DNA of 64,000 nt from Jiangella mangrovi (GTDB taxonomy: Bacteria > Actinomycetota > Actinomycetes > Jiangellales > Jiangellaceae): positions 4,092,001 through 4,156,000 of the forward strand of contig NZ_JACHMM010000001.1 in assembly GCF_014204975.1 (NCBI RefSeq), in the 5' to 3' direction. The translations under genes and the position numbers were made by a program. This document shows positions 1 through 64,000 of the stretch, piece by piece (the first letter of the stretch is position 1; every line of letters starts with the position of its first letter). The notes below the pieces were generated by a model that ran no database searches, was not told the origin of the DNA, and worked only from the letters and a program-made list of their open reading frames with translations.

Positions 1-100
1 ACAGCTCGGGGTAGATGCGCAGGTGGGCGCTGGACGAGATCGGCAGGAACTCCGTCAGCCCCTGCAGCACGCCCAGGACGGCGGCCTGGAACCACTCCAT
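1..100 (-). CDS. uppP: Undecaprenyl-diphosphatase, N-terminal part (cut by window edge)
   Basis: The first 33 codons are visible, reading inward from an ATG at 100-98. They begin [20 protein letters not shown] and continue with ISSSAHLR. This is the first membrane segment plus the conserved G-x-T-E-F-L-P-[IV]-S-S-S-[AG]-H block of the UppP/BacA family. Those integral membrane enzymes dephosphorylate undecaprenyl diphosphate to recycle the lipid carrier for cell-wall synthesis, and they confer bacitracin tolerance. The rest of the gene lies left of the window. The motif is close to diagnostic, so the family call is firm despite the truncation. Confidence 0.93.
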
Positions 101-130
101 GTGATGCGTCGACTCCCCTGAGAGACGTGG

Positions 131-1180
131 TCAGGTTGCCAGGCCGGCGGCGTCGAGCGCCTCGGCGACGGTGCGCAGCGCGGCGATGCGCTCTTCGAGC
201 GGCCCTGCGTGCACCGCCACGGACAACGTCGTCACCCCGGACTCAGCGTAGGCGTGCAGACGGTCGCGGATGCGCTCGGGCGGCCCGATGAGCGCCGTGC
301 GGTCGACGAACTCGAGCGGGACGGCGGCAGCGGCCTCGCGGTGCTTGCGCTCGAGGAAGAGGTCCTGGACGGTGCGCGCGGCGTCGCCGAAGCCCATGCG
401 GACGGCGAGGGCGTTGTAGAAGTTCTGCTGCCTGCTGCCCATGCCGCCGAGGTACAGCGCGGAGTAGGCCCGGACGGGGGCCGCGCAGGCTTCGAGGTCG
501 GCGCCGACCGACACCGGCACCGTCGGGACCACGTCGAATCCGTCCATGGTCCGGCCCGCGGCTGCACGCCCGGCCGCCAGCAGGTCCAGCGACTCGCCCG
601 AATGCTCCGGCGCGAAGAAGATGCCCAGCCAGCCGTCCGCGATCTCGCCGGTCAGTGTCAGGTTCTTGGGCCCGATGGACGCCAGGTACACCGGGATCGA
701 CGGCCGCGCGGGGTGCACCGTCAGCTGCAGGGCCTTGCCCGGGCCGTCCGGCAGCGGCAGCCGCCAGTGCTCGCCGTCGTACGCCAGTCGTTGCCGCGAG
801 AGCGCCAGCCGCACGATGTCGACGTACTCGCGCGTGCGTTCCAGGGGCCGCGAGAACCGGACGCCGTGCCAGCCCTCGGAGACCTGCGGGCCGGACACGC
901 CCAGCCCCAGCCGGAACCGTCCGCCCGACAGGCTGTCGAGCGTGGCCGCCGTCATGGCCGTCGCCGCCGGGGTGCGGGCCGGGATCTGCATGACGGCGCT
1001 GCCGACGTCGACGCGGGACGTCTGCGCGGCGACCCAGGCGAGCACCGTCGGCGCGTCGGACCCGTAGGCCTCGGCGGCCCACACGACGGAGTAGCCGAGC
1101 TCGTCGGCCTCCCTGGCCAGAGCCAGGTTCAGGTGGTTGTCGCCACCGCCCCAGTAGCCCAGGTTGAGCCCGAGCCGCAT
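131..1180 (-). CDS. LLM-class F420-dependent oxidoreductase
   Basis: A 349-residue protein of the bacterial luciferase-like monooxygenase fold (TIM barrel). It opens MRLGLNLGYWG and has the family blocks EADELGYSVVWAAEAYGSD (about 24-42), TLDSLSGGRFRLGLGVSGP (about 81-99) and a central YLASIGPKNL stretch. In actinomycetes these enzymes usually use coenzyme F420 for hydride transfer. The substrate cannot be predicted, and FMN use is an alternative. It is transcribed away from the aldo/keto reductase at 1268, so the 87-bp gap should hold both promoters. The start is the only ATG before the conserved first beta strand. Confidence 0.88.
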   Translation of the reverse strand: MRLGLNLGYWGGGDNHLNLALAREADELGYSVVWAAEAYGSDAPTVLAWVAAQTSRVDVGSAVMQIPARTPAATAMTAATLDSLSGGRFRLGLGVSGPQVSEGWHGVRFSRPLERTREYVDIVRLALSRQRLAYDGEHWRLPLPDGPGKALQLTVHPARPSIPVYLASIGPKNLTLTGEIADGWLGIFFAPEHSGESLDLLAAGRAAAGRTMDGFDVVPTVPVSVGADLEACAAPVRAYSALYLGGMGSRQQNFYNALAVRMGFGDAARTVQDLFLERKHREAAAAVPLEFVDRTALIGPPERIRDRLHAYAESGVTTLSVAVHAGPLEERIAALRTVAEALDAAGLAT

Positions 1181-1267
1181 GCGTCACCTCCCGCGAGACA
1201 CTCCGGGGGACTCTACCTGTCGGCGGTCCTCGCCCCGAGTCCGTGCCCCACCCGGTAGCCTCGCCGC

Positions 1268-2245
1268 GTGGAACAGCGACGACTCGGTGGAAGCGGGCTG
1301 TACGTCTCGCGCCTGGCGCTCGGCACCATGACGTGGGGGCGCGACACCGACCAGCACGACGCGCGGGAGCAGCTGAAGCTGTTCGCCGACGCGGGCGGCA
1401 CACTGGTCGACACGGCCGCGTCCTACGGCAACGGCGAGAGCGAGAAGCTCATCGGCGCCTTGCTCGACAGCGCGGTCCCGCGCGACAGCCTGCTCATCGC
1501 CACCAAGGCAGGCACCTCGCGGCCGGCCGGGCAGCGCGTCGTCGACGTGTCCCGCAAGGGCCTGCTCGACCAGCTCGACGACTCCCTCGACCGCCTCGAC
1601 CTCGACTACGTCGACCTCTGGCAGGTGCACACCTGGAGCGACGCGGCGCCCATGGATGAGACGCTCGGGGCGCTGGAGCACGCCGTCACCTCCGGCCGGG
1701 CCCGCTACGCCGGCGTGTCCAACTACACCGGCTGGCAGACCGCCGCTGCCGCCGTCCACCAGCGTGCGGTCGCGGGCGCTCAGGCGCCGCTGGTCTCCAC
1801 CCAGGTCGAGTACTCACTGCTCGAGCGCGGTGTCGAGCGCGAGGTGCTGCCCGCGGCCTCGCGGCTCGGGCTCGGCGTGCTGGCGTGGTCGCCGCTGGGA
1901 CGCGGCGTGCTGACCGGCAAGTACCGCACCGGCACGCCGGCGAACTCCCGCGCCGCGACGACGCACTTCGCGTCGTTCGTGGACAAGTATCTGGACGGCC
2001 GCTCGGCGAAGATCGTCGAGGCCGTCTGCACCGCCGCCGACGGCCTCGACGCGCTGCCGCTGGAGGTCGCGCTGACGTGGGTGCGCGACCGCCCGGGCGT
2101 GTCGTCGGCGATCGTGGGGGCCAGGACGGCGGCACAGTTGCGCGATGTGCTCGGCTCCGACGACCTCGAGCTGCCGGCGGAGATCCGCGCCGCCCTCGAC
2201 GAGGTGTCCGCGCTGGAGCTGGGCTACCCGGAGAACCGGGGGTAG
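1268..2245 (+). CDS. Aldo/keto reductase
   Basis: A 325-residue NADPH-dependent aldo/keto reductase. The classic tetrad is visible as Asp48 and Tyr53 (VDTAASYGNG), Lys80 (LLIATKAG) and His121 (DLWQVHTW). The C-terminal cofactor-binding region includes SSAIVGARTAAQL. It resembles the AKR11/YghZ-like group of cytosolic carbonyl reductases; the substrate is unknown. The start is GTG at 1268, preceded by a -10-like TAGCCT at 1256-1261 and a 6-nt gap with no Shine-Dalgarno sequence, which fits a leaderless transcript. It is divergent from the F420-type oxidoreductase. Confidence 0.92.
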   Translation: MEQRRLGGSGLYVSRLALGTMTWGRDTDQHDAREQLKLFADAGGTLVDTAASYGNGESEKLIGALLDSAVPRDSLLIATKAGTSRPAGQRVVDVSRKGLLDQLDDSLDRLDLDYVDLWQVHTWSDAAPMDETLGALEHAVTSGRARYAGVSNYTGWQTAAAAVHQRAVAGAQAPLVSTQVEYSLLERGVEREVLPAASRLGLGVLAWSPLGRGVLTGKYRTGTPANSRAATTHFASFVDKYLDGRSAKIVEAVCTAADGLDALPLEVALTWVRDRPGVSSAIVGARTAAQLRDVLGSDDLELPAEIRAALDEVSALELGYPENRG

Positions 2246-2301
2246 CCGCGGCTGCGGTCGCTCAGGGGCCGGCCGGGGCTGTCGCCGCCGGCCGGCGACG
2301 A

Positions 2302-2910
2302 TCAGTCGTCGGTGTGGATGATCTCGTCGACGCGGTAGACCAGCAGGTCCTCGTCGGCGACGCCGAACGGGTCGGAGGTCAGCGTCTGCTCGTCGGTCTC
2401 AGAGAGCGCCTGGACCCAGACCGTCCCGCCGCGCGGCAGCAGCCCGGCCTCCTCGGCCCGCTCGTCCAGGCCGTCGACTCCGTAGGCGTGCAGCATCTGG
2501 TAGAGCGCCCGGCCCGGGTGCGACACGTCGGCGACGGCGGACTCCTCGGGGTCCTGCGGGTACAACTCGCCGTACGCCTCGCGGCCGGACAGCATGAGGC
2601 GGTCGGCGTCGTCGATCTCGTAGTCGCGGCGGACCAGCACGCCGACCAGACCGGGATCGGCCTCGAGGTCCTCGAACTCGATGCTCGGCGGCTCTTCCGG
2701 GAACTCCCAGGGGGTGACCTCGTCGGTGGCGTCGTACAACAGGTCGTCGTAACGATCGGCGGCGACCCGCAGCGCGTTGTAGGCGGCCTGGACCACCGGG
2801 TCCGATTCACCGGTGCGGGCCAGGCAGGCGTTGAGGTGGGCTTCGAGAGCATCGGTGAGGTCGTCGAGCGCGGCCTGCAGGCGCTCGGCGTCGTGCGGCG
2901 GCGTGGTCAC
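2302..2910 (-). CDS. Conserved actinobacterial protein of unknown function
   Basis: About 202 residues from a GTG at 2910 (VTTPPHDAERL). The N-terminal half looks alpha-helical (repeated L-x2-AL-x2-L spacing). The middle is rich in Asp, Glu and Pro (TPWEFPEEPPSIEFEDLEAD), and the C-terminal part reads like a mixed alpha/beta domain. There is no signal peptide or membrane segment, so it is probably cytosolic and acidic. I do not recognise the family. A -10-like TACGGT lies 8 nt before the GTG, and the long open frame upstream of it overlaps the divergent DUF5703 gene, so the short start is preferred. Confidence 0.7.
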   Translation of the reverse strand: MTTPPHDAERLQAALDDLTDALEAHLNACLARTGESDPVVQAAYNALRVAADRYDDLLYDATDEVTPWEFPEEPPSIEFEDLEADPGLVGVLVRRDYEIDDADRLMLSGREAYGELYPQDPEESAVADVSHPGRALYQMLHAYGVDGLDERAEEAGLLPRGGTVWVQALSETDEQTLTSDPFGVADEDLLVYRVDEIIHTDD

Positions 2911-2952
2911 AGTCGACGACCGTACCGGGTCCGGGCGTGGCAAGATACGTAA

Positions 2953-3183
2953 ATGGAGTGGTCGGTGGCGAGAAGCCTCAATTCCCAAGGTCCCCAGGCC
3001 ACCGAGTACGAGTTCCGGCACATCTCGCTCCCCCGCACCACCACCCGGGGCGCCGCCCGCCGCCTGCTGACCGAGCAGGCGGAACACGGGCACTGGGAAC
3101 TCGCTCGGCTGCGTCTCCACCCCGACGGCACGCGCAAGATCGTGCTCCGTCGCAAGATCCTTCGGGTCCGCGCGACGCTCTGA
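2953..3183 (+). CDS. DUF5703 family small basic protein
   Basis: A 76-residue strongly basic protein (MEWSVARSLN, ending VLRRKILRVRATL). The central block EYEFRHISLPRTTTRGAARRLLTEQAEHGHWEL is the pattern of the DUF5703 family of small actinobacterial proteins: an R-x3-LP-x-TT-R-x-[AE]-AR-x2-L core followed by GHWEL-x-R-x-R-x-xPDG. Its function is unknown. It is divergent from the acidic protein at 2302-2910, 42 bp apart. Its last codons form the left arm of a long inverted repeat (see 3169-3207). Confidence 0.82.
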   Translation: MEWSVARSLNSQGPQATEYEFRHISLPRTTTRGAARRLLTEQAEHGHWELARLRLHPDGTRKIVLRRKILRVRATL

Positions 3184-3207
3184 CCGTCCCGGCCAGAGCG
3201 TCGCGCG
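3169..3207. terminator. Perfect 14-bp inverted repeat at a convergent junction
   Basis: CGCGCGACGCTCTG at 3169-3182 is perfectly complementary to 3194-3207, with an 11-nt loop between. It lies between the convergent DUF5703 gene (stop 3183) and the surface-protein gene (stop 3215). The left arm includes the last four codons and part of the stop of the DUF5703 gene. There is no T-tract, which is common for G+C-rich actinobacterial terminators. It probably works in both directions. Confidence 0.75.
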
Positions 3208-3214
3208 AGCACCG

Positions 3215-4648
3215 TCAGGCCCGGCGCGCCCGCAGGGTCATCGCCGCGCCGCCGGCCAGGACCAGGCCCAGCGCCAGCAGCGTGACGGTGGTGCTGCTCG
3301 TGCCCGTGTCCGGCAGCTCCTCGCCATCACCGCCCGACCCGTCGTGGTCGCCCGAGCCGTCGTCATCGCCGGCCCCCGCCACCGTCACGACGGTCTCGAA
3401 GGCGTAGTCCTCGGCGTGGGCGTCGTACTTCCCCGCCGCCACGCCCAGTTCGCCGGCCGGCGCGTCGGAGTCGAGCTGGACCCGGAAGGTCCACTCCTCG
3501 GTGTCGCCGGGTGCCAGCGTGTCCATGCGGAGGCACTCCACCCGCTGCGGCGTCCACAGCTTGCAGCCCTCGTCCACCCAGGTCATCTCGTTGAGCATCT
3601 CGAGTCCGTCGACGCTGGAGATGGTGGCGCCCGCAGGCACCGTCAGCTCGGCATACCGGCCCTTTACTCCGAACAGGCCGTTGTGCCGTGCCGTCAGGAC
3701 GATCTCGACGACGTCTCCGGCGGCACCCGTCACCGACGGCGTCGCGGACACCTCCATCATGCGCGGATCGTAGGAGATGTGCACCGGCGCCGTGTCAGAC
3801 GCCTCACCGCCGCGGTCCCCCACCACATGCACGGAGGCATCACCGAGCGACGGCACCTGCGCAGTCTCCGGCATCTGCTGATGGACCGTGATCTCGAACG
3901 CGCCGATCTCGGCCTCGGCGTGGCACTCGAGGCGCCCGGTCTCAGCGACGACACATCCTTCGTCAGGTCGCTCGGTTCCGTCGACCAGTTCCAAACCGGT
4001 GACACCCGTGACGGTCACGCCCGAGGCAGGAGTGAAGTCGATGGTGAACCCGGGCACGGCGGAGTTACGGTGGATCTTGATTGTCTGATCGAACGCTGCG
4101 CCGAGAGGGGCCGACGCGCTGAGCTCAGGCCCGATGCTGACCAGAATCGAAGGCTCCGCATCGTTGACCGGAAGGTCCATCTCCATGGTCTTCGCGACAC
4201 CGCCATCCGGCGTGACCGTGTAGATCACGGACGAGAGATCACCCGTCACGTCGTCGTCGATGGCCACCGTGAAATAGGCACTGGCGCCCTCGTTGAAGTC
4301 CAACGTGGCGCTGGTGTGGCACTCGACCCGCTGCGGCGTGACCAGGGCGCAACCCTCGTCCGGCCGCTCCGTGCCGTCGACGAACTCCTCGTCCACCATG
4401 CCGACGATCGTGGCGCCGTCGGGGACGGAGAAGTCGAGGCTGCGCCCGTCCATGCGCGGCGCCTCGTTCTCGATGAAGGTGAAGACCTCCGTCGTCCCGC
4501 CCGGATCGCCGGTGTGGGCGAACATGTCGATGCTGAAGTCGTGCGGAATGTCTTCAGCAGCTGCCGGTGCGGCCAGACCGAGGGCGGTCGCCCCGATCAA
4601 GCCGGCGCCGGCCAGGACGCGGACAGCAGTCCGCACAGTGAACCTCAA
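3215..4648 (-). CDS. LPXTG-type cell-wall-anchored surface protein with three Cys-pair repeats
   Basis: A 477-residue exported protein. An N-terminal signal peptide (RTAVRVLAGAGLIGATALGL, ending APAAAE near 32) and a C-terminal sorting signal (LPDTG, a 20-residue hydrophobic span, then RARRA) mark it for sortase anchoring. The ectodomain has three related beta-rich segments, each with a Cys pair in the pattern DEGC-x8-EC. The first (Cys100, Cys110) and second share DGTERPDEGC; the third reads WVDEGC. They resemble DUF11-like stalk domains, probably with intradomain disulfides. An acidic Gly/Asp/Ser spacer (DDDGSGDHDGSGGDG) precedes LPDTG. The preferred start is TTG at 4648. The role is likely surface structure or adhesion, but no ligand is evident. 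Confidence 0.85.
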   Translation of the reverse strand: MRFTVRTAVRVLAGAGLIGATALGLAAPAAAEDIPHDFSIDMFAHTGDPGGTTEVFTFIENEAPRMDGRSLDFSVPDGATIVGMVDEEFVDGTERPDEGCALVTPQRVECHTSATLDFNEGASAYFTVAIDDDVTGDLSSVIYTVTPDGGVAKTMEMDLPVNDAEPSILVSIGPELSASAPLGAAFDQTIKIHRNSAVPGFTIDFTPASGVTVTGVTGLELVDGTERPDEGCVVAETGRLECHAEAEIGAFEITVHQQMPETAQVPSLGDASVHVVGDRGGEASDTAPVHISYDPRMMEVSATPSVTGAAGDVVEIVLTARHNGLFGVKGRYAELTVPAGATISSVDGLEMLNEMTWVDEGCKLWTPQRVECLRMDTLAPGDTEEWTFRVQLDSDAPAGELGVAAGKYDAHAEDYAFETVVTVAGAGDDDGSGDHDGSGGDGEELPDTGTSSTTVTLLALGLVLAGGAAMTLRARRA

Positions 4649-4754
4649 CGGTGCCCCCAGAGAATTATGTAATAGCAGCGCGAAACGTCTGTTTTGCCTG
4701 GCGCAGATTACATCACCGGGAGGTATTCCAGGAATAACTATGAGGGCGTTCTCA

Positions 4755-6095
4755 TCAAGCGAGATCGAGGAATCGGTCGAGGACCCGCGCCCCGAACCGC
4801 AGGCCGTCGAGCGGCACCCGCTCGTCGACGCCGTGGAACATGCCGGCGAAGTCGAGGTCCGGCGGGAGCCGCAGCGGCGAGAAGCCGAAGTTGCGGATGC
4901 CGAGCAGGCTGAACGCCTTGGCGTCGGTGCCGCCGGAGAGGCAGTACGGCACGGGCCGGGCGCCGGGGTCCTCGGCGCGGAGGGCGGCGCTCATGGCGTC
5001 GACCAGGGGGCCGTCGAAGGTGGTCTCGACGGCGATGTCGTGCACCAGGGCCTCGCGCTTCACGTTCGGCCCGAGGATCGAGTCGAGCGTCGCCGCGTAC
5101 TCCTCCTCTTGGCCGGGCAGGAAGCGGCCGTCGATGAACGCCTCGGCGCGGCCGGGGATGACGTTGTGCTTGTAGCCGGCCTTGAGCATGGTCGGGTTGG
5201 TGCTGTTGCGCAGCGTGGCGCCGATGATCCGCCCGACGTTGCCGAGCTGGCCGAGCATGGCCTCGGGGTCGTCGGGGTCGAACTCGACGCCGAAGGCGTC
5301 GCCGGCCTCCTCGAGGAAGGATCGGACGGTGGGCGTGAGCCGCACGGGCCACTGGTAGCGGCCGATGCGCGCGACGGCCTCGGCTAGCTCGGTGACGGCG
5401 TTGGCGCTGCTGACCATGGAGCCGTGGCCGGCGCGCCCCTCGACCGTCAGCTTCATCCAGTCGATGCCCTTCTGGGCGGTCTCGACGAGGTAGAGCCGCA
5501 GGTCGTCGTTGACGGTGAGGCTGAAGCCGCCGACCTCGCTGATGGCCTCGGTGACACCCTCGAACAGCTCGGGGCGGTGGTCGACGGCCCAGTGGGCGCC
5601 GAGCACGCCGCCGGCCTCCTCGTCGGCCAGGAAGGCCAGCACGAGCGGCCGGGCCGGACGCCGTCCGGTCCGCAGGCGGTCGCGGACGACGGACAGGATC
5701 ATGGCGTCCATGTCCTTCATGTCGACGGCGCCGCGCCCCCACAGGCAGTCGTCGGTGATCTCGCCGGAGAACGGGTCGTGCGTCCAGTCCGAGGCGTCGG
5801 CAGGCACGACGTCGAGGTGGCCGTGCATGAGCAGCGCGTCGGTGCGGGCGGGGTCGGACCCCTCGACCCGGGCGACGACGGTGGTGCGCCCGGGCTCGGA
5901 GTCGAAGACGACGGGCTCGAGCCCGGCCTCGGCCAGCTTCTCGGCGACGTACTCGGCGGCCTTGCGCTCGCCCGGGCCGCTGCTGTCGCCGTAGTTGGAG
6001 GTGTCGATGCGCAGCAGGTCGCGGCAGAGGTCGACGACCTCGGCGTCGGGCGCGCCGGCGGGCGGCTGGTCGGGCGAGGCGGGGGTCGTCGTCAT
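4755..6095 (-). CDS. M20 family zinc metallopeptidase (ArgE/DapE-like)
   Basis: A 446-residue di-zinc amidohydrolase of the M20 family. Visible motifs are LLMHGHLDVVPAD (His/Asp metal ligands, about 98-110), WGRGAVDMKD (about 134-143, bridging Asp), LAFLADEEAGG (catalytic Glu-Glu, about 170-180) and, near the C-terminus, a late metal-ligand region ending GMFHGVDERVPLDGL. A dimerisation domain lies between them (GRAGHGSM). Members deacylate N-acyl amino acids or cleave dipeptides; the exact substrate is open. It is cytosolic. A -10-like CAGGAT sits 6 nt before the ATG, consistent with a leaderless mRNA. Confidence 0.93.
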   Translation of the reverse strand: MTTTPASPDQPPAGAPDAEVVDLCRDLLRIDTSNYGDSSGPGERKAAEYVAEKLAEAGLEPVVFDSEPGRTTVVARVEGSDPARTDALLMHGHLDVVPADASDWTHDPFSGEITDDCLWGRGAVDMKDMDAMILSVVRDRLRTGRRPARPLVLAFLADEEAGGVLGAHWAVDHRPELFEGVTEAISEVGGFSLTVNDDLRLYLVETAQKGIDWMKLTVEGRAGHGSMVSSANAVTELAEAVARIGRYQWPVRLTPTVRSFLEEAGDAFGVEFDPDDPEAMLGQLGNVGRIIGATLRNSTNPTMLKAGYKHNVIPGRAEAFIDGRFLPGQEEEYAATLDSILGPNVKREALVHDIAVETTFDGPLVDAMSAALRAEDPGARPVPYCLSGGTDAKAFSLLGIRNFGFSPLRLPPDLDFAGMFHGVDERVPLDGLRFGARVLDRFLDLA

Positions 6096-6099
6096 CTGC

Positions 6100-6783
6100 C
6101 TATCCTGACACGGCGCCCTTGACCTGCCTCCAGTACTGGCGCTTGTCCTGGTCGCGGACCACCACGCCCAGCTTCGCGAGCTCTTCGCGCAGTTCGGCGA
6201 GGTCCTTCAGGTCGCCCTTCTCCAGGGCCGACGACCGCGCCCTGAGGACGGCGTTCGCGCCAGCCGGCAGCTCGGGCTCGTCGGGCACCCAGCGGCGGAA
6301 CTCGTCGCGGTGCGGGTCGCCGTCGGCCCGCCACGGGTAGCCCTGCTCGGTGAACGCGGCCGCCAGCCGGTCCGCCGCGAGGTCGGACTTCTCGCGGGCC
6401 AGCTCCTCGCTAGACCGCCCGACCAGCACCAGCTCCTTGCCGTCGGTGAAGATCGCCGTGACGTCGCCGCGCGCGAAGGTGCGGTTGTTGCCGTCGCGGG
6501 TGAGCGTGACCCCGCTGCCGTCGACGGCGACCCGGAGCACCTCACCCTCGGCGGTCAGCGCCACGACCACGCCGAGGACGACGCCGACGGCCACCGCCCC
6601 GATGACACCCCAGGGCTGGGGCAGGTCGGCGACGACGCGCGCCAGACCGTGGTCGGGCACCCAGGACGTGTCGAGCATCCACTGCGCCAGCGGCCGCAGA
6701 CCCAGGCCGAGGAGCGCGCCGAGCGCCGGGAAGCCGAGCCACACGAGCACGGCTTCCCAGCGCGGACGCCCGACGACGCTCAC
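6100..6783 (-). CDS. YqeB family membrane protein
   Basis: About 227 residues from a GTG at 6783, which overlaps the stop of the permease gene by 4 bp (GTGA), so the two are translationally coupled. Two membrane segments (VLVWLGFPALGALLGLGL, about 12-29, and a Val/Gly-rich one near 55-75) precede a soluble PH-like region with GNNRTFARGDVTAIFTDGKE and SSEELAREKSDLAADRLAAA. The tail FRRWVPDEPELP...ELREELAKLGVVVRDQDKRQYWR matches the Bacillus YqeB family. Function is unknown. The operon suggests a link to the ABC exporter. A longer open frame upstream lies inside the permease gene and is rejected. Confidence 0.85.
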   Translation of the reverse strand: MSVVGRPRWEAVLVWLGFPALGALLGLGLRPLAQWMLDTSWVPDHGLARVVADLPQPWGVIGAVAVGVVLGVVVALTAEGEVLRVAVDGSGVTLTRDGNNRTFARGDVTAIFTDGKELVLVGRSSEELAREKSDLAADRLAAAFTEQGYPWRADGDPHRDEFRRWVPDEPELPAGANAVLRARSSALEKGDLKDLAELREELAKLGVVVRDQDKRQYWRQVKGAVSG

Positions 6784-7568
6784 TTGATCTCCGAGCGGAG
6801 CACCCGCCACGTGCCGAGGGCCAGCGGCACCGCCAGCCACAGCGCGAGCGACGTGCCCAGCTGCCCCCACCTCTCGCCGGACATGTCACCGTCGATCAGC
6901 GGCATCGTGGTGCTGTTCAGGTCCAGCCACTCGACCGGGGTCTCCAGTGCCGAGATGGTGCTGCCGAGGATGGTCAGCACGGTGGGCAGGACGAAGTAGA
7001 GCACGATGGCCAGCGGCGTGTTGAGCAGTGCCAGACCGAAGGCGGTGCCGACCAGCACCATGAGGACCTGGAACAGCAGCACCCGGCCCAGGAGCTCGCC
7101 GCTGAAGTCCCAGCTCGCGTTCGCGTCGGTGACCAGCGGTGCGACGATGTTGGCCAGCGCGGCCCAGGCGAGGCTCGCGACGACGGCGCCGACGGCCATG
7201 AGCGTCGCGGCCGAGATCTTCGCCGCGATGATCCGCTCACGCCGGGGCTCCAGCGCGAACGTGCTGAGCGTGGTGCGCTGCGACCACTCGCCGGTGACCG
7301 CCAGGATGCCGACGACGGGGAGCAGGATGCCGACCGGCAGCTGGGCGCCGCCGAAGAAGTCGGCGAAGTTCCGGTCCTCGGCGCTGCCGGTGAACATCTG
7401 CACGATCACCATGCCGAGGGCGACCAGCACGAGGATCGCGAGCAGCCAGAAGCCGGCCCGGGTGTCGGTGGCCTTGCGCAGCTCGACGGCGGTGAGCCGC
7501 GCGAGCGACGGACGCGAGGTGCGGGTGGGCCGGTGCGTACCGGCCGCGGGCGTGGCGAGGGCGGACAT
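6780..7568 (-). CDS. ABC-2 type transporter permease
   Basis: A 262-residue membrane protein with about six hydrophobic spans, starting after a Pro/Thr/Arg-rich cytosolic N-terminus (THRPTRTSRPSLARLTAVELRKATDTRAGFW). That ELRK-x3-TR pattern is typical of ABC-2 permeases of antibiotic or bacteriocin exporters. Its ATG overlaps the stop of the ATPase gene by one base (TGATG), and its own stop overlaps the YqeB-like gene, so the three form one operon. It would form the export channel with the ATPase at 7568-8503; the substrate is unknown. Confidence 0.9.
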   Translation of the reverse strand: MSALATPAAGTHRPTRTSRPSLARLTAVELRKATDTRAGFWLLAILVLVALGMVIVQMFTGSAEDRNFADFFGGAQLPVGILLPVVGILAVTGEWSQRTTLSTFALEPRRERIIAAKISAATLMAVGAVVASLAWAALANIVAPLVTDANASWDFSGELLGRVLLFQVLMVLVGTAFGLALLNTPLAIVLYFVLPTVLTILGSTISALETPVEWLDLNSTTMPLIDGDMSGERWGQLGTSLALWLAVPLALGTWRVLRSEIK

Positions 7569-8503
7569 CAGGCCTCCTGCTGGGCGGCGACGGCGTCAGC
7601 TGCGGTTGCGCTGCCGACGTGGGAATCGTGGGACGAGGTCAGGCGGAGGAACATCTCCTCGAGGCCGCCGGAGTCGGCCTGCCGCAGCTCGAGCAGGACG
7701 GCGCCGGCGGCGAGCGCGGCGCGGCCCACGGTCTCGGCGTCACTCGCGACGCCGAAGCCGCCATCGCGGGTCGGCTGCACGGACAGCCCGGCCTCGGTGA
7801 GCGCCTTCTCCAGCGGCGCCGGGTCGAGCGAGCGGACGTAGAGGCCGCCGGCGTTGAGCAGCTCGTCCTTGCCACCGTCGGCGACGATGCGGCCGTTGCC
7901 GATGACGACCAGGTGGTCGGCGACGGCCTCGACCTCGCGCAGCAGGTGCGAGGAGAGCATGACCGTGCCGCCGCGGTCGGCGAAGTCGCGCAGGACGCCG
8001 CGCATCCAGAAGATGCCCTCGGGGTCCAGGCCGTTCGCCGGCTCGTCGAGCATGAGCACCGTCGGGTCGCCGAGCAGCGCGTGCGCGAGGCCGAGCCGCT
8101 GGCGCATGCCGAGCGAGTAGTTGCCGACGCGCCGCTTCTCGGCCGCGCCGTGCAGGCCGACCAGCTCGAGCATCGCGTCGACGCGCTTCTGGCCGACGCC
8201 GAGCAGCTGCGCCGACAGCGACAGGATCTCGCGGCCCGTGCGGCCGGAGTGCTGAGCGGACGCGTCCAGCAGCACCCCGATGTGCCGGCCCGGGTTGGGC
8301 AGGTCGCGGAAGGCGACGCCGTTGACGGTGGTGCGGCCCGACGTCGGCGGGGTGAGGCCGCTGATCATCCGCATCGTGGTGGACTTCCCCGCGCCGTTCG
8401 GGCCGAGGAAGCCGGTGACGGTGCCGGGGACGCAGGTGAACGAGACGTCGTTCACGGCGGTGAAGGCGCCGTACCGCTTCGTCAGGTGCTCGACAGTGAT
8501 CAT
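7568..8503 (-). CDS. ABC transporter ATP-binding protein (DrrA/CcmA-like)
   Basis: About 311 residues with a complete nucleotide-binding domain: Walker A GPNGAGKST (34-42), signature YSLGMRQRLGLAHALL, Walker B VLMLDEPANGLDPEG, and a switch His in SSHLLREVEAVADH. A C-terminal DrrA-like extension (about 220-311) is present. It powers the permease encoded next. I use the ATG at 8503 (MITVEHL); a GTG three codons upstream at 8512 is possible. The gene is divergent from a histidine kinase 131 bp away, the usual layout for a two-component-controlled exporter in actinomycetes. Confidence 0.93.
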   Translation of the reverse strand: MITVEHLTKRYGAFTAVNDVSFTCVPGTVTGFLGPNGAGKSTTMRMISGLTPPTSGRTTVNGVAFRDLPNPGRHIGVLLDASAQHSGRTGREILSLSAQLLGVGQKRVDAMLELVGLHGAAEKRRVGNYSLGMRQRLGLAHALLGDPTVLMLDEPANGLDPEGIFWMRGVLRDFADRGGTVMLSSHLLREVEAVADHLVVIGNGRIVADGGKDELLNAGGLYVRSLDPAPLEKALTEAGLSVQPTRDGGFGVASDAETVGRAALAAGAVLLELRQADSGGLEEMFLRLTSSHDSHVGSATAADAVAAQQEA

Positions 8504-8634
8504 GGCATCCACTCTGGTCGCACCACCCGGTCCGCCGCGTCGCTCCGAAGGCTGCGCCCATGCGACCTTGGTCTAGGTCCCGATCGACCTTCGTCGCTAC
8601 CCGGGGCGCCGTTCGGCTCGTAGCGTGGGGTCCC

Positions 8635-9921
8635 ATGACGACCCCTGCCCTGCCGTCGGCCCGGAGCCCGGAGCGGTCGGCGAGCAGTCCGGAGTTGCCG
8701 GCGCTGCTGCCGGGCATGCTGCGGGTCGACCCCGACGACGCCGACCCGGCCCGCCGCGGCCGGGTGCGCCGGTCGGTGCGCGACTGGGTCGTCGACACCC
8801 TCTGCTTCGTCATCGCGATTCTCATCGGGCTCATGACGTACGACAGCGCGATGCAGACCGACCCGCCCGAGATCGTCCAGCTGGCCGACCTCGTCGTGGG
8901 CGCGCTCGCCTGTCTGTCGCTGTGGTGGCGGCGACGGTGGCCCGTGCAGCTCGCCGTCGTGGTCGCGCTGCTGGCGATCGGGGTGTCGTCGGCCGCGGGC
9001 GCCGGGGTCGTCCTGCTGTTCACCGTCGCCGTGCACCGGCGGTGGGCCGTCGCCGCGGCGGTGGCGGCGGTCAACTTCGGCACGGCGCTGGCGTTCTACG
9101 CCGTCTACCCCGACCCGGTCCTGGCCTTCCGCTGGACGGTCCTGCTGTCCGCGTCGGTCGTCGCCGCCGTCACACTGTGGGGCATGCTGGTGCGCTCGCG
9201 CCGTCAGCTGGTGCTGTCGCTGCGCGAGCGGGCGTACCAGGCCGAGGCCGAGGCGGCGCTGCGGGTCGAGCGGGCCCGGCACCTCGAGCGCGAGCGCATC
9301 GCTCGCGAGATGCACGACGTCCTCGCGCACCGGATCTCGCTGCTCAGCGTGCACGCGGGCGCGCTGGAGTACCGTCCGGACGCACCGCGGGCCGACGTCG
9401 CGAACGCCGCGGGGGTCATCCGGGCCAGCGCGCACCAGGCGCTGCAGGACCTGCGCGAGATCATCGGCGTGCTGCGGGCGCCGTCGTCCGACGACGACCC
9501 CGACCGGCCGCAGCCCACGCTCGCGCAGCTGCCGGCGCTGGTCGAGGAGTCGCGGCAGGCCGGCATGCGGGTCAGCGTCGTCGACCAGCTCAACGCCGAC
9601 GGCGCCGAGCCGCCGCCCGCCATCGCCCGCTGCGCCTACCGCGTCGTGCAGGAGGCGCTCACGAACGTGCGCAAGCACGCCCGCGGCACGGGCGTCTGCG
9701 TCACGCTGACCGGCGGCCCCGGCGGCGGACTGGCCGTCGAGGTGCGCAACCGGATGCCCGTCGGATCGGACGCGCGGGCCACCACCTCCGAGATCCCGGG
9801 CACCGGGACGGGGCTCATCGGACTGGCCGAACGGGTCGAGCTGGCGGGCGGGATGCTGGAGCACGGAATCACCCGTGACGGCGACTTCCGCGTGCACGCC
9901 TGGCTACCGTGGCCGGCATGA
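8635..9921 (+). CDS. Sensor histidine kinase, DesK/NarX type
   Basis: A 428-residue membrane kinase. The N-terminal region (about 45-200) has several hydrophobic spans and no large extracellular loop, so it probably senses membrane or transporter state. The HisKA_3 dimerisation box holds the phospho-acceptor His227 in REMHDVLAHRISLLSVHAG. The ATPase domain follows with [16 protein letters not shown] (N box) and GTGTGLIGLAERVELAGG (G box). The ATG at 8635 has TAGCGT 8 nt upstream; earlier in-frame starts overlap the divergent promoter region. The stop overlaps the response regulator start by 4 bp. It probably controls the exporter at 6100-8503. Confidence 0.93.
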   Translation: MTTPALPSARSPERSASSPELPALLPGMLRVDPDDADPARRGRVRRSVRDWVVDTLCFVIAILIGLMTYDSAMQTDPPEIVQLADLVVGALACLSLWWRRRWPVQLAVVVALLAIGVSSAAGAGVVLLFTVAVHRRWAVAAAVAAVNFGTALAFYAVYPDPVLAFRWTVLLSASVVAAVTLWGMLVRSRRQLVLSLRERAYQAEAEAALRVERARHLERERIAREMHDVLAHRISLLSVHAGALEYRPDAPRADVANAAGVIRASAHQALQDLREIIGVLRAPSSDDDPDRPQPTLAQLPALVEESRQAGMRVSVVDQLNADGAEPPPAIARCAYRVVQEALTNVRKHARGTGVCVTLTGGPGGGLAVEVRNRMPVGSDARATTSEIPGTGTGLIGLAERVELAGGMLEHGITRDGDFRVHAWLPWPA

Positions 9922-10592
9922 CGTCCGATCCGCAGCCGGTGGTCACCAGAGTCCTCATCGTCGACGACGACGCGCTCGTCCGCGCGGGCCTGTCGATGAT
10001 GCTCGCCGGGGTGCCCGACCTCGAGATCGTCGGCGAGGCGGCCGACGGCGCCGACGTGCCGGCCATGGTCGAGTCGGCGCGGCCGGACGTCGTGCTCATG
10101 GACATCCGCATGCCCAAGGTCGACGGCCTGGCGGCGACGGAGACGCTGCGGCGGCGCACCGACCCGCCCGAGATCGTCATCCTCACCACGTTCGACACCG
10201 ACGACCACGTCCTGCGCGCGCTGCGGGCCGGCGCGACCGGGTTCCTGCTCAAGGACACCCCGCCCGCCGATATCGTGGCGGCGGTGCGGCGCGCGGCGGC
10301 GGGCGAGCCGATCCTGTCGCCGTCGGTCACCCGCCAGCTCATCGCGCACGTGTCCGACGGCGACGACGGCGGCCGCTCCCGTCAGGCGCGGGGACAGCTC
10401 GCCGACCTGTCCGAGCGCGAGCTCGAGGTGGCGGTCGCGATCGCCCACGGCAAGTCCAACGCCGAGATCAGCACCGAGCTGTACATGAGCGTCGCGACGG
10501 TGAAGGCGCACGTCTCGCGGGTGCTGACGAAGCTCGGTCTCAACAACCGGGTCCAGATCGCCCTGCTCGTCCACGACGCCGGCCTGGTCTGA
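9918..10592 (+). CDS. LuxR/NarL-family response regulator
   Basis: A 224-residue two-domain regulator. The receiver domain has VLIVDDDALVRAGL, phospho-acceptor Asp62 in VVLMDIRMPKVDG, the conserved Thr in VILTTFDTDDH and Lys in GFLLKDTPPADIV. The C-terminal LuxR-type HTH reads LSERELEVAVAIAHGKSNAEI, followed by SVATVKAHVSRVLTKLGL. The ATG at 9918 overlaps the kinase stop (ATGA), so the pair is coupled. It is the cognate partner of the upstream kinase and the likely regulator of the divergent ABC operon. Confidence 0.95.
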   Translation: MTSDPQPVVTRVLIVDDDALVRAGLSMMLAGVPDLEIVGEAADGADVPAMVESARPDVVLMDIRMPKVDGLAATETLRRRTDPPEIVILTTFDTDDHVLRALRAGATGFLLKDTPPADIVAAVRRAAAGEPILSPSVTRQLIAHVSDGDDGGRSRQARGQLADLSERELEVAVAIAHGKSNAEISTELYMSVATVKAHVSRVLTKLGLNNRVQIALLVHDAGLV

Positions 10593-10604
10593 CGCCGTCG
10601 TCGC

Positions 10605-11177
10605 TCACTTCGAGGCGAGGGTGCTCCACTCCGTCGCCAGCATGGCGTACAGGTACTCGCTGGCCCAGACGCCCTTGACGAACTCGTTCTCGACCAGGTG
10701 GGCCTCGCGGCGCATGCCGAGGCGCTCCATGAGCCCGGCCGACGCGGCGTTGTCGGCGTCGCAGCGGCCGATGACCCGGCGGAAGCCGAAGGTCTCGAAC
10801 GCCAGGCGCAGCATGGCCGTCGCCGCCTCGCGGGCGTAGCCGTGGCCGTGGTGCGCCGGGTGGAACGCGAACCCGAGCTCGGCGCGGCGGTGCTCGTCGC
10901 TGACGTTCTGCAGGTGCACCTCGCCGAGGAAGACGCCGTCGGTGCTGCGGACGACGGCGAGGTCGAGCACGTCGCCCTCATGCGCCGGGGCGGACTGCTG
11001 CATCCGCTTGCCCAGGCCCTCCATGGCGCGCCCGCGCGACCACGGCTCCCAGTACATGTAGCGGGCGACGTCGGGGTGCGAGTGCAGCCGGTGCAGGTCG
11101 TCGAGGTCGGCCTCGGTGAAGCGGCGCAGCGTGAGGCGGTCGGTGGTGACGGGCAGGGAGGGAGCGGGGGCCGGCAT
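10605..11177 (-). CDS. GNAT N-acetyltransferase (RimJ/RimL-like)
   Basis: A 190-residue acetyltransferase. It opens VTTDRLTLRRFTEADLDDLHRLHSHPDV, the normal RimJ/RimL N-terminus, and carries the acetyl-CoA motif around HHGHGYAREAATAMLRLAFE and VIGRCDADNAASAGLMERLGMRREAH. It would acetylate an amino group on a protein or small molecule; the target is not predictable. The start ATG has TAGGAT on its own strand 6 nt upstream (plus-strand 11184-11189) and no Shine-Dalgarno sequence, which fits a leaderless mRNA. It converges on the response regulator with a 12-bp gap. Confidence 0.93.
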   Translation of the reverse strand: MPAPAPSLPVTTDRLTLRRFTEADLDDLHRLHSHPDVARYMYWEPWSRGRAMEGLGKRMQQSAPAHEGDVLDLAVVRSTDGVFLGEVHLQNVSDEHRRAELGFAFHPAHHGHGYAREAATAMLRLAFETFGFRRVIGRCDADNAASAGLMERLGMRREAHLVENEFVKGVWASEYLYAMLATEWSTLASK

Positions 11178-11254
11178 CGATCCATCCTAGGCACGGCCCA
11201 CGCGGCGTCCGATTCCCGCCAGCACTCCCCCGCGGCGCGCCGCAGGCTGGACCC

Positions 11255-11755
11255 ATGAGCAGCTACGAGTACCGGCCCATCCCCGCAGGCGTCGCCGACG
11301 GACTGCGCGCCAGGGACGACGCCGGCCAGACCCGTGGGCCGTACGTCGACGACGAGGGCGGCGCGCCACTGCGCTGCTGCCTGACCCGCAGCGCCATCGG
11401 CGAACGCATCGTCCTCGTGTCCTACGCGCCGCTGCGGCGCTGGGCCGAGGAGCACGGCGCCGACCCGCACGCCTACGACGAGGTCGGCCCGGTCTTCCTG
11501 CACGCCGACGGGTGCGACGGGCCGCGCCACGACGGTTTCCCGGCCGAGTTCGTCTCGTCGCGGCGGGTGTTCCGCGGCTACGACAAGCGCGGGCACATCG
11601 TCGGCGGCCGGCTGGTCTCCCCCGCGTCCGGCCACGCCGAGGAGGTCGCGTCGGCGGCGCTGGACGACCTGTTCGCCGACCCGGCCGTCGAGGTCGTCCA
11701 CGTCCGCGCCGTCGAGTTCGGCTGCTTCTTCTCCGAGGTCCGCCGCCCGGTGTGA
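11255..11755 (+). CDS. DUF1203 domain protein
   Basis: A 166-residue cytosolic protein matching the DUF1203 pattern: RPIPAGVADGLRA near the start, the basic/Cys-rich RCCLTRSAIGERIVLVSYAP, then GPVFLHADGC, YDKRGHIVGGRLV and VHVRAVEFGCFFSEV at the end. Four conserved Cys (RCC, DGC, GCF) could bind metal or be redox active, but no activity has been established for the family to my knowledge. A -10-like CAGGCT lies at 11243-11248, 6 nt before the ATG. Confidence 0.87.
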   Translation: MSSYEYRPIPAGVADGLRARDDAGQTRGPYVDDEGGAPLRCCLTRSAIGERIVLVSYAPLRRWAEEHGADPHAYDEVGPVFLHADGCDGPRHDGFPAEFVSSRRVFRGYDKRGHIVGGRLVSPASGHAEEVASAALDDLFADPAVEVVHVRAVEFGCFFSEVRRPV

Positions 11756-11783
11756 CGGCCGTTCCTGCGGGTAAGGGCCGGGC

Positions 11784-12152
11784 ATGACCGACACCAGCGG
11801 GTTCGACGGAGCCGATCGGCTCAGTGACGTGCGGGAAGGCATGACGGTGGTCGACGCCCTCGGCGAGGAGCTCGGCACCGTCGCCGAGGTGAAGATGGGC
11901 GACCCTGAGGCCGTCACCGCGGCGGGCCAGCAGGCCGAGCCCGGCGGCGACGACCTCCTCACCTCGGTCGTGCGGAGCATCTGGGACGCGGGCCTGCCGG
12001 AGCAGGAGGCGGCCCGGCTCAGCCGGGTCGGCTACCTGCGGGTGGACCGGACGCTCGCCCGCGACCTCTACGCCGCGGGCGACGAGGTGCACCGGGTCGA
12101 CGGCGAGATGGTCCGGCTCTCCGTCCCGGCCGACCACCTCGTCCCGGGCTGA
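11784..12152 (+). CDS. PRC-barrel-like small protein (DUF2171-like)
   Basis: A 122-residue acidic protein. The segment LSDVREGMTVVDALGEELGTVAEVKMGD, followed later by GYLRVDRTLARDLYAAGDEVHRVDGEMVRLSVP, resembles PRC-barrel/DUF2171 proteins, where a beta-barrel half starts with V-x2-GM-x-V-[YV]-D-x2-G. The role is unknown; such proteins are often stress related. The ATG follows the DUF1203 stop by 28 bp, and TAAGGG lies 6 nt upstream, so it may have its own start site. Confidence 0.6.
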   Translation: MTDTSGFDGADRLSDVREGMTVVDALGEELGTVAEVKMGDPEAVTAAGQQAEPGGDDLLTSVVRSIWDAGLPEQEAARLSRVGYLRVDRTLARDLYAAGDEVHRVDGEMVRLSVPADHLVPG

Positions 12153-12194
12153 CCCAGCCGACCCTATGCGGCCCGTCGACCCGGTGCGGCCTGC

Positions 12195-14336
12195 CTACCG
12201 CTCCTGACCGGCGACGACGGCGTCAGCCTCGGCCCGGGCGGGCTGGTCACGCTCCAGCGCGATGTGCGGCAGTATCCGGCCCAGCCACCGCGGCAGCCAC
12301 CAGGCCCGCTCCCCCAGCAGGCTCATGACGGCCGGGACGATGAGGCAGCGGATGACGACGGCGTCGAGGAACACCGCGACCGCGAGGCCGAGGCCGAACT
12401 GCTGCAGCATGCGGTCCGGGCTGAGCAGGAACGCTCCGAACACGACGACCATGATCGCCGCGGCCGCGGTGATGACGCCGCCGGTGGTCGCCAGGCCCTC
12501 GCGGACGGCACGCACGGCGTTGCCGGAGCGCCGCCACTCCTCGTGCATCCGCGACACCAGGAAGACCTCGTAGTCCATGGACAGGCCGAAGACGATCGCG
12601 AAGATCATCACCGGGACGAACGCCTCGACCGGGCCGGCCGGCACCCCGAACCAGCCCTCGCCGAAGACCAGCGTCACGACGCCCAGCGACGCGCCGATGC
12701 TCAGCAGGTTGAGGATCGCGGCCTTCACCGGCACCCAGACCGACCGGAACACCGCCATGAGCAGCAGTGCGGACAGCCCGACGACGACGGCGACGAACAG
12801 CGGGAGCCGGTCGCTGACGGCGGCGGCGAAGTCCTCGGCGGCCGCCGTCGACCCGCCCACCAGGTAGATCGCGCCGGTCTGTTCCTCCAGCGGCGGCAGG
12901 ACGTCGTCGCGCAGGCGGTGGACGAGGTCGCCGGTCGCGGCGTCCTGCGGGGCGGACGCCGGGAACGCGACGACCAGCGCCAGGTCGGTACCGTCCAGCG
13001 GCTGCGGCGGCACGACGCCGGCCACACCTTCGGTCGACGACAGCGTCGACGCCAGCGCCGCGCCACCGTCGGCGGCGCCGTCGGCGAGGACGATCAGCGG
13101 CCCGTTGAACCCGTCGCCGAACCCGGACGCCAGCAGGTCGTACGCCTGACGGCTGGTCGACGACGCGGACTCGTTGCCGGCGTCGGCGAAGCCCAGTCGC
13201 ATGCCCAGGGCGGGAGCGGACAGCGCGAGCAGGACGGCGACGGCGGCGACCAGCGGCGGGAGGGGGTGACGGCGGACGGCGTCGGCCAGGCGCCGCCAGC
13301 GGGCACCGGGCTGCCGCTTCGACTTCTGCGCGTGGGCGAAGATCCGCTTCTCGATGCGCCGCCCGAACACCGTCAGCAGCGACGGCAGCAGCGTCAGCGA
13401 CGCGAGCATGGTCACCAGGACCGTCAGCGCGACGGCCAGCGCCACGCCCTGCAGCGACCCCAGGCCCAGCGCGAACAGGCCGAGCAGCGCGATGATCACG
13501 GTGCAGCCGGCGAAGATCACCGAGCGCCCGGCGGTGTCGAGCGCGACCCGGGCCGCGGCCTGACGGTCCAGGCCGGCCAGCAGCTCCGAGCGGTACCGGG
13601 CGAACACCAGCAGCGCGTAGTCGATGCCCACGCCGATGCCGACCAGCATCATCAGCGGCGGCGTGTAGGTCGCGATCGTCACCACGTTGGACAGCAGGAC
13701 GATGACGCCCAGCGTCGAGCCCACCGCGAAGAGGGCGGTGATCAGCGGCAGCGTCGCGGCCAGGAACGAGCCGAACATGAACACGAGGATCACCAGCGCT
13801 GCGAGCATGCCCGCGCCCTCGGCGGCCCCGCCCTCGGACTCCTCCGCACCCCGGACGGCGTCACCGCCCAGCTCGACCCGCAGGCCGTCGCCGTCGGCCG
13901 CCTGAGCGGTGTCGATGATCTCGCGGACGGCGTCGGCCGGCACGTCCGTAGCGGTGCCGTCCAGCGTCACCGTCGCGTAGGCGATGGTCCCGTCCGCCGA
14001 CGTCGCCCCGGGCACGTCGAACGGACCGGACACGTGCACGACGTGCGGCAGCATGCTGAGGTCGGCGAGCATCGGCTCGATCCGGTCCTGCTGGGTCTCG
14101 ACGCCGTCGTCGGACTGCAGCACCACCTGGACGGAGTCGCCGGCCTGCGCGGGCGCGGCGTCCGCAAGCCGGTCCGACAACTGCTGCGACTGCGTGCCCG
14201 GCAGCGAGTGCTCGTCGTGGTAGTCGTCGCCGACGGCCTGCGACAGCGCCGTGACGCCGGCCAGCACGGCCACCCACAGCCCGATGGCCAGCCAGTGATG
14301 CCGCTGCGACCAGGCGGCGAGCCGTTCCAGCCCCAT
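12195..14336 (-). CDS. MMPL/RND-family transporter
   Basis: A 713-residue pump with the MMPL plan: an N-terminal span (HHWLAIGLWVAVLAGVTAL), an extracytoplasmic domain to about 180, five clustered spans containing LVGIGVGIDYALLVFARYRSELLAG, a second span/extracytoplasmic unit from about 350, and a second helix bundle with VFGLSMDYEVFLVSRMHEEWR. The buried Asp-Tyr pairs (IDY and MDY) are the proton-relay residues of the family. Related pumps export lipids, polyketides or drugs using the proton gradient. It has no adjacent regulator; the substrate is unknown. The tail is short and hydrophilic. Confidence 0.94.
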   Translation of the reverse strand: MGLERLAAWSQRHHWLAIGLWVAVLAGVTALSQAVGDDYHDEHSLPGTQSQQLSDRLADAAPAQAGDSVQVVLQSDDGVETQQDRIEPMLADLSMLPHVVHVSGPFDVPGATSADGTIAYATVTLDGTATDVPADAVREIIDTAQAADGDGLRVELGGDAVRGAEESEGGAAEGAGMLAALVILVFMFGSFLAATLPLITALFAVGSTLGVIVLLSNVVTIATYTPPLMMLVGIGVGIDYALLVFARYRSELLAGLDRQAAARVALDTAGRSVIFAGCTVIIALLGLFALGLGSLQGVALAVALTVLVTMLASLTLLPSLLTVFGRRIEKRIFAHAQKSKRQPGARWRRLADAVRRHPLPPLVAAVAVLLALSAPALGMRLGFADAGNESASSTSRQAYDLLASGFGDGFNGPLIVLADGAADGGAALASTLSSTEGVAGVVPPQPLDGTDLALVVAFPASAPQDAATGDLVHRLRDDVLPPLEEQTGAIYLVGGSTAAAEDFAAAVSDRLPLFVAVVVGLSALLLMAVFRSVWVPVKAAILNLLSIGASLGVVTLVFGEGWFGVPAGPVEAFVPVMIFAIVFGLSMDYEVFLVSRMHEEWRRSGNAVRAVREGLATTGGVITAAAAIMVVVFGAFLLSPDRMLQQFGLGLAVAVFLDAVVIRCLIVPAVMSLLGERAWWLPRWLGRILPHIALERDQPARAEADAVVAGQER

Positions 14337-14507
14337 GATCCGTCCTTCCTCGTCGTCCCGAGTTCGTGCCGGGTGCTCCCGACGATGACGAGGATCGGCT
14401 GACGGCGTGCTCCGGCGCGTCCAGCTGGAGTGGACACCCGGACTACATCCCGAGTCGTGGTCTCGGGGTGATCACGTACGCCTGAGGTTGTTTAGGATGA
14501 CTGCCCC

Positions 14508-15284
14508 GTGGTCACCCCCGACGTTCCCCCGCCGCCCCGCCCGGGCCCGTTCGCGCGCCTGAGGCACTGGCACCGCACGCTCAGCCTGAGCAACCGGCTG
14601 GCGCTCTACGCGCTCGTGCTGGCGGCGGTGGGTGTCGTGACGCCGCTGGCGGCAGCGGTCCTGACGGGGTCGAGAGGCCCGGCCACCGGCCTGCTGGTCG
14701 AGCAGGACGACAACGGCTGCACCTCGGTGTGGACGGTGCCGGCCGAGAGCACCGAATTGGTCGACGACATCATCGCCAACATCGACGTCCGGCAGCTGAG
14801 CCGGTGGGAGCGCGACGGTCTCATCACCCACCGCGAGACGGTGAAGGCGCGCGTCAGCATCCGCGGCGGCGAGACGCCGATCCAGCTGCGCGACCTCACC
14901 ATCACGGTGCTGAGCCGCACCGACCCCGTCACCGGTGAGCAGTCCAAGGCCCAGGGCTGCGGCGGTGAGGGCGACGAGGACGAGCCGGACTTCGTCGTCG
15001 TCGACCTCGACACCCTGCCGGTCGGCACCGCCGTCCCCGTCGACTACCTGCAGCAGAGTGACCAGCAGACGGCGGCCCGGCAGCTCGCGGACGACGAGGG
15101 CGAGCAGATCACGCTGCCCCGCACCGTCGACGCACAGGACTTCTACTCGTTCACGCTGATCGGCCGCTCGCTGGCCTACGACACCGAGTGGCAGGCCGAG
15201 ATCACCTGGTGGGACGGCGAACATCTGCACACCGACCTGCTGGACAACGACGGGGCGCCGTTCCGCGTGACGGCGCCCGGCTGA
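14508..15284 (+). CDS. Uncharacterised single-span membrane protein
   Basis: A 258-residue protein. A Pro-rich N-terminus (VTPDVPPPPRPGPFARLRHW) is followed by one membrane segment (LALYALVLAAVGVVTPLAAAVL, about 31-52) and then an extracytoplasmic domain of about 200 residues with few Cys and many Thr/Asp. I do not recognise the family. The start is GTG at 14508; a -10-like TAGGAT at 14492-14497 suggests a leaderless or very short leader. Its stop overlaps the next gene's ATG by one base (TGATG), so the two are probably made together. Confidence 0.72.
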   Translation: MVTPDVPPPPRPGPFARLRHWHRTLSLSNRLALYALVLAAVGVVTPLAAAVLTGSRGPATGLLVEQDDNGCTSVWTVPAESTELVDDIIANIDVRQLSRWERDGLITHRETVKARVSIRGGETPIQLRDLTITVLSRTDPVTGEQSKAQGCGGEGDEDEPDFVVVDLDTLPVGTAVPVDYLQQSDQQTAARQLADDEGEQITLPRTVDAQDFYSFTLIGRSLAYDTEWQAEITWWDGEHLHTDLLDNDGAPFRVTAPG

Positions 15285-16435
15285 TGCGCGGCCACCCCGT
15301 CCGGACGGCGCTGGCCGGCATCGTCGCGATGCTGGTGGTCGCGGCGCTCCCCGCGCAGATCGACTGGGCCGACCGCCTGGGCTTCCCGGAACGGGCCGGC
15401 GACCGGCTGCGCTTCCTCACGGTGTCGCCGACGCTGCTCTACAACGAGCGGTCCGGCTGGCCGGCGTACCTCGGCGAACTGGTCTGGGCGGTGCTGTTCG
15501 CGGGCCTGCTGCTGGTCGTGGCCTGGCGGCTCGCGCAGGCGACGGCGGACGCCTGGACCCGTCCGGTGGTCGTCGCGCTGGCGCTGCCCGTGCTCGCGCC
15601 GCTGGCGAACCTGGTGGCGCTGCTCCTGGTCGACACCGTCGGGCTGACGACGGACGCGGCGGGACGGGGCGAACGGCTCGCACGGATCCTCCACGACGCC
15701 CAGAACGCGTCCGGTCACGTGGTGCTGGTCGCGCTGGCCGGGACGGTCGTGCTCCTCGCGACGCACGGCGATCGGCTCTGGCCGCGCGCACCCGACGGCA
15801 CGGTGCGGGTCACCGCCGCCTCCGCGCTGACACTGGTCCGCGGCCCGGCGGGGACGGTCGGGCGGCGCGTCGGCATGGCCGTGCTCGCGACGGTCGCCGG
15901 CTATGTCGCGATGCTCGTCGTCCCGGACCTGCTGGAGGCCGTGACCGAACCGGTCGCGCGGGTGTGGTGCGCCGGCGCCGCGCCCGGCGACGGCTGCGCC
16001 CGCGGGCTGGCCCTCATCGCGGGCACCGAGCCCAGCCGGCCGGGCGACGTGCTGTTCGACCAGGGGCGGGCGCGACTGGTCCAGATCTACGCGATCCAGG
16101 CGTTCCTGCTGGTCTTCGCGCTGGCCTACTTCCAGGTGCACACCCAGCCGCTGCGCCGCCGTCCGGCGACGACGCTGCTGGCGGTCTGGTACGCGTTCAC
16201 GCTCGCCGTGGTGACGCACGAGGGCGTCGTCGACGCGGCGATCGGTGTCGCGGACGAGCCGGGGCTGCCGGGCGTGCTCGGGCTGCTGCTGCCACCGTCG
16301 GGCCTGCCCGCGACACTGTTCGCCGCTCCCGCCGTCGCCGCCGGGTTCGCCGTCGTGCACGCGCTGGTGCTGCGGCTGCGCCGTCGAGGCGAGCCTCAGC
16401 CGAGCCAGCCGGGCGTCACCAGCCCGGCCTCGTAG
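15284..16435 (+). CDS. Uncharacterised polytopic membrane protein
   Basis: A 383-residue membrane protein with about seven hydrophobic segments (for example TALAGIVAMLVVAALPAQI, LGELVWAVLFAGLLLVVAW and a C-terminal VAAGFAVVHALVLRLRRR). The loop with WCAGAAPGDGCARG contains a Cys pair. No transporter or enzyme motif is apparent. It begins at the stop of the preceding membrane protein and probably acts with it. Its last 40 bases overlap the 3' end of the convergent response regulator gene, so the two transcripts are antisense there. Confidence 0.72.
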   Translation: MRGHPVRTALAGIVAMLVVAALPAQIDWADRLGFPERAGDRLRFLTVSPTLLYNERSGWPAYLGELVWAVLFAGLLLVVAWRLAQATADAWTRPVVVALALPVLAPLANLVALLLVDTVGLTTDAAGRGERLARILHDAQNASGHVVLVALAGTVVLLATHGDRLWPRAPDGTVRVTAASALTLVRGPAGTVGRRVGMAVLATVAGYVAMLVVPDLLEAVTEPVARVWCAGAAPGDGCARGLALIAGTEPSRPGDVLFDQGRARLVQIYAIQAFLLVFALAYFQVHTQPLRRRPATTLLAVWYAFTLAVVTHEGVVDAAIGVADEPGLPGVLGLLLPPSGLPATLFAAPAVAAGFAVVHALVLRLRRRGEPQPSQPGVTSPAS

Positions 16436-17061
16436 GCGAGCACCACGAGCTGGGCGCGGTCGCGGGCGTCGAGCTTGGTGAGGATGCGGCTGACGTGGGT
16501 CTTCGCCGTCGCCGGGCTGAGGACGAGGCGGTCGGCGATCTCGTCGTTGGAGAGCCCGGCCGCGACCAGCTCGAGCACCTCGCGCTCGCGCTCGGTCAGC
16601 GCGTTGAGGCGGGCGTTCGGGACCGGTTTGGCGGCCCGGCCGGCGATCTCGGAGATCAGCCGCCGAGTGATCGACGGGGCGATCAGGGCGTCGCCGCGGG
16701 CCACGACGCGCACGGCGTGGATCAGCTCCATGGGCTCGGTGTCCTTGACGAGGAAGCCGCTGGCGCCGGCCCGCAGCGCGCCGTAGACGTAGTCGTCGAG
16801 GTCGAACGTGGTGAGGATGACGACGCGGACGCCGGCCAGCGCCGGGTCGGCGACGATCTGCCGGGTCGCCTCGAGCCCGTCCAGCTCCGGCATCCGCACG
16901 TCCATGAGGACGACCTCGGGGCGCAGCTCGCGGACCCGCGTGAGCGCCTCGGCGCCGTCGGCCGCCTCGCCCACGACGTCGAGGTCCGGCTCGCCGTCGA
17001 GGATGGACCGGAACCCGGCCCGCACCAGCCGCTGGTCGTCGGCCAGCAGCACCGTCGTCAC
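16396..17061 (-). CDS. LuxR/NarL-family response regulator
   Basis: A 221-residue regulator with a receiver domain (VLLADDQRLVRAGF, phospho-acceptor Asp54 in VVLMDVRMPELDG, VILTTFDLDDYV, GFLVKDTEPMEL) and a LuxR HTH (LTEREREVLELVAAGLSNDEI, then SPATAKTHVSRILTKL). Its ATG overlaps the kinase stop (17058-17061). The overlap with the membrane gene at 15284-16435 on the other strand might let this pair and that gene influence each other, but direct targets cannot be read from the sequence. Confidence 0.95.
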   Translation of the reverse strand: MTTVLLADDQRLVRAGFRSILDGEPDLDVVGEAADGAEALTRVRELRPEVVLMDVRMPELDGLEATRQIVADPALAGVRVVILTTFDLDDYVYGALRAGASGFLVKDTEPMELIHAVRVVARGDALIAPSITRRLISEIAGRAAKPVPNARLNALTEREREVLELVAAGLSNDEIADRLVLSPATAKTHVSRILTKLDARDRAQLVVLAYEAGLVTPGWLG

Positions 17062-18212
17062 GCCGCACCTCCGTACGGGAGCCGCGCGGTCACCCGGAAG
17101 CCGCCCTCGGGCCGGTCGGCCGCCTCGAGCGTGCCGCCGAGCGCCTCGGCCCGCGCCCGCATGCCGTCGATGCCGCTGCCGGTACCGGCGCCCGCGCGGG
17201 AGCCGGCACCTCGTCCGTCGTCGCTCACGTCCACCGTCACATCATCGCGTCCGTAGCCGACCCGGACGGCGACCCGCCCGGCACCGGCGTGCCGGGTGAC
17301 GTTGGTGAGCGCCTCCTGGACGATCCGGAACGCGGCGAGGTCGAGGGTGGGCGACAGCTCGACGGGGTCGCCCTCGGTAGCGACGTCGACGGCGAGGCCG
17401 GCGGCCCGGCTGCGCTCGGCCAGCTCCGGCAGGCGGCGCAGACCGGGGACGGGCGCCGTCGGCGCCTGTTCGTCGACCTGACGGAGGACGCCGAGTGTGC
17501 CGCGCAGCTCGCGCAGCGCCTCGCGGCTGGTCTCCTTGATGGCGGCGAGCGCCTCGGCGGCGGGGCTCTCGCTGCCGCCGTCACCGCCGTTGCCGCCGTC
17601 GCGGGACAGTGCGTGCAGCGCGGCGCCGGCCTGCACGTTGATGAGCGAGATGTTGTGCCCGAGCACGTCGTGCAACTCGCGGGCGATGCGCAGGCGCTCC
17701 TCCGTGGCCCGGCGGCGCAGCGCCTCCTCGCGGCTGCGGCGCGACGTGTGCATGACCGCCCCGACGGCGACGGCGGCAACCAGCCAGCTGACCAGCAGGA
17801 ACATGCCGGCGTCGCCCAGCGGGGACTCGTCGGTGCCGTACTCGCCGAACGCCGAGCCGGCGATGGCCGACCCGCCGATGACCGCGGCTGCCACCGTCCG
17901 GCCGGCCGATGCCAGCGAGTACAGCGCGATGATCAGCGTGACCAGCAGCGCGCCGTCTGGGTTGATGAGCGGGTAGTAGGCCATCGACGCGACCAGCGTG
18001 ATGACGCCCACCGTCACGGGGAACCGGCGGCGGAACGCCAGGGCGCCGCAGCCGGCGACGATCAGCAGCCAGCCGGCGACCGGCACGGGCCGGAACGCGA
18101 TCGGGTCGCCCGCACCGAGCACCGTCGTGAGCACCACGAACAGGCCGGTGCCGGCGGCGAGCAGCACGTCGCCGCGCGCTCCGCGCCAGAGCGGTTCCCG
18201 GCCCTCGGTCAT
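17058..18212 (-). CDS. Sensor histidine kinase, DesK/NarX type
   Basis: A 384-residue kinase. Residues about 15-165 hold several hydrophobic spans ([60 protein letters not shown]). HisKA_3 contains the acceptor His in [21 protein letters not shown] Gly/Asn insertion ([15 protein letters not shown]) follows the first dimerisation helix. The ATPase domain has [16 protein letters not shown] and [17 protein letters not shown] start at ATG 18212 (MTEGREPLW), with TAAGCT 7 nt upstream; the longer open frame overlaps the beta-glucosidase promoter. Partner of the regulator at 16396. Confidence 0.92.
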
Positions 18213-18273
18213 GGAGGGCAGCTTAGATAAGGTCGGGGCTGTTCCGACGTCTTCCGCGAGGAGTCCCGACACC

Positions 18274-19689
18274 ATGAGCACCGGCACCGGCCGCCGTTTC
18301 CCCGACGGCTTCCTCTGGGGGTCGGCGACGGCCTCGTACCAGATCGAGGGCGCGGCCAAAGAGGGCGGCCGCGGCCCGTCCATCTGGGACACGTTCTCGC
18401 ACACGCCCGGTAAGACCCTGAACGGCGACACCGGCGACGTCGCCGACGACCACTACCACCGCTGGCAGGAGGACCTCGGCCACATCGCCGACCTCGGCCT
18501 CGGTGCGTACCGGTTCTCGACGGCGTGGCCGCGGGTGCAGCCGGGCGGCAGCGGCCCGGTCAACCGCGAGGGCCTCGACTTCTACTCGCGGCTGGTCGAC
18601 GGCCTGCTCGAGCGCGGTGTGAAGCCGGTCCTCACGCTGTACCACTGGGACCTCCCGCAGGACCTCGAGGACGCCGGCGGCTGGGCCAACCGCGACACCG
18701 CGTACCGGTTCGCCGAGTACGCCGAGTTCATGGCCCGCGAGCTGGGCGACCGCGTCGACACCTGGACCACGCTGAACGAGCCGTGGTGCAGCGCGTACCT
18801 GGGCTACGCCTCCGGCGCGCACGCCCCGGGCCGGGCCGACGGCGCCGCAGCGTTGGCCGCCGTCCACCACCTCAACCTCGCGCACGGGCTGGGGGTGCAG
18901 GCCGTGCGGTCGGTGCTGCCGTCGGCGAAGGCGTCGATCACGCTGAACCTGCACGTGATCCGGCCGGTCGACCCGTCGTCGCCGGACGACTTGGACGCCG
19001 TCCGCCGGGTCGACGCGCTGGCCAACCGCGCGTTCACCGGACCGCTGCTGTCCGGCGCCTACCCGGCGGACCTGTTCGACGACACCGCGCACGTGACGGA
19101 CTGGTCGTTCGTCCGCTCCGGTGACGAGCAGATCGCGCACCAGCCGATCGACGTGCTGGGCGTCAACTACTACTCGACGGCGCTCGCACGGCGGTGGGAC
19201 GGCGCGAGCCCCCGCTCCGAGGACGACGGCCACGACGACGCGCTGGGCTCCCCCTGGGTCGGCGCCGACGACGTCGAGTTCGTCCGCCCCGAAGGCCCCT
19301 ACACCGCCATGGGCTGGAACATCGACCCGAGTGGGATGACCGAGCTCCTGCTCCGGTTGCGCGACGAGTATCCCGGCCAGCCGATGATGATCACCGAGAA
19401 CGGCGCGGCCTTCGCCGACACCGTCTCCCCCGACGGCGCCGTCCACGACCCGCTGCGCATCGACTACATCGCGCGCCACCTCGAGGCCGTGGGAGTGGCG
19501 ATCGATCAGGGTGCGGACGTGCGCGGCTACTTCGCGTGGTCGCTGCTGGACAACTTCGAGTGGTCCTACGGCTACGACCGCCGGTTCGGGCTCATCCGGG
19601 TCGACTACGACACGCTGCAGCGGACCTGGAAGGACTCCGCCCACTGGTACCAGGGCGTGGTGGCACAGAACGCGCTCCCGGAGGACTGA
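18274..19689 (+). CDS. GH1 family beta-glucosidase
   Basis: A 471-residue glycoside hydrolase family 1 enzyme of normal length. [19 protein letters not shown] is the N-terminal signature, Glu169 in TLNEPW is the acid/base and Glu375 in MITENGAAF is the nucleophile. [16 protein letters not shown] at the C-terminus forms the glucose-binding subsite. No signal peptide is present, so it hydrolyses imported beta-glucosides such as cellobiose in the cytosol. It is divergent from the kinase at 17058-18212, with 61 bp between the start codons. No sugar transporter is adjacent. Confidence 0.96.
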
Positions 19690-19757
19690 GGCCGCGAACG
19701 CTCCCGCCCCGGCGCGACAAGTACCGGTAGACGACGGTGCCGGCGGTGGGAGGGTGG

Positions 19758-20297
19758 GTGGCCGACGACGAGGAGCTGATCGAGCGCTCCCGCCGTGACC
19801 CGCGTGCGTTCGAGCCGCTGGTCGACCGGCACGGCCCGGCGCTGCACGCGTACCTCACGCGGCGGGCCGGGCCGGCCGATGCCGACGACCTGCTGGCGCA
19901 GGTCTGGCTCGCCGCGTTTGCCGCGCGGCGCTCGTTCGACCCGGCCCGCGGCGAGGTGCGCGGCTGGCTGTTCGGCGTCGCCCGGCACACCCTGGCCGCG
20001 CACCTGCGCACCCGGTCGCGGGCCGTCGTCGCCTCGGCCGAGTCCGTGGCCGACGAATGGGACGCCGTCGACGCCCGGCTCGATGCGACCACCGTCCGGC
20101 CCGCCCTGCGCGAGGCGCTCGCCGCACTGCCCGCCGTCGAGCGCGAGCTGCTGCTGCTCGTCACCTGGGAGGAGCTCGCCCCCGCGGAGGCTGCCACGGC
20201 GCTGGGCATCCCGCCGGGCACCGCGCGCTCGCGGCTGCACCGAGCCCGGCAGCGGATGCGCGAACACCTCGGCGCCCCACCGGCAAGTACCGGGTGA
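19758..20297 (+). CDS. RNA polymerase sigma factor (ECF-type)
   Basis: About 179 residues with sigma region 2 (ADDEELIERSRRDPRAFEPL through RGEVRGWLFGVARHTLAAHL) and region 4 (LAALPAVERELLLLVTWEEL, PAEAATALGIPPGTARSRLHRARQRM). This is an ECF sigma factor without C-terminal extension. The start is uncertain: GTG 19758 has a GGGAGG just upstream and is preferred, while a GTG at 19737 adds seven residues. The next gene follows 14 bp downstream and is membrane bound, as expected for a sigma-partner, although it has no zinc anti-sigma motif. Confidence 0.88.
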   Translation: MADDEELIERSRRDPRAFEPLVDRHGPALHAYLTRRAGPADADDLLAQVWLAAFAARRSFDPARGEVRGWLFGVARHTLAAHLRTRSRAVVASAESVADEWDAVDARLDATTVRPALREALAALPAVERELLLLVTWEELAPAEAATALGIPPGTARSRLHRARQRMREHLGAPPASTG

Positions 20298-20311
20298 CGG
20301 AGGTGAGCCCG

Positions 20312-20959
20312 ATGAGCGACGACGAGCTGAGCACCGCCGGGTCCGTGCCGCCGGTGCAGCCGGCGGCGCTGGAGCGCGCGCGGCAGGCCGTGCGGGCGGC
20401 GGCGGACGCGGAGGCGGCCGCGGAAGCGGAGGCGGCCGGACGGCGTTCGTCGCGGCGCAGGCGTCGGGCAGCCTACGGGGCGCTTGCTGCCGCCGTCGCA
20501 GCCGGCGTGACCGTCGCCGTCGTCCTGACCGGGGGCGATCCGGAACCACCCGCCCAGGCCCGCCCCGAGCCGTCGCCGGTCACGCGGACCGGCCCGCTGC
20601 CCGACGGCGGCGCCGCGAGCTGCGCGTTCGCGTACTCGCGCGAGACGCTGGCCGAGCGCGCGTTCGCCTTCGACGGGACGGTGACGGACATCGGCGCCGG
20701 GTCCGTCACCTTCGACGTGCACGAGTGGTTCCGCGGCGGCGAGGAGCCCGCGGTCACCGTGGCCATGGCCGACGGCGCCGCCCTCGCCGACGAGACGAGC
20801 GAGTGGGGGCCGGTGTACGAGGTCGGCACCCGGCTGCTGGTCAGCGGCGAACCCCGCTGGGGCGGCGGGCCGCTCGACGACCCCATCGTGTGGACGTGCG
20901 GCTTCACCCGTTACTACGACGGGACGACGGCAGCGTTCTGGCGCGACGTGCTGGGCTAG
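20312..20959 (+). CDS. Single-span membrane protein, possible sigma-factor partner
   Basis: A 215-residue protein starting at ATG 20312 behind a strong GGAGGTGA. A cytosolic N-terminus rich in Ala, Glu and Arg (residues about 15-50) is followed by one span (AAYGALAAAVAAGVTVAVVL) and an extracytoplasmic domain with two Cys (SCAFAYS and WTCGFTRYY) that could pair. The N-terminal cytosolic part lacks the H-x3-C-x2-C of zinc anti-sigma factors. The position after an ECF gene suggests regulation or a shared regulon; this is inference. It overlaps the next gene's stop by 4 bp on the opposite strand. Confidence 0.72.
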   Translation: MSDDELSTAGSVPPVQPAALERARQAVRAAADAEAAAEAEAAGRRSSRRRRRAAYGALAAAVAAGVTVAVVLTGGDPEPPAQARPEPSPVTRTGPLPDGGAASCAFAYSRETLAERAFAFDGTVTDIGAGSVTFDVHEWFRGGEEPAVTVAMADGAALADETSEWGPVYEVGTRLLVSGEPRWGGGPLDDPIVWTCGFTRYYDGTTAAFWRDVLG

Positions 20960-22896
20960 CTCGGCAGGACGACGATGACCGCGAACCACGCGGTGAACGC
21001 GAGCCAGACGAGGGCGGCGAGGGCGAGGGCCACCCGGCCGCGCGTCGTCGCCGCCGTTCGGGCTGTGAGCGCGATGCCCGCGAGCCCGGCGACCAACAGG
21101 AGGCCCAGCCACGGGACCGCCGTCGGCACGCCGACCACGAGCTGCGTGGGCAGAGTGCTCGCGGCGGACCAGATCAGCCCGCCCGCGGCCAGCAGGAGCG
21201 CCGTCCCGGCGACCGGCGCGATGCCCGCGACCAGCGTCGGGCCGCCCGTCCGGGCAGCGCTCCCCCGGGCGGCGGCGCTCCCCTGTCGCCGTCGTCGCAC
21301 GCCCGCGACGACCGGCGCGAGCCAGCCGAGCAGCCAGCCCACGCACAGCAGCGCGAACACCGCCGGTGCCGCGAGCAGCAGCCAGTTGCCGTCGGCGGCC
21401 GCGAGCCCGGCCTGCGCGACCCGCGTCGTCGGGTGCAGGTCGCCGCGGCCGACGACGTCGTAGCTGGGCGTCGCGCGGTCGCACAGGCCGTCGACGTCGC
21501 GGGCGGTGTCTGCCAGCCATGCGGCGATCACGTCGCGACCGCACCGGCTGTTCAGCAGCACGGCGTGGCCGACGCCGGCGAACTCGAGGAACCGGTGGTC
21601 GGCGAGCCCGGCCGCGGCCTCCTCGGCGACCGGCGCGGGCGTGACGGGGTCCTCGCTGCCGGCCAGCACGAGCGCGGGTTGGGTGAAGCCGACCGGTTCG
21701 CGGGTCGACGGCGGCGACGGCGCCAGCCCCAGTTCTGCGCAGACGACCTCGTCGGCGACCAGCCACTCGATCAGCGGCGACGCGCGGCCGGCGCCCTCGC
21801 GGCGGTAGGCGACCTCGTCCTGGCACTGCATGACCCAGTACTGCCCGAGAGTGTGGCTGGTCAGCTCGTCGACGCCGATGTCGACCAGCGTCGTCAGGGC
21901 GCCGGCGTGCCCGTCGGCGAGCCGGTCCAGCAGGTACGGGATCACCGGCAGCAGCTCGACGTCGTAGAGGCCGGCGTGCACGAACGTCACGAGGTCGTCC
22001 CCGGTGATGCGGAACGTCACCGGCCGGCCGGTCACCGGGTTGTGCCCGTCGACCTCGACGGGTTGGGTGTCGAGCAGGTCCGTCGCCGCGAGGAGGTCGG
22101 TGTACGGGTCCGGGAAGTCGCCGCCGGAGCGCTCCCCGAGCCGGTTCAGTGACAGCTCGAGGCCCTCGTACGCCGTGGCGGCGAAGTCGCGGTCCGGGGC
22201 GCTGAACGAGTCGAGCACGACGGCGTCGACACCGGCCGGGTCGATCCGCGCGGCCTCCGCCATCACCTGCGTCGACCACGACAGCCCGTACGCCGACCAC
22301 GTGTCGTAGCCGAGCGCCTCGCGCAGATCGCGCAGGTCACGGGCGGTCTCGGCGACGGTGTAGCCGCGCGGGTCGCCGCCGTCGGCCTCGAACTCGTCCA
22401 GGCAGGTGCGCATGGCGACGGCGGCCGGCTCGAACTCGACGTACGGGTCGTCGGCGGTCGTGAACGCGTCGGCCAGGGCCGCGGCCGCGCCCGAGCACTG
22501 CAGCGACGGCGTGCTCCGGGCGCCGCCGCGCTGCTCCAGCACGACGACGTCGCGGGTCTCGGCCAGCCCGAGGCCGTAGGAGAAGTACCCCGCGAGCTGC
22601 AGCGATCCGGATCCCGGGCCGCCGTTCATGAACACCAGCGGCGGCTGGGTCGGGTTCTCGGACCTGACCCGGACGTACGGCAGCTCGATGGTCCGGCTGT
22701 CCGGGTCGGCGCGGTACTCGGGGACGGTGAGGACGCCGCACTCGCCGCCGGTGGGGACCGCGACCAGGCAGTCGCTCTCGCGAGCATCGACGGCGGGGTC
22801 CGCTGCGGCTGCGGCGGCAGCTGCCGGGGCGAGGAGCAGCGCGAATGAAGCGAACACCGTCGTCGTCCGCCGCAGCCGCCTCAGCACGGGCGACAA
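20956..22896 (-). CDS. Secreted/membrane TAP-like alpha/beta hydrolase
   Basis: A 646-residue protein with a signal peptide (about 1-32), an alpha/beta hydrolase domain and a C-terminal membrane region of three to four spans (WLLLAAPAVFALLCVGWLLGW onward). The oxyanion region is PPLVFMNGGPGSGSLQLAGY. The nucleophile elbow is YGLSWSTQ (usually GxSYGG), the acid is in LAGSEDPVTPAPV and the late His in FAGVGHAVLLNS. This is the tripeptidyl-aminopeptidase-like (SlpD/TAP) arrangement. The membrane tail is less common and would tether the enzyme at the outer face. The substrate is probably a peptide but is unproven. Confidence 0.87.
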   Translation of the reverse strand: MSPVLRRLRRTTTVFASFALLLAPAAAAAAAADPAVDARESDCLVAVPTGGECGVLTVPEYRADPDSRTIELPYVRVRSENPTQPPLVFMNGGPGSGSLQLAGYFSYGLGLAETRDVVVLEQRGGARSTPSLQCSGAAAALADAFTTADDPYVEFEPAAVAMRTCLDEFEADGGDPRGYTVAETARDLRDLREALGYDTWSAYGLSWSTQVMAEAARIDPAGVDAVVLDSFSAPDRDFAATAYEGLELSLNRLGERSGGDFPDPYTDLLAATDLLDTQPVEVDGHNPVTGRPVTFRITGDDLVTFVHAGLYDVELLPVIPYLLDRLADGHAGALTTLVDIGVDELTSHTLGQYWVMQCQDEVAYRREGAGRASPLIEWLVADEVVCAELGLAPSPPSTREPVGFTQPALVLAGSEDPVTPAPVAEEAAAGLADHRFLEFAGVGHAVLLNSRCGRDVIAAWLADTARDVDGLCDRATPSYDVVGRGDLHPTTRVAQAGLAAADGNWLLLAAPAVFALLCVGWLLGWLAPVVAGVRRRRQGSAAARGSAARTGGPTLVAGIAPVAGTALLLAAGGLIWSAASTLPTQLVVGVPTAVPWLGLLLVAGLAGIALTARTAATTRGRVALALAALVWLAFTAWFAVIVVLPS

Positions 22897-23170
22897 TCTA
22901 GCCGCCCGCTCTCGGCCGCTTTGCTCGGGTTGCGGGTCGGACGGGTGTTCGATAAGATCGTTTTGTTGGTTCAGCCGTCACCGGGAGCGGCAGCAGTGGG
23001 TTCCCGGGCCTCGAAGCAGGACATCACGCCAGGTGTTCTCACCTCGTCCACGGTCGCACCCGTCCAGGGGTTTCGCGGTCGTCCACCCCAGCCCTCCGAT
23101 AAGGCCCAACGCGGGTGGCAGACGCCCCGAACCACCCGGGGGCGTCCCTCATCGTGGACGGAGGACTGCT

Positions 23171-24658
23171 GTGGCTGATCTCGACGGGCTGGCCGGGCTG
23201 GCGCCTGGCCCCGAGTTGGCGGCCGCGCTCGCGGCGGTGGATCTCGCGGGGTTGCCGGCTGGTGGGCTGGTCGCGGTCGCGCGGGCCCGGCAACGCCAGA
23301 TCGCCCACGACGAGGCCGCCCTGCTGCGGGTGTTCGCCGAACTGGCCGCCCGGCCGGAGTACCAGGCCTGCACCGCCCCGGACGACCTCGCGCCCGGGCA
23401 TGCGCACCGGGCCGTGCAGGCCGCCGGCGACGAGGTGTCCCTGGCGCTGCGCTGGACCCCGGGCCGCGCCACCGCCCGGGTCGCGCTCGCCGTCGAACTC
23501 CTCGAAGACCTCCCCGACACCCTCACCGCGCTCGACACCGGCCTCATCGACGCCGACCAGGCACGCCTCATCGCCGAACGCACCCGCTGCCTCCCCTCAC
23601 CGGCGCTGCGCCGCCAGGTCGAGCAGGTCGCGCTGCCGGTCGCGGCGACCCGGACCCGGTGGGTGCTCGACCAGACCCTGCGCCGCGAGGTCATCGCCGC
23701 CGACCCCGCCGCCGCCGACACCCGCCGCGCCACGGCCGCCCAGCAGCGCCGGGTCGGGCGCCCCGAACCCGCCAACCCCGGCGGCGACGACGGCGCGGCC
23801 ACCCTCACCCTGCACGGCCCGGCCGAAGACCTCACCGCCCTCTGGGTCGCCGCCGACGCCGCCGCCCGCCACACCCGCACCACCGGCGACCCCCGCACCC
23901 TGGACCAACTCCGCCTCGACCTACTCACCGGCCTGGCCTGGACCGCCCTCGACACCGGCCACCTCGGCTGCTGCAACCCCACCTGCACCGGCCACGCCGC
24001 CGCCAGCCCACCACCCGGCGACACGACCGCGCCCCCGGCCGATCAGCCGGCCACCACGGCGGGTAGTGCGGCGGGGCCGGTGGTGCTGGGGCAGCGCCGA
24101 GGCCGGGCCGCGACCGTGCACGTCACCGTCCCGATCACCGCGCTGGCCGGTGTCGACGAGACGCCCGCCGAGCTCGACCGGTTCGGGCCCATCCCCGCAG
24201 CCACCGCCCGCCGCATCGCCGCCGACGCCACCCTGCGCCGCCTGCTCACCGACCCCGCCGACGGGCGCCTCCTCGAGTACGGCCGCACCACTTATGCCCC
24301 GCCGGCCGACCTCGCCGCGCATGTCGTCGCCCGCGACCGCACCTGCCGGTTCCCCACCTGCCACCGCCCCGCCACCGAAGCCGAGATCGACCACCGGATC
24401 CCCTGGGCCGCAGGCGGCACCACCGGCGAGGCGAACACCTGGGCCCTGCACGGCGGCCACCACCGCGCCAAGACCTGGCACGGCTACCGCATCGTCACCG
24501 ACACCACCGGCACCACCTGGTGGACCACCCCCGCCGGACACCGCTACCCCGTCGAACCCGAAACCATCGGCCCCATCCTCGCCACCCGACCGCCGGCACC
24601 CGCCACCCCGGCCGCCAAGCCTCCGCCGACGCCGCAGGAGGAGCCGGTGCCGTTCTGA
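23171..24658 (+). CDS. DUF222 / HNH endonuclease domain protein (13E12 repeat family)
   Basis: A 495-residue protein. The long helical N-terminal DUF222 region (about 20-330) begins LAGLAPGPELAAALAAVDLAGL, and a C-terminal HNH motif reads RTCRFPTCHRP...EIDHRIPWAAGGTTGEANTWALHGGHHRAKTW. The DH...N...H ligands are all present, so nuclease activity is possible. These genes occur in many copies in actinobacteria, and their biological role is unclear; they may be selfish elements. I use GTG 23171, which has GGAGGA 5 nt upstream. The Thr/Pro-rich stretch around 285-310 is a low-complexity linker. No repeats or target duplications are evident at its flanks. Confidence 0.9.
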   Translation: MADLDGLAGLAPGPELAAALAAVDLAGLPAGGLVAVARARQRQIAHDEAALLRVFAELAARPEYQACTAPDDLAPGHAHRAVQAAGDEVSLALRWTPGRATARVALAVELLEDLPDTLTALDTGLIDADQARLIAERTRCLPSPALRRQVEQVALPVAATRTRWVLDQTLRREVIAADPAAADTRRATAAQQRRVGRPEPANPGGDDGAATLTLHGPAEDLTALWVAADAAARHTRTTGDPRTLDQLRLDLLTGLAWTALDTGHLGCCNPTCTGHAAASPPPGDTTAPPADQPATTAGSAAGPVVLGQRRGRAATVHVTVPITALAGVDETPAELDRFGPIPAATARRIAADATLRRLLTDPADGRLLEYGRTTYAPPADLAAHVVARDRTCRFPTCHRPATEAEIDHRIPWAAGGTTGEANTWALHGGHHRAKTWHGYRIVTDTTGTTWWTTPAGHRYPVEPETIGPILATRPPAPATPAAKPPPTPQEEPVPF

Positions 24659-24903
24659 GCCCGTCTCGCTACGCCACCCGCCGCGCCCGGGGTCGGCATG
24701 CTCCTGCCGACGCGCGTCGATCCGGCGCGCGCCAAGCCCGTTCTCGAGGCCAGGCCCGCCGCCACCCACGGACCCGCTGCTGTCACCGGCCCGGAAGCCC
24801 AGCGGCGCCACATGCGTTCATGCCCATCCCGGCGGTGCGTCGGGACTGCGCGTCCGGTCCGTTCGTGGCTGGGCCACCCGACTGCTTCGGCACAGGCCCT
24901 GGC

Positions 24904-25965
24904 TCAAGCCGTCGGGGCGAGCAGGGCGGCTGCGAGGTCGGTGCGGGCGTAGACGACGCGGCGGCCGGTGCGGCGGCGCGACACCAGGCCGGTGCGGTGC
25001 AGGATCGCGAGGTGGTACGAGACCGTCGCGGGCGACAGCGCCTCGCGGCGGCCCAGCTCGGCCGTCGTGCGCGGGGTGTCGAGGGCGGCCAGCAGGGTGG
25101 CGCGGGTGTGCCCGATCAGCTCGCCCAGGTCTTCGGCCGCCCGCTCGGCACGCGACCCCGGCGCGCCCGGGACCGACCAGAGCGCGTGCAGGCCGCGGGC
25201 CGGGTACAGGATCGACGGCGTGGTCGGGCGCTCGGCGTTGAGCAGGACGCCGTCGCCGACGCCGGTGCTCGGGATCAGCAGCAGCCCGTCGTAGGGCCAG
25301 TCGACCACGAGGTCGAACGGTTTGCGCACCACGATCGCGCCGTCGTCCCAGCGCACGGACGGATGGAAGTCGTCGAGCAGGGCGAGCGCGCCGTGCTGGG
25401 CCATCCGGTCGCCCCGGTAGGCGACGTCGGCGGTCAGCACGTCCAGCACGCGCGGCCAGTCGGGAGCCAGCACCCGAGCGAAGTACACGCCCATGGCGGC
25501 GGCCACGCGGGCCGCGAACGCCGCCGGTCCCCCGGCCAGTGCCTCGGCGACGACGGCGGGCATCGGCTGGCGAAGTTCCTCGAGCCGGGCCGGGCCACCG
25601 ACGCTGGCGGCGACGGCGGCCGGGATCGCCCGGCCGCGGTAGGCGATGTCGAGCTGGTAGTCGACCAGCTCGGCGGGGGTCGCCGCGATCGCGGCCACCT
25701 CGTCGTCGATCGTCATCACGGCGGCGTCCGGCGGCGGCGTCAGCAGATCGAGGATGTAGACGGAGCTGCCGGTCAGCGCCGCCAGCAGGCTCAGCGGAGC
25801 GGCCGGGACGGCGTCGAGTGCACGCGACCGCCAGCGCATCAGGTGCGGCGACCCCGGCGCCGGGCGATGCAGCGCGCGCAGACTGCCGACCACCTCGGCG
25901 CAGGGCGAGATGCCGAACCGCGACCGGCCCAGGGCATCGGCCGTCATCGGCATCCGGACCGCCAT
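24904..25965 (-). CDS. ArsR-type winged-helix regulator with DUF5937 domain
   Basis: About 353 residues. The large N-terminal part (opening near FGISPCAEVVGSLRALHRP) is the DUF5937 pattern, and the C-terminal 90 residues form an ArsR winged helix (GELIGHTRATLLAALDTPRTTAELGRREALSPATVSYHLAILHRTGLVSRRRTGRRVVYART). No metal-binding Cys pairs are seen, so the signal is unlikely to be a metal. ATG 25965 is preferred over the ATG at 25968 because TAGGTT lies 6 nt before it. It is divergent from the Tat-exported protein 58 bp away and probably regulates it. Confidence 0.9.
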   Translation of the reverse strand: MAVRMPMTADALGRSRFGISPCAEVVGSLRALHRPAPGSPHLMRWRSRALDAVPAAPLSLLAALTGSSVYILDLLTPPPDAAVMTIDDEVAAIAATPAELVDYQLDIAYRGRAIPAAVAASVGGPARLEELRQPMPAVVAEALAGGPAAFAARVAAAMGVYFARVLAPDWPRVLDVLTADVAYRGDRMAQHGALALLDDFHPSVRWDDGAIVVRKPFDLVVDWPYDGLLLIPSTGVGDGVLLNAERPTTPSILYPARGLHALWSVPGAPGSRAERAAEDLGELIGHTRATLLAALDTPRTTAELGRREALSPATVSYHLAILHRTGLVSRRRTGRRVVYARTDLAAALLAPTA

Positions 25966-26023
25966 CATTCGAACCTACTCGAATTCATGGCGGCCGGATC
26001 GGCCCGGCGGGTCGACTGCCGCC

Positions 26024-26686
26024 ATGACGACGCAGCCCCTCAGCCGCCGCCGGGTCCTCCGCGCCGGCGCCGCCACAGCTCTCTCGGCCACCGCCCTCAC
26101 CGCCACAGCACTCCCCTCCATCGCCGACGCCGGGCCCACCGATCCCGCCCTCCGCAAGGTCGTCCTCGTCGGCGCCAACCCGGGCGTCCAGCTGTTCCAC
26201 GGCGACGTGGTGACGGCGTACGCCTCGGTCTGGACGGTCGACTGGTCCACCCACGGCTCCGGCGCGGCGATCGTGCTCTGGCACGACGGCGAGGTCCGCG
26301 TGCTCACCGACCACCCGAGCCTCGGCTACTGGCTGGAGCGCACCTTCACCCGGTTCTTCCCCGAGGCCACGGGCCTGCTCTGGCCGGAGCCGCGGGTCGA
26401 GCGGCGCGCCGTGCACGTCACCAACGACCTCGCCCAGGGCACCCGGGCGCGGGCCGGCGACGTGTCCGTGCGCATCGCGAACGTGCTGGATCGGAGGGCC
26501 TTCGCGACCGACGAGTTCGACCTCGGCGGCCGCGTCCACAGCCTCAGTCTGGTGACCGGGCCGAGCGCCTCGGCGGCCATCGAGGTGCGCGGCCGGAGGC
26601 TACCCGGAGAGATCATCCGGGGCGGCACACCGCAGCGCCCATCGTCCAGCGCGTTCGTCGCCGTCGCCGAGGTCTGGCGATTCTGA
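26024..26686 (+). CDS. Tat-exported protein of unknown function
   Basis: A 220-residue protein with a twin-arginine signal (SRRRVLRAGAATALSATALTA, about 7-28, cleavage near ADAG). The mature part has Trp- and His-containing stretches (ASVWTVDWSTHGSGAAIVLWHDGEV, YWLERTFTRFFPEATGLLWPEP) and a C-terminal beta-rich half. No Cys occurs in the mature part. Tat export implies folding or cofactor loading in the cytosol. I do not recognise the family. It lies divergent from the ArsR/DUF5937 regulator, whose operator is probably in the 58-bp gap. Confidence 0.75.
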   Translation: MTTQPLSRRRVLRAGAATALSATALTATALPSIADAGPTDPALRKVVLVGANPGVQLFHGDVVTAYASVWTVDWSTHGSGAAIVLWHDGEVRVLTDHPSLGYWLERTFTRFFPEATGLLWPEPRVERRAVHVTNDLAQGTRARAGDVSVRIANVLDRRAFATDEFDLGGRVHSLSLVTGPSASAAIEVRGRRLPGEIIRGGTPQRPSSSAFVAVAEVWRF

Positions 26687-26775
26687 ACGAATCACTTGCT
26701 CGACGCCTCCTGATACCCCCAAGATCACCCGGTACGATTTCACAGCTACCGGGTCATCTCGGAGGTTTACGAGGC

Positions 26776-29256
26776 GTGTCGGGCAAGAACGAGATCGACG
26801 ATTTCGCAGGTCTGCTGCGGCGGCACCGGCTGGCGGCCGGTCTGTCGCAGGAGGAGCTTGCCGAAAAAGCCGGCCTCAGCTCCGACGCCGTCGCCGCCCT
26901 CGAGCGCGGCCGCCGCCGGGCCCCGCGCCCGCTGACGGTGCGCATGCTTGCCACGGCGCTCAACCTCTCCGAGCAGGACTTCGCGGTGTTCACCGAGTCG
27001 CTGCGCCGGTCCCCGTCGGGCTACGCACCGCAGTTGCAGGGACCGCCGCTGCCGCCCGACACCCTCATCGGCCGGGCCGCCGAGCTGACCGAGCTGACGT
27101 CGCTGCTCGGGCACGGCGGGGTCCGGCTGGTCACGCTCACCGGGCTCGGCGGCGTCGGCAAGAGCCGCCTCGCGGTCGCCGTGTCCAACGGCGTCGGCCG
27201 CCAGTTCGAGGCCGGCGTCTGCTGGGTCCCGCTGGCCGCCCGCCCCGACGGGCCCGAGGTCACCGACGCCGTCGCGGCCGCCGTCGGGCTGCGGCTGGCC
27301 TCCGACGCCGCCGAGGTCGACGCGCTGGCCGAGCACATCGGGTCGCGGCGCATGCTCATCGTCCTCGACAACTGCGAGCACGTGGTCGAGACCTGCGCCT
27401 GGCTGTGCACGGTCCTGCTGCAGCGCTGCCCCCGTCTGACCATCCTGGCCACCAGCCGCGAGCTGCTCCGGGCGCCCGGCGAGGTGGTCCGGCAGGTGCA
27501 GCCGCTCGCGGTGCCGCCGTCGCGCGCCGCGCCCGAGGAGATCCGCGACGCCGACGCCGTCCGGATGTTCCTCGCCCGCGCCGCCGCCCACGGGGTGCAC
27601 CCGCGCGACGAGCGGCTGCTGCAGGTCAGCCGGGTCTGCCGCAGTGTCCAGGGCATCCCGCTGGCCATCGAGCTCGCGGCCGCCCGGGTGAACGTCCTGA
27701 CCATCGAGCAGATCGCCGACGAGCTCGACTCGTCGTCGCGCATCCTGTCCGGCGGCAGCCGCACCGCGCCACTGCGCCAGCAGACCATCGACGCCGCGCT
27801 GGACTGGAGCTACAACCTGCTCAGCAGCGAGGAACAGGAGTTCTTCGAGGCCGCCTCGACGTTCTCCGGCGGCTGGACGCTGTCGGCCGCCGTCGCCGTC
27901 TTCTGCGGCGAGGTCACCGACGCGTGCCACGAGCGCGTCCTCGACCTCACGGGCCGGCTCATCGACAAGTCGCTGATCCTCGTCGACCGCGACGCCACCG
28001 AGGCGCGGTACTCGATGTTCTCCGTCATCCGGCAGTACGCGGGCCGGCGGCTCGACGACGGCGGACGGCGGGCCACCATCGAGCAGCGGCACCTGCTGCA
28101 CTACGTCGAGCTGGCCGAGCAGACCGAAGGGAACCTGGGCACCGATCAGCAGGGCGCCACGCTGCAGCGCCTCGACACCGAGCTCGACAACCTGCGGGTC
28201 GCTCTCGGCCGGGCCATCAGCCGCGAGCTCTCCGCGGAGTCGATGCGGCTGGCCGCGGCCCTGTGGCGGTACTTCTCGCTGCGCGGCCACTACTCCGAGG
28301 GCCGCGACTGGCTCGAGTCGGCACTGCGCATCGCCCGCGCCGGTCCGGAACCGGTCGCGGAGCCCGCCCTGGCCGCCGCGCTGCGCGGCGCCGGGTTCCT
28401 CGCGTTCCTGCAGTGCGAGTACGGCGTGGCCACCGACCGGCTCGAGGAGGCCCTCGACATCTACCGGCGCCTCGACGACCCCGACGGTGCCGCACGGACC
28501 CTGAGGCACCTGGGCAGCGTCGCGCGCGAACGCGCCGAGTACGACCGCTCCCACCAGCTGCACCTCGAGAGCCTGCAGCTCTACCAGCAGCAGGGCGACC
28601 GCGCCGGCATCGCGTGGGCGCGGCACTACCTGGGCTTCGTCTCCTGGCTGCGCATGGATCTCCAGCGCGCCCGCGACTACTCCGAGGCCGCACTCTCCTA
28701 CTTCCAGCAGGCCGGCGACGGCGAGGGCATCACCTGGTCGCAGATCAACCTCGGCTGTGTCGCCCTGTACGACGGCGACCTCGCCGGCGCCGAACGGCTG
28801 CTGCACCAGAGCCTGGGTCGCGCCCAGAGGCTCGGCTTCCGCGAAGGCGTGGGCTGGTCGCTGAACCAGCTGGGGGTGGTCGCGCGCCGCCAAGGCCGGC
28901 TCGAACGCTCGATCCACCTGCTCGACGAGAGCCTCGCCGAACACCAGGAACTGGGCGACAAGTGGCGCTCGGCGAGCGTGCTCGAGGCGCTGGCCGCGGT
29001 CGCGCAGCAGCACGACAACACCGGGCAGGCCGCGTTCCTCCTCGGTGCGGCCTCGGCCGTCCGCGACACCATCGGCGCCCCGGTCCCGCTGTGCGAGCGT
29101 CCCGACACCGAGGTCACGACGTCGGCCGTCCGCGACAAGCTGGGCGAGCGCGCGTTCGCCCACGCCTGGGGTGCGGGGCAGGCCACGCCCTTGCACGCCG
29201 TCGCCGACGGCTACCCACCCGACGACTCGTTGAGCACTCTCGACGCGCCCTGGTGA
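26776..29256 (+). CDS. STAND regulator: XRE HTH, NB-ARC ATPase, TPR array
   Basis: An 826-residue signal-transduction ATPase. Residues 8-65 are an XRE-type helix-turn-helix (LLRRHRLAAGLSQEELAEKAGLSSDAVAALERGRR). The NB-ARC P-loop TGLGGVGKSRLAVAV lies near 120-135, with a Walker B MLIVLDNCEHV and sensor LTILATSRELL. A winged-helix region follows, then from about 440 a TPR-rich C-terminal half (many R-x-LDDPDGAARTLRHLGSVARERAEYDRS-like units). Such proteins couple ligand binding on the TPR part to DNA binding. The target is unknown. The GTG at 26776 follows GGAGGT at 26761-26766. A hairpin terminator follows the stop. Confidence 0.92.
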   Translation: MSGKNEIDDFAGLLRRHRLAAGLSQEELAEKAGLSSDAVAALERGRRRAPRPLTVRMLATALNLSEQDFAVFTESLRRSPSGYAPQLQGPPLPPDTLIGRAAELTELTSLLGHGGVRLVTLTGLGGVGKSRLAVAVSNGVGRQFEAGVCWVPLAARPDGPEVTDAVAAAVGLRLASDAAEVDALAEHIGSRRMLIVLDNCEHVVETCAWLCTVLLQRCPRLTILATSRELLRAPGEVVRQVQPLAVPPSRAAPEEIRDADAVRMFLARAAAHGVHPRDERLLQVSRVCRSVQGIPLAIELAAARVNVLTIEQIADELDSSSRILSGGSRTAPLRQQTIDAALDWSYNLLSSEEQEFFEAASTFSGGWTLSAAVAVFCGEVTDACHERVLDLTGRLIDKSLILVDRDATEARYSMFSVIRQYAGRRLDDGGRRATIEQRHLLHYVELAEQTEGNLGTDQQGATLQRLDTELDNLRVALGRAISRELSAESMRLAAALWRYFSLRGHYSEGRDWLESALRIARAGPEPVAEPALAAALRGAGFLAFLQCEYGVATDRLEEALDIYRRLDDPDGAARTLRHLGSVARERAEYDRSHQLHLESLQLYQQQGDRAGIAWARHYLGFVSWLRMDLQRARDYSEAALSYFQQAGDGEGITWSQINLGCVALYDGDLAGAERLLHQSLGRAQRLGFREGVGWSLNQLGVVARRQGRLERSIHLLDESLAEHQELGDKWRSASVLEALAAVAQQHDNTGQAAFLLGAASAVRDTIGAPVPLCERPDTEVTTSAVRDKLGERAFAHAWGAGQATPLHAVADGYPPDDSLSTLDAPW

Positions 29257-29280
29257 GCACGCCTGGCGAGATAAGTGCCC

Positions 29281-29322
29281 GGCCGGCTGCGGTCTTGCCC
29301 CCCGCTAGACTCGCAGCCGGCC
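29281..29322 (+). terminator. Hairpin terminator after the STAND regulator
   Basis: GGCCGGCTGCG (29281-29291) pairs perfectly with 29312-29322 across a 20-nt loop. It starts 24 bp after the regulator's stop codon. No T-tract follows, so strength is uncertain. Confidence 0.65.
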
Positions 29323-29440
29323 AAGCTTGTGCGGCGCCGGCGCCTGGCCATGTCCACCCACATCTGGTACGGGTTCCGGCACTCCTCCCCCCGCGGGAAC
29401 AACTCTGTCGTGCCGGGGCACTACGGAACAGCTACAGCAC

Positions 29441-29460
29441 CCTGACAACCCCCTGACAAC
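29441..29460. repeat. Two direct CCTGACAAC repeats at 11-bp spacing
   Basis: CCTGACAAC occurs at 29441-29449 and 29452-29460, one helical turn apart, 51 bp upstream of the small membrane protein gene at 29511. Eleven-bp direct repeats are the usual binding-site geometry of OmpR-type response regulators and SARP proteins. Which regulator binds here, if any, is unknown. Confidence 0.5.
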
Positions 29461-29510
29461 GTGGTCCCGCGCGTACCCCAGAGGTACGGGTCGGACGATG
29501 GCTCCGTGGT

Positions 29511-29828
29511 ATGACGACGCACGGTGACGGCGTCGTTACCGTCCGTGCGCATGGACACCACACTGTGCTGTACGGGCTCGTCGACGCCGGCCCGTACGAC
29601 GACGCCTGGGGCGGGCCGTCCCGGACCGGCGCCTGGCTCACCCACGCGCTGCTGGCCGTGCCCCTGGGCGTCGTCGCGGCCGGGCTGCTCGTCGGCTCGG
29701 AACGACTACGCCGCCGGCTCGTCCCCCGTCAGGAGGGCGAACCGGCGGCGTGGTGGGTCCGGCCGGCGGCGACGACGGCGTGCGTGGCGGCCGCGCTGTT
29801 CGTCGTCGCCTGGACGCGGCAGCTCTAG
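29511..29828 (+). CDS. Small two-span membrane protein
   Basis: A 105-residue protein. A His-containing N-terminal segment (VRAHGHHTVLYGLVDAGPYDD) precedes two hydrophobic spans (AWLTHALLAVPLGVVAAGLLVG, about 43-64, and a second near 85-101) joined by a basic loop (RLRRRLVPRQ). I do not recognise it. It is supported by the hydrophobicity pattern, by the repeat element upstream, and by the neat convergent end with the nuclease gene. An alternative start downstream cannot be excluded. Confidence 0.6.
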   Translation: MTTHGDGVVTVRAHGHHTVLYGLVDAGPYDDAWGGPSRTGAWLTHALLAVPLGVVAAGLLVGSERLRRRLVPRQEGEPAAWWVRPAATTACVAAALFVVAWTRQL

Positions 29829-29844
29829 CCGGCCGGCGGCAGCT

Positions 29845-31077
29845 CTAGCGCCCGGCGGGCACCCGGACGTCCACCCAGACGAGCCGGTGGTCGCTGGTCG
29901 GGAACGGGAACTCGCCGGTCAGCCGCGACAGCGGGTCCGAGCGCACCGGCCAGAACACGCCCGCCCCGACCGGTCGCAACTGCCGCGACGGCAGCACGTA
30001 GTCGGCGCGCAGGTTGCCCGGCGCGCCGTCGGCGAAGTCGGCGGTGTCGTAGCGCGGGTCGCCCCGGTGCGTTGCGTTGGCCCCGCCCTGCAGGACGGCG
30101 GCCTCGGGTGCGCCGGGCGACGTCGGCAGCGGGTCGACGATGCGCGGGTTCTCGAGCAGCTGCTGGATCGAGCCGGGGACGGAGTCGCCGTCGACGGGGT
30201 CGCTGTTCTGGTCGCCGAGGATGACGAACGACGAGCCCGGCTTCAGCCCGCCGCGCACGCCCTCGTCGTCGTAGATCCAGTTCGCCCGGCCCGGGCCTAC
30301 GTACTCGGCCCAGAAGCGGATCTCGTCGTGGTTGCGGGTGCCGTTGCGGTCCTCGGGGCCGTCGAACGTAGGCGGCGTCGGGTGCGAGACCAGCACGTGC
30401 ACGGTCCGCCGGCCCACCTGCACGGGAACGTCCCAGTGCGACTTGCTGGACAGCCGGAGGACGTTCTGCTCCTCGGGCGAGTAGAACGCCGTCGGCAGCA
30501 GTGCGCCCGGCATGTCCTTCCAGAGGAAGTGCTGGAAGGTGCGGACGTCGTCGGTGCGGATCGGGTACTTCGACAGCACCGCCATGCCGTACTGGCCCGG
30601 GAACAGGCCGAAGCCGTAGGCGTCGTCGCCGCCGCCGACGGTGCCGTCGTTGTTCAGGTCGAAGCCGCTCGGGATGCCGGTGTTCGACGGCGCCACGAAC
30701 GCGTACGGGTACTCGATCGGGTCGGCGCCGCCCTGGCCGACCTCGAGGTAGTTCTCGCGGAACAGGTCCGCCGCCACGCCGCCCTCGACGTAGTCGAACT
30801 CGTTCAGCAGGACGATGTCGGGCCGGGTCCGCTGGATGACCTCGGCGACGGCCTGCGCCTGCGGGTCTGTGGTCGTGGACAGGTCGGCCTCGAGCTCGCC
30901 CTCGACGGCGCGGTTGAGGCTGAGGTTGTAGGTGGCGACGCGGACGGCTGCGGCGCCGCGGCCCGCCTTGTCGTCGCGGGCGTCGTCGCGGCCGGCGCTC
31001 GCCGGAGCCGCGGCCAGCACCGCGGCGGTGGTGGTCAGGGCCGCCGTCACCGCGACGGCGCGGATCGAGATGCGCAT
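29845..31077 (-). CDS. Secreted endonuclease/exonuclease/phosphatase family protein
   Basis: A 410-residue exported enzyme. The signal peptide is MRISIRAVAVTAALTTTAAV, with cleavage after ASA near 33. The EEP fold is shown by VRVATYNLSLNRA (first strand, Asn), DIVLLNEFDYVEGG (metal-binding Glu), VLVSHPTPPTFDG, FVILGDQNSDPVDGD (the D-x-N pair) and the C-terminal TSDHRLVWVDV (catalytic Asp-His). A short EF-hand-like loop (DLNNDGTVGGGDDAYG) may bind calcium. Members cleave nucleic acids or phosphodiesters. The start is ATG 31077; the longer frame upstream lacks a signal sequence. It is probably an extracellular phosphodiesterase or nuclease. Confidence 0.92.
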   Translation of the reverse strand: MRISIRAVAVTAALTTTAAVLAAAPASAGRDDARDDKAGRGAAAVRVATYNLSLNRAVEGELEADLSTTTDPQAQAVAEVIQRTRPDIVLLNEFDYVEGGVAADLFRENYLEVGQGGADPIEYPYAFVAPSNTGIPSGFDLNNDGTVGGGDDAYGFGLFPGQYGMAVLSKYPIRTDDVRTFQHFLWKDMPGALLPTAFYSPEEQNVLRLSSKSHWDVPVQVGRRTVHVLVSHPTPPTFDGPEDRNGTRNHDEIRFWAEYVGPGRANWIYDDEGVRGGLKPGSSFVILGDQNSDPVDGDSVPGSIQQLLENPRIVDPLPTSPGAPEAAVLQGGANATHRGDPRYDTADFADGAPGNLRADYVLPSRQLRPVGAGVFWPVRSDPLSRLTGEFPFPTSDHRLVWVDVRVPAGR

Positions 31078-31251
31078 GGGTGTCCCTCTCCCGTGATGAC
31101 CGAATCCGGGCAACCGTAGACCCATCGGGCGAACAGGAGGTGACGCCCGCACGACCCGATCGCATCTCAGTGGGCGGACGCCACTTGATTCCTAGTAACT
31201 CACTGGGGATTATCGGCCCATGCAGTCCTGTCGCTGACTCCGGTCCACCCC

Positions 31252-31773
31252 ATGCCGCCCACCCTGCGCATCGACCCGGAGTCCGCCATGACGCACGGCC
31301 CCACCCCTGTCTCGCTCCCCCACCTCGTGGAGCTCACCCGCACCGTCGCCGCCGAGGTGCGCGCCGGACAGCACCCCGTCACCTTCGACCCGGACGAGCG
31401 CTGGTCCGTGCGGCTGTCCAGCGACCCGTACACCGACGTCTGGCTGATCAGCTGGACCCAGGAGCAGTCCACCGAGCTGCACGACCACGCCGGCTCGCTC
31501 GGCGCCCTGACCGTCGTGTCCGGCGTCGTCACCGAGCGGTTCTGGACGCCGTCGAGGTCGCGGCTGCGGGAGCGGCGGCTGCGCGGCGGGCGCGGCATCG
31601 GCTTCCCCGTCGGACACGTGCACGACGTGGTCAACACCGCTCCCGAGCCGGCCGTGACGGTGCACGCCTACTCGCCGCCGCTCACCGCCATGGGCTACTA
31701 CGAGGTCGACGACGCCGGCGCACTGCGGCGGGTACGGACGATCCTCACCGCCGAGCCGGAGCCGGCCCGATGA
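31252..31773 (+). CDS. Cysteine dioxygenase family protein
   Basis: A 173-residue cupin-fold enzyme. Metal ligands are visible as His-x-His in TELHDHAGSLGALTVVSG (about 83-85) and the late His in GHVHDVVNTAPEPAVTVHAYSPPL. The LISWTQEQSTELHDH and YSPPLTAMGYYE blocks match bacterial cysteine dioxygenases, which oxidise cysteine to cysteine sulfinate with Fe(II) and O2. The ATG at 31252 is used, though ATG 31288 is possible. It overlaps the rhodanese gene by 4 bp (ATGA); together they suggest a sulfur-amino-acid disposal operon. Confidence 0.9.
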   Translation: MPPTLRIDPESAMTHGPTPVSLPHLVELTRTVAAEVRAGQHPVTFDPDERWSVRLSSDPYTDVWLISWTQEQSTELHDHAGSLGALTVVSGVVTERFWTPSRSRLRERRLRGGRGIGFPVGHVHDVVNTAPEPAVTVHAYSPPLTAMGYYEVDDAGALRRVRTILTAEPEPAR

Positions 31774-32183
31774 GCGCGCACCCCACGGGCCCCCGGGTCG
31801 ACACCCTGGTCGACGCCGCCCGGTCGCGGCTGGTCCGGGTCACGCCGGAACAGGCCGCGCACGCCGTCACCTACGAGCTCGCCCTGCTGGTCGACACCCG
31901 CCCGGCCGAGGACCGCGCCCGCTACGGCACCATCCCCGGCGCGCTGGTCGTCGACCGCAACGTGCTCGAGTGGCGCCTGGACCCGACCAGCCCGCACCGG
32001 CTCGAGCAGGCCGACGACCCGCGGCGCACGGTCATCGTGTTCTGCAATGAGGGCTACGCGTCCAGCCTGGCCGCCGCCTCGCTTCGCGACCTCGGCCTGG
32101 TCAACGCGACCGACCTGGTCGGCGGCTTCCACGCCTGGGCCGCGGCCGGCCTGCCGGTCGCCGGCCCGCACGCCGCCGCCTAA
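31770..32183 (+). CDS. Rhodanese-like domain protein
   Basis: A 137-residue single rhodanese domain. VTYELALLVDTRPAEDRARYGTIPGALVVDRNVLEWRL is the N-terminal CH2A-like region, and the active-site loop is VIVFCNEGYASSLAAASLRDLGL, with the catalytic Cys in FCNEGYAS. DLVGGFHAWAAAGLPV closes the fold. It would carry sulfane sulfur from thiosulfate or a persulfide. It is translationally coupled to the cysteine dioxygenase upstream. Its last four bases overlap the stop of the convergent TetR gene. Confidence 0.92.
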   Translation: MSAHPTGPRVDTLVDAARSRLVRVTPEQAAHAVTYELALLVDTRPAEDRARYGTIPGALVVDRNVLEWRLDPTSPHRLEQADDPRRTVIVFCNEGYASSLAAASLRDLGLVNATDLVGGFHAWAAAGLPVAGPHAAA

Positions 32184-32731
32184 CCCTCCGCGAGCGGCCA
32201 CGCCGGGATCCGCGGCCGCAGCGCCGTCAGGGCGTCCCGCGCCGCCGGCGGGTCCGCGCCGTCGGCCACCGCCAGCACCGCGGCCCGCCACGACGCCGCC
32301 AGCACCCGGCCCAGCACGGGCGACACCGGCGCCGTCAGCGCGCCCAGCAGGTGCGCCAGCCGATCCGGGCCGGACGGCGACGCCTCCGGCGGCGGCGCGC
32401 CCAGCAGCCGCGGGAACCCCTCGCGGACGGCGAAGTCGAAACCGGCCCGCAGCGCCGCCGTCACGGCCGCGGACCGGTCCCCCGGCGGCGCCGTCGCCGC
32501 GACCGCGCCCTCCATGCGGTCGAGCAGCCGCCGCTCGACGTCCTCGCGCACGAACGCGTACAGGCCCGCCTTGCTGCCGAAATGGTGGTACAGCGCGCCC
32601 GTGGTGACGCCGGCGGCCGCGGCCAGCTCGCCGACGGTGACCGCCTCGAACGGGCGCGCACCGAACGCCCCGACCGCGGCCAGCGCGAGCCGCCCCTTCG
32701 CCGAACTCGACACCGGAACCCACTCGCGCAT
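32180..32731 (-). CDS. TetR-family transcriptional regulator
   Basis: A 183-residue regulator. The HTH is GAFGARPFEAVTVGELAAAAGVTTGALYHHFGSKAGLYAFV (about 18-58), typical of TetR. The C-terminal ligand domain is Ala/Pro-rich. It starts 65 bp from the divergent VOC protein gene. That gap contains an imperfect inverted repeat: TGCCGTTA at 32743-32750 against TTACGGCA on the far side. The VOC gene is the most likely target. Confidence 0.93.
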   Translation of the reverse strand: MREWVPVSSSAKGRLALAAVGAFGARPFEAVTVGELAAAAGVTTGALYHHFGSKAGLYAFVREDVERRLLDRMEGAVAATAPPGDRSAAVTAALRAGFDFAVREGFPRLLGAPPPEASPSGPDRLAHLLGALTAPVSPVLGRVLAASWRAAVLAVADGADPPAARDALTALRPRIPAWPLAEG

Positions 32732-32796
32732 GACACCATAATGCCGTTACGCTATGCTCAAATTCAATTACGGCACCATCCAGAAGGAGAACGGCC

Positions 32797-33144
32797 ATGA
32801 AGCTCGAGTTCCTGTTCGTCCCGACCTCCGATTTCAAGGCGTCGCTGGCCCTCTACCGCGACGGCCTCGGCTTCGACGAGGCCTGGCGCGAGGGCGACGC
32901 CACCGTCGCGCTCACCATGCCGGGCACCGGCGTCCAGCTGATGCTCGACTCGCACGACGCGAACGCGCCGGTCGGGCCGCTCTTCGTCGTCGACAGCGTG
33001 CAGGCGTTCCACGCCGGCAAGCCCGACTCGCTCGGCGTCATCGAGGAGCCGAACGAGATCCCGGGCGGCTTCATGGCCACCTACCAGGACCCGGGCGGCG
33101 CGATCATCTACGTGATGGACCAGGTGAACGACCCGAACCTCTAG
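32797..33144 (+). CDS. VOC (glyoxalase/bleomycin-resistance fold) protein
   Basis: A 115-residue single VOC module (MKLEFLFVPTSDFKASLALYRDGLGFDEAWREGDAT, with VQLMLDSH and PGGAIIYVMDQVNDPN). VOC proteins bind metals and either catalyse isomerisation or dioxygenation or sequester drugs; the ligand cannot be predicted. A strong AAGGAG lies 7 nt before the ATG, so unlike many neighbours it has a normal ribosome-binding site. It is divergent from the TetR regulator and followed 9 bp later by the HAD-IG gene. Confidence 0.9.
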   Translation: MKLEFLFVPTSDFKASLALYRDGLGFDEAWREGDATVALTMPGTGVQLMLDSHDANAPVGPLFVVDSVQAFHAGKPDSLGVIEEPNEIPGGFMATYQDPGGAIIYVMDQVNDPNL

Positions 33145-33153
33145 GCTCGGTCC

Positions 33154-34563
33154 ATGACGTCTCCGGGCCCGCTGGAACGCGGTGTCTACGCCAACCGCAC
33201 ACTGAACCTGCGTTCGGTGCAGGCCATCGGCTACGACATGGACTACACGCTCATCCACTACCGGACCGACGACTGGGAGCGGACGGCGTTCGAGCACGCC
33301 ACGCGGGTGCTGGCGGCCGGCGACTACCCCGTCGCCGGCCTCGTCTTCGAGCCCGACCGCTACCTGCAGGGCCTGGTCATCGACCTCGACCTCGGCAACC
33401 TCGTCAAGGCGACCCGCTTCGGCTACGTCATCCAGGCCCAGCACGGCACCCGCCAGCTCTCGTTCGACGAGCTGCGCACCACCTACGCCGGCGTCACCGT
33501 CGACCTCAACAACCCGCGGTTCCGGTTCATGAACACCCTGTTCACCATCTCGGAGTCCGCGCTGTACGCGCAGTTCGTCGACCGCCTCGACGACGGCACC
33601 ATCCCCGGCCCGCTGGGCTACGACGAGCTGTACCGGATCGTGTCGGCGGCGCTCGACGAGTCGCACATGACCGGCGCGCTGAAGGCCGAGATCGTCGCCG
33701 ACCCGGACCGGTTCTGCGACATCGACCCCGACACCGCGCAGACCCTCATCGACCAGCGGCTGGCCGGCAAGCGGCTGCTGCTCATCACCAACAGCGAGTG
33801 GGCCTACACGAAGGCGATGATGAGCTACGCCTTCGACCGGCACGTCCCGTCGGGCTCCTGGCGCGACCTGTTCGACATCGTCGTGGTGGCCGCCGCCAAG
33901 CCGCGGTTCTTCTCCGAGGTCGAGCCGGCGTTCCGCGTCGTCGACACCGAGCGCGGGCTGCTGCAGCCGCACTGGGGGCCGTTCAAGACCGGCGACGTGT
34001 ACCACGGCGGCAACGCGCGCCGCGTCGAGCAGAGCCTGCAGCTCACCGGCGACGAGATCCTCTACGTCGGCGACCACCTGTTCGGCGACGTCCACGTCAC
34101 GAAGTCGGCGCTGCGCTGGCGGACGGCGCTCATAATGCGCGAGCTCGAGGCCGAGATCGCCGCCGCCATGGCCTTCGCCGACGACGAGCGCGAGCTGCGC
34201 CACTTCATGGCCCAGAAGGCCGACCTCGAGGACCGCCTCGCCCACGCCCGCGTCGCCCAGCTCCGCCCGGGCGACGACGCGCCGCGCGAGACCGTCGAGG
34301 CGCTGCGCGAGGCCCTGCGCGCCCTCGACGAGCAGATCGCGCCGCTGGCCCGCGCCGCCGGCGAGCTCGGCAACGCCACCTGGGGCCCCATGATGCGCGC
34401 CGGCAACGACAAGAGCCTGTTCGCCCGCCAGGTCGAGAAGTACGCCGACATCTACACCTCGCGCGTGGCCAACCTCGGCCGCCGCACGCCGTTCGCGTTC
34501 CTCCGCGCCGCCCGCACCTCGCTGCCGCACGACATCATGCCGCGCGAGATCGCCCCGGAATAG
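33154..34563 (+). CDS. HAD-IG family 5'-nucleotidase
   Basis: A 469-residue HAD-superfamily nucleotidase of the cytosolic purine 5'-nucleotidase (HAD-IG) type. HAD motif I is IGYDMDYTLIHY with nucleophile Asp28 and general acid Asp30. Motif II is LLLITNSEWAYTKAMM, and motif IV is ILYVGDHLFGDVHVTKSALRWRTALI. A long coiled segment near 325-420 is the helical insert. It would dephosphorylate IMP/GMP-like nucleotides. The preceding stop TAG is part of TAGGCT (33142-33147), 6 nt before this ATG, so it probably has its own leaderless promoter. Confidence 0.94.
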   Translation: MTSPGPLERGVYANRTLNLRSVQAIGYDMDYTLIHYRTDDWERTAFEHATRVLAAGDYPVAGLVFEPDRYLQGLVIDLDLGNLVKATRFGYVIQAQHGTRQLSFDELRTTYAGVTVDLNNPRFRFMNTLFTISESALYAQFVDRLDDGTIPGPLGYDELYRIVSAALDESHMTGALKAEIVADPDRFCDIDPDTAQTLIDQRLAGKRLLLITNSEWAYTKAMMSYAFDRHVPSGSWRDLFDIVVVAAAKPRFFSEVEPAFRVVDTERGLLQPHWGPFKTGDVYHGGNARRVEQSLQLTGDEILYVGDHLFGDVHVTKSALRWRTALIMRELEAEIAAAMAFADDERELRHFMAQKADLEDRLAHARVAQLRPGDDAPRETVEALREALRALDEQIAPLARAAGELGNATWGPMMRAGNDKSLFARQVEKYADIYTSRVANLGRRTPFAFLRAARTSLPHDIMPREIAPE

Positions 34564-34636
34564 GGCGCTTGCCGCACCCGCGACAACCCGGGCGCAACCG
34601 CGACATTCGCACCCGCGAATTCGGGACATAAAAAGA

Positions 34637-34679
34637 CCGCCCGCGTATGTCCGGGGATTCCCAGGACATACGCGGACGG
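34637..34679 (-). terminator. Strong rho-independent terminator, minus-strand orientation
   Basis: Two 16-base arms (34637-34652 and 34664-34679) pair at 15 of 16 positions, around an 11-nt loop. On the minus strand the stem is followed by TCTTTTTATG, a T-tract that is rare in this window. It therefore serves the 27-residue peptide gene at 34736-34819, whose stop lies 57 bp upstream, rather than only the convergent HAD-IG gene. Confidence 0.88.
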
Positions 34680-34735
34680 GTGGTGGGGAGCCGCCAAGCG
34701 CCCACCGGATGGAGAAGGGCTTACCTGCCGGTTCC

Positions 34736-34819
34736 TCAGCCGAGGAGGCCGGTGACCGTCCCCAGCAGCTGGTTGACCAGCGCGACGATGGTGTCCAGGA
34801 GACCCGAAAGTGCGTCCAT
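34736..34819 (-). CDS. 27-residue hydrophobic peptide gene
   Basis: A short gene: ATG at 34819, 27 codons, stop at 34736. The product starts MDALSGLLDTIVALVNQLLG, and the last seven residues are TVTGLLG. It has two Asp and no Lys, Arg or Cys, and hydrophobic residues recur every three to four positions, so an amphipathic or membrane-active helix is likely. Support is strong for so small a gene: AAGGAG lies 8-9 nt before the ATG, and a T-tract terminator lies downstream. I do not recognise a family. It might be a secreted or membrane-active peptide or a toxin-like peptide; that is inference. Confidence 0.72.
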   Translation of the reverse strand: MDALSGLLDTIVALVNQLLGTVTGLLG

Positions 34820-34902
34820 GATCTTTGACTCCTTCGTGGGAAAGAACCTCTGTTGGCGAACCAGCAGGGTCAAGCTTTCGGTCCGGACGACCCCGTGTGT
34901 TC

Positions 34903-34926
34903 TTGACTGTGAGTCTAAGCAGTCAA
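34903..34926. promoter_or_regulatory. Perfect inverted repeat TTGACTG-N10-CAGTCAA
   Basis: TTGACTG (34903-34909) and CAGTCAA (34920-34926) flank a 10-nt spacer about 84 bp upstream of the peptide gene's start, inside the A+T-richer stretch. Each arm also resembles a -35 hexamer (TTGACT) on its strand. It is either an operator or a promoter region for the peptide gene; the sequence alone does not say which. Confidence 0.5.
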
Positions 34927-35101
34927 AGAAGTTGCGCAAGGAGAAACGAAGAAATCTTTCCCGCGTGTCGTCGCATTAAACATTCTCGTCGACACTGAAT
35001 GTGCGACGAAAACGGACATAGCTGTCTTGACAGGTCCCATCACACGCTTGTCACAGCTAGTCGCGACGTGTGGACCGGCCGCTTCGCGTATCATGACCGG
35101 T

Positions 35102-35161
35102 ATGACCCAGTTCTCGCAGCCGATGATGCGCCCCGTCGCGGGGCCGCCCGGCGTGCGCTGA
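35102..35161 (+). CDS. Putative leader peptide ahead of the methionyl-tRNA synthetase-like gene
   Basis: A 19-codon frame, MTQFSQPMMRPVAGPPGVR, ends 22 bp before a hairpin and 91 bp before the synthetase gene. A -10-like TATCAT (35089-35094) lies 7 nt before the ATG, which fits leaderless translation. It contains two adjacent Met codons. If the ribosome stalls there when Met-tRNA is low, the following hairpin could be prevented from terminating transcription. That would be classical attenuation; it is inference from layout. Confidence 0.55.
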   Translation: MTQFSQPMMRPVAGPPGVR

Positions 35162-35183
35162 CACCGTCACCACCCGAACGTCG

Positions 35184-35208
35184 AAGCCCCTGCTCAGCGG
35201 GGGCTTTC
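35184..35208 (+). terminator. Attenuator-like hairpin
   Basis: AAGCCCC (35184-35190) pairs with GGGGCTT (35200-35206) across a short loop containing GCTCAGC, followed by a short TTTC. It lies between the leader peptide stop and the Shine-Dalgarno sequence (GGAGGGAG) of the synthetase-like gene, where an intrinsic terminator would control read-through. Confidence 0.65.
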
Positions 35209-35252
35209 GTGTGTTCGGACTCCCCCGCCGTGCAGGCTGGAGGGAGATCGTC

Positions 35253-36751
35253 ATGACCACCGACCGCTACTACGTCACCACGTCCATCCCCTACGTCAAC
35301 GGCGCGCCGCACCTCGGCCACGCGCTGGAGCTGGTGCAGGCCGACGTGCTCGCCCGGCACCGGCGGCGGCGCGGGCGCCCGGTGCGGTTCCTCACCGGCA
35401 CCGACGGCAACGCGCTGAAGAACGTCGTCGCGGCGTGGGCCGCCGGCGTCCCCGTCCAGCCCTTCGTCGACGAGAACGCCGCCCGGTTCGCCGCGCTGCG
35501 CGAGCCGCTGGTGCTCTCCGTCGACGACGTCATCCGCACCAGCACCGACCCGCGGCATGCGCCCGGCGTGCGCCGGCTGTGGGAGCGCTGCGCCGCCCGC
35601 GGCGACTTCCACCGCCGCCGCTACACCGGGCTCTACTGCGCCGGCTGCGAGCTGTTCTACGCACCGGACGAGCTCGACGACGGCGTCTGCCCGGAGCACG
35701 GCGTCCAGCCCGAGGAGGTCAGCGAGGAGAACTGGTTCTTCCGGCTGTCCCGCTACCAGGACGAGCTGCTGCGCCTGCTCGAGTCCGGCACCGTGCGGAT
35801 CGAGCCTGCCGCCAAGCGTGCCGAGGTACTCGCGTTCGTCCGCGCCGGCCTGCGCGACGTGAGCGTGTCGCGACCGGCCGCCAGGGCCGACGGGTGGGGC
35901 ATCCCTGTCCCCGGCGACCCGTCCCAGGTCGTCTATGTCTGGTGGGACGCGCTCGCGAACTACGTGACGGCGCTCGGCTACGGCGACGACGGGGCCGCCT
36001 ACCGGACTGGTGGGTCGAGTCCGCCGACCGGGTGCACGTCATCGGCAAGGGCATCGTGCGCTTCCACGCCGTCTACTGGCTGGCGCACCTGCTCGCGGCC
36101 GGGCTGCCGCTGCCGACCGCGATCCTCGTGCACGACTACCTCACCGTCGGCGGCGCCAAGATCGCCAAGAGCACCGGGGTGACGGCCGATCCGGCCGACC
36201 TGGCCCAGCGCTACGGCACCGACGCGCTGCGCTGGTGGTTCGTCCGCGAGGTGCCGCGGGTCGGCGACACCGACTTCACCGAGGACCGGCTGGTCGCCCG
36301 GCACGACCTCGAGCTGGCCAACGGGCTGGGCAACCTCGTGCAGCGCACGCTCACGCTGGTGCACCGGCTGCGCGACGGCGTCGTCAGTGCCCCCGGGACG
36401 AGCCCGCTCACCGCGGCCGCGGAGGCACTGCCGGCGGCGGTCGACCGGGCGATCGACGACTTCGACCTGCGCAGGGCGGCGGGTGCCCTGGTCGCCGTCG
36501 TCGATCTGGCGAACCGGACGATCGAGGCCGAGCGGCCCTGGGACGCGGGCCGCCGCGACTCCCCCGGCACCGACGCGGTCCTCGCCGGCGTGGTGCACGC
36601 CTGCCGGGTGGTGGCCGGTGAGCTGACGCCGTTCCTGCCCGGCGGCGCGACCCGGCTGGAGGCCCAGCTCGGCGCCGTCGGCGACCCGCGGGTGGGCCGG
36701 CCGGAACCGGCGTTCGGACGGCTGGCGCCGGCCAGGGCGCGGCGACCCTAG
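35253..36751 (+). pseudogene. Methionyl-tRNA synthetase-like gene with a -1 frameshift
   Basis: Start ATG 35253 behind GGAGGGAG. The first 251 codons give a class I synthetase N-terminus: PYVNGAPHLGHA (HIGH motif, residues 19-24), TGTDGNALK, and a zinc knuckle YCAGCELFYAPDE...CPEHG. The frame breaks at 36003-36007, where CGGAC is read instead of the expected CGGGAC. In the shifted frame it continues DWWVESADRVHVIGKGIVRFH, then KIAKSTG (KMSKS motif) and the anticodon-binding domain to 36751. One missing G restores a protein of about 500 residues. It may be a sequencing or assembly error, a real pseudogene or recoding. It looks like a second, non-housekeeping MetRS. Confidence 0.85.
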
Positions 36752-36789
36752 ACTCGGGTTCTGATCGCGCGGGAGGAAGGACACCCACC

Positions 36790-37017
36790 ATGGGCCAGGG
36801 CGTGCACATGCAGGAGTTGCCGGGCATCGGCAAGCGGTACGACATCGACCTGGGCAGCCCGACGCAGCGGGTCTCGGTCGTCGTGCGCCGCGGCGACATC
36901 CGCGACCTCTACGTCTTCACCAACAAGGGCGACGAGCCGACCGCCGTCCTCGAGCTGACCCGCGAGCAGGCGCTGAAGCTGGGCGCCGTCCTGACCGGCA
37001 CGTTCTTCGAGGGCTAG
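36790..37017 (+). CDS. Cation/proton antiporter regulatory subunit (KhtT-like)
   Basis: A 75-residue cytosolic protein (HMQELPGIGKRYDIDLGS, RVSVVVRRGDIRDLYVF, then AVLELTREQALKLGAVLTGTFF). This is the short N-terminal KhtT-like module that precedes antiporter genes in actinomycetes; no TrkA_C domain is attached. It ends 7 bp before the antiporter gene. The gene product probably gates the pump. A TAGACT -10-like box (36750-36755) overlaps the upstream stop, and GGAGGAAGG provides the ribosome-binding site. Confidence 0.85.
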   Translation: MGQGVHMQELPGIGKRYDIDLGSPTQRVSVVVRRGDIRDLYVFTNKGDEPTAVLELTREQALKLGAVLTGTFFEG

Positions 37018-37023
37018 GTACAG

Positions 37024-38508
37024 GTGCACGCTGATCTCATCGGGCTGGGCGCGATCGTCCTGCTCGCCGGACTCGTCGCGCGGCTCGGCCGCCGGTACGG
37101 CTTCCCCACCGTCCCCTGCTACATGCTCATCGGCATCGTGTTCGGGCCGGGGACGCCGGGGCCGGTGCTGGTCGAGCACCCCGAGGACCTCGCCCTGCTC
37201 GCGTCGCTGGGCCTGGTGCTGCTGCTGTTCCACCTCGGGGTCGAGTTCCCCGCCGAGCAGGTGCTGGGCAGCGGGAAGCGGCTGTTCATCGCGGCCGGCG
37301 TCTACATCGGCCTCAACGTCAGCGCGGGGCTCGGGCTCGGCTTCGCGCTGGGCTGGGGCACGTCCGAGGCGCTGGTCATCGCCGGTGCGCTGGGCATCTC
37401 CTCATCGGCCATCGCGACGAAGCTGCTCATCGAGCTGCGCCGGTTGACCAACGCCGAGACGCCGATCATCCTCGGCGTCATCGTCATCGAGGACATGTTC
37501 CTCGCGTTCTACCTGGCCCTGCTGGCGCCGGTGCTCAACGACTCCGGCTCGACGCTGGACTTCGTCGTCGACCTGCTGATCAGCTTCGGCTTCCTGGTGG
37601 CGCTGTTCGCGCTGGCCCGGTGGGGCGCGCGCGCCATCGCCATGATCCTGGACTCCCGCGAGGACGAGCTGCTGGCCATCCTCATGGTCGGCCTGGTCGT
37701 GCTGGTCGCGGGCGTCGCGCTCGAGGTGGGCGTGTCCGAGGCCATCGGCGCGCTGATGATCGGCCTGGTGGTGTCGCGGACGGCGCTCAAGGAGCGGGTC
37801 GAACAGCTGGTGCTGCCGCTGCGCGACGTGTTCGCGGCGGTCTTCTTCATCTCCTTCGGGCTGACCATCGACGTCGCCGACCTCGGCGGCGTGGCGCTGC
37901 CGGTGGCCATCGCCGTCTGCGTCACGCTGGTGACCAACCTGACCGCCGGGGTGTTCACGGCGCGGCTGTTCGGGTTCAACCAGCGGGCGGCCACCAACAT
38001 CGGGCTGACGGTGCTCGGCCGCGGCGAGTTCTCGCTGATCCTGGCCACGCTGGCCATCGCCGCCGGCCTCGACGAGCGCATGGGCCCGTTCGTGGCGCTG
38101 TACGTGCTGGTGCTGGCCATCGCGGCGCCGCTGCTGGCGTCGCAGTCGCAGCACTTCGCCCGCTTCGTGCCCGACCGGCTGCTCCGCTCGCGCTGGAAGT
38201 ACGTCCAGTCCGAGACCATGAGCACCGCCTGCATCCACCAGGACCAGATGGAGGTCACCGAGACCGACATCACCGTCTGCCAGCAGTGCATCGACGACGG
38301 CGGCACCTGGGTGCAGCTGCGGCTGTGCATGAAGTGCGGGCTGGTGGCCTGCTGCGACGACTCCCCCGCCCGGCACTCGCGGGCGCACTACGAGGACGAG
38401 CACCACCCCGTCATCCAGTCGCTGCAGCCCGGCGCGGACTGGCAGTACTGCTACGTCGACGAGATCCTGGTGCGCGAGCCGCTGGGCCAGGCGCGAACCG
38501 GCAGCTGA
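37024..38508 (+). CDS. CPA2 cation/proton antiporter with C-terminal UBP-type zinc finger
   Basis: A 494-residue protein. Residues about 1-385 are a Kef/CPA2 exchanger with about 12 spans (start VHADLIGLGAIVLLAGLVARLGRR, discontinuous-helix regions near HLGVEFPAEQV and LGISSSAIATKLLIELRRLTNAE). No RCK/TrkA-N domain follows. Instead residues about 405-494 form a UBP-type zinc finger, with ordered Cys/His in TACIHQDQ, VCQQCIDDGGTWVQLRLCMKCGLVACCDDS and RHSRAHYEDEHHPV. It exchanges K+ or Na+ for protons, controlled by the subunit at 36790. The start is GTG 37024. Confidence 0.9.
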   Translation: MHADLIGLGAIVLLAGLVARLGRRYGFPTVPCYMLIGIVFGPGTPGPVLVEHPEDLALLASLGLVLLLFHLGVEFPAEQVLGSGKRLFIAAGVYIGLNVSAGLGLGFALGWGTSEALVIAGALGISSSAIATKLLIELRRLTNAETPIILGVIVIEDMFLAFYLALLAPVLNDSGSTLDFVVDLLISFGFLVALFALARWGARAIAMILDSREDELLAILMVGLVVLVAGVALEVGVSEAIGALMIGLVVSRTALKERVEQLVLPLRDVFAAVFFISFGLTIDVADLGGVALPVAIAVCVTLVTNLTAGVFTARLFGFNQRAATNIGLTVLGRGEFSLILATLAIAAGLDERMGPFVALYVLVLAIAAPLLASQSQHFARFVPDRLLRSRWKYVQSETMSTACIHQDQMEVTETDITVCQQCIDDGGTWVQLRLCMKCGLVACCDDSPARHSRAHYEDEHHPVIQSLQPGADWQYCYVDEILVREPLGQARTGS

Positions 38509-38521
38509 CGCCGTCGTCGAC

Positions 38522-39046
38522 TCAGGCCGTGGTGTAGATCCACTCGAGGCCGTCGAAGCCGAGCCCGTCGAGGTGCTCGGCCCTGGTCAGCCCGGCCCGG
38601 ACGGCGACCCGCTGCGAGGCGTGGTTGTCCGGCCGGATCCGGGCGACCACGGACACGCCCGGCAGGTGCTTCGCGCCCCAGCCGACGACGGCCCGGGCGG
38701 CCTCGGCGGCCAGCCCGTGCCCCCACCAGGCGGGGTCGAACCCGTAGAACAGGTTCGCGACCTGGTCCTCGCGGAACCACATGTACTTGAGGCCGCAGAA
38801 CCCGACCGGCCGGTCGGACTCGTGGCGCAGCACCGTCCAGTAGCCGAACCCCTCGGTGCGCCAGTGCTCGTCCCAGCTGCGGTACAGGCTCGCGGCGCCC
38901 TCGCGCTCGCGTAGCAGGTTCGACGGGTTGTGCTCGCACGCCCGCGGGTCGCGGTAGACGTGGAAGATCACGTCGACGTCGTCGGGAACCGGTCGCCGCA
39001 ATAGCAGCCGGTCGGTGACGAGCGTGGTGTGGCCGGCATCCCTCAC
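38522..39046 (-). CDS. GNAT N-acetyltransferase
   Basis: A 174-residue RimJ/RimL-like acetyltransferase. It starts HTTLVTDRLLLRRPVPDDVDVIFHVYRDP. The acetyl-CoA region is WWGHGLAAEAARAVVGWGAKHLPG, followed by RIRPDNHASQRVAVRAGLTRAE. The substrate is unknown. A purine-rich AAGGTGAGGG lies just before the ATG. It converges on the antiporter gene (13-bp gap), and the LysE-type gene follows on the same strand after 10 bp, so the two may share a transcript. Confidence 0.92.
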   Translation of the reverse strand: MRDAGHTTLVTDRLLLRRPVPDDVDVIFHVYRDPRACEHNPSNLLREREGAASLYRSWDEHWRTEGFGYWTVLRHESDRPVGFCGLKYMWFREDQVANLFYGFDPAWWGHGLAAEAARAVVGWGAKHLPGVSVVARIRPDNHASQRVAVRAGLTRAEHLDGLGFDGLEWIYTTA

Positions 39047-39056
39047 CTTCCGGACG

Positions 39057-39698
39057 TTACTCGCCGCCGGTGACGATCATGCGAACGGCCAGCACCACGA
39101 TGACCGCGCTCGACACCCACGCCGTGGTCAGGCGGCCCCGCGGGCTGGTCACGAACCGCCCGAGCAGCGCTCCCCCGCCGGCCAGCAGCAGTTGCCAGCT
39201 CGCCGACGCCGCGAACGCCGCCGCGACGAACACCACCGCCTCGGCGCCCTGCGCGAGCCGCGCACCGCTGCCGAGGACCAGCGCGGCGAAGTACACCACC
39301 GTCAGCGGGTTGATCGCCGTGATGCCGAGGAACGTGACGAACGCGCGCGCCGGCGTCTCCTGGCGCGGCTCCTGTGGGTCGACGACGTCTTTCGTGGGTG
39401 CGGCGCGGTGCCTGCGGGCAGCGGCGACGGCGCCGACGGCGGCCATGACCAGCAGGACGGCGGCCGAGGCCCAGCGCAGCGGCTGCGCGTACGGCTCGAT
39501 CGACCCGGCCAGTGCGGCCCCACCCAGCACGGCGGCGATCGCGTAGCCGCCGTCGACGGTCGCGATGCCCAGGGCGGCCGCCGCACCCACCCGCAGCGAG
39601 GTACGCGCCGTCAGGGCGACGAGATAGGCGCCCACGGCGCCGACCGGGATCGCGATGCCGTAGCCGGCCAGCAACCCCGCGACGATGGCCGCGCTCAT
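39057..39698 (-). CDS. LysE-type amino acid exporter
   Basis: A 213-residue membrane protein with six spans. The LysE/RhtB signature is present: AGYGIAIPVGAVGAYLVAL near the start, ALGIATVDGGYAIAAVLGG, and FVTFLGITAINPLTVVYFAALV after the cytosolic loop (TKDVVDPQEPRQETPA). It exports amino acids or related metabolites. I start at ATG 39698; an N-terminal extension upstream lacks family similarity and overlaps the divergent gene's promoter. Confidence 0.9.
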   Translation of the reverse strand: MSAAIVAGLLAGYGIAIPVGAVGAYLVALTARTSLRVGAAAALGIATVDGGYAIAAVLGGAALAGSIEPYAQPLRWASAAVLLVMAAVGAVAAARRHRAAPTKDVVDPQEPRQETPARAFVTFLGITAINPLTVVYFAALVLGSGARLAQGAEAVVFVAAAFAASASWQLLLAGGGALLGRFVTSPRGRLTTAWVSSAVIVVLAVRMIVTGGE

Positions 39699-39808
39699 GG
39701 CACGAGCGGGATCGGCCTCCGGCCCGGGCGCGTCTGCTGCTGCGTCTTCGCCGGGTGGGCGGAGACGGGCAGCGGGCGGGGACCGGAAGTCGAGATCATG
39801 GAGGGATG

Positions 39809-40426
39809 ATGGCAAACGACGGCGCCGCGCTCAACGGAGTTTCCGGCCATCCACTGCGGCTGCTGGCCGGCTGGGTGGACGAGGCCGGTGGTGGCAGCAG
39901 CGCCCGCTGCTTCACCTTCACGACGGCGTCGGCGGACGGCACGCCGCACGCGCGGACGGTGCTCGCCACGGCCATCGACGAGTCCGGCGTGCGGTTCCAC
40001 ACCTCGCGCCCCTCGATGAAGACGGCCGACGTGGCGGCGAACCCGCGGGCGGCGGGCGTGTTCTTCTGGCCGGCGCTGGTCCGGCAGGTGACGCTGCACG
40101 GCACGGCGGCCGTGCTGACGCCGTCGCTCGCCGAGGCCCGTGCCTGGTACGGGGCGCAGGCGCCGAACCTGCGGGCACTGGCCTGGACCCACGACGAGCT
40201 CGGTGATGTGGAGGGCGCCGCGGTCGAGCCGGCACGGGTGCGGGCGGTGTTCGAGCGGTTCCTGGCCGACGACCCGCCGCAGCCGCCGCCGTCGTGGACC
40301 CCGATCGTCCTCGTCCCCGACCGCGTCGACGTCTGGTGGATGCCCGAGGGCAGCGGCATCGCCACCCGCGCCCGCTTCACGCTCGACGACGGCGGCGACT
40401 GGACGCGGCGCTACGTGCTCCCCTGA
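39809..40426 (+). CDS. Pyridoxamine 5'-phosphate oxidase-like FMN-binding protein
   Basis: A 205-residue split-barrel flavoprotein. FTFTTASADGTPHARTVLATAIDESGVRFHTSRPSMKTADVAANPRAAGVFFWPAL matches the PdxH-type FMN-binding region, with the RTVL-x9-GV-x-FHT-x2-S-x-K pattern. The C-terminal substrate loop ends RFTLDDGGDWTRRYVLP rather than the R-L-x-P ending of PdxH, so it is likely a paralogue (PPOX family). The preferred start is ATG 39809 (GGAGG 4 nt upstream); ATG 39806 is just upstream. Confidence 0.85.
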   Translation: MANDGAALNGVSGHPLRLLAGWVDEAGGGSSARCFTFTTASADGTPHARTVLATAIDESGVRFHTSRPSMKTADVAANPRAAGVFFWPALVRQVTLHGTAAVLTPSLAEARAWYGAQAPNLRALAWTHDELGDVEGAAVEPARVRAVFERFLADDPPQPPPSWTPIVLVPDRVDVWWMPEGSGIATRARFTLDDGGDWTRRYVLP

Positions 40427-40451
40427 CCCTCGAACGGGTCGACCACGGCGA

Positions 40452-40586
40452 TCACTCGAAGCTCACCGGCCGCTGCGGCTCGGTGCGCGCCGGCAGCTCG
40501 AGCTCCACTCCGCCCATGGCGGCGACGGCGTCGATCAGCGCATCGACGAGGGTCTGCGGCTGATGCTCGGTCGCGTTCTCGGTCAT
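40452..40586 (-). CDS. 44-residue acidic small protein
   Basis: A short frame from ATG 40586 to stop 40452: MTENATEHQPQTLVDALIDA, then VAAMGGVELELPARTEPQ. AGGAGG lies 9 nt before the ATG, and codon third positions are G+C-rich as in real genes here. It has no Cys and a net negative charge. No family is recognised. It lies 46 bp downstream of the AzlD gene on the same strand, so it may be the third gene of that operon. Confidence 0.55.
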   Translation of the reverse strand: MTENATEHQPQTLVDALIDAVAAMGGVELELPARTEPQRPVSFE

Positions 40587-40632
40587 GCCTCACCACCTCC
40601 TGCCCTCCATGCTCCCAGAGTGCGACTCGCGA

Positions 40633-40959
40633 TCAGGGGATGCCGGCGAGGCGGAGGAGCGCGGCGGTCGCGGCGGCCGCCACGACGACCAGGACGAACG
40701 GGGCCCGACGCCAGGCGAGCACGGCCCCCACGGCCACGCCGGCCGGCTTGGCGACGCCGGCGAACTCCTGGCCGTCCATGACGGCGGCCGTCGCGACCAG
40801 TGCGGCGAGCAGGACGATCGCCGACACCGCGAGCAGCTGCTCGACCCGCGGCGACAGCGTCACCCGGTCGCGCAGCAGCGGCCCGGCGTAGCGGAACGCG
40901 AACGTCCCCACCCCCAGGACGACCACGGCCACCACGAGCGCCGTCGCGGACATCGTCAT
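40633..40959 (-). CDS. azlD: AzlD-family branched-chain amino acid export subunit
   Basis: A 108-residue membrane protein with four spans (LVVAVVVLGVGTFAFRYAGPLL, VEQLLAVSAIVLLAALVATAAV, PAGVAVGAVLAWRRAPFVLVVVAAAATAALLRL). This is the small AzlD partner of AzlC; the pair forms an exporter of branched-chain amino acids. Its ATG overlaps the azlC stop by 4 bp. The first codons read MTMSATAL; an internal ATG at 40953 is a less likely start. Confidence 0.9.
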   Translation of the reverse strand: MTMSATALVVAVVVLGVGTFAFRYAGPLLRDRVTLSPRVEQLLAVSAIVLLAALVATAAVMDGQEFAGVAKPAGVAVGAVLAWRRAPFVLVVVAAAATAALLRLAGIP

Positions 40960-41660
40960 GCCGGCACCTCCTCCTGTGACGCGGGGCGGGCCGGGCGGGC
41001 CAGGGCGACCACGGCGCCGGCCAGGGCGAGCAGCACCGGCAGCCCGGCCTGCAGGAACGGCGCCGTCGCGAGCGCGATGACCACCCCCACACCGCAGGCG
41101 AGCGCCGTCGTCCGGTCGCGCAGGGCCGGCAGCACCAGCGCGAGCAGCACGGCCGGGAACGCGGCGTCCAGTCCGAGGACCGCGGGGTCGCTGACCGCCG
41201 TCCCCATGGACGCCCCCGCCACCACGCCGACGTTCCAGCAGGTGAAGAGCGCGATGCCGCAGCCCCAGTAGGCCGCCCGCCGGCGCGCAGCGTCGGACTG
41301 GGCCAGCGCGAACGCCACGGTCTCGTCGACCATGACGTGGCTGCCGACGACCCGTTGCCAGCCGCGGCCGACGACGTCGCCGACGGTGAAGCCGAACACG
41401 ACGTGCCGGACGTTGACGAGCAGTCCGGCCAGGACGGCCGCCACCGGGTTGCCGCCCGACGCGACCAGGCCGACGAACATGAACTGCGCCGCCCCGGCGA
41501 ACACCACGACCGACAGCAGCATGGGCGCCCATACCGGCAGCCCTTCGCTGACGGCGATGGCGCCGAAGGACAGGCCGACCACCGCGTCGGCGACACACAC
41601 GAGGGCGATGTCGCGCGCCAGCGCCCGGTCGGCGCGTAGTGTTCGGTAGATCGAACGCAT
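40956..41660 (-). CDS. azlC: AzlC-family amino acid exporter subunit
   Basis: A 234-residue protein with five to six spans and the AzlC signature. GLSFGAIAVSEGLPVWAPMLLSVVVFAGAAQFMFVGLVASG is followed by NVRHVVFGFTVGDVVGRGW, then the DETVAFAL and WGCGIALFTCWNVG blocks. It works with AzlD. I start at ATG 41660, and the 70-bp gap to the divergent XRE-cupin regulator holds two inverted repeats (41641-41656, which overlaps the first codons, and 41688-41705). Repression by that regulator is likely. Confidence 0.92.
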   Translation of the reverse strand: MRSIYRTLRADRALARDIALVCVADAVVGLSFGAIAVSEGLPVWAPMLLSVVVFAGAAQFMFVGLVASGGNPVAAVLAGLLVNVRHVVFGFTVGDVVGRGWQRVVGSHVMVDETVAFALAQSDAARRRAAYWGCGIALFTCWNVGVVAGASMGTAVSDPAVLGLDAAFPAVLLALVLPALRDRTTALACGVGVVIALATAPFLQAGLPVLLALAGAVVALARPARPASQEEVPA

Positions 41661-41705
41661 GACCACTACACTGAACGACGCATGCACCGTTCGTCAAGAC
41701 GAACG
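41641..41705. promoter_or_regulatory. Operator region between azlC and the XRE-cupin gene
   Basis: Two inverted repeats share a GTTCG/CGAAC half-site. GTTCG-N6-CGAAC occurs at 41641-41656, and the longer CGTTCGTC-AA-GACGAACG at 41688-41705. A further GAACG half-site (41673-41677) lies between them. One palindrome covers the azlC start region and the other precedes the regulator gene, which fits autoregulation and azlCD repression. Confidence 0.75.
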
Positions 41706-41730
41706 ACCGACCGATGGAGCGAACACCGCC

Positions 41731-42288
41731 ATGAGCCAGCCCAAAGCGCCGCTCGCCGTCATCGCCGCGTCCCTGCAGCGCGAGCGGCGGCGCACCGGGC
41801 TGTCGCTCGCCGAGGTCGCCCGCCGCGCCGGCATCGCGAAGTCGACGCTCTCGCAGCTCGAGGCCGGCGCCGGCAACCCCAGCGTCGAGACGCTGTGGGC
41901 GCTGAGCATCGCCCTCGACGTGCCGTTCGCCCAGCTCTTCGAGCCGGCCCGGCCGAAGGTGCAGGTCATCCGCAAGGGCGAGGGGCCGGGCGTGGCCTCG
42001 GAGCGGGCCGACTACGTCGCCACCGTGCTGTCGGCCAGCCCGCCGAACGCCCGCCGCGACATCTACCTCATCACCGCCCAGCCGGGTGAGCCGCGCTCGT
42101 CGGACCCGCACATGCCCGGCGTCGTCGAGCACGTCGTGCTCAGCGCCGGCCGGGCCCTGGTCGGGCTCACCAACGACCCCGTCGAGCTGGCGCCAGGCGA
42201 CTACGTGGCGTACCCCGGCGACCTGCCGCACGTGTTCCGCGCGCTCGAGCCGGACACCGTCGCCGTCCTCGTCTCCGAACACGTCTGA
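41731..42288 (+). CDS. XRE-family regulator with C-terminal cupin domain
   Basis: A 185-residue protein. The HTH (IAASLQRERRRTGLSLAEVARRAGIAKSTLSQLEAGAGNPSVETLWALSIALDVPFAQLF) is a textbook XRE/Cro domain. The C-terminal cupin begins about residue 80 and includes PHMPGVVEHVVLSAGRALV and LAPGDYVAYPGDLPHVFRAL, with His residues in ligand positions. It is divergent from azlCD, and its own upstream region has palindromes with GTTCG half-sites. It probably senses an amino acid or a derivative and represses the exporter. Confidence 0.93.
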   Translation: MSQPKAPLAVIAASLQRERRRTGLSLAEVARRAGIAKSTLSQLEAGAGNPSVETLWALSIALDVPFAQLFEPARPKVQVIRKGEGPGVASERADYVATVLSASPPNARRDIYLITAQPGEPRSSDPHMPGVVEHVVLSAGRALVGLTNDPVELAPGDYVAYPGDLPHVFRALEPDTVAVLVSEHV

Positions 42289-42367
42289 GAATTTCTTCTC
42301 GCGAGTTGTCGATTCGCCGGCCCGCCGCGTGACGAGGATGTGTACGCACCGACACGAAGGAGTTCCC

Positions 42368-42724
42368 ATGGCTCAGTACGCGATCCTCATCTACGAGCGC
42401 GAGGCCGAGGGCGGCCAGGCCGCCGAGCTGCCGCCGGAGGTCCTGGCGGCGCACGAGGCGCTGCCCGGCCGCATCACCGAGAAGGGCGGCAAGGAGCTCG
42501 GCGGCATCGCACTGGAGCCCAGCGCTACCGCCACGACGATCCGCGGCGACCTCGTCACCGACGGGCCGTTCATCGAGACCAAGGAGGCGCTGGCCGGCGT
42601 CTTCGTCATCGAGGCGCGCGACCTCGACCACGCCATCGAGCTGGCCCGCATGACGCCGATCGTCAGCGGCGGTGTCGAGGTCCGGCCGCTGCTCGGGCTC
42701 GACTTCTCCGGGCTCACGTCCTGA
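42368..42724 (+). CDS. YciI/DGPF-domain protein, ECF42 partner
   Basis: A 118-residue protein of the YciI fold with the DGPF motif at 65-68 (LVTDGPFIETKEALAGVFVIEA). It opens MAQYAILIYEREAEGG. DGPF proteins are the conserved neighbours of ECF42 sigma factors and are often their targets; their biochemical role is not settled. AAGGAG precedes the ATG. Its stop TGA overlaps the CTG at which the sigma factor seems to start (42721), so the two are translationally coupled. Confidence 0.92.
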   Translation: MAQYAILIYEREAEGGQAAELPPEVLAAHEALPGRITEKGGKELGGIALEPSATATTIRGDLVTDGPFIETKEALAGVFVIEARDLDHAIELARMTPIVSGGVEVRPLLGLDFSGLTS

Positions 42725-43953
42725 CGGTCGAGCAGGCGGTCGCCGACGCGCACCGTCGCGAGTGGGCCTTCGTGCTCGCCGCGACGGTGCGGGTCACGCG
42801 CGACCTCGACGCCGCCGAGGAGGCGGTGCAGGACGCCTACGTCCAGGCGCTCACCCGCTGGCAGCGCGACGGCGTGCCGGCCAAGCCCGGCGCGTGGCTG
42901 ACGACGGTGGCCCGGCGGACGGCGCTCAACGTCATCCGCCGGCAACGCACCCTGCAGGCCAAGCTCCCGCTGCTGCTCATGGACGCCGACGACGGCGGCA
43001 GCAGCGGCTCCGAGGGGCCCATCCCCGACGACCGGCTCCGCCTGATCTTCACCTGCTGCCACCCCGCGCTGGCCCAGGAGGCGCAGGTCGCGCTGACGCT
43101 GCGGCTGGTCTGCGGCGTCAGCACCCCGGACATCGCGCACGCCTTCCTCGTCGCCGAGCCCACCTTGGCCGCCCGCATCACCCGGGCGAAGAAGAAGATC
43201 GCCTCGGCCCGCATCCCGTACTCGGTCCCGTCGGCGAGCGACCTGCCCGTGCGCATCGACGCCGTCCTGACGGTGATCCACCTGCTGTACGCGACGGGGC
43301 ACACGGCTCACTCAGGCGAGAACCTGGTCCGCGACGAGCTCACCGGCCGCGCCCTCGACCTCGCCCGCATGCTCCGCCCGCTGCTGCCGTCGGAGCCCGA
43401 GACGGCCGGACTGCTGGCGCTGCTGCTGGTCCACCAGGCCCGCCGGGCGACCCGCACCGACGCCGACGGCCGGCTGCTGCGGCTGGAGGAGCAGGACCGT
43501 TCGCGGTGGGACCGGACGCTCATCGCCGAGGCGGACCGGCTGGTCGTCGGCGCGCTGCGGTCCGGCCCGCCCGGGCGGTTCGCGCTGCAGGCCGCGATCG
43601 CCGCGCTGCACGCCCAGGCGCCCAGCTACGCCGAGACCGACTGGCCGCAGATCCTCACGCTCTACGACGAGCTGCTGCGCCGCTGGCCCTCGCCGGTGGT
43701 CGCGCTGAACCGCGCGGTCGCCGTCTCGATGGTCGACGGACCCGGTCCGGCGCTCGCCGTCGTGACGGCGCTCGAGGACGACGGACGGCTGGCCGGCTAC
43801 CGCTACCTCCCCGCCACGAAGGCCGACCTGCTCTTGCGGCTCGGCCGGCACGCCGAGGCCGCGCAGGCCTACCGGGCCGCGCTGGCACTGAGCGACAACG
43901 CCGCCGAGCAGGAGTTCCTCCAGGACCGGCTCAGCCGTACGCCGCCGTCATGA
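42721..43953 (+). CDS. ECF42-type RNA polymerase sigma factor with C-terminal TPR-like extension
   Basis: About 410 residues. Sigma regions 2 and 4 occupy the first 170 or so (AHRREWAFVLAATVRVTRDLDAAEEAVQDAY, LTTVARRTALNVIRRQRTL, FTCCHPALAQEAQVALTLRL, DIAHAFLVAEPTLAARITRAKKKI). The remaining 240 residues form a helical repeat extension typical of ECF42, which is used instead of an anti-sigma factor. The conserved start TVEQAVADAHR has no ATG or GTG; the only fit is CTG at 42721, inside CTGA with the upstream stop. The next GTG (42787) would delete part of region 2. Confidence 0.88.
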   Translation: MTVEQAVADAHRREWAFVLAATVRVTRDLDAAEEAVQDAYVQALTRWQRDGVPAKPGAWLTTVARRTALNVIRRQRTLQAKLPLLLMDADDGGSSGSEGPIPDDRLRLIFTCCHPALAQEAQVALTLRLVCGVSTPDIAHAFLVAEPTLAARITRAKKKIASARIPYSVPSASDLPVRIDAVLTVIHLLYATGHTAHSGENLVRDELTGRALDLARMLRPLLPSEPETAGLLALLLVHQARRATRTDADGRLLRLEEQDRSRWDRTLIAEADRLVVGALRSGPPGRFALQAAIAALHAQAPSYAETDWPQILTLYDELLRRWPSPVVALNRAVAVSMVDGPGPALAVVTALEDDGRLAGYRYLPATKADLLLRLGRHAEAAQAYRAALALSDNAAEQEFLQDRLSRTPPS

Positions 43954-44081
43954 CCCGCCGAGCCGCCGCGTTGGCCGGCTTCGGCCTGGTCGCGATGGCG
44001 GGTTGCGGCAGCGTCGACGGCTGGGCGCGTGCCCCGTTCACGCGGCGGCGGCATCGCAACGGTGCGCGATCACTGCGCTGA
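43950..44081 (+). CDS. Truncated lipoprotein-like small frame
   Basis: A 43-residue frame overlapping the sigma gene stop (ATGA at 43950). It begins MTRRAAALAGFGLVAMAGCG, a plausible lipoprotein signal with a lipobox-like end (VAMAGC), then SVDGWARAP, and ends in a basic, unlike tail (FTRRRHRNGARSLR). The frame runs directly into the 95-nt repeat at 44055-44149, so the mature domain seems to be missing. It is probably a remnant rather than a working gene. Confidence 0.4.
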   Translation: MTRRAAALAGFGLVAMAGCGSVDGWARAPFTRRRHRNGARSLR

Positions 44082-44149
44082 GAGTGTGACGGAACTGTCG
44101 TCGGAGCGACAGTGTCGCCACATCGATCATGCAGGGATCTCACACCGAT
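44055..44149. repeat. 95-nt structured repeat, copy A
   Basis: Aligned with 54601-54695 it is 95 nt with no gaps and 62 identical positions (hand count). Blocks kept: CGCAACGGTG at the left end, TCAC, CTGTCG and CGACAGTG around a 6-nt loop, GCCAC, and GATCTCACA near the right end. Hairpin 1 is CGGTG (44060-44064) with CACTG (44071-44075). Hairpin 2 is 44086-44100 with 44107-44121. It lies between the truncated lipoprotein-like frame and the DUF1707 gene. Confidence 0.8.
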
Positions 44150-44260
44150 GGCGTTCCAAGGTGTCGGTCCGGCGGTCGGGCATGATCGTGAGTCGTCGCG
44201 GAGTCGGTATCCGTCAGACACTCCCCAGCCCGGGGCCGCGCCGGGTCGTAGGGTACGGCC

Positions 44261-44890
44261 ATGAGCACCGACGAGGCGGGCGGCCGGAGCGAGCCCGATC
44301 CGGGTCTGATGCGTGTCTCGCACGCGGACCGCGACCGCATGGTCGAGATCCTGCGCGACGCGGCGGCCGACGGCCGGCTCGACACCGACGAGCTCGAGGA
44401 GCGGGTCGAGCGCGCCCTCACCGCACGCACCTTCGCCGACCTCGAGCCGCTCGCCGAGGGCCTGCCGGTCGCGGCGCCGGCCGCCCCCGTGCCGGCCGGC
44501 CCGGCAGCAACAGCGCCGGCGGTCCCAGACGGCGAGACGCAACAGTGGAGCGTCGTCGGCCAGCGGTTCCGCCGCGAGGGCGCCTGGCAGGTGCCGCGCA
44601 CCGCCGAGCTCACCATGTTCGGCGGCTCGGTGCGGCTGGACTACACGCTCGCGCGGCTGCCCGAGGGCGGGCAGAGCACGCTCCGGCTGACGACCACCGG
44701 CGGGCGTGTGCGGCTGACGGTGCCGCCCGGGGTCGCCGTCGACCTGAGCGAGTTGGTGACCACTGGCGGCCGGGTCCGCGACCGTGCCTCGCGGCACGCG
44801 GTGCCGGGCTCGGCGGTGACGCACGTCGTCACGGTGACGGGATCGATGATGGGCGGGCGCATCCGGGTCGAGGAGTCGAAGGCGCGCTGA
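44261..44890 (+). CDS. DUF1707 / LiaF-like C-terminal domain protein
   Basis: A 209-residue protein. Residues about 16-70 are a DUF1707 (SHOCT-like) helical hairpin: LMRVSHADRDRMVEILRDAAADGRLDTDELEERVERALTARTFADLEPLAEGLP. A Pro/Ala linker follows, then a beta-helix-like C-terminal part (LTMFGGSVRLDYT, LRLTTTGGRVRLTVPPGVAVDL) resembling cell-wall-active LiaF C-terminal domains. No membrane span is present between them, unlike many relatives. The start ATG has TAGGGT 6 nt upstream (44249-44254). A cell-envelope role is likely. Confidence 0.9.
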   Translation: MSTDEAGGRSEPDPGLMRVSHADRDRMVEILRDAAADGRLDTDELEERVERALTARTFADLEPLAEGLPVAAPAAPVPAGPAATAPAVPDGETQQWSVVGQRFRREGAWQVPRTAELTMFGGSVRLDYTLARLPEGGQSTLRLTTTGGRVRLTVPPGVAVDLSELVTTGGRVRDRASRHAVPGSAVTHVVTVTGSMMGGRIRVEESKAR

Positions 44891-44909
44891 GGGTCGCCCT
44901 TCGCTCCGG

Positions 44910-44957
44910 GATCATCCAAGAAATAGGGCGCCATCACGCCCCGGAACTTGGATGATC
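44910..44957. repeat. REP-like hairpin at a convergent junction
   Basis: GATCATCCAAG (44910-44920) pairs perfectly with CTTGGATGATC (44947-44957). Inside, GGGCG (44926-44930) pairs with CGCCC (44937-44941). The outer arms extend with CTCC/GGAG. It lies between the DUF1707 gene and the pentapeptide gene and could act as a two-way terminator. The two-step hairpin looks like a dispersed REP/intergenic element rather than a simple terminator. Confidence 0.7.
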
Positions 44958-44977
44958 ATGGAGAGGCGGGCCGCTCC

Positions 44978-45751
44978 CTAGCCCCAGTGCGGCGGGCGGT
45001 CCAGGCCGGCCGGCAACCGGGTCGCGGCGTCGCCGTTGGCCGCGTTCACCTGCGGCTGGGTCAGGAACAGCGCCGTCGCCAGGTGGGCACCGCGCACGTC
45101 CGCCCCGCGGAAGTCCGCCCCGATGACGTCGGCCCGGTCGAGGTCCGCCCCGCGCAGGTCGGCCCCGATCAGGTAGGCGCTGCCCAGGTCCGCGCCCCGC
45201 AGGTCGCCGCGCGGCTTCTTCCCGATGAGGTCGGCGCCGCGCAGGTCACGGCCGGGCGTCCCCGCGCGGGCCAGCCGGGACGCCTCGCGCAGCAGCGGGC
45301 CCGCCGCCGCCCGCAGCTCCGCAACGGAGACCCCCGCCAGAACCGCAGCGGACGCCGTCGTCACCTCGGACACCCGGGCGAACAGCGTGTCCAGTGCGGG
45401 CCGCAGGGAAGCGGCGGCCGGGAACCCGCGCGCCGCGTCGACGTGCCAGAGCAGCTCGTGCAGCGGGCGCAGCACCCCGAACGCGGCGGACAGCTCGTCC
45501 CGCGCGGCCGCCGCCCCGCCGAACGTCACCTGGACGACCTGCTGACCCGCGCCGAAGCAGTCGTACACCGTGCAGCCGGGGAAGCCGCGCACCCGCAACG
45601 AGGCATGGATGCCGCAGCGGAAGTCGTCGCGCAGGTTGGGGCACGGCTCCCCCGCCGGCTTGTCGATGGCGAAGTCGGCCGAGCGCGTCAGCGCCGGGAT
45701 GACGCAACACAGTCCCGCGCAGCGAGCGCAGTCGGCTCGCAGTTCGACCAC
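44978..45751 (-). CDS. YkgJ-like Cys-cluster protein fused to pentapeptide repeats
   Basis: A 257-residue protein. The N-terminal 65 residues are a Cys-rich module (LRADCARCAGLCCVIPAL, PCPNLRDDFRCGIHASLR, GFPGCTVYDCFGAGQ) resembling the YkgJ metal-binding fold, with about nine Cys. A helical middle region follows. From about residue 165, pentapeptide A(D/N)LxG repeats form a right-handed beta helix (DLRGADLGSAYLIGADLRGADL...DFRGADVRGAHL). It may bind iron or zinc; the target of the repeat helix is unknown. The start GTG 45751 is the mirror of the dienelactone hydrolase start. Confidence 0.88.
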   Translation of the reverse strand: MVELRADCARCAGLCCVIPALTRSADFAIDKPAGEPCPNLRDDFRCGIHASLRVRGFPGCTVYDCFGAGQQVVQVTFGGAAAARDELSAAFGVLRPLHELLWHVDAARGFPAAASLRPALDTLFARVSEVTTASAAVLAGVSVAELRAAAGPLLREASRLARAGTPGRDLRGADLIGKKPRGDLRGADLGSAYLIGADLRGADLDRADVIGADFRGADVRGAHLATALFLTQPQVNAANGDAATRLPAGLDRPPHWG

Positions 45752-45771
45752 GCTCGTAGCATACGAGCGTG
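45749..45771. promoter_or_regulatory. Palindromic divergent leaderless promoters
   Basis: CACGCTCGTA-GCA-TACGAGCGTG is a perfect 10-bp inverted repeat whose ends are the GTG start codons of the two divergent genes (45751 and 45769). Plus strand: TAGCAT (45757-45762), ACGAGC, GTG. Minus strand: TATGCT, ACGAGC, GTG. Each half looks like a -10 box plus transcription start exactly at the start codon. It may also be an operator. Confidence 0.7.
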
Positions 45772-46512
45772 ACCGATGACCTGACCGCGCGGACCGTCCA
45801 CTTCCCGGGTGCGAACGGCGACGACATCGAGGGCTACCTGGCCCGGCCCGACGGCGACCGGCGGCGCGGCGGGGTGGTCGTCATCCACCACCTGCCCGGC
45901 TGGGACCGCGGCACCAAGGAGATCACCAGGCGCTTCGCCGTCATGGGCTACGACGCGCTCTGCCCGAACCTCTACTGGCGCGAGGCGCCCGGCGCGGCCT
46001 CCGACGACGCCGCCGCGGCCGCCCGGGCCAACGGCGGCGTCCCCGACGAGCGGCTGGTCGGCGACGTCGCCGGCGCGGCCGCGTACCTGCGGGCGCTGCC
46101 GACGTCGAACGGCAGGGTTGGCTCCATCGGCTACTGCTCCGGCGGCCGGCAGTCCGTCCTGGCCGCCTGCCACACCGACCTCGACGCCGCCGTCGACTGC
46201 TACGGCGCCTTCGTCACCGGCACGCCGCCCGAGGGACACCCGCTGCAGGTGCCGAACCTCGTCGACCAGCTGCCGGGCCTGCGCGCCCCGCTGCTCGGCC
46301 TGTTCGGCAACGAGGACCGCTACCCCTCGCCCGCCCACGTCGACGAGCTCGAGGACATCCTGAAGCAGCACGGCAAGAGCTACGAGATCCACCGCTACGA
46401 CGGCGCCGCCCACGCCTTCTTCGCCACCGAGCGGCCGTCCTACACCGTCGCGGCCGCCAACGACGGCTGGGAGCGCATCGGCGCGTTCTTCGAGACCCAC
46501 CTGGGGGCCTGA
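45769..46512 (+). CDS. Dienelactone hydrolase family protein
   Basis: A 247-residue alpha/beta hydrolase. The N-terminal EGYLARP and VVVIHHLPGWDRGTKEITRRFA oxyanion region, catalytic Cys in GSIGYCSGGRQSVLAA, Asp in LGLFGNEDRYPSPAHV and His in RYDGAAHAFFATERP match the DLH family (Cys-His-Asp triad). It would hydrolyse lactones or esters, possibly from aromatic degradation, but no pathway genes are adjacent. It starts at a GTG that is part of the symmetric promoter at 45749-45771. The DUF6295 gene follows 1 bp after its stop. Confidence 0.93.
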   Translation: MTDDLTARTVHFPGANGDDIEGYLARPDGDRRRGGVVVIHHLPGWDRGTKEITRRFAVMGYDALCPNLYWREAPGAASDDAAAAARANGGVPDERLVGDVAGAAAYLRALPTSNGRVGSIGYCSGGRQSVLAACHTDLDAAVDCYGAFVTGTPPEGHPLQVPNLVDQLPGLRAPLLGLFGNEDRYPSPAHVDELEDILKQHGKSYEIHRYDGAAHAFFATERPSYTVAAANDGWERIGAFFETHLGA

Positions 46513-46513
46513 C

Positions 46514-46780
46514 ATGTGCACCTACGCGACCGTGCGCACCGCCGTCGACGGCAGCGCCAAGGGCCCCGGCGGCGCCTGGTTCCACGTCAGCGACGCTACC
46601 GTCTACTTCGACCATCCGGTGCACGCCATGGCCGAGCACACGCTCAACATCGACCTCGCTGACCCGTCCCGCGGGCCGGGCCAGCGGGTGGCCGTCGAGC
46701 TGACGGCGTCAGCGGCGCGTGAGCTGGTGGCCGCCATCGAGGCCGCCCTCGCCTCCGCGCCGCCGGAGCTGACCCGGTAG
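46514..46780 (+). CDS. DUF6295 family small protein
   Basis: An 88-residue protein beginning MCTYATVRTAVDGSAKGPGG and continuing WFHVSDATVYFDHPVHAMAEHTLNIDLADPSRGPGQRVAVELT. The pattern MCTY-x4-T-x-V-x-GSAKGP, then D-A-TVYFDHPVHA-x-x-EHTLNID, is that of the actinobacterial DUF6295 family. The role is unknown; the conserved His/Asp residues could bind metal. It begins one base after the dienelactone hydrolase stop, so it is the second gene of that operon. Confidence 0.85.
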   Translation: MCTYATVRTAVDGSAKGPGGAWFHVSDATVYFDHPVHAMAEHTLNIDLADPSRGPGQRVAVELTASAARELVAAIEAALASAPPELTR

Positions 46781-46795
46781 CCGACGCCGTCGGGC

Positions 46796-47446
46796 TCAGG
46801 CCCGCTCGAACCGCGCGTGCACGGCCTTCTCGCCGGCGGTGAAGCCCGTGCACGTGTACCCGCGGAAGCCGGCGCCGTCGTCGAACAGCCGCTCGCCGCC
46901 GCCGAGCAGCACCGGCGAGATCGCGATCTCCATCTCGTCGATCAGCCCGGCGTTCAGGTACTGGCGGATGGTGGCCGCGCCACCGGCCACGAGGGCGTCC
47001 TTGCCGTCGGCGGCCGCGAGGGCCTGCTCCCGGGCCGCCTCGATGCCGTCGGTGACGAAGTGGAAGGTCGTGCCGCCCGCCATCTCGACCGGCCGGCGCG
47101 CGTGGTGGGTCAGCACGAAGACGGGGTGGTGGTACGGCGGGTTCGGGCCCCACCAGCCGGTCCAGGTCTCGTCCGGCCAGTCGCCGCGGACCGGGCCGAA
47201 CATGTTGCGGCCCATGATCGTGGCGCCGATGTTGCGCCAGTTGCGCTGGACGTAGTCGTCGTCGACGCCGACGGACGCGGCCGCGGTGGGATCGGCGGCG
47301 TTGAACGTCGGGGTCACGACGGCCCAGTCGTGCAGGCTCTCGCCGCCGATGCCGAGCGGGTTCTCGAGGCTCTGCTCGGGTCCGGCGCCGTAGCCGTCGA
47401 CGGACACGGAGAACATGTGGACGCGGAGCTTCTGTGTGGTCGTCAT
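46796..47446 (-). CDS. Dihydrofolate reductase-family protein (RibD C-terminal fold)
   Basis: A 216-residue protein of the RibD C-terminal/DHFR-like fold: LRVHMFSVSVDGYGAGPEQS, ATIMGRNMFGPVRGDW, VFVLTHHARRPVEMAGGTTFHFVTDGIEAA, and DALVAGGAATIRQYLNAGLIDEMEIAISPVLLGGG near the C-terminus. These NADPH-dependent reductases are common in actinobacteria and often substrate-unassigned. It converges on the DUF6295 gene with a 15-bp gap and lies 35 bp after the Ku gene on the same strand. Confidence 0.92.
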   Translation of the reverse strand: MTTTQKLRVHMFSVSVDGYGAGPEQSLENPLGIGGESLHDWAVVTPTFNAADPTAAASVGVDDDYVQRNWRNIGATIMGRNMFGPVRGDWPDETWTGWWGPNPPYHHPVFVLTHHARRPVEMAGGTTFHFVTDGIEAAREQALAAADGKDALVAGGAATIRQYLNAGLIDEMEIAISPVLLGGGERLFDDGAGFRGYTCTGFTAGEKAVHARFERA

Positions 47447-47481
47447 GTCCGTAGGTCGGAGTCGGGGACGGAACTTCTACA

Positions 47482-48363
47482 TCATGCCGCCGACTTCTTC
47501 TTCGCGGGAGTCTTCTTCCTTGCCGGCGACTTCTTCTTGGCGGCGCTCGCCTTCTTCGCGGGCGCCTTCTTCTTCGTCCCCGACCGGGACTTCTTCGCCG
47601 CGGCGACACTGTCCTGGAGCGCGGTGAGCAGGTCGGTGACACCGGTGGCGGCCGGCGCGGACTCGGTGACGACGTCCTCGCCCTTGCGCTTGGCGTCGAC
47701 GAGGTCCTCGACCCGCTCGGTGTAGGTGTCGTGGTACCGCTCGGGCTTCCACGCCTCGGTCATCGCCTCGATGAGGTCGACGGCCATGTCCAGCTGCTTG
47801 CCCTTGGACGCCGCCTTCGGCAGGTCGCCGAGCTCCTTGCCCGCGTCGCGGATCTCGTCGGCGAAGTACATCGTCTCGAGGACGAGCACCTGGCCCGAGG
47901 CGCGCACGCAGGCGAGGTACTCCTTGCCGCGCATGACGAACTTGGCGACGGCGGCGCGGTCGGTCTTCTGCAGCGCCGTGCGCAGCAGCCCGTACGAGGA
48001 GGCGTTGTCGTCGTCGCCCGGCCCCAGGTAGTAGCTCTTCTGGAAGTGGATCGGGTCGATCTCGGCGAGCTCGACGAACTGCTCGATCTCCAGCGCCCGG
48101 GACCGGCCCGGCGCGATCTCCTCGAGCTCGTCCTTCTCGACGATGACGTACTCGCCGCCGCTGACCTCGTGGCCCTTGACGATGTCGTCGTACTCGACCT
48201 CGTCGCCGGTGCGCTCGTTGACCCGCTTGTAGCGGATCCGGTCCGACGTGCCGCGCTCGAACTGGTGGAAGTCGACCTCGTGCTCCTGTGTGGCCGAGTA
48301 CAGCCGCACCGGGATCGACACCAGCCCGAAACTGAGGAATCCGCTCCAGATCGACCGTGCCAT
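47482..48363 (-). CDS. ku: Ku protein, non-homologous end joining
   Basis: A 293-residue Ku. MARSIWSGFLSFGLVSIPVRLYSAT is the family start, followed by DFHQFERGTSDRIRYKRVNERTGDEV and the bridge region YYLGPGDDDNASSYGLLRTALQKT. Residues 1-250 or so form the core beta-barrel ring that threads DNA ends. The C-terminal 40 residues are Lys/Ala-rich (KKKAPAKKASAAKKKSPARKK), as in Streptomyces and mycobacterial Ku. It bridges double-strand breaks with ligase D, which is not in this window. The start is ATG 48363, with TACGGA 7 nt upstream. Confidence 0.96.
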   Translation of the reverse strand: MARSIWSGFLSFGLVSIPVRLYSATQEHEVDFHQFERGTSDRIRYKRVNERTGDEVEYDDIVKGHEVSGGEYVIVEKDELEEIAPGRSRALEIEQFVELAEIDPIHFQKSYYLGPGDDDNASSYGLLRTALQKTDRAAVAKFVMRGKEYLACVRASGQVLVLETMYFADEIRDAGKELGDLPKAASKGKQLDMAVDLIEAMTEAWKPERYHDTYTERVEDLVDAKRKGEDVVTESAPAATGVTDLLTALQDSVAAAKKSRSGTKKKAPAKKASAAKKKSPARKKTPAKKKSAA

Positions 48364-48414
48364 GCTCCGTTCCGTACCCGCATGGGCGGCGAGCACGCGG
48401 GTAACCGGCCCACC

Positions 48415-49017
48415 ATGAGAGCCGTCCTGCTGAACTGCACCCTCAAGCCGTCCCCGCAGCCCTCCAACACCGGCGCGCTGGCCGACGTCGTCGCCGGCTT
48501 CCTGCGCGACGACGGCGTCGACGTCACCTCGTACCGGCTGGCCGACCTGAACGTCCCGCCGGGCGTCGAGACCGACCTGGGCGACGGCGACGACTGGCCG
48601 ATGGTGCACGACGCGATCCTGGCCGCCGAGATCCTCGTCGTCGCCAGCCCGACCTGGGTGGGCCGCCCGTCGTCGCTGGCACAGCGGGCGCTCGAGCGCC
48701 TGGACGCGCTGATGTCCGAGACCGGCGACGACGGCCGGCCGGTCGCGTTCGACAAGGTCGCCGGCGTCGTCGTCACCGGCAACGAGGACGGCGCGCACCA
48801 CGTCATCTCCGAGATCTGCGGCGGCCTGGTCGACTTCGGGTTCACCATCCCGGGGCAGTCGTGGACCTACTGGCACCTGGGCCCCGGCCCGGGTCCGGAC
48901 TACCTGGACGAGACGAAGGGCCACGAGTGGGCGCACTCCACCGGCCGGACCATGGCCGCCAACCTGGTCGCGGCGGCCCGGGCGCTGGCCGCGTCGCCGC
49001 TCCCGAAGCCGAGCTGA
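48415..49017 (+). CDS. NADPH-dependent FMN reductase / flavodoxin-fold protein
   Basis: A 200-residue flavodoxin-like protein. It opens MRAVLLNCTLKPSPQPSNT (FMN phosphate loop) and has ILVVASPTWVGRPSSLAQRALERLDALM (isoalloxazine loop) and KVAGVVVTGNEDGAHHVISEI. It probably reduces FMN or quinones with NADPH. It is divergent from Ku, with 51 bp between the starts; TAACCG lies 7 nt before the ATG. It converges on gvpK (14-bp gap). Confidence 0.9.
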   Translation: MRAVLLNCTLKPSPQPSNTGALADVVAGFLRDDGVDVTSYRLADLNVPPGVETDLGDGDDWPMVHDAILAAEILVVASPTWVGRPSSLAQRALERLDALMSETGDDGRPVAFDKVAGVVVTGNEDGAHHVISEICGGLVDFGFTIPGQSWTYWHLGPGPGPDYLDETKGHEWAHSTGRTMAANLVAAARALAASPLPKPS

Positions 49018-49031
49018 CGCCGTCGGGCCGC

Positions 49032-49325
49032 TCACTCCCCCAGCAGCGGGCCGAGGGGGCCCAGGTCGAGGTTGAGGTCCTGGACGGTCAGGCCGTACCG
49101 GCCGCGCAGGTCCGTCATCGCCTGGTCCAGCCGCATCAGCGCCTGTCCCAGCGCCTCGACCTGCTCGTCGCTGAGGTCGCCCTCGTCGACCCGGCGCAGC
49201 GCCTGGCGCTCCATGAGCTGGCGGACCAGCTCGACGATGGTGAGGACGAGCTTGAACAGGTCGCGCTCGACGGAGTCCGCGTCGGTGTCGATGCGCCGCG
49301 GCAGCGCGTGCACCGGCGCGGTCAC
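49032..49325 (-). CDS. gvpK: Gas vesicle protein GvpK
   Basis: A 97-residue GvpK from GTG 49325, overlapping the gvpS stop (GTGA). ADSVERDLFKLVLTIVELVRQLMERQALRRVDEGDLSDEQVEALGQALMRLDQAM and LGLTVQDLNLDLGPLGPLL-like ends match the family. It is the last gene of the cluster; GvpK is a minor component needed for correct vesicle assembly. A longer frame upstream lies inside gvpS and gvpL and is rejected. Confidence 0.9.
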   Translation of the reverse strand: MTAPVHALPRRIDTDADSVERDLFKLVLTIVELVRQLMERQALRRVDEGDLSDEQVEALGQALMRLDQAMTDLRGRYGLTVQDLNLDLGPLGPLLGE

Positions 49326-49525
49326 CGCGTCTCCTCCGCCCGGATCGAGCGGATCAGCGCGTGCAGGCGCACCTCCACCAGGTCCACCCCGGCGAGGGAG
49401 ATGACGATGTCGCCGGACAGGACGACGCCGGCGCCGAGCAGCCGGTCGAGCAGGTCGACCAGCGCGATCTGCGCGGTCGGCCATCCCTCGGGCCGGGCCG
49501 GCGCCGCCGTCGACGCGGCCGTCAC
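49322..49525 (-). CDS. gvpS: Gas vesicle protein GvpS (GvpA/J/M-like)
   Basis: A 67-residue protein from GTG 49525, overlapping the gvpL stop by 4 bp. TAQIALVDLLDRLLGAGVVLSGDIVISLAGVDLVEVRLHALIRSI is a short GvpA-fold module: helix, beta hairpin, helix. It lacks the longer N- and C-terminal ends of GvpA. In actinobacterial clusters this gene between gvpL and gvpK is named gvpS and is thought to be a minor shell or assembly component. Confidence 0.85.
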   Translation of the reverse strand: MTAASTAAPARPEGWPTAQIALVDLLDRLLGAGVVLSGDIVISLAGVDLVEVRLHALIRSIRAEETR

Positions 49526-50307
49526 GCGCCCTCCTCCATCGCGACGAACGAGTACGCCGGCCACGGCCCGGCCACCACGATGTGGCAGTCCGCGTACCGC
49601 TCTCGCAGCACCTCGACCGCTGCCTCGAACCGGTCGGAGTCGTCGATCGGCACCAGGTAGGCGCCGTTGAGGCTCATCGGTGTCTCGCCGCCGGTCAGGC
49701 GCTGGTCCTGCACCGTGAGCCGGCGGGCGTCGACGGCGTGAGCGGCCAGTTCGGCGTGCACCTCGTCGGCGGCCGCCGTCGCGCGGGCCAGGGCGTCGTC
49801 GCGGGCGGTCGAGGCGGCCTTGCGCCGGATCAGGTAGGCCGCGCCGGAGCCGGGCGTCCCGGCCGCCGGCACCGGCTCCGCCACGGGGTCGGGCGACGAC
49901 GTGGGCAGCCGCGGCGCGAACACCTTGACGCTCCACTCGGCCCGGCCGGTCACTTCGTCCAGCGCGCGCCGGAAGCCGTCGTGCCACCGCTCCAGCCGCT
50001 CGCGGACACCGTCGTCGTCGGCGCAGATCGTGGCCAGCCGCAGCGGCGCCGCCGGGACCGCACGCGCGACTCCGTCGACGACGGCGTGATGGGCCCGCGC
50101 CGCGTGCTCCAGCCAGCCGAGGTCGTTGAGGTTGCGGGCCAGCGCCTCCTCGCCGAACGCGCCGACGTCGACGGTGCCGACCACCGCGACGAGGTCGCGG
50201 TGGCGGACGGCGCGCACTGGCTCCCCCGCCACGCCGCGCAGACCGTCGAGGACGCCGTCGTCGACCGGAGCCGCGATGGCGTACAGGTAGCAGCCGGACT
50301 CACTCAT
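49522..50307 (-). CDS. gvpL: Gas vesicle protein GvpL (GvpF/L family)
   Basis: A 261-residue GvpF/L protein: SESGCYLYAIAAPVDDGVLDGL at the start and the C-terminal LNGAYLVPIDDSDRFEAAVEVLRERYADCHIVVAGPWPAYSF, with GPWP-Y-F typical of the family. ATG 50307 is used (AAGGA 8 nt upstream); ATG 50313 is too close to the same site. Together with GvpF it forms accessory complexes that bind GvpA and prevent premature aggregation. Its start overlaps the gvpJ stop. Confidence 0.92.
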   Translation of the reverse strand: MSESGCYLYAIAAPVDDGVLDGLRGVAGEPVRAVRHRDLVAVVGTVDVGAFGEEALARNLNDLGWLEHAARAHHAVVDGVARAVPAAPLRLATICADDDGVRERLERWHDGFRRALDEVTGRAEWSVKVFAPRLPTSSPDPVAEPVPAAGTPGSGAAYLIRRKAASTARDDALARATAAADEVHAELAAHAVDARRLTVQDQRLTGGETPMSLNGAYLVPIDDSDRFEAAVEVLRERYADCHIVVAGPWPAYSFVAMEEGA

Positions 50308-50581
50308 CGGCATCGTCCTTCGCGCTCCCCGAGAGCATCGGGTCGCGGCGCCACCAGTCGATGCCCATCTCCTGCGCCTTGTCGACCGACGCCACCAGCA
50401 GCCGGATCTTGATCGTCAGCAGCTCGATGTCGAGCAGGTTGACCCGGATGTCGCCGGCGATGACGATCCCCTTGTCCAGCACCCGCTCCAGGATGTCGGC
50501 GAGGTTCGCCGGCTGCGGCGGCGCCGCCAGCGACGAGCCGTAGGGCCGGGTGAGCGGCGCGCGCTCTCTGGCCTCCGTCAT
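50300..50581 (-). CDS. gvpJ: Gas vesicle protein GvpJ
   Basis: A 93-residue GvpA/J-family protein. A variable N-terminus (LTRPYGSSLAAPPQPANLA) precedes DILERVLDKGIVIAGDIRVNLLDIELLTIKIRLLVASVDKAQEMGIDWWRRDP. The IDWW-R-DP ending and position mark it as GvpJ, the minor component thought to shape vesicle ends, rather than the main shell protein. It starts 4 bp after the gvpO stop. Confidence 0.9.
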   Translation of the reverse strand: MTEARERAPLTRPYGSSLAAPPQPANLADILERVLDKGIVIAGDIRVNLLDIELLTIKIRLLVASVDKAQEMGIDWWRRDPMLSGSAKDDADE

Positions 50582-50585
50582 GGGG

Positions 50586-50843
50586 TCAGTCCTCCTCCTT
50601 GGACGAGCCGCGGGTGTACCTGCGCACCCGCTTGTAGCTGGTCAGGTCGCCCTCCCCGTCGAGGTCGACGGCGTACTCGGCCAGCACGTCGGTGGAGTGC
50701 GGGATGCGTTCCAGCTCGAGCACCTCGACCCGGACCCGCCAGCCGTCGTCGTCCTTCTCCAGGCCGGTGACCGCCTCCGCGACCCGCCCGCTCAGCATCG
50801 CCAGTTGCTCGACCGCACGCGCGGCCGCCTCCGTCGCCTTCAC
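50586..50843 (-). CDS. gvpO: Gas vesicle protein GvpO
   Basis: An 85-residue GvpO from GTG 50843, overlapping the gvpG stop (GTGA). VEQLAMLSGRVAEAVTGLEKDDDGWRVRVEVLELERIPHSTDVLAEYAVDLDGEGDLTSYKRVRRYTRG is the complete family domain, with ERIP-x2-TD-x2-A-Y and the Y-x-R-x3-Y-x-RG end. It is one of the small proteins needed for vesicle formation. In Streptomyces gvpO lies at the head of the cluster; here it sits between gvpG and gvpJ. Confidence 0.9.
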   Translation of the reverse strand: MKATEAAARAVEQLAMLSGRVAEAVTGLEKDDDGWRVRVEVLELERIPHSTDVLAEYAVDLDGEGDLTSYKRVRRYTRGSSKEED

Positions 50844-51058
50844 AACAGCCGTCCGATCAGCTCGTCCTCCATGGCTACGGCTTCCTCCTCCGACAGCAGG
50901 CCCGCGGCGCGGTCGCGGTCGACCTGCTCCAGGGCGCGCTGGATGGCGGCGGGGTCGCGGTACTGCCGCTCCGCCTCGTCGGCGATGAGCCGGGCCACCG
51001 CGACCACGCCGCGCACCGGCGCCAGCGGCAACGTGACCAGGCCGGTCAGGAGGCCCAT
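50840..51058 (-). CDS. gvpG: Gas vesicle protein GvpG
   Basis: A 72-residue Gvp[73 protein letters not shown] is the whole family domain, described here in parts as the LP-x-AP-x3-V core, then E-x3-Y-DP and G-x-[IL]-SEEE. It is helical and soluble and acts with GvpF. Its start overlaps the gvpF end by 13 bp. Confidence 0.9.
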   Translation of the reverse strand: MGLLTGLVTLPLAPVRGVVAVARLIADEAERQYRDPAAIQRALEQVDRDRAAGLLSEEEAVAMEDELIGRLL

Positions 51059-51849
51059 GTGTCGTCGCCCGGCACGAAGTCGTACGGCGCCGTCGGGCCG
51101 ACCAGCCGGACCCGGCCGCGCCCGGCCAGGCCTTGGGCCGCCTCCTCGGCGGCCTTCTCGAACTGCTCGAGCCGCTCGTCGGCCACCAGGAACGCGACGT
51201 CGACCAGGTGGTCCGCCTCGCCGGCGGCCCGGATGTTCCAGCCCGCGGCGTGTGGCGTGAGCAGGTCGAGCAGGGTCGCGCTGTCGACGTCGCGCTTCAC
51301 CTCGAGCGCGCGGGACACCAGCTCGCCAAGCCGGATCCGCTCGTTCCAGCTCGACTCGACCGACCGGTCACGGGTGTCGTCGCGCAGCCGGGCGATCTCG
51401 GGATGCTCCTGCACGATCTCGGCCAGGACGGCCTCCTCGTCGTAGCGTGCCCGGACGACGAACTGACGGTGACCCCGCAGCTCGTCGAGCACCGAGGCGA
51501 AGAAGTCCGCGTTCGGCGCGAGCAGTCCCGTGACGACGTCGCCCGTGTCGGCCATGACGGCGCCGAACCGCACGGGGATCACGGCGCAGTGCCTGGCCAG
51601 CGCGTCGGTGACTCGGCTGTGCGCGAGCAGGTCGTCGCGCCGGCCGAACGGGCGGTCCGTGACCACCTTGCCGACGACGGCGGCGACGTGGTCGTGCGCG
51701 ATCACCTCGATGCCGCCGTCGTCGATGCCGGTGAGATCGTCGGGCACGGCCGTGCCGGACGGCACGATCGCGTACACGTACTGTGCCGTCAGCCCGGCCG
51801 AGCCCGTCGTCGGCTCGTCCATGGTCGCCCCCGGTTCCGTGAGCGTCAT
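51046..51849 (-). CDS. gvpF: Gas vesicle protein GvpF (GvpF/L family)
   Basis: A 267-residue GvpF/L protein. The N-terminal domain includes [21 protein letters not shown] and [22 protein letters not shown], and the C-terminal part has [24 protein letters not shown] ending [13 protein letters not shown]. It binds GvpA subunits during assembly. The start ATG overlaps the gvpA stop (51846-51849), so production is coupled to the shell protein. GvpF and GvpL here are paralogues. Confidence 0.92.
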
Positions 51850-52271
51850 TCGCTCTCGCTCCTCTGCCGCCGGCGAGAGGTCGTCTTCTTCGCCGGACGG
51901 CGCCGTTCCTCGTCCTCGTCGTCGTCCCCGCCAGTGAAGGCATCCTTGATGCCCTCGATGGCGCCTTGGGTCTTGCCCTTGGCAGCCTGGTGGACGCCGT
52001 TGCCCATGAGCTCCGTGAGGTCCTTGCCGCCGTGCTCGTACAGGTCGAGCCGGTTGGTCGCCTCCGCGAAGCGCAGATACGTGTCGACACTGGCGACGAC
52101 GATGCGGGCGTCGATGGTCAGCAACTCGATGCCGACCAGCGAGACGCGCACGTACGCGTCGATCACCAGGCCCTTGTCCAGGATGATGTCGATGACATCG
52201 GCGAGCCCGCTGGGCGACGGGCGCTGGAGCTGGCCGCCGCCGCCGGAGCGTCGCTGGTTCACCACAGTCAT
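51846..52271 (-). CDS. gvpA: Gas vesicle shell protein GvpA
   Basis: A 141-residue major shell protein. The GvpA core is about 20-80: [53 protein letters not shown]. It self-assembles into the gas-permeable, water-tight rib wall. A C-terminal extension of about 60 residues ([20 protein letters not shown], then mixed acidic and basic residues to RRRQRSESE) is longer than in classic GvpA but is seen in actinobacterial forms. It is the first gvp gene, 36 bp after the SRPBCC gene. Confidence 0.93.
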
Positions 52272-52307
52272 GTGCTCACCTCTCGGTCTCGTTGATCGCC
52301 GGGCCCC

Positions 52308-53510
52308 TCATCGGGCGCGGGCCCGGGCACGACGCCGGCGGGGCTTGGGCTCCTCGTCGGCGGCCTCGTCCTCGACGGGCTCCTCGTCCTCGACGGGCTC
52401 CTCGTCGGCGGCCTCTTCGTCCTCGGCGAGGTCCTCCTCGCCCTCCTCGGCCGGCTCGTCCTCGTACTCGTCGGCCTCGGCGTCGGTCTCGTCGTCGGCG
52501 GGCTCGTCCTCCTCGACGTAGTCCTCCTCGCCGTCCTCGGCGGGCTCGTCCTCGTACTCGTCCTCGGCGAGGTCCTCCTCGCCCTCCTCGGCCGGCTCGT
52601 CCTCGTACTCGTCGCCCTCGGCGGCGTAGTCCTCGTCCCGGCCCTCGTCATCGGCCTCGGCGGCCTCGCGCTCGCGCGCCTCCTCGTCGGTCTCCTCGAC
52701 CTGGCTGTCGTGGATCTCGCCGCGCCAGCCCTCGACCTGGTCCGGGTCCTGGAGGAGGTTCATCATCACGTGCCGGCGGAAGTGCTTGAGCTCGAGCCGC
52801 GCACGGCGGCCCTGGGCCCGCCAGAGGTTGCCGGTGCGCTCGAACAACCCCTTGGGGTAGTACTCGAGCACGACGACGACCCTGGTCAGTCGCGGTGCGA
52901 GTTCGTGGAACGTCACCGCGCCGTCGACGTGGCCCTTCTGACCGGACGAGCGCCAGACGATCTGCTCGTCGGCGACCTGGTCGATGATCGTCGCCGACCA
53001 CGTGCGGTGCGACCAGAAGACCTGCGCCTTGAAGTCGAGTTTCTCGTCTTCCTTCTGCTCGACGTTCTCGACCTTCTTCATGAATTTCGAGAAGTCCTGG
53101 AACTGCGTCCACTGGTTGTAGACGACGCTGACCGGCGCACCGATGTCGATCTCCTCGATGATGTTCATCGCCTTGGTCGCCTTGTCGCCCTTGCCGCCAC
53201 CGCCCTTGCCACCGCCAGTGACCGCGCCGACGACCTTGTCCTTGACGCCGGTGAGGGCGCCCTTGACCGCGCCCGGCACACCGTTCTTCGCGGCACCCGC
53301 GAGCGCGGCGCCGCCGACGGAGCCGCCGGCGGCGACGTCGTCGAGCTTGTCGGTCGCCTGGCTGATCTTGTCCCCGGCGGACTTGACCGCCCACTCGCCG
53401 AGCGAGGTGAGGCCGTTCTTGGCCTCGTCCTTGAGCCGGTCCAGCGGCAGTTCGTCGACCAGGCCACGCAGACCCTGGTCCGGACGGCCTTCGATGTCAG
53501 TGCGTGCCAT
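52308..53510 (-). CDS. SRPBCC (cyclase/START-like) protein with long acidic repetitive tail
   Basis: A 400-residue protein in three parts. The first 110 or so residues are a helical, Gly/Lys-rich region (GVKDKVVGAVTGGGKGGGGKG). The SRPBCC lipid-binding fold lies at about 115-265 (MNIIEEIDIGAPVSVVYNQWTQFQDFSKFMKKV; VWRSSGQKGHVDGAVTFHELAPRLTRVVVVLEYYP). The last 120 residues are Glu/Asp repeats with EYEDEPAEEGEEDLAEDE units and a basic end (RRRRARARAR). Such SRPBCC proteins accompany actinobacterial gvp clusters. The tail may bind cations or partner proteins; that is inference. Confidence 0.88.
   Translation of the reverse strand: MARTDIEGRPDQGLRGLVDELPLDRLKDEAKNGLTSLGEWAVKSAGDKISQATDKLDDVAAGGSVGGAALAGAAKNGVPGAVKGALTGVKDKVVGAVTGGGKGGGGKGDKATKAMNIIEEIDIGAPVSVVYNQWTQFQDFSKFMKKVENVEQKEDEKLDFKAQVFWSHRTWSATIIDQVADEQIVWRSSGQKGHVDGAVTFHELAPRLTRVVVVLEYYPKGLFERTGNLWRAQGRRARLELKHFRRHVMMNLLQDPDQVEGWRGEIHDSQVEETDEEAREREAAEADDEGRDEDYAAEGDEYEDEPAEEGEEDLAEDEYEDEPAEDGEEDYVEEDEPADDETDAEADEYEDEPAEEGEEDLAEDEEAADEEPVEDEEPVEDEAADEEPKPRRRRARARAR
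52420..52614. repeat. 54-bp perfect direct repeat within the acidic tail
   Basis: Positions 52420-52473 and 52561-52614 are identical over 54 bp, with starts 141 bp (47 codons) apart, in frame. They encode an 18-residue Glu/Asp-rich unit. A related imperfect unit lies between. The exact repeat suggests recent slippage or recombination and a length-variable tail. Confidence 0.85.
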
Positions 53511-53515
53511 TCAGG

Positions 53516-54151
53516 TCACCCCCTCGACCCGGAGCGCGTCCGGCCGGACGACGCGCTCTTCTTCGTCGCCGACTTCTTCGCCGTCTTCTTGGCGGCGGCG
53601 GTCTTCTTGGTAGCGGTGGTCTTCTTGGCAGCGGTCCGCTTGCGCGCGGGCGCGTCGCTGCGCGACGACGCGGCCTTCTTCGCCGGGCGCTTGCGCGGGC
53701 GGGGCCGCTCGTCCTTCGTGTCCTCGGGCTCGCGCTCGTCGGCTTCGCGCTCGTCGGTGTCGCGCTCGTCAGGCTCGTTCTCGTCGCTCTCGCGCTCGTC
53801 GGCCTCGTCGCTCCCCCGCCCGATCGGGACCTTGTCGGTCACCGCGCCGGTCAGCAGGTCGGAGCGGTCGCGGATGGAGTCGCTGACCGCGTTGATGCGG
53901 TTGCTCACGACGCCCACCGCCGCGCCGCGCGCCGCCATGAACAACGTCGTGCGTACCTGGTCGGAGAGCTTCGCCAGCTCCGGGCGGCTCTCGATGAGCT
54001 CGTTGGCCTGCCGCAGCATGCCCTTCGGATCGGTGGCCAGCCGCTTGCCGGCCAGCATGCTGCCGACGGCGATGGCCAGCTTCAATCTCTTCCTGCGGCC
54101 CAGGATGTAGCCGCTGGCCGCCGCTGCGGCGACCCGGGTGGCCGTGTTCAT
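53516..54151 (-). CDS. Gas-vesicle-associated protein with histone-H1-like basic tail
   Basis: A 211-residue protein from ATG 54151 (GGGAG upstream). An N-terminal hydrophobic segment (ATRVAAAAASGYILGRRKRLKLAIAVGSMLAG) is followed by a helical region (LRQANELIESRPELAKLSDQV), then an acidic stretch of Asp/Glu pairs (ESDENEPDERDTDEREADEREPED) and finally a Lys/Ala-rich tail (KRTAAKKTTATKKTAAAKK) like histone H1 or Ku tails. It lies 5 bp upstream of the SRPBCC gene. I do not know a name; similar proteins occur in actinobacterial gvp clusters. It may link vesicles to nucleic acid or membrane. Confidence 0.78.
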   Translation of the reverse strand: MNTATRVAAAAASGYILGRRKRLKLAIAVGSMLAGKRLATDPKGMLRQANELIESRPELAKLSDQVRTTLFMAARGAAVGVVSNRINAVSDSIRDRSDLLTGAVTDKVPIGRGSDEADERESDENEPDERDTDEREADEREPEDTKDERPRPRKRPAKKAASSRSDAPARKRTAAKKTTATKKTAAAKKTAKKSATKKSASSGRTRSGSRG

Positions 54152-54248
54152 CACTCACTCCCTTTGTGGGGATTCGTACTGTTTGGGGGTATTGCTGCGG
54201 CGTACCCCACGAGGTCTGCGGCAAACGATCACCGCGTGCCGGACGCCC

Positions 54249-54476
54249 TCAGGCGGCCAGCCTCAGCACCCGCTGGATCATCGGGATGCTCGGATAGAAG
54301 TCGTCGTCGATGTGCGCGAGGAGGATCGCCGCATAGTCGGCGAACTCCTCCTCGGTGAGCAGTGCCTCGATCTGGTCGAGCATCGTCGACGACGGGTAGA
54401 GGTCCGCCTCCACCTTGCGCATCAGCGAATCGAGGAGCAGTTTGCGTACGACCTCGGTGGGCTGCTGCTTCGCCAT
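54249..54476 (-). CDS. Small conserved-looking protein of unknown function
   Basis: A 75-residue acidic protein from ATG 54476. KQQPTEVVRKLLLDSLMRKVEADLYPSSTMLDQIEALLTEEEFADYAAILLAHIDDDFYPSIPMIQRVLRLA shows an internal echo, MRKVEADLYPSSTMLDQIEALL against LLAHIDDDFYPSIPMIQRVL (D-x-YPS-x2-M-x2-[IL] twice). It is probably two helical hairpins packing on each other. I do not recognise the family. It is 97 bp upstream of the first gvp-associated gene, on the same strand, and may be co-expressed. Confidence 0.7.
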   Translation of the reverse strand: MAKQQPTEVVRKLLLDSLMRKVEADLYPSSTMLDQIEALLTEEEFADYAAILLAHIDDDFYPSIPMIQRVLRLAA

Positions 54477-54600
54477 GGATCCTCCAGAGCCGGGTCGGGA
54501 ACTCGACTCTGATCGGTTACCACCTGCGCTCGACCCCAAACGGTGCGTTCCGGACGTTCCGGGCGCTTCTCATGAAGTCTTCGGACCGGACGTCAGCATG

Positions 54601-54695
54601 CGCAACGGTGTGCCGTCACCGCCGCGACGGTGTGGCATCGCTGTCGCTCTGACGACAGTGATGCCACCCGCTCCGCGCACCGATCTCACATCGAT
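54601..54695. repeat. 95-nt structured repeat, copy B
   Basis: Second copy of the element at 44055-44149, same orientation in the window and same length. Hairpin 1 is CGGTG (54606-54610) with CACCG (54617-54621). Hairpin 2 pairs 54632-54646 with 54653-54667: 15 bp around a 6-nt loop, with one G-T pair. Copy B's second hairpin is fully paired, while copy A's has two mismatches. It sits at the end of a hydrolase remnant. Confidence 0.8.
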
Positions 54696-55107
54696 TCACG
54701 TGCCCCATGGCACCGGCGCGCGGAGGCGCGAGTTGCGCACGATGGAGGTGGGTCTCGATGAGCCAGTGGCCGGCGTCGTTGATCAGGTGCAGCTCGGCGT
54801 CGGGCAGGTCGTCGAGGTAGGCGGCACCCGCCTCGGCCGGCAGATAACCGTCGTGCGGACCCCACACGATCAGCGCCGGCGGACGGTGTTCGCGCAGGTA
54901 GGCCTGGAACTCCGGGAAGGACGCCACGCTCTCGCGGATGCGTCCCATCAGCTCGACCATGATCGCCCGGTTGTCCGGCTCGCGCATGCGGGCCCAGGCC
55001 AGCCGCCAGAGCTCCGGTGAGATCCTCTCGCGCACGCGCTCCGGCACCTCGCCGAGCACCTCCGCGCGCAGCCCGTCCTCGGCGCCAGAGCCACGGGCAC
55101 GGGTCAT
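54616..55107 (-). pseudogene. Alpha/beta hydrolase remnant (C-terminal part only)
   Basis: The frame begins MTRARGSGAEDGLRAEVLGE and gives a normal alpha/beta hydrolase C-terminus: FPEFQAYLREHRPPALIVWGPHDGYLPAEAGAAYLDDLPDAELHLINDAGHWLIETHL, with the acid Asp (GPHDGY) and catalytic His (AGHWL). The nucleophile half, about 180 residues, is missing. After position 54745 the sequence no longer resembles the family and runs into the 95-nt repeat. It is a gene fragment. Confidence 0.75.
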
Positions 55108-55169
55108 TCACCTCCGCGGGTCGCTGCTGGTCCCGTTCCCCACGGCTGCCGGGACAAACGACGCGGCGC

Positions 55170-56339
55170 TCAGCCGGTGCGGAACGGGCGGAAGAACGCG
55201 CGCAGTTCCTCGGCGTAGAGCTCGGGCTGCTCGAACGGCGCGAAGTGCCCGCCTCGCGGCGGTTCCGTCGCCCGCACGAGGTTGGTCGAGCGCTCGAGCC
55301 AGGCCCGCGGCGGCCGGACGACGTCGCCCTGGAAGATCGAGAAGCCCGACGGCACCTCGACGCGCCGGGCCAGTTGCGCCGGCGGGATGGCGGCGTTCGC
55401 GGCGTACATGCGCATGGCCGAGCCGATGGTGCCGGTGAGCCAGTAGAGCGTGACGTTGGTGAGGATCTCGTCCTTGGTGAAGGCCCGCTCGACGTCGCCG
55501 CCGCAGTCGCTCCAGGCCCGCAGCTTCTCGACGATCCAGGCGGCCAGCCCGGCCGGCGAGTCGGTCAGCCCCGCGGCGGCGGTCTGCGGCTTCGTGCGAT
55601 GGATGGCCGCGTAGGCGCCCTCCGTCGCACCCCAGACCCCGACCGTGCGGATCCACTCCTGTTCCTCCGGCGTCAGCTCCGAGTGGTCGCCGGAGAGCAC
55701 TGGCAGGCCCGCGTCCATGCGGTGTACGGCGATGACGCGGCCGGAGTGGTCGAGCGCGAGGTAGCGGCTGACGTGGCTGCCGAGGTCGCCGCCGGCCGCC
55801 GCGAACCGCTCGTACCCGAGGGTGGTCATCAGCTCGGCCCACAGCCCGGCGGCGGCGATGGAGTCGAGCGGCGCGCCCGCCGGCGGGTCGGAGTACCCGT
55901 ACCCGGGGAGGTCCGGCACCACCACGTCGAACGCGTCGGCCGGGTCGGCGCCGTGGGCGCCGGGGTCGGTGAGCAGCTCGATGACCTTCGTGTAGCGCCA
56001 GAAGGAGTCGGGCCAGCCGTGCGTGAGGATCAGCGGGATCGCCGGCTGCGGAGCCGGTGCCGCGGCGCGCGCGTGCACGAGGTGGATGCGCAGGCCGCCG
56101 ACGGTGACGCGGAACCGCGGCAGCCGCGCGAGAGCCTCCTCCTGCGCCCGCCAGTCGAACCCGTCGGCCCAGTACTCGACCAGCTCGCGCAGGTAGCCGA
56201 CGTCGGTGCCCAGCGACCAGCCCGCATCCTCCGGCGCGTCGGGCCAGCGGGTCGCCCGCAGGCGTCGCCGCAGATCGTCGAGCTCCGCATCGGTCGCGCG
56301 CGGGTCGAACGGCTCGGGCTTCGCGAGATCCTCCGGCAT
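55170..56339 (-). CDS. Epoxide hydrolase family protein
   Basis: A 389-residue alpha/beta hydrolase with the EPHN N-terminal domain (PFDPRATDAELDDLRRRLRATRWPDAPEDAGWSLGTDVGYLRELVEYW). Oxyanion motif LTHGWPDSFWRY, nucleophile Asp in AAGGDLGSHVSRYLAL, and late His in PPRGGHFAPFEQPELYAEELRAFF. Family members open epoxides to diols via a covalent Asp ester. I use ATG 56339; a GTG at 56348 adds three residues. No signal peptide. It lies 62 bp upstream of the hydrolase remnant on the same strand. Confidence 0.93.
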   Translation of the reverse strand: MPEDLAKPEPFDPRATDAELDDLRRRLRATRWPDAPEDAGWSLGTDVGYLRELVEYWADGFDWRAQEEALARLPRFRVTVGGLRIHLVHARAAAPAPQPAIPLILTHGWPDSFWRYTKVIELLTDPGAHGADPADAFDVVVPDLPGYGYSDPPAGAPLDSIAAAGLWAELMTTLGYERFAAAGGDLGSHVSRYLALDHSGRVIAVHRMDAGLPVLSGDHSELTPEEQEWIRTVGVWGATEGAYAAIHRTKPQTAAAGLTDSPAGLAAWIVEKLRAWSDCGGDVERAFTKDEILTNVTLYWLTGTIGSAMRMYAANAAIPPAQLARRVEVPSGFSIFQGDVVRPPRAWLERSTNLVRATEPPRGGHFAPFEQPELYAEELRAFFRPFRTG

Positions 56340-56370
56340 GCGACCCACCCTACGAGCCGGGTCCGACAGT

Positions 56371-56403
56371 GCGGCGCGCCAGGCGTGATGCCTGGCGCGC
56401 CGC
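56371..56403 (-). terminator. Perfect 14-bp hairpin terminator
   Basis: GCGGCGCGCCAGGC (56371-56384) pairs with 56390-56403 around the loop GTGAT. It lies 22 bp past the stop of the LVIVD gene and before the epoxide hydrolase start on the same strand. It has no T-tract. Confidence 0.8.
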
Positions 56404-56425
56404 CTCTGCCGGCAGGCCCGGTGAC

Positions 56426-58234
56426 TCAGTCGAGCGAGTCGATCAGCTCCAGCAGCGCCTGCTCGAGCGCGGCCTGGCCGGCAGAGTCGTCGACTTCCCT
56501 GAGTGCGTGGTTCAGCTGAGCCACAGCCGCCCTGGTGTTCCCCTTGTCGGCCTGCTTCTCGGCCTGCTCGACAGCCTTTCGGACCCTGAGGGCGGTGTTG
56601 GCGTCGATGTCAGCGGCCCGGACGACCTGGTCGATGTTGGCCCGCACCACCGCGAAGCTCGGCGCCGCGACCAGCTCGGACATCAACTGGGAGTTGAACT
56701 GGTCCAGCTGCACCTCGGAGGCCGCCTCGATCTCGTTCGCGGTCAGGTGCTCGTTCGGCGTCAGCCCGTACGTGTCGAAGCCACGGGCGATCTCGGTGCC
56801 GTAGACGAAGCCGTTGTACCAGTAGGCCGACCACAAGCCGCCGAGGTTGAGCCCAGTGGGGTTCGGGGAGTTGATCGGGCCACGGTCGAAGTACGCGATC
56901 TCGACCGGGTTCGCGGTGTCGGTGAAGTCGACGACCGAGAGGCCGCCCTGGTACCAGGCCTGGACGTAGATGTCGCGGTTGGGCACGGGGATGACCGACG
57001 AGTTGTGCGCCACGCAGTTCTCCTGCGACGTCTGCACCGCCGGCATCTTGTAGTAGCTCGCGAACTCCATCTGCCCGTCGACGATGTCGAACAGTGCGTC
57101 GGCACCCCACTCCGGCCGGTCGGTCACCCGGCAGCGGGCGGTGGTGCCGCCACCCCACTCGTCGGTGAACATGACCTTGGTGCCGTCGTTGCTGAACTGG
57201 GCCGAGTGCCAGTAGGAGAAGTTCGGGTCGGCGACCGCGTCCAGGCGCACCGGGTTCACCGGGTCGGAGATGTCCAGCAGGATGCCGTTGCCCTGGCAGG
57301 CGCCGGCGAGCAGGCCGATCTCCGGGAACGCGGTGACGTCATGGCAGGTGTTGGTGTTGGGCAGCGGCGAGTAGGCCGTGCCGGACGGGTGCAGCGCGCC
57401 TTGAAGGGTGTTCTGCAGGCCGTTGAAGGCACCCGTGCCGGGATCGGTGAAGATCCGCGGCTGGCTGACGATCTCGGCGTCCTCGGGAGCGTCGAGCGGG
57501 ACCTTGATGACGTCGATGCGCCACTGCGTCGGGTTACCGGTGGTCACCGGGGCCTGAGTGAGCGCCGCGTTCTCGCACCCCGCCAGCTCGGCCGACGGGC
57601 GCACCCCTGCGGTGCCCGAGTTGTAGACGTAGATGTTGTCCGGGTCGTCCGGGTCGGTGACCAGCGTGTGGGTGTGCGAGCCGCGGCAGGTCTGCACGCC
57701 AGGCAGCTGGACCGGGTTGTCGAGGTCGCTGATGTCGAAGATGCGCACGCCGCGGAACCGCTCCGGGTTCACCGTGCCGGGTGCGCCCTGCGTGCCGCAG
57801 TCGATGCGCCCACGCGTCTCCTCGACCGAGAAGAAGAGCAGGTTGCCGAACACCGAGGGGTCACCCTGGCCGCCCGGGCAGACGAACGAGCTGCGCAGGA
57901 CCGGGTCGGCCGGATCGGAGATGTCGTAGATCTGGAAGCCGTTGAAGCCGCCGACGATCGCGTTGTCGCCGGTGAACGCCAGGTCTGAGTTGACGAACCC
58001 GAAGTTGCCCGGCGGTGCGTCGAACGGCGCCACCCGCGGGTCGTTGTCGAGCAGTTCGATGTTGCTGCTGGCTTCTGACCAGGGGAAGTACCCCGGCTCG
58101 AGGCCGACTCGAGGGTCCTCGTCCTGCGCGGAAGCCGCCGCGGGGAGAAGGCCGCCGAGCAGGACCATGGCCCCGATGACCGTGACGCCACGGCGTCTGA
58201 TGCGCGGTGTGCGCGTGGGAACTGCTGGCTTCAT
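56426..58234 (-). CDS. Secreted LVIVD-repeat beta-propeller protein
   Basis: About 602 residues. A signal peptide (VTVIGAMVLLGGLLPAAASAQ, about 17-37) precedes a beta-propeller made of LVIVD-type blades: FNGFQIYDISDPADPVL, FRGVRIFDISDLDNPVQL, GNGILLDISDPVNPVRL and GGLSVVDFTDTANPVEI. The C-terminal 120 residues are helical. Six or more Cys may form disulfides. Such proteins are exported and of unknown function; they often sit next to DUF305 proteins. It is divergent from the DUF305 gene, with a palindrome between them. The ATG is 58234 (a GTG at 58240 is possible). Confidence 0.9.
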   Translation of the reverse strand: MKPAVPTRTPRIRRRGVTVIGAMVLLGGLLPAAASAQDEDPRVGLEPGYFPWSEASSNIELLDNDPRVAPFDAPPGNFGFVNSDLAFTGDNAIVGGFNGFQIYDISDPADPVLRSSFVCPGGQGDPSVFGNLLFFSVEETRGRIDCGTQGAPGTVNPERFRGVRIFDISDLDNPVQLPGVQTCRGSHTHTLVTDPDDPDNIYVYNSGTAGVRPSAELAGCENAALTQAPVTTGNPTQWRIDVIKVPLDAPEDAEIVSQPRIFTDPGTGAFNGLQNTLQGALHPSGTAYSPLPNTNTCHDVTAFPEIGLLAGACQGNGILLDISDPVNPVRLDAVADPNFSYWHSAQFSNDGTKVMFTDEWGGGTTARCRVTDRPEWGADALFDIVDGQMEFASYYKMPAVQTSQENCVAHNSSVIPVPNRDIYVQAWYQGGLSVVDFTDTANPVEIAYFDRGPINSPNPTGLNLGGLWSAYWYNGFVYGTEIARGFDTYGLTPNEHLTANEIEAASEVQLDQFNSQLMSELVAAPSFAVVRANIDQVVRAADIDANTALRVRKAVEQAEKQADKGNTRAAVAQLNHALREVDDSAGQAALEQALLELIDSLD

Positions 58235-58281
58235 TGCCACGGGCTCTCCACCTCCGAGGGAACCGATCCGGCCCTATCCTT

Positions 58282-58300
58282 GTGGATGCTTACTATCCAC
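58282..58300. promoter_or_regulatory. Palindrome GTGGAT-N7-ATCCAC between the divergent LVIVD and DUF305 genes
   Basis: GTGGAT (58282-58287) and ATCCAC (58295-58300) are perfect inverted repeats 32 bp upstream of the DUF305 ATG and 48 bp from the LVIVD start. It is an operator candidate that would control both genes. Confidence 0.55.
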
Positions 58301-58331
58301 CCATTTCCGACATAAAGGGAGGTCGCCGCCG

Positions 58332-59018
58332 ATGTCGATCGCTCGTCGAACGCTCCTCGCCGTGCTGGCGGCCGGCGTCGTCGCGGGGTGTACGTCCGAC
58401 GACGAGGCGGACCCACCTCCGGTCGTCCAGCTCGGGCCGCCGGGCGAGACGGGCACACCACTCACGGACGGCGAGCTCGCCGGGCTGGACCAGCCCCAGT
58501 ACACCGATGCCGACGTCGCCTTCGTCCACGGCATGATCCAGCATCACGCGCAGGCGCTGGTCATGACCGACCTCGTCGCCGAACGCACCGGTAGCGACGA
58601 CCTCCCCCTGATGGCCGAGCGCATGGACGTCTCCCAGCGCGACGAGATCGCCATGCTCGAAGAGTGGCTGGAGAACCGGGGCGAGGACGTCCCCGACGCG
58701 TCCGGCGATCACGGCGAGCACGGTCAGCACGGTCAGCACGGTCAGCACGGCGAGGACGGCCAGTCGATGCCCGGCATGCTCACCGACGACGACCTGGCCC
58801 GGCTGGAGGCCGCGACCGGCCGGGACTTCGACGAGCTGTTCCTCCTGTACATGATCCGCCACCACGAGGGTGCGGTGCTCATGGTCAGTGAGCTGCTCTC
58901 CGGCGGTGAAGGCGGCCAGGAGTCGGCGCTGTTCCAGCTCGCCCAGCACATCGACTCCGACCAGAGCATCGAGATCGCCCGGATGAAGAGCCTGCTGGCA
59001 GAGATCGCCGCCTCTTAA
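58332..59018 (+). CDS. DUF305 lipoprotein with His-rich linker
   Basis: A 228-residue lipoprotein. RTLLAVLAAGVVAGC is the signal with a lipobox (VAGC, Cys at 20). Two DUF305 four-helix halves follow, with metal-type motifs FVHGMIQHHAQALVMTDL and LLYMIRHHEGAVLMVSELL. Between them is a His-rich linker (DHGEHGQHGQHGQHGEDG). The H-H-x2-A/E-x3-M pattern is seen in copper-binding DUF305 proteins such as CopM, so metal binding is likely. AGGGAGG precedes the ATG by about 10 nt. It is divergent from the LVIVD gene. Confidence 0.92.
   Translation: MSIARRTLLAVLAAGVVAGCTSDDEADPPPVVQLGPPGETGTPLTDGELAGLDQPQYTDADVAFVHGMIQHHAQALVMTDLVAERTGSDDLPLMAERMDVSQRDEIAMLEEWLENRGEDVPDASGDHGEHGQHGQHGQHGEDGQSMPGMLTDDDLARLEAATGRDFDELFLLYMIRHHEGAVLMVSELLSGGEGGQESALFQLAQHIDSDQSIEIARMKSLLAEIAAS
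58721..58747 (+). repeat. Three tandem 9-bp repeats in the His-rich linker
   Basis: CGGTCAGCA occurs three times in tandem at 58721-58747. The repeats encode the repeated Gly-Gln-His unit of the metal-binding linker, so slippage would change the number of His residues. Confidence 0.8.
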
Positions 59019-59037
59019 GGGCTCGTGAGTGACCGAA

Positions 59038-59526
59038 CTACTCCCCCACGACGGCGGCGGGGAGGACGGAGTCCTTCAGGCGGCCGTCGGGGTCGTAGAC
59101 CGCGCACATGACGGCGCGGTCGCCGTCGGCCCAGGTCTCGGCGGTGGGGAGGATCGGGTAGTAGTCGAGGCCGGACTCGTCCTGGCTGGTCCACTGCTGC
59201 TCGAAGCCCTTGCCGCACTCGTCCCAGCCGAGTTTCGCGACGGCGTCACGGTCCCACGGGGCGTCGGGGGCGTGCACGAACATGAACGACTGGTTGTCGG
59301 CGCCGTCGACGCACGGGGTGTAGACGACGACGTCCTCGCCGGCGAAGTCGGAGTACTCGGGGTCGGAGAAGCACTCCGTGACCTCGATGTCCAGCAGGCC
59401 CGTGACGCCGGCGTCGATGAACGTGTCGTCCTTGTGGACCGACCCGCCGCACCCGGACGCCGTCAGCGCGATCAGGGCGAGACCGGCGGCCGCGAGCAGG
59501 CGGCGGCCGGCGACAGAGACGGGCAC
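59038..59526 (-). CDS. Septum-formation-like lipoprotein
   Basis: A 162-residue lipoprotein (LLAAAGLALIALTASGCGGS, lipobox Cys near 26). The mature domain has pairs of Cys: VTECFSDPEYS, VVVYTPCVDGADNQS, KLGWDECGKGFEQQW and DRAVMCAVYDPDGRL. The C-F-D...V-x-C...H/N-E pattern and the late Y-P-x2-P-x2-E-TW-x2-GDR-x2-MC block resemble the septum-formation domain found in actinobacterial envelope proteins. The function is not known in detail. It converges on the DUF305 gene (19-bp gap). Confidence 0.8.
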   Translation of the reverse strand: MPVSVAGRRLLAAAGLALIALTASGCGGSVHKDDTFIDAGVTGLLDIEVTECFSDPEYSDFAGEDVVVYTPCVDGADNQSFMFVHAPDAPWDRDAVAKLGWDECGKGFEQQWTSQDESGLDYYPILPTAETWADGDRAVMCAVYDPDGRLKDSVLPAAVVGE

Positions 59527-59651
59527 GGCCGGATCGTAGGCACCCGCGGATGAACGACGTCTGTCCGGCAGGTGCCCCCGAACCCTCCCGATGATGGCCG
59601 TTCGCCGTCAGGACGCGCGACACCGTCGCATCAAGAGAATCGTTTTCAGGT

Positions 59652-59684
59652 GTTCATCGCGGGGTCAACGTGCCGTGAACTGGC
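59652..59684 (+). promoter_or_regulatory. PHO-box-like 11-bp direct repeats upstream of the phosphatase
   Basis: GTTCATCGCGG (59652-59662) and GGTCAACGTGC (59663-59673) are contiguous 11-nt units with G(T/G)TCA at the same offset. A third, weaker unit (CGTGAACTGGC) follows at 59674-59684. Streptomyces PhoP boxes are 11-nt direct repeats of G(G/T)TCA-type units. The site lies about 96 bp before the start of a secreted phosphatase gene. Confidence 0.6.
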
Positions 59685-59779
59685 CGTCCTCGCCGCGACC
59701 GGCAGATCTGGATGAATCGGGCAGACTGCCGCGCGACCTGCCCGGCAGCGTTCTCGAGTGTCCTGGGAGGAGACTCAAC

Positions 59780-61453
59780 GTGAGTGACGTGAGCAAGCGC
59801 GGGCCGTTCCGGTCCCGTCGCGCGGCCGGTGCCGCGGTCGGCGCGGCGCTGCTCGGTGGCGGCCTGATCGCCGTCCCCGCAGCGGTCGGTGCCGACAGCG
59901 AGCCCCCGGTCAAGGTTCCGGCGGCGGAGATCTACGAGCCGTCGGGCGTGCCGGACCGCATCATCCTGGTCCCGACCTCGACCCCTGCGACGTCGCAGAA
60001 GGTGTCGTGGCGGTCCGAGGTCGGCGGCGAGTACGCGCAGGCCCAGATCGTCGAGGCGCCCGTCGCCCTCGGCCAGGTCGCCCCGGCCGCCTCGCTGAAG
60101 ACCGTGAACGCCAGCTCGACCAACCCGGTCAACACCACGCTGGGCTACGCGTCGGTCTACCACCAGGTGGAGTTCACCGGCCTGCAGCCGAACACCCGCT
60201 ACACCTACCGGGTGGGCGACGGCGTCAACTGGAGCGAGTGGATCGACTTCACCACCGCAGCGGCGGAGTTCGAGCCCTTCTCGTTCATCTACTACGGCGA
60301 CATGCAGAACTACATCGACACCGCCGGTCCCCGCGTGTTCCGCCAGGCCTTCGCCGACCGCCCGGAGGCGAAGGTCATCGTCAACGCCGGTGACCTCATC
60401 GACTCGGCGAACAGCGAAGAGCAGTGGGGCCAGTGGCACGCCGCCGACGGCTTCATCAACAGCCAGGTCAACAACATCTCGATCACCGGCAACCACGAGT
60501 ACAGCGGTGGTCAGCTGTCGACGTTCTGGCAGCCGCAGTTCCCGTTCCCCACGAACGGCCCGGACTTCGGTGACGACGCCACGAACGCCGCCCTGCGCAA
60601 CACCATCTACTCGGTGGACTACCAGGGTGTGCGCTTCATCGGCCTGAACAGCAACGTCCAGAGCCTCGCCCCGATCATGGCCGCGCAGACCGCGTGGCTG
60701 GAGGAGCAGCTCGCCGACAACCCGAACAAGTGGACGGTCGTCACGTTCCACCACCCGGTCTACTCCGTCGCGTCCGGCCGGAACAACCCGACCGTCCGCG
60801 CGCAGTGGGGCCCGCTGTTCGAGGAGTACGGCGTGGACCTGGTCCTGCAGGGCCACGACCACACCTACGGCCGCGGCAGCGTGACGTCGTCGCGCAAGTC
60901 GGTGACCGTGCACGACAGCACCGTCTACGCGACCTCGGTCTCCGGCGGCAAGATGTACGACGCCGTCGACACCAACTGGACGCAGAACGGCGCCGACCAG
61001 ATGTCCGTCGGCGAGGACATGCAGCTCTACCAGATGATCGACGTCACGGCCGACAGCATCACCTACGAGGCCCGCTACGCCAACGGTGAGCACCACGACG
61101 GCGTCACCATCCGCAAGAACGACGCGGGTGAGCGCACCGTCCAGGAGATCCGCACGCCGGAGAACACCGTCGGCGAGCAGGTCGCGGTCGACGTGCAGAA
61201 CGTGGACTTCAAGGGCACGGTCAACGTCTCGGCGTGGGGCTACGACCCGGGCGAGACGGTGAACGTCTACGTCCGCAATGTCGAGCGCGGCCAGGACGTC
61301 CTGGTCGGCGAGGTCACGGCCGACGAGCTCGGCCGCATCCTCGAGACGCCGGTGCGGTTCCCGTCGTCGGCCAAGAAGCTGAGCACGCAGGTCGTGTACC
61401 TCGAGAGCGTGAACCAGCAGATCACCAGCCCGGAGATCACCGTCAACCGCTGA
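59780..61453 (+). CDS. Secreted purple-acid-phosphatase-like metallophosphoesterase
   Basis: A 557-residue exported enzyme. The signal peptide is RAAGAAVGAALLGGGLIAVPAA (about 14-36). A fibronectin-like PAP N-terminal domain spans about 50-165 (LQPNTRYTYRVGDG). The metal-binding blocks are YYGDMQNY, VIVNAGDLIDSAN, ISITGNHEYSGG, VTFHHPVYS and VLQGHDHTYGRG. A 75-residue C-terminal domain follows (QVAVDVQNVDFKGTVNVSAWGYDPGETVNVYV). It would release phosphate from organic esters outside the cell. The GTG start at 59780 has GGGAGG upstream. The PHO-box-like repeat suggests phosphate control. Confidence 0.93.
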   Translation: MSDVSKRGPFRSRRAAGAAVGAALLGGGLIAVPAAVGADSEPPVKVPAAEIYEPSGVPDRIILVPTSTPATSQKVSWRSEVGGEYAQAQIVEAPVALGQVAPAASLKTVNASSTNPVNTTLGYASVYHQVEFTGLQPNTRYTYRVGDGVNWSEWIDFTTAAAEFEPFSFIYYGDMQNYIDTAGPRVFRQAFADRPEAKVIVNAGDLIDSANSEEQWGQWHAADGFINSQVNNISITGNHEYSGGQLSTFWQPQFPFPTNGPDFGDDATNAALRNTIYSVDYQGVRFIGLNSNVQSLAPIMAAQTAWLEEQLADNPNKWTVVTFHHPVYSVASGRNNPTVRAQWGPLFEEYGVDLVLQGHDHTYGRGSVTSSRKSVTVHDSTVYATSVSGGKMYDAVDTNWTQNGADQMSVGEDMQLYQMIDVTADSITYEARYANGEHHDGVTIRKNDAGERTVQEIRTPENTVGEQVAVDVQNVDFKGTVNVSAWGYDPGETVNVYVRNVERGQDVLVGEVTADELGRILETPVRFPSSAKKLSTQVVYLESVNQQITSPEITVNR

Positions 61454-61488
61454 CCCGCGGCTGACGGAACACGCACCACACGAACAGA

Positions 61489-61519
61489 GGCGGGCCGTCC
61501 CGGGAAGGGACGGCCCGCC
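61489..61519. terminator. Perfect 13-bp bidirectional terminator
   Basis: GGCGGGCCGTCCC (61489-61501) pairs with 61507-61519 around GGGAA. Flanking AACAGA and TCTGTT (GT bulge) extend the stem and give a partial T-tract on the plus strand. It lies between the convergent phosphatase (stop 61453) and peptidase (stop 61542) genes. Confidence 0.88.
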
Positions 61520-61541
61520 GTTCTGTTGCGTGTGAGTGTCG

Positions 61542-63710
61542 TCAGCCCTTGCCGACGTCGGACTGCGCGGCCGTGCGGACGAGCGCGCCGCGCTCCCGGC
61601 CGCTGATCAGCCCGGCCGCGACGAGCTGGTCGCCCAGCTCGGTCGTGTGCCGGACGAAGTCACCGTGGTTCGGCCAGTCCTCGCCGTCGAGGACGTGGTC
61701 GTTGACGGTGCAGGTGCCGGCCAGGCCGGCGTTCGGGACGCCGGTGTCGACGCCGTCGATGACGACGGTGCCGCGGGTGTCCTCGGCGCCGCAGATCGGC
61801 AGCGCCAGCGGGCCGCCGACGACCGGCAGGTTCACCGTGGTGCCCTCGAGGTCCACCGACAGCTCGGTGCCCGGCTGCGGGCGCAGCGTGAACTCCGCGT
61901 CGCTCGACCAGATCATCAGCCCGATCTGCGAGCCGGCCGGGATGACCTGGTCGTCCGGCTGCAGCGGGAACGTCACGTCGACGAACTGCCCGGGCGTGAT
62001 CGGCTTCTCGTCGCGGATCGAGTCACGGTTGAGCGGGTCGGCCCAGCCGCGGGTGATGATGCTGGTCGTCGTGCCGCGGGTCGAGCCGGTGCAGGTACTG
62101 GAACTCGTCCACGGCAGCTTCACCAGCGCGACGGACAGGTTCGCCCGCGCCTTCGAGGCCGCCATGCGCACCGTCACCTCCGTCGTGCCGGAGAGGTGCA
62201 CGTTCTCGGTCAGCGTCGGCGTCGTGTAGAGCAGCCGCTCGGCCGACGGCACCGTCGCCAGCAGGCCCGCGTTGCAGGCGTTGGCGCCGCCGTCGATCAG
62301 CGTCTCGGTGGCGTCGTCGCCCAGTGCCAGCGAGGAGAATCCGCCCGCCGTCGCGCCGCCGGACTGCAGGTTCAGCGTCACCGGCGCCGCGTCCGCGTTC
62401 GGGTACTCGGTGTACGCGGTCAGCGTGCTGCCGCCGAGCTCGTTGCGGACGATGTGCGCGGTGTTCGTGTCGTCCTCGATGCCGTTGTCCTGGCCGTAGA
62501 GGTACTGCGAGAACCAGCGGTTCATCATGTCGGTGGGCGGGTTGCCGCCGTGCCCGCCCTGGTGGAAGTACTCCTGGACGGTGAGGCCCTTCGCCTCCAG
62601 CGCCTCGGAGATGCGGACGCTGTGCTCGGGCACGACGTTCCAGTCGTTGAACGCGTGCGCCATCAGCGTGGCGGCGTGCATGTCGTCGAGCTGGTTGAGG
62701 TAGTCGCGGCCGGCCCAGAAGTCGTTGTAGTCGCCGGTGACGCGGTCGTGCTCGGCCTGCATCATGGCGCGGACGGTGTCGCGGCAGTACTGCCGCTTCT
62801 CCAGGTCGCCGCTGTTGATGTAGTCGAAGAGGAAGTCGATGTCCTCGCCGACCCAGCCGCCCGGGTTCCGCACCAGGCCGTTGGACCGGTAGTAGTGGTA
62901 GTACGACGTGTTCGGCGCGACCGGGATGATCACCTCGAGGCCCTCGACGCCGGTGGTCGCGGCGGCGAGCGGGAGCGTGCCGTTGTAGGACGTGCCGGTC
63001 ATGCCGACCTTGCCCGTCGACCAGTCCGCCAGCACCTCCTCGTCACCGTCGACACTCGTGAAGCCGCGCGCGCGGCCGTTCAGCCAGTCCACGACCGCCT
63101 TCGGCGCCAGCGACTCGTTCGGCGCGCCCACCGTCGGGCAGCCCTCGGAGAGGCCGCTGCCGGGCGACTCGGAGTGCACGACGGCGAAGCCGCGCGGCAC
63201 CCACGTGTTGACCTGGCTGGTGGAGATCCGCGGGCTCGTGCTGCCCGGTGCCCGAGGGCCCTCGTTGGTCGGGACCTCCGGCGGCAGCTTCTCCGGCGAG
63301 AGCCGCTGCGGCGGCACTGCGCCCAGCTCGTGGAACACGTTCCAGAGGAACCGGGAGTTCGTGTTCGCCGTGCCCGAGTAGTACGGGCTGGACTCGTAGA
63401 CCACCGGGACGTCGAGACCCTCGGACTCGGTCTCGGCCGGCCGGGTGACGTCGACGTGCATGCGGTCGAGCTTGCCGTCGCCGTCGGTGTCGAACTCCGT
63501 CTCGACCCAGAGCTCCTGCTGGATGAACGGTCCGGTGAAGACCGGCTGGGCGAGCCCGTCCACGAATGTCGGCTCGGCGGGCGCGGGGGCGGGTGCCGGC
63601 GCAGGGGCGGCGTTGGCCGCCGCCCCGTGGGCTGTGAGCAGTGCGGCGGTACAGACGCCGGCGGCGGCGAGTGCCGCGCCGGCTCTGGTCCGGGTTCCGC
63701 GCAGGGCCAT
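61542..63710 (-). CDS. Secreted CocE/NonD-type Xaa-Pro dipeptidyl-peptidase
   Basis: A 722-residue exported hydrolase. The signal peptide (AGAALAAAGVCTAALLTAHGAAA) is followed by an Ala/Pro linker (PAPAPAPAPAEP). The CocE/NonD fold shows VDVTRPAETE, VVYESSPYYSGTANTN, RGFAVVHSESPGSGLSEGC (oxyanion side), the nucleophile in VGMTGTSYNGTLPLAAATT, the Asp region AHAFNDWNVVPEHSV and the late His in YFHQGGHGGNPP. A C-terminal jelly-roll domain follows. It removes N-terminal Xaa-Pro dipeptides from peptides outside the cell. The ATG is 63710; the frame extends upstream without a better start. Confidence 0.93.
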   Translation of the reverse strand: MALRGTRTRAGAALAAAGVCTAALLTAHGAAANAAPAPAPAPAPAEPTFVDGLAQPVFTGPFIQQELWVETEFDTDGDGKLDRMHVDVTRPAETESEGLDVPVVYESSPYYSGTANTNSRFLWNVFHELGAVPPQRLSPEKLPPEVPTNEGPRAPGSTSPRISTSQVNTWVPRGFAVVHSESPGSGLSEGCPTVGAPNESLAPKAVVDWLNGRARGFTSVDGDEEVLADWSTGKVGMTGTSYNGTLPLAAATTGVEGLEVIIPVAPNTSYYHYYRSNGLVRNPGGWVGEDIDFLFDYINSGDLEKRQYCRDTVRAMMQAEHDRVTGDYNDFWAGRDYLNQLDDMHAATLMAHAFNDWNVVPEHSVRISEALEAKGLTVQEYFHQGGHGGNPPTDMMNRWFSQYLYGQDNGIEDDTNTAHIVRNELGGSTLTAYTEYPNADAAPVTLNLQSGGATAGGFSSLALGDDATETLIDGGANACNAGLLATVPSAERLLYTTPTLTENVHLSGTTEVTVRMAASKARANLSVALVKLPWTSSSTCTGSTRGTTTSIITRGWADPLNRDSIRDEKPITPGQFVDVTFPLQPDDQVIPAGSQIGLMIWSSDAEFTLRPQPGTELSVDLEGTTVNLPVVGGPLALPICGAEDTRGTVVIDGVDTGVPNAGLAGTCTVNDHVLDGEDWPNHGDFVRHTTELGDQLVAAGLISGRERGALVRTAAQSDVGKG

Positions 63711-63831
63711 GAGCGGTCCTTCCTCGAAGAGCGGGAATCCTCGGAACCTAGTGGGGCGCCAGTGCAATGTCATCCGACACCTGTCGCATGACAAGCGAGG
63801 TCAACGCGACAGAAGGTGGACGCCGTCAGCG

Positions 63832-64000
63832 TCAGTGAGCGCGGAACCAGCGGTGCCCGTACGGCTCCAGCTCGAGGTCCTCGCCGGGGACGGCGTCGTC
63901 GGCGCCGAACAGGTCGGTCAGCCGTTCCCAGCCGTCGTCGCCGGGGAGCTTCACGGACGCCGTCCTGCCAGAGAGGTTGTGTACGGCGACGATGGTGCGG
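63832..64000 (-). CDS. GH13 alpha-amylase-family enzyme, C-terminus (cut by window edge)
   Basis: The last 56 residues are visible and end at a TGA at 63834. RTIVAVHNLSGRTASVKLPG is the C-terminal beta domain of GH13 enzymes, followed by LTDLFGADDAVP and the end LEPYGHRWFRAH. That EPYG-x-RWFR ending is common in trehalose synthase and alpha-glucosidase-type GH13 proteins of actinobacteria. The catalytic barrel is to the right of the window, so the exact activity is open. Confidence 0.82.
   Translation of the reverse strand, partial: RTIVAVHNLSGRTASVKLPGDDGWERLTDLFGADDAVPGEDLELEPYGHRWFRAH

Follow-up and report, generated by a model that had tools for sequence, protein, structure and literature searches.

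The closest described systems are palindromic repeats and miniature transposons. REP and REPIN elements are, in the sections of the account drawn on here (PMC3116915), intergenic and present in many copies, with conserved inverted arms and a spacer hairpin that carries compensatory changes, whereas CGTC-tagged REPs, as far as the consulted part of the report goes (PMC3733652), are palindromic repeats of 20–40 bp apparently without a dedicated transposase. The element described here is likewise an intergenic palindrome with conserved inverted arms, a covarying spacer hairpin, many copies and a preference for convergent regions, but it differs from REPs and REPINs in that no Y1 transposase match was found in 12 genomes, in that the GTAG/CGTC tag is absent, and in that two direct motif copies make up each half; it resembles the CGTC-tagged REPs in apparently having no dedicated transposase, yet lacks their tag and has a core of ~95 bp. 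One type of unit that contains it shares with IS5-family MITEs its GGGxGTGTCTGACGGATC ends (common to an IS5-family element, here and in a second genome, G010), a TA duplication at one traced site and a cognate transposase in the genome, and differs in that the amplified interior is a palindrome also found alone and in other units, and in that several copies here retain a single outer end. We conclude that the repeats form a new family of REP/MITE-like character, part of which was amplified inside an IS5-type MITE; as a kind of genome parasite it is new but not revolutionary, and a literature search returned no description of such a repeat in Jiangella, which is no proof of absence. The account that we consider likely is that of a non-autonomous mobile palindrome whose A lineage multiplied as the cargo carried by an IS5-type MITE and whose B-type copies are free-standing, with either tolerance or a role at 3′ ends. 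As a dispersed palindromic repeat in an actinobacterial genus without a Y1 transposase match, the family can serve to study the spread of REP-like palindromes in the absence of RAYT; its nesting (in an IS5-type MITE here, in other units in sister species) presents a repeat recruited as cargo, and because the copies favor the ends of convergent genes, a role at mRNA 3′ ends can be tested directly.

The window (the whole stretch of DNA analysed, 64,000 nucleotides from the soil bacterium Jiangella mangrovi, 72.5% G+C) holds two copies, A and B, and these are the only two that our covariance model recognizes in it. Positions are those of the window:

44055–44149, plus strand: copy A, a palindromic core that belongs to the subfamily amplified here (94.5 bits, clade of 16)
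54601–54695, minus strand: copy B, a palindromic core of free-standing type (82.6 bits on the minus strand, 73.2 on the plus strand)
54616–55107, minus strand: alpha/beta hydrolase gene remnant (Abhydrolase_1), whose frame runs into copy B

An earlier note on this DNA had aligned 44055–44149 with 54601–54695 over 95 bases without a gap, counting 62 identities, and had quoted two pair changes; the count is reproduced, and both changes are present as quoted (44091/44116 is G-C in copy A vs A-T at 54637/54662 in copy B, and 44094/44113 is A-T vs G-T at 54640/54659). The similarity of the supposed pair is real, but A and B are two of a family with at least 61 sites in the genome. Both copies had been placed outside coding sequence and beside truncated genes. 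Copy B in fact overlaps the end of the 54616–55107 reading frame, and truncation holds there alone: the hydrolase remnant (Abhydrolase_1, E 5.2e-6, profile positions 191–244 of 245) is ~470 bp shorter than its counterpart in G011, the genome closest in sequence at the two loci (92% at A, 88–90% at B), whereas the sigma-factor gene beside copy A stops at the same position as in G011.

The element is a single palindrome of ~95 bp, a dispersed non-coding repeat; because it is palindromic, copy A matches the reverse complement of copy B about equally well (63 matching bases at offset 3). Its parts at copy A are the following:

44059–44076, plus strand: left outer arm, which pairs with the right outer arm (alignment columns 6–23)
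44082–44125, plus strand: inner hairpin, several mid-stem pairs degraded (columns 29–73)
44131–44148, plus strand: right outer arm (columns 80–97)

In their ideal form the outer arms, AACGGTGTGAGATCGCTGC and GCAGCGATCTCACACCGTT, are complementary across 18 columns, and the inner stem spans 20 columns and closes a four-base loop. Aligned cores end in AACGG...CCGTT, and AACGGTGTGAGATC is the arm sequence of the core. The conserved ends noticed previously are indeed kept, not as separate features but as arms of the one palindrome, complementary in the family consensus as CGGTGTGAGATC and GATCTCACACCG. Our reading of the alignments suggests that a 16-base motif, CGGTGTGRSATYGCTG, recurs twice in direct order in each half, such that the ideal core would comprise four copies, two direct and then two inverted.

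Folding of six strands placed each below all 200 of its shuffles (z −3.9 to −10.6; −3.9 and −4.1 for the two strands of copy A, −5.1 and −5.6 for those of copy B). Five of the six, including both strands of copy A and the plus strand of copy B, form one long hairpin, and the minus strand of copy B forms three. The minimum-energy fold of this last strand contains hairpin 1, a short local hairpin of the left arm, which RNAalifold also gives, together with the inner stem, as its consensus for 28 copies; the two separate hairpins proposed earlier thus include a real alternative fold, but they represent only one possible fold of several. For covariation we used a 38-pair structure that we had named from the alignment. 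In the set of 28 copies 78.3% of cells pair and the covariation score is 0.181 (0.139 in shuffles, at most 0.091 when the structure is slid), and in a set of 32 copies, with the A clade left out and other species included, 80.0% of cells pair and the score is 0.197 (0.149 shuffled, at most 0.106 slid). The score exceeds 500 of 500 shuffles and all slid controls; the counts of pairs changed on both sides and of further pair types (two of five measures) do not rise above shuffles in either set, such that the claim of significant covariation holds for the score but not for every measure. Since the pairing covaries beyond controls on the score, the palindrome is preserved by some means. Template-switch repair of palindromes is also able to yield paired changes, and those seen here may reflect either selection or such repair.

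The covariance-model search that the earlier note had suggested revealed many further copies, in this genome and in relatives. The model was built from an alignment of 28 copies with the RNAalifold structure of 18 pairs, and 150 of 11,741 first-look candidates were scored, so that counts are lower bounds. The 7.16-Mb genome yields at least 119 strand hits at E ≤ 2.1e-4, corresponding to at least 61 sites in at least 51 clusters, and at the looser cut of E ≤ 1 at least 137 strand hits at no fewer than 71 sites. By sequence comparison at E ≤ 0.001, copy A has 20 other matches in its own genome (70–86% identity) and copy B has 14, at 13 places (one being read on both strands). Among 40 genomes searched (its own, 11 of the same genus, 10 of the same family and 18 of the same class), matches of the covariance model at E ≤ 0.001 occur in 19: its own, all 11 of the genus, six of the family and one of the class. 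Copy number is very uneven between members of the genus; G011 has seven hits of the model at E ≤ 0.01, amounting to four weak sites (best E 3.3e-5), and G009 has at least 105 hits. An exact 20-base arm pattern, sought in named genomes among which records near the window may be absent, matched once, in Sorangium, which we judge to be chance.

In a tree of 91 copies, kept out of 119 (those scoring under 45 or with a short match were dropped), copy A and 15 further copies of this genome make up a clade of their own (support 0.97), and copy B joins seven others in a clade that spans three species (support 0.90). Nine of the 16 copies of the A clade have an outer terminal repeat, GTGTCTGACGGATC, beside them. 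At up to one mismatch this 14-base motif has 30 sites in the genome (none in the reversed control), including the one next to copy A at 44208–44221, which carries one mismatch; no left partner of it was recognized at A. Around copy A we could delineate:

44208–44226, minus strand: surviving outer terminal repeat beside A (GGGGAGTGTCTGACGGATA), with the motif shared with IS5-family element ends
43976–44054, plus strand: degenerate sequence, probably the left portion of the MITE body (by eye from an alignment of ten copies, limits approximate), best kept at ~44030–44054
43960–44967, no strand: ~1-kb segment holding copy A, a DUF1707 gene and a second palindrome (~130 bp in G011, limits approximate)

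Where both ends are visible the A-type units span ~235–350 bp. In several A-like copies the flanks are shared and terminate, at one end or at both, in TAGGGxGTGTCTGACGGATC: both outer ends are clear at locus L011, the second has diverged at L014 and L022, and A and L019 retain a single end. Within 400 bp of an outer motif lie 11 of the 61 listed core sites, the other 50 being without one; reciprocally, 12 of the 30 motifs lie near a core and the other 18 end coreless units or insertion sequences. Most cores are therefore without the motif and most motifs without a core, and the association concerns one subfamily.

The same outer motif ends an IS5-family element in G010, where five exact motif pairs each span 1,011 bp with CTAG at both ends in all five, and, with one change, an IS5-family element in the genome under study, where the related element is present in three copies (99.8–100% identical, CTAG at both ends in all three). 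Transposase pieces of both elements score above the cut-off of the IS5 model NF033580, those of the genome under study as two reading-frame pieces with E values of 3.4e-39 and 2.5e-36. The unit at L022 (1.44 Mb) reads TA-unit-TA here vs a single TA in CCCTAGAG, the empty site of G001; G011 has a different sequence of ~82 bp at this place. This is the one site at which a TA duplication was traced. At the A locus G011 is without the whole ~1-kb segment, and at L019 (2.95 Mb) a 244-bp insertion relative to G011 is bounded by the outer end at one side and by the core alone at the opposite one. The A-type units thus display the features of an IS5-type MITE for which they were tested, and their amplification is shown by shared ends, shared flanks, membership of one clade and one TA target duplication, which bears out, for the A type, the MITE half of the earlier proposal. 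Copy A itself probably spread inside a small transposon remnant. By the mechanism we propose, the core would spread as non-autonomous mobile DNA; one core lineage, that of copy A, would have come to lie inside a miniature element with IS5-family ends, which then would have been amplified to ~16 copies with the core as presumed cargo, the IS5 transposase acting on the A-type units in trans. A transcribed hairpin would probably be tolerated at gene ends, or might serve there as a two-way 3′-end structure.

In sister species the core has other surroundings. Beyond the cores of L116 in G009, nine to 11 of 18 other loci share most of 700 bp, falling to four in two short stretches, and ends of the types CTAG-TTCGCTTGGTCT and CTAG-CTGAGTGAGTCCGATTGATCT occur in this genome. 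At up to one mismatch CTAG-TTCGCTTGGTCT occurs 24 times in G009, three times in G008, once in G004 and not at all in G003 (reversed controls 1, 1, 1 and 2, respectively), and the G004 copies have, by eye, yet another left flank in common. The core thus sits inside more than one kind of repeated unit. It is conceivable, although we would consider it improbable, that the core is a modular cargo, perhaps a two-way terminator, taken up independently by different miniature transposons of Jiangella, and that it helps its carriers to survive, insertions close to gene ends being harmless or useful when they bring it along. The carriers under such a reading would be the units with IS5-type ends here, those with CTAG-TTCGCTTGGTCT ends in G009 and G008, and those with the other shared flank in G004.

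We weighed these observations against other explanations of the likeness between A and B. A likeness driven by base composition might be suspected in a window of such high G+C, and can be rejected with near certainty: given the base composition of the window (random identity 0.30) the identity has P = 1.6e-12 per pair, ~0.007 pairs as good are expected across the whole 64 kb, and the covariance model finds at least 61 genomic sites. REP or REPIN elements moved by RAYT, a Y1 tyrosine transposase, would fit the conserved inverted arms, the spacer hairpin with compensatory changes, the intergenic position and the many copies (all traits named in the consulted sections of PMC3116915), but the Y1_Tnp profile (PF01797) has no match in any of 12 genus genomes, while it does match in five of 14 control genomes, and inspection of the alignments by eye showed neither a GTAG nor a CGTC tag where the cores end. 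A strict REP, one branch of the earlier proposal, is on these grounds largely refuted and in our estimation highly improbable. Scarcely more probable is a conserved structured RNA (a small RNA or cis-acting element present as paralogs), the other possibility raised previously. The covariation score, above every shuffle and slid control in both sets, and the strong folding speak for it; against it, two of the five covariation measures stay within shuffles, the palindrome gives no clear strand, scans of the stretches at A and B for a sigma-70 consensus gave no site, both copies are absent at the orthologous G011 loci, and in the 11 loci compared, one set from 11 genomes of the genus, nothing matches copy A at its place. 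Rfam has no match in the window at the gathering threshold, and the three matches at E ≤ 1 among six other loci all fall below the gathering score. Neither a conserved small RNA nor a RAYT-driven REP is supported.

Gene context bears on a further alternative, in which the core would be primarily a bidirectional terminator or mRNA 3′-end stabilizer, kept and spread by selection, with mobility secondary. Using our own codon-usage gene caller, and the 64-kb window as background, we classed 56 of 60 copies, drawn from the window and from other loci of its genome, as lying between convergent (34), tandem (18) or divergent (four) genes; counted per region (n = 45) the figures are 24, 17 and four, against 11 convergent regions among 51 in the window (11% of intergenic bases). 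For 28 of 52 copies the end of a neighboring gene is no more than 50 nt away. Most copies thus follow closely on the end of a gene, and many stand between convergent genes, as this predicted function would have it, and the stems of A and B are strong on both strands and covarying. A similar bias has, however, been described for REPs (PMC3733652) and for stem-loops in general (PMC1590033), in the parts of these reports consulted, so that the convergent bias alone shows no function, and tolerance of insertions would produce it too. A consensus scan for an intrinsic terminator (a GC-rich stem and then a run of T) found none at A or B, neither of which has a T run after the stem; both sites are without the element in G011, and the A subfamily has multiplied despite the loss of several mid-stem pairs. 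We regard this alternative as possible but doubtful.

Returning to the mobile palindrome, copy B represents the older, free-standing type, and it departs from the IS5-type MITE in having no such terminal repeats beside the core: no outer motif lies within 3 kb of 54601–54695 at up to three mismatches. Free-standing cores are more diverse than the A lineage and are common to other species. The flanks of copy B lie 59 bp apart in G011, where the element is absent, and 172 bp apart here, and the limits of the insertion relative to G011 are not sharp, with no target duplication evident. We found no transposase whose ends match the core itself; as an autonomous partner we considered cores ~1 kb apart among the listed hits, and what lies between the two at 575.7/576.8 kb is an AbiEi-like gene rather than a transposase.

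Comparison of flanks with genomes lacking a copy, another proposal of the earlier note, revealed empty sites for several copies. Of 14 sites sought in G011 and G001, seven are empty in one relative (L019, L030, L031, L034 and L035 in G011; L022 and L026 in G001), one lies within a larger difference of ~750 bp (L012), two have other inserts in the relative (L025, L033), and four offered one usable flank or none (L028, L040, L024, L103). Together with the many copies and their uneven number across species, these empty sites uphold the idea of a small mobile element of MITE/REP type. The clean insertion boundaries named beforehand as a mark of a mobile element are found at one A-type unit, with the TA duplication of L022, but not at free-standing copies: the insertions at L030, L031, L034, L026 and L035 include extra sequence without clean limits, that at L035 with a 63-bp flanking duplication. 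Flanking direct repeats are no commoner at cores than at random positions (118 copies vs 354 controls); long ones occur as exceptions at L107 (109 bp), L035 (40 bp), L037 (23 bp), L027 (17 bp) and L018 (14 bp), and the random controls also gave four of 22–100 bp. L029 and L150 were considered as a site shared between genomes and set aside, since the neighborhood is the same but the alignment puts the two cores at different positions. L032 here and L141 in G008, by contrast, occupy the same position beside a tRNA-Phe gene, and some copies therefore persist through speciation.

At L107 (3.092 Mb), where three of the dispersed ~95-bp cores stand in a row, the flanks of the middle core carry a perfect 109-bp direct repeat, an arrangement that suggests tandem duplication. 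A 63-bp direct duplication flanks an insertion with a free core (one lacking the IS5-type outer terminal repeats) at L035 (~1456-1589), and the duplicated sequence is present once in G011, the Jiangella genome most similar at copies A and B. At the site of the L022 unit (an A-type IS5-like MITE copy at 1.44 Mb), G011 (locus L167) holds a different ~82-bp sequence with similar ends in place of the J. mangrovi unit; a different sequence with similar ends at one site hints that a single CTAG was hit by repeated insertion.

Both copies within the window are entered by reading frames:

43950-44081, 43-codon ORF (MTRRAAALAGFGLVAMAGCGS...), reaching into copy A
54616-55107, hydrolase gene remnant, reading into copy B

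The start of the 43-codon ORF overlaps the stop of the sigma-factor gene as ATGA and appears lipobox-like by eye; its ATG is present in G011 too, and the remainder of the frame differs there. The hydrolase remnant is missing ~470 bp of the G011 version.

The dispersed ~95-bp palindrome was also observed at the 3' end of an AbiEi-like gene, with oppF-like and typA-like genes (names assigned by eye) on either side of the pair:

575-577 kb of the J. mangrovi genome (L115/L177); L175 in G009; L176 in G008, AbiEi-like gene locus

In G009 the gene, together with its palindrome, has the opposite orientation to that in J. mangrovi and G008.

Another palindrome type, mostly 47-55 bp long, has the ends GATCAT...ATGATC:

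window 44910-44957, GATCAT...ATGATC palindrome
L011, L023, L037, L041, L043, L048, L051 and others, GATCAT...ATGATC palindromes

A pattern scan of the window and the fetched J. mangrovi loci returned 17 matches, against none in each of 20 shuffled windows. One of the 17 (44125-44187) overlaps copy A and is probably a chance match.
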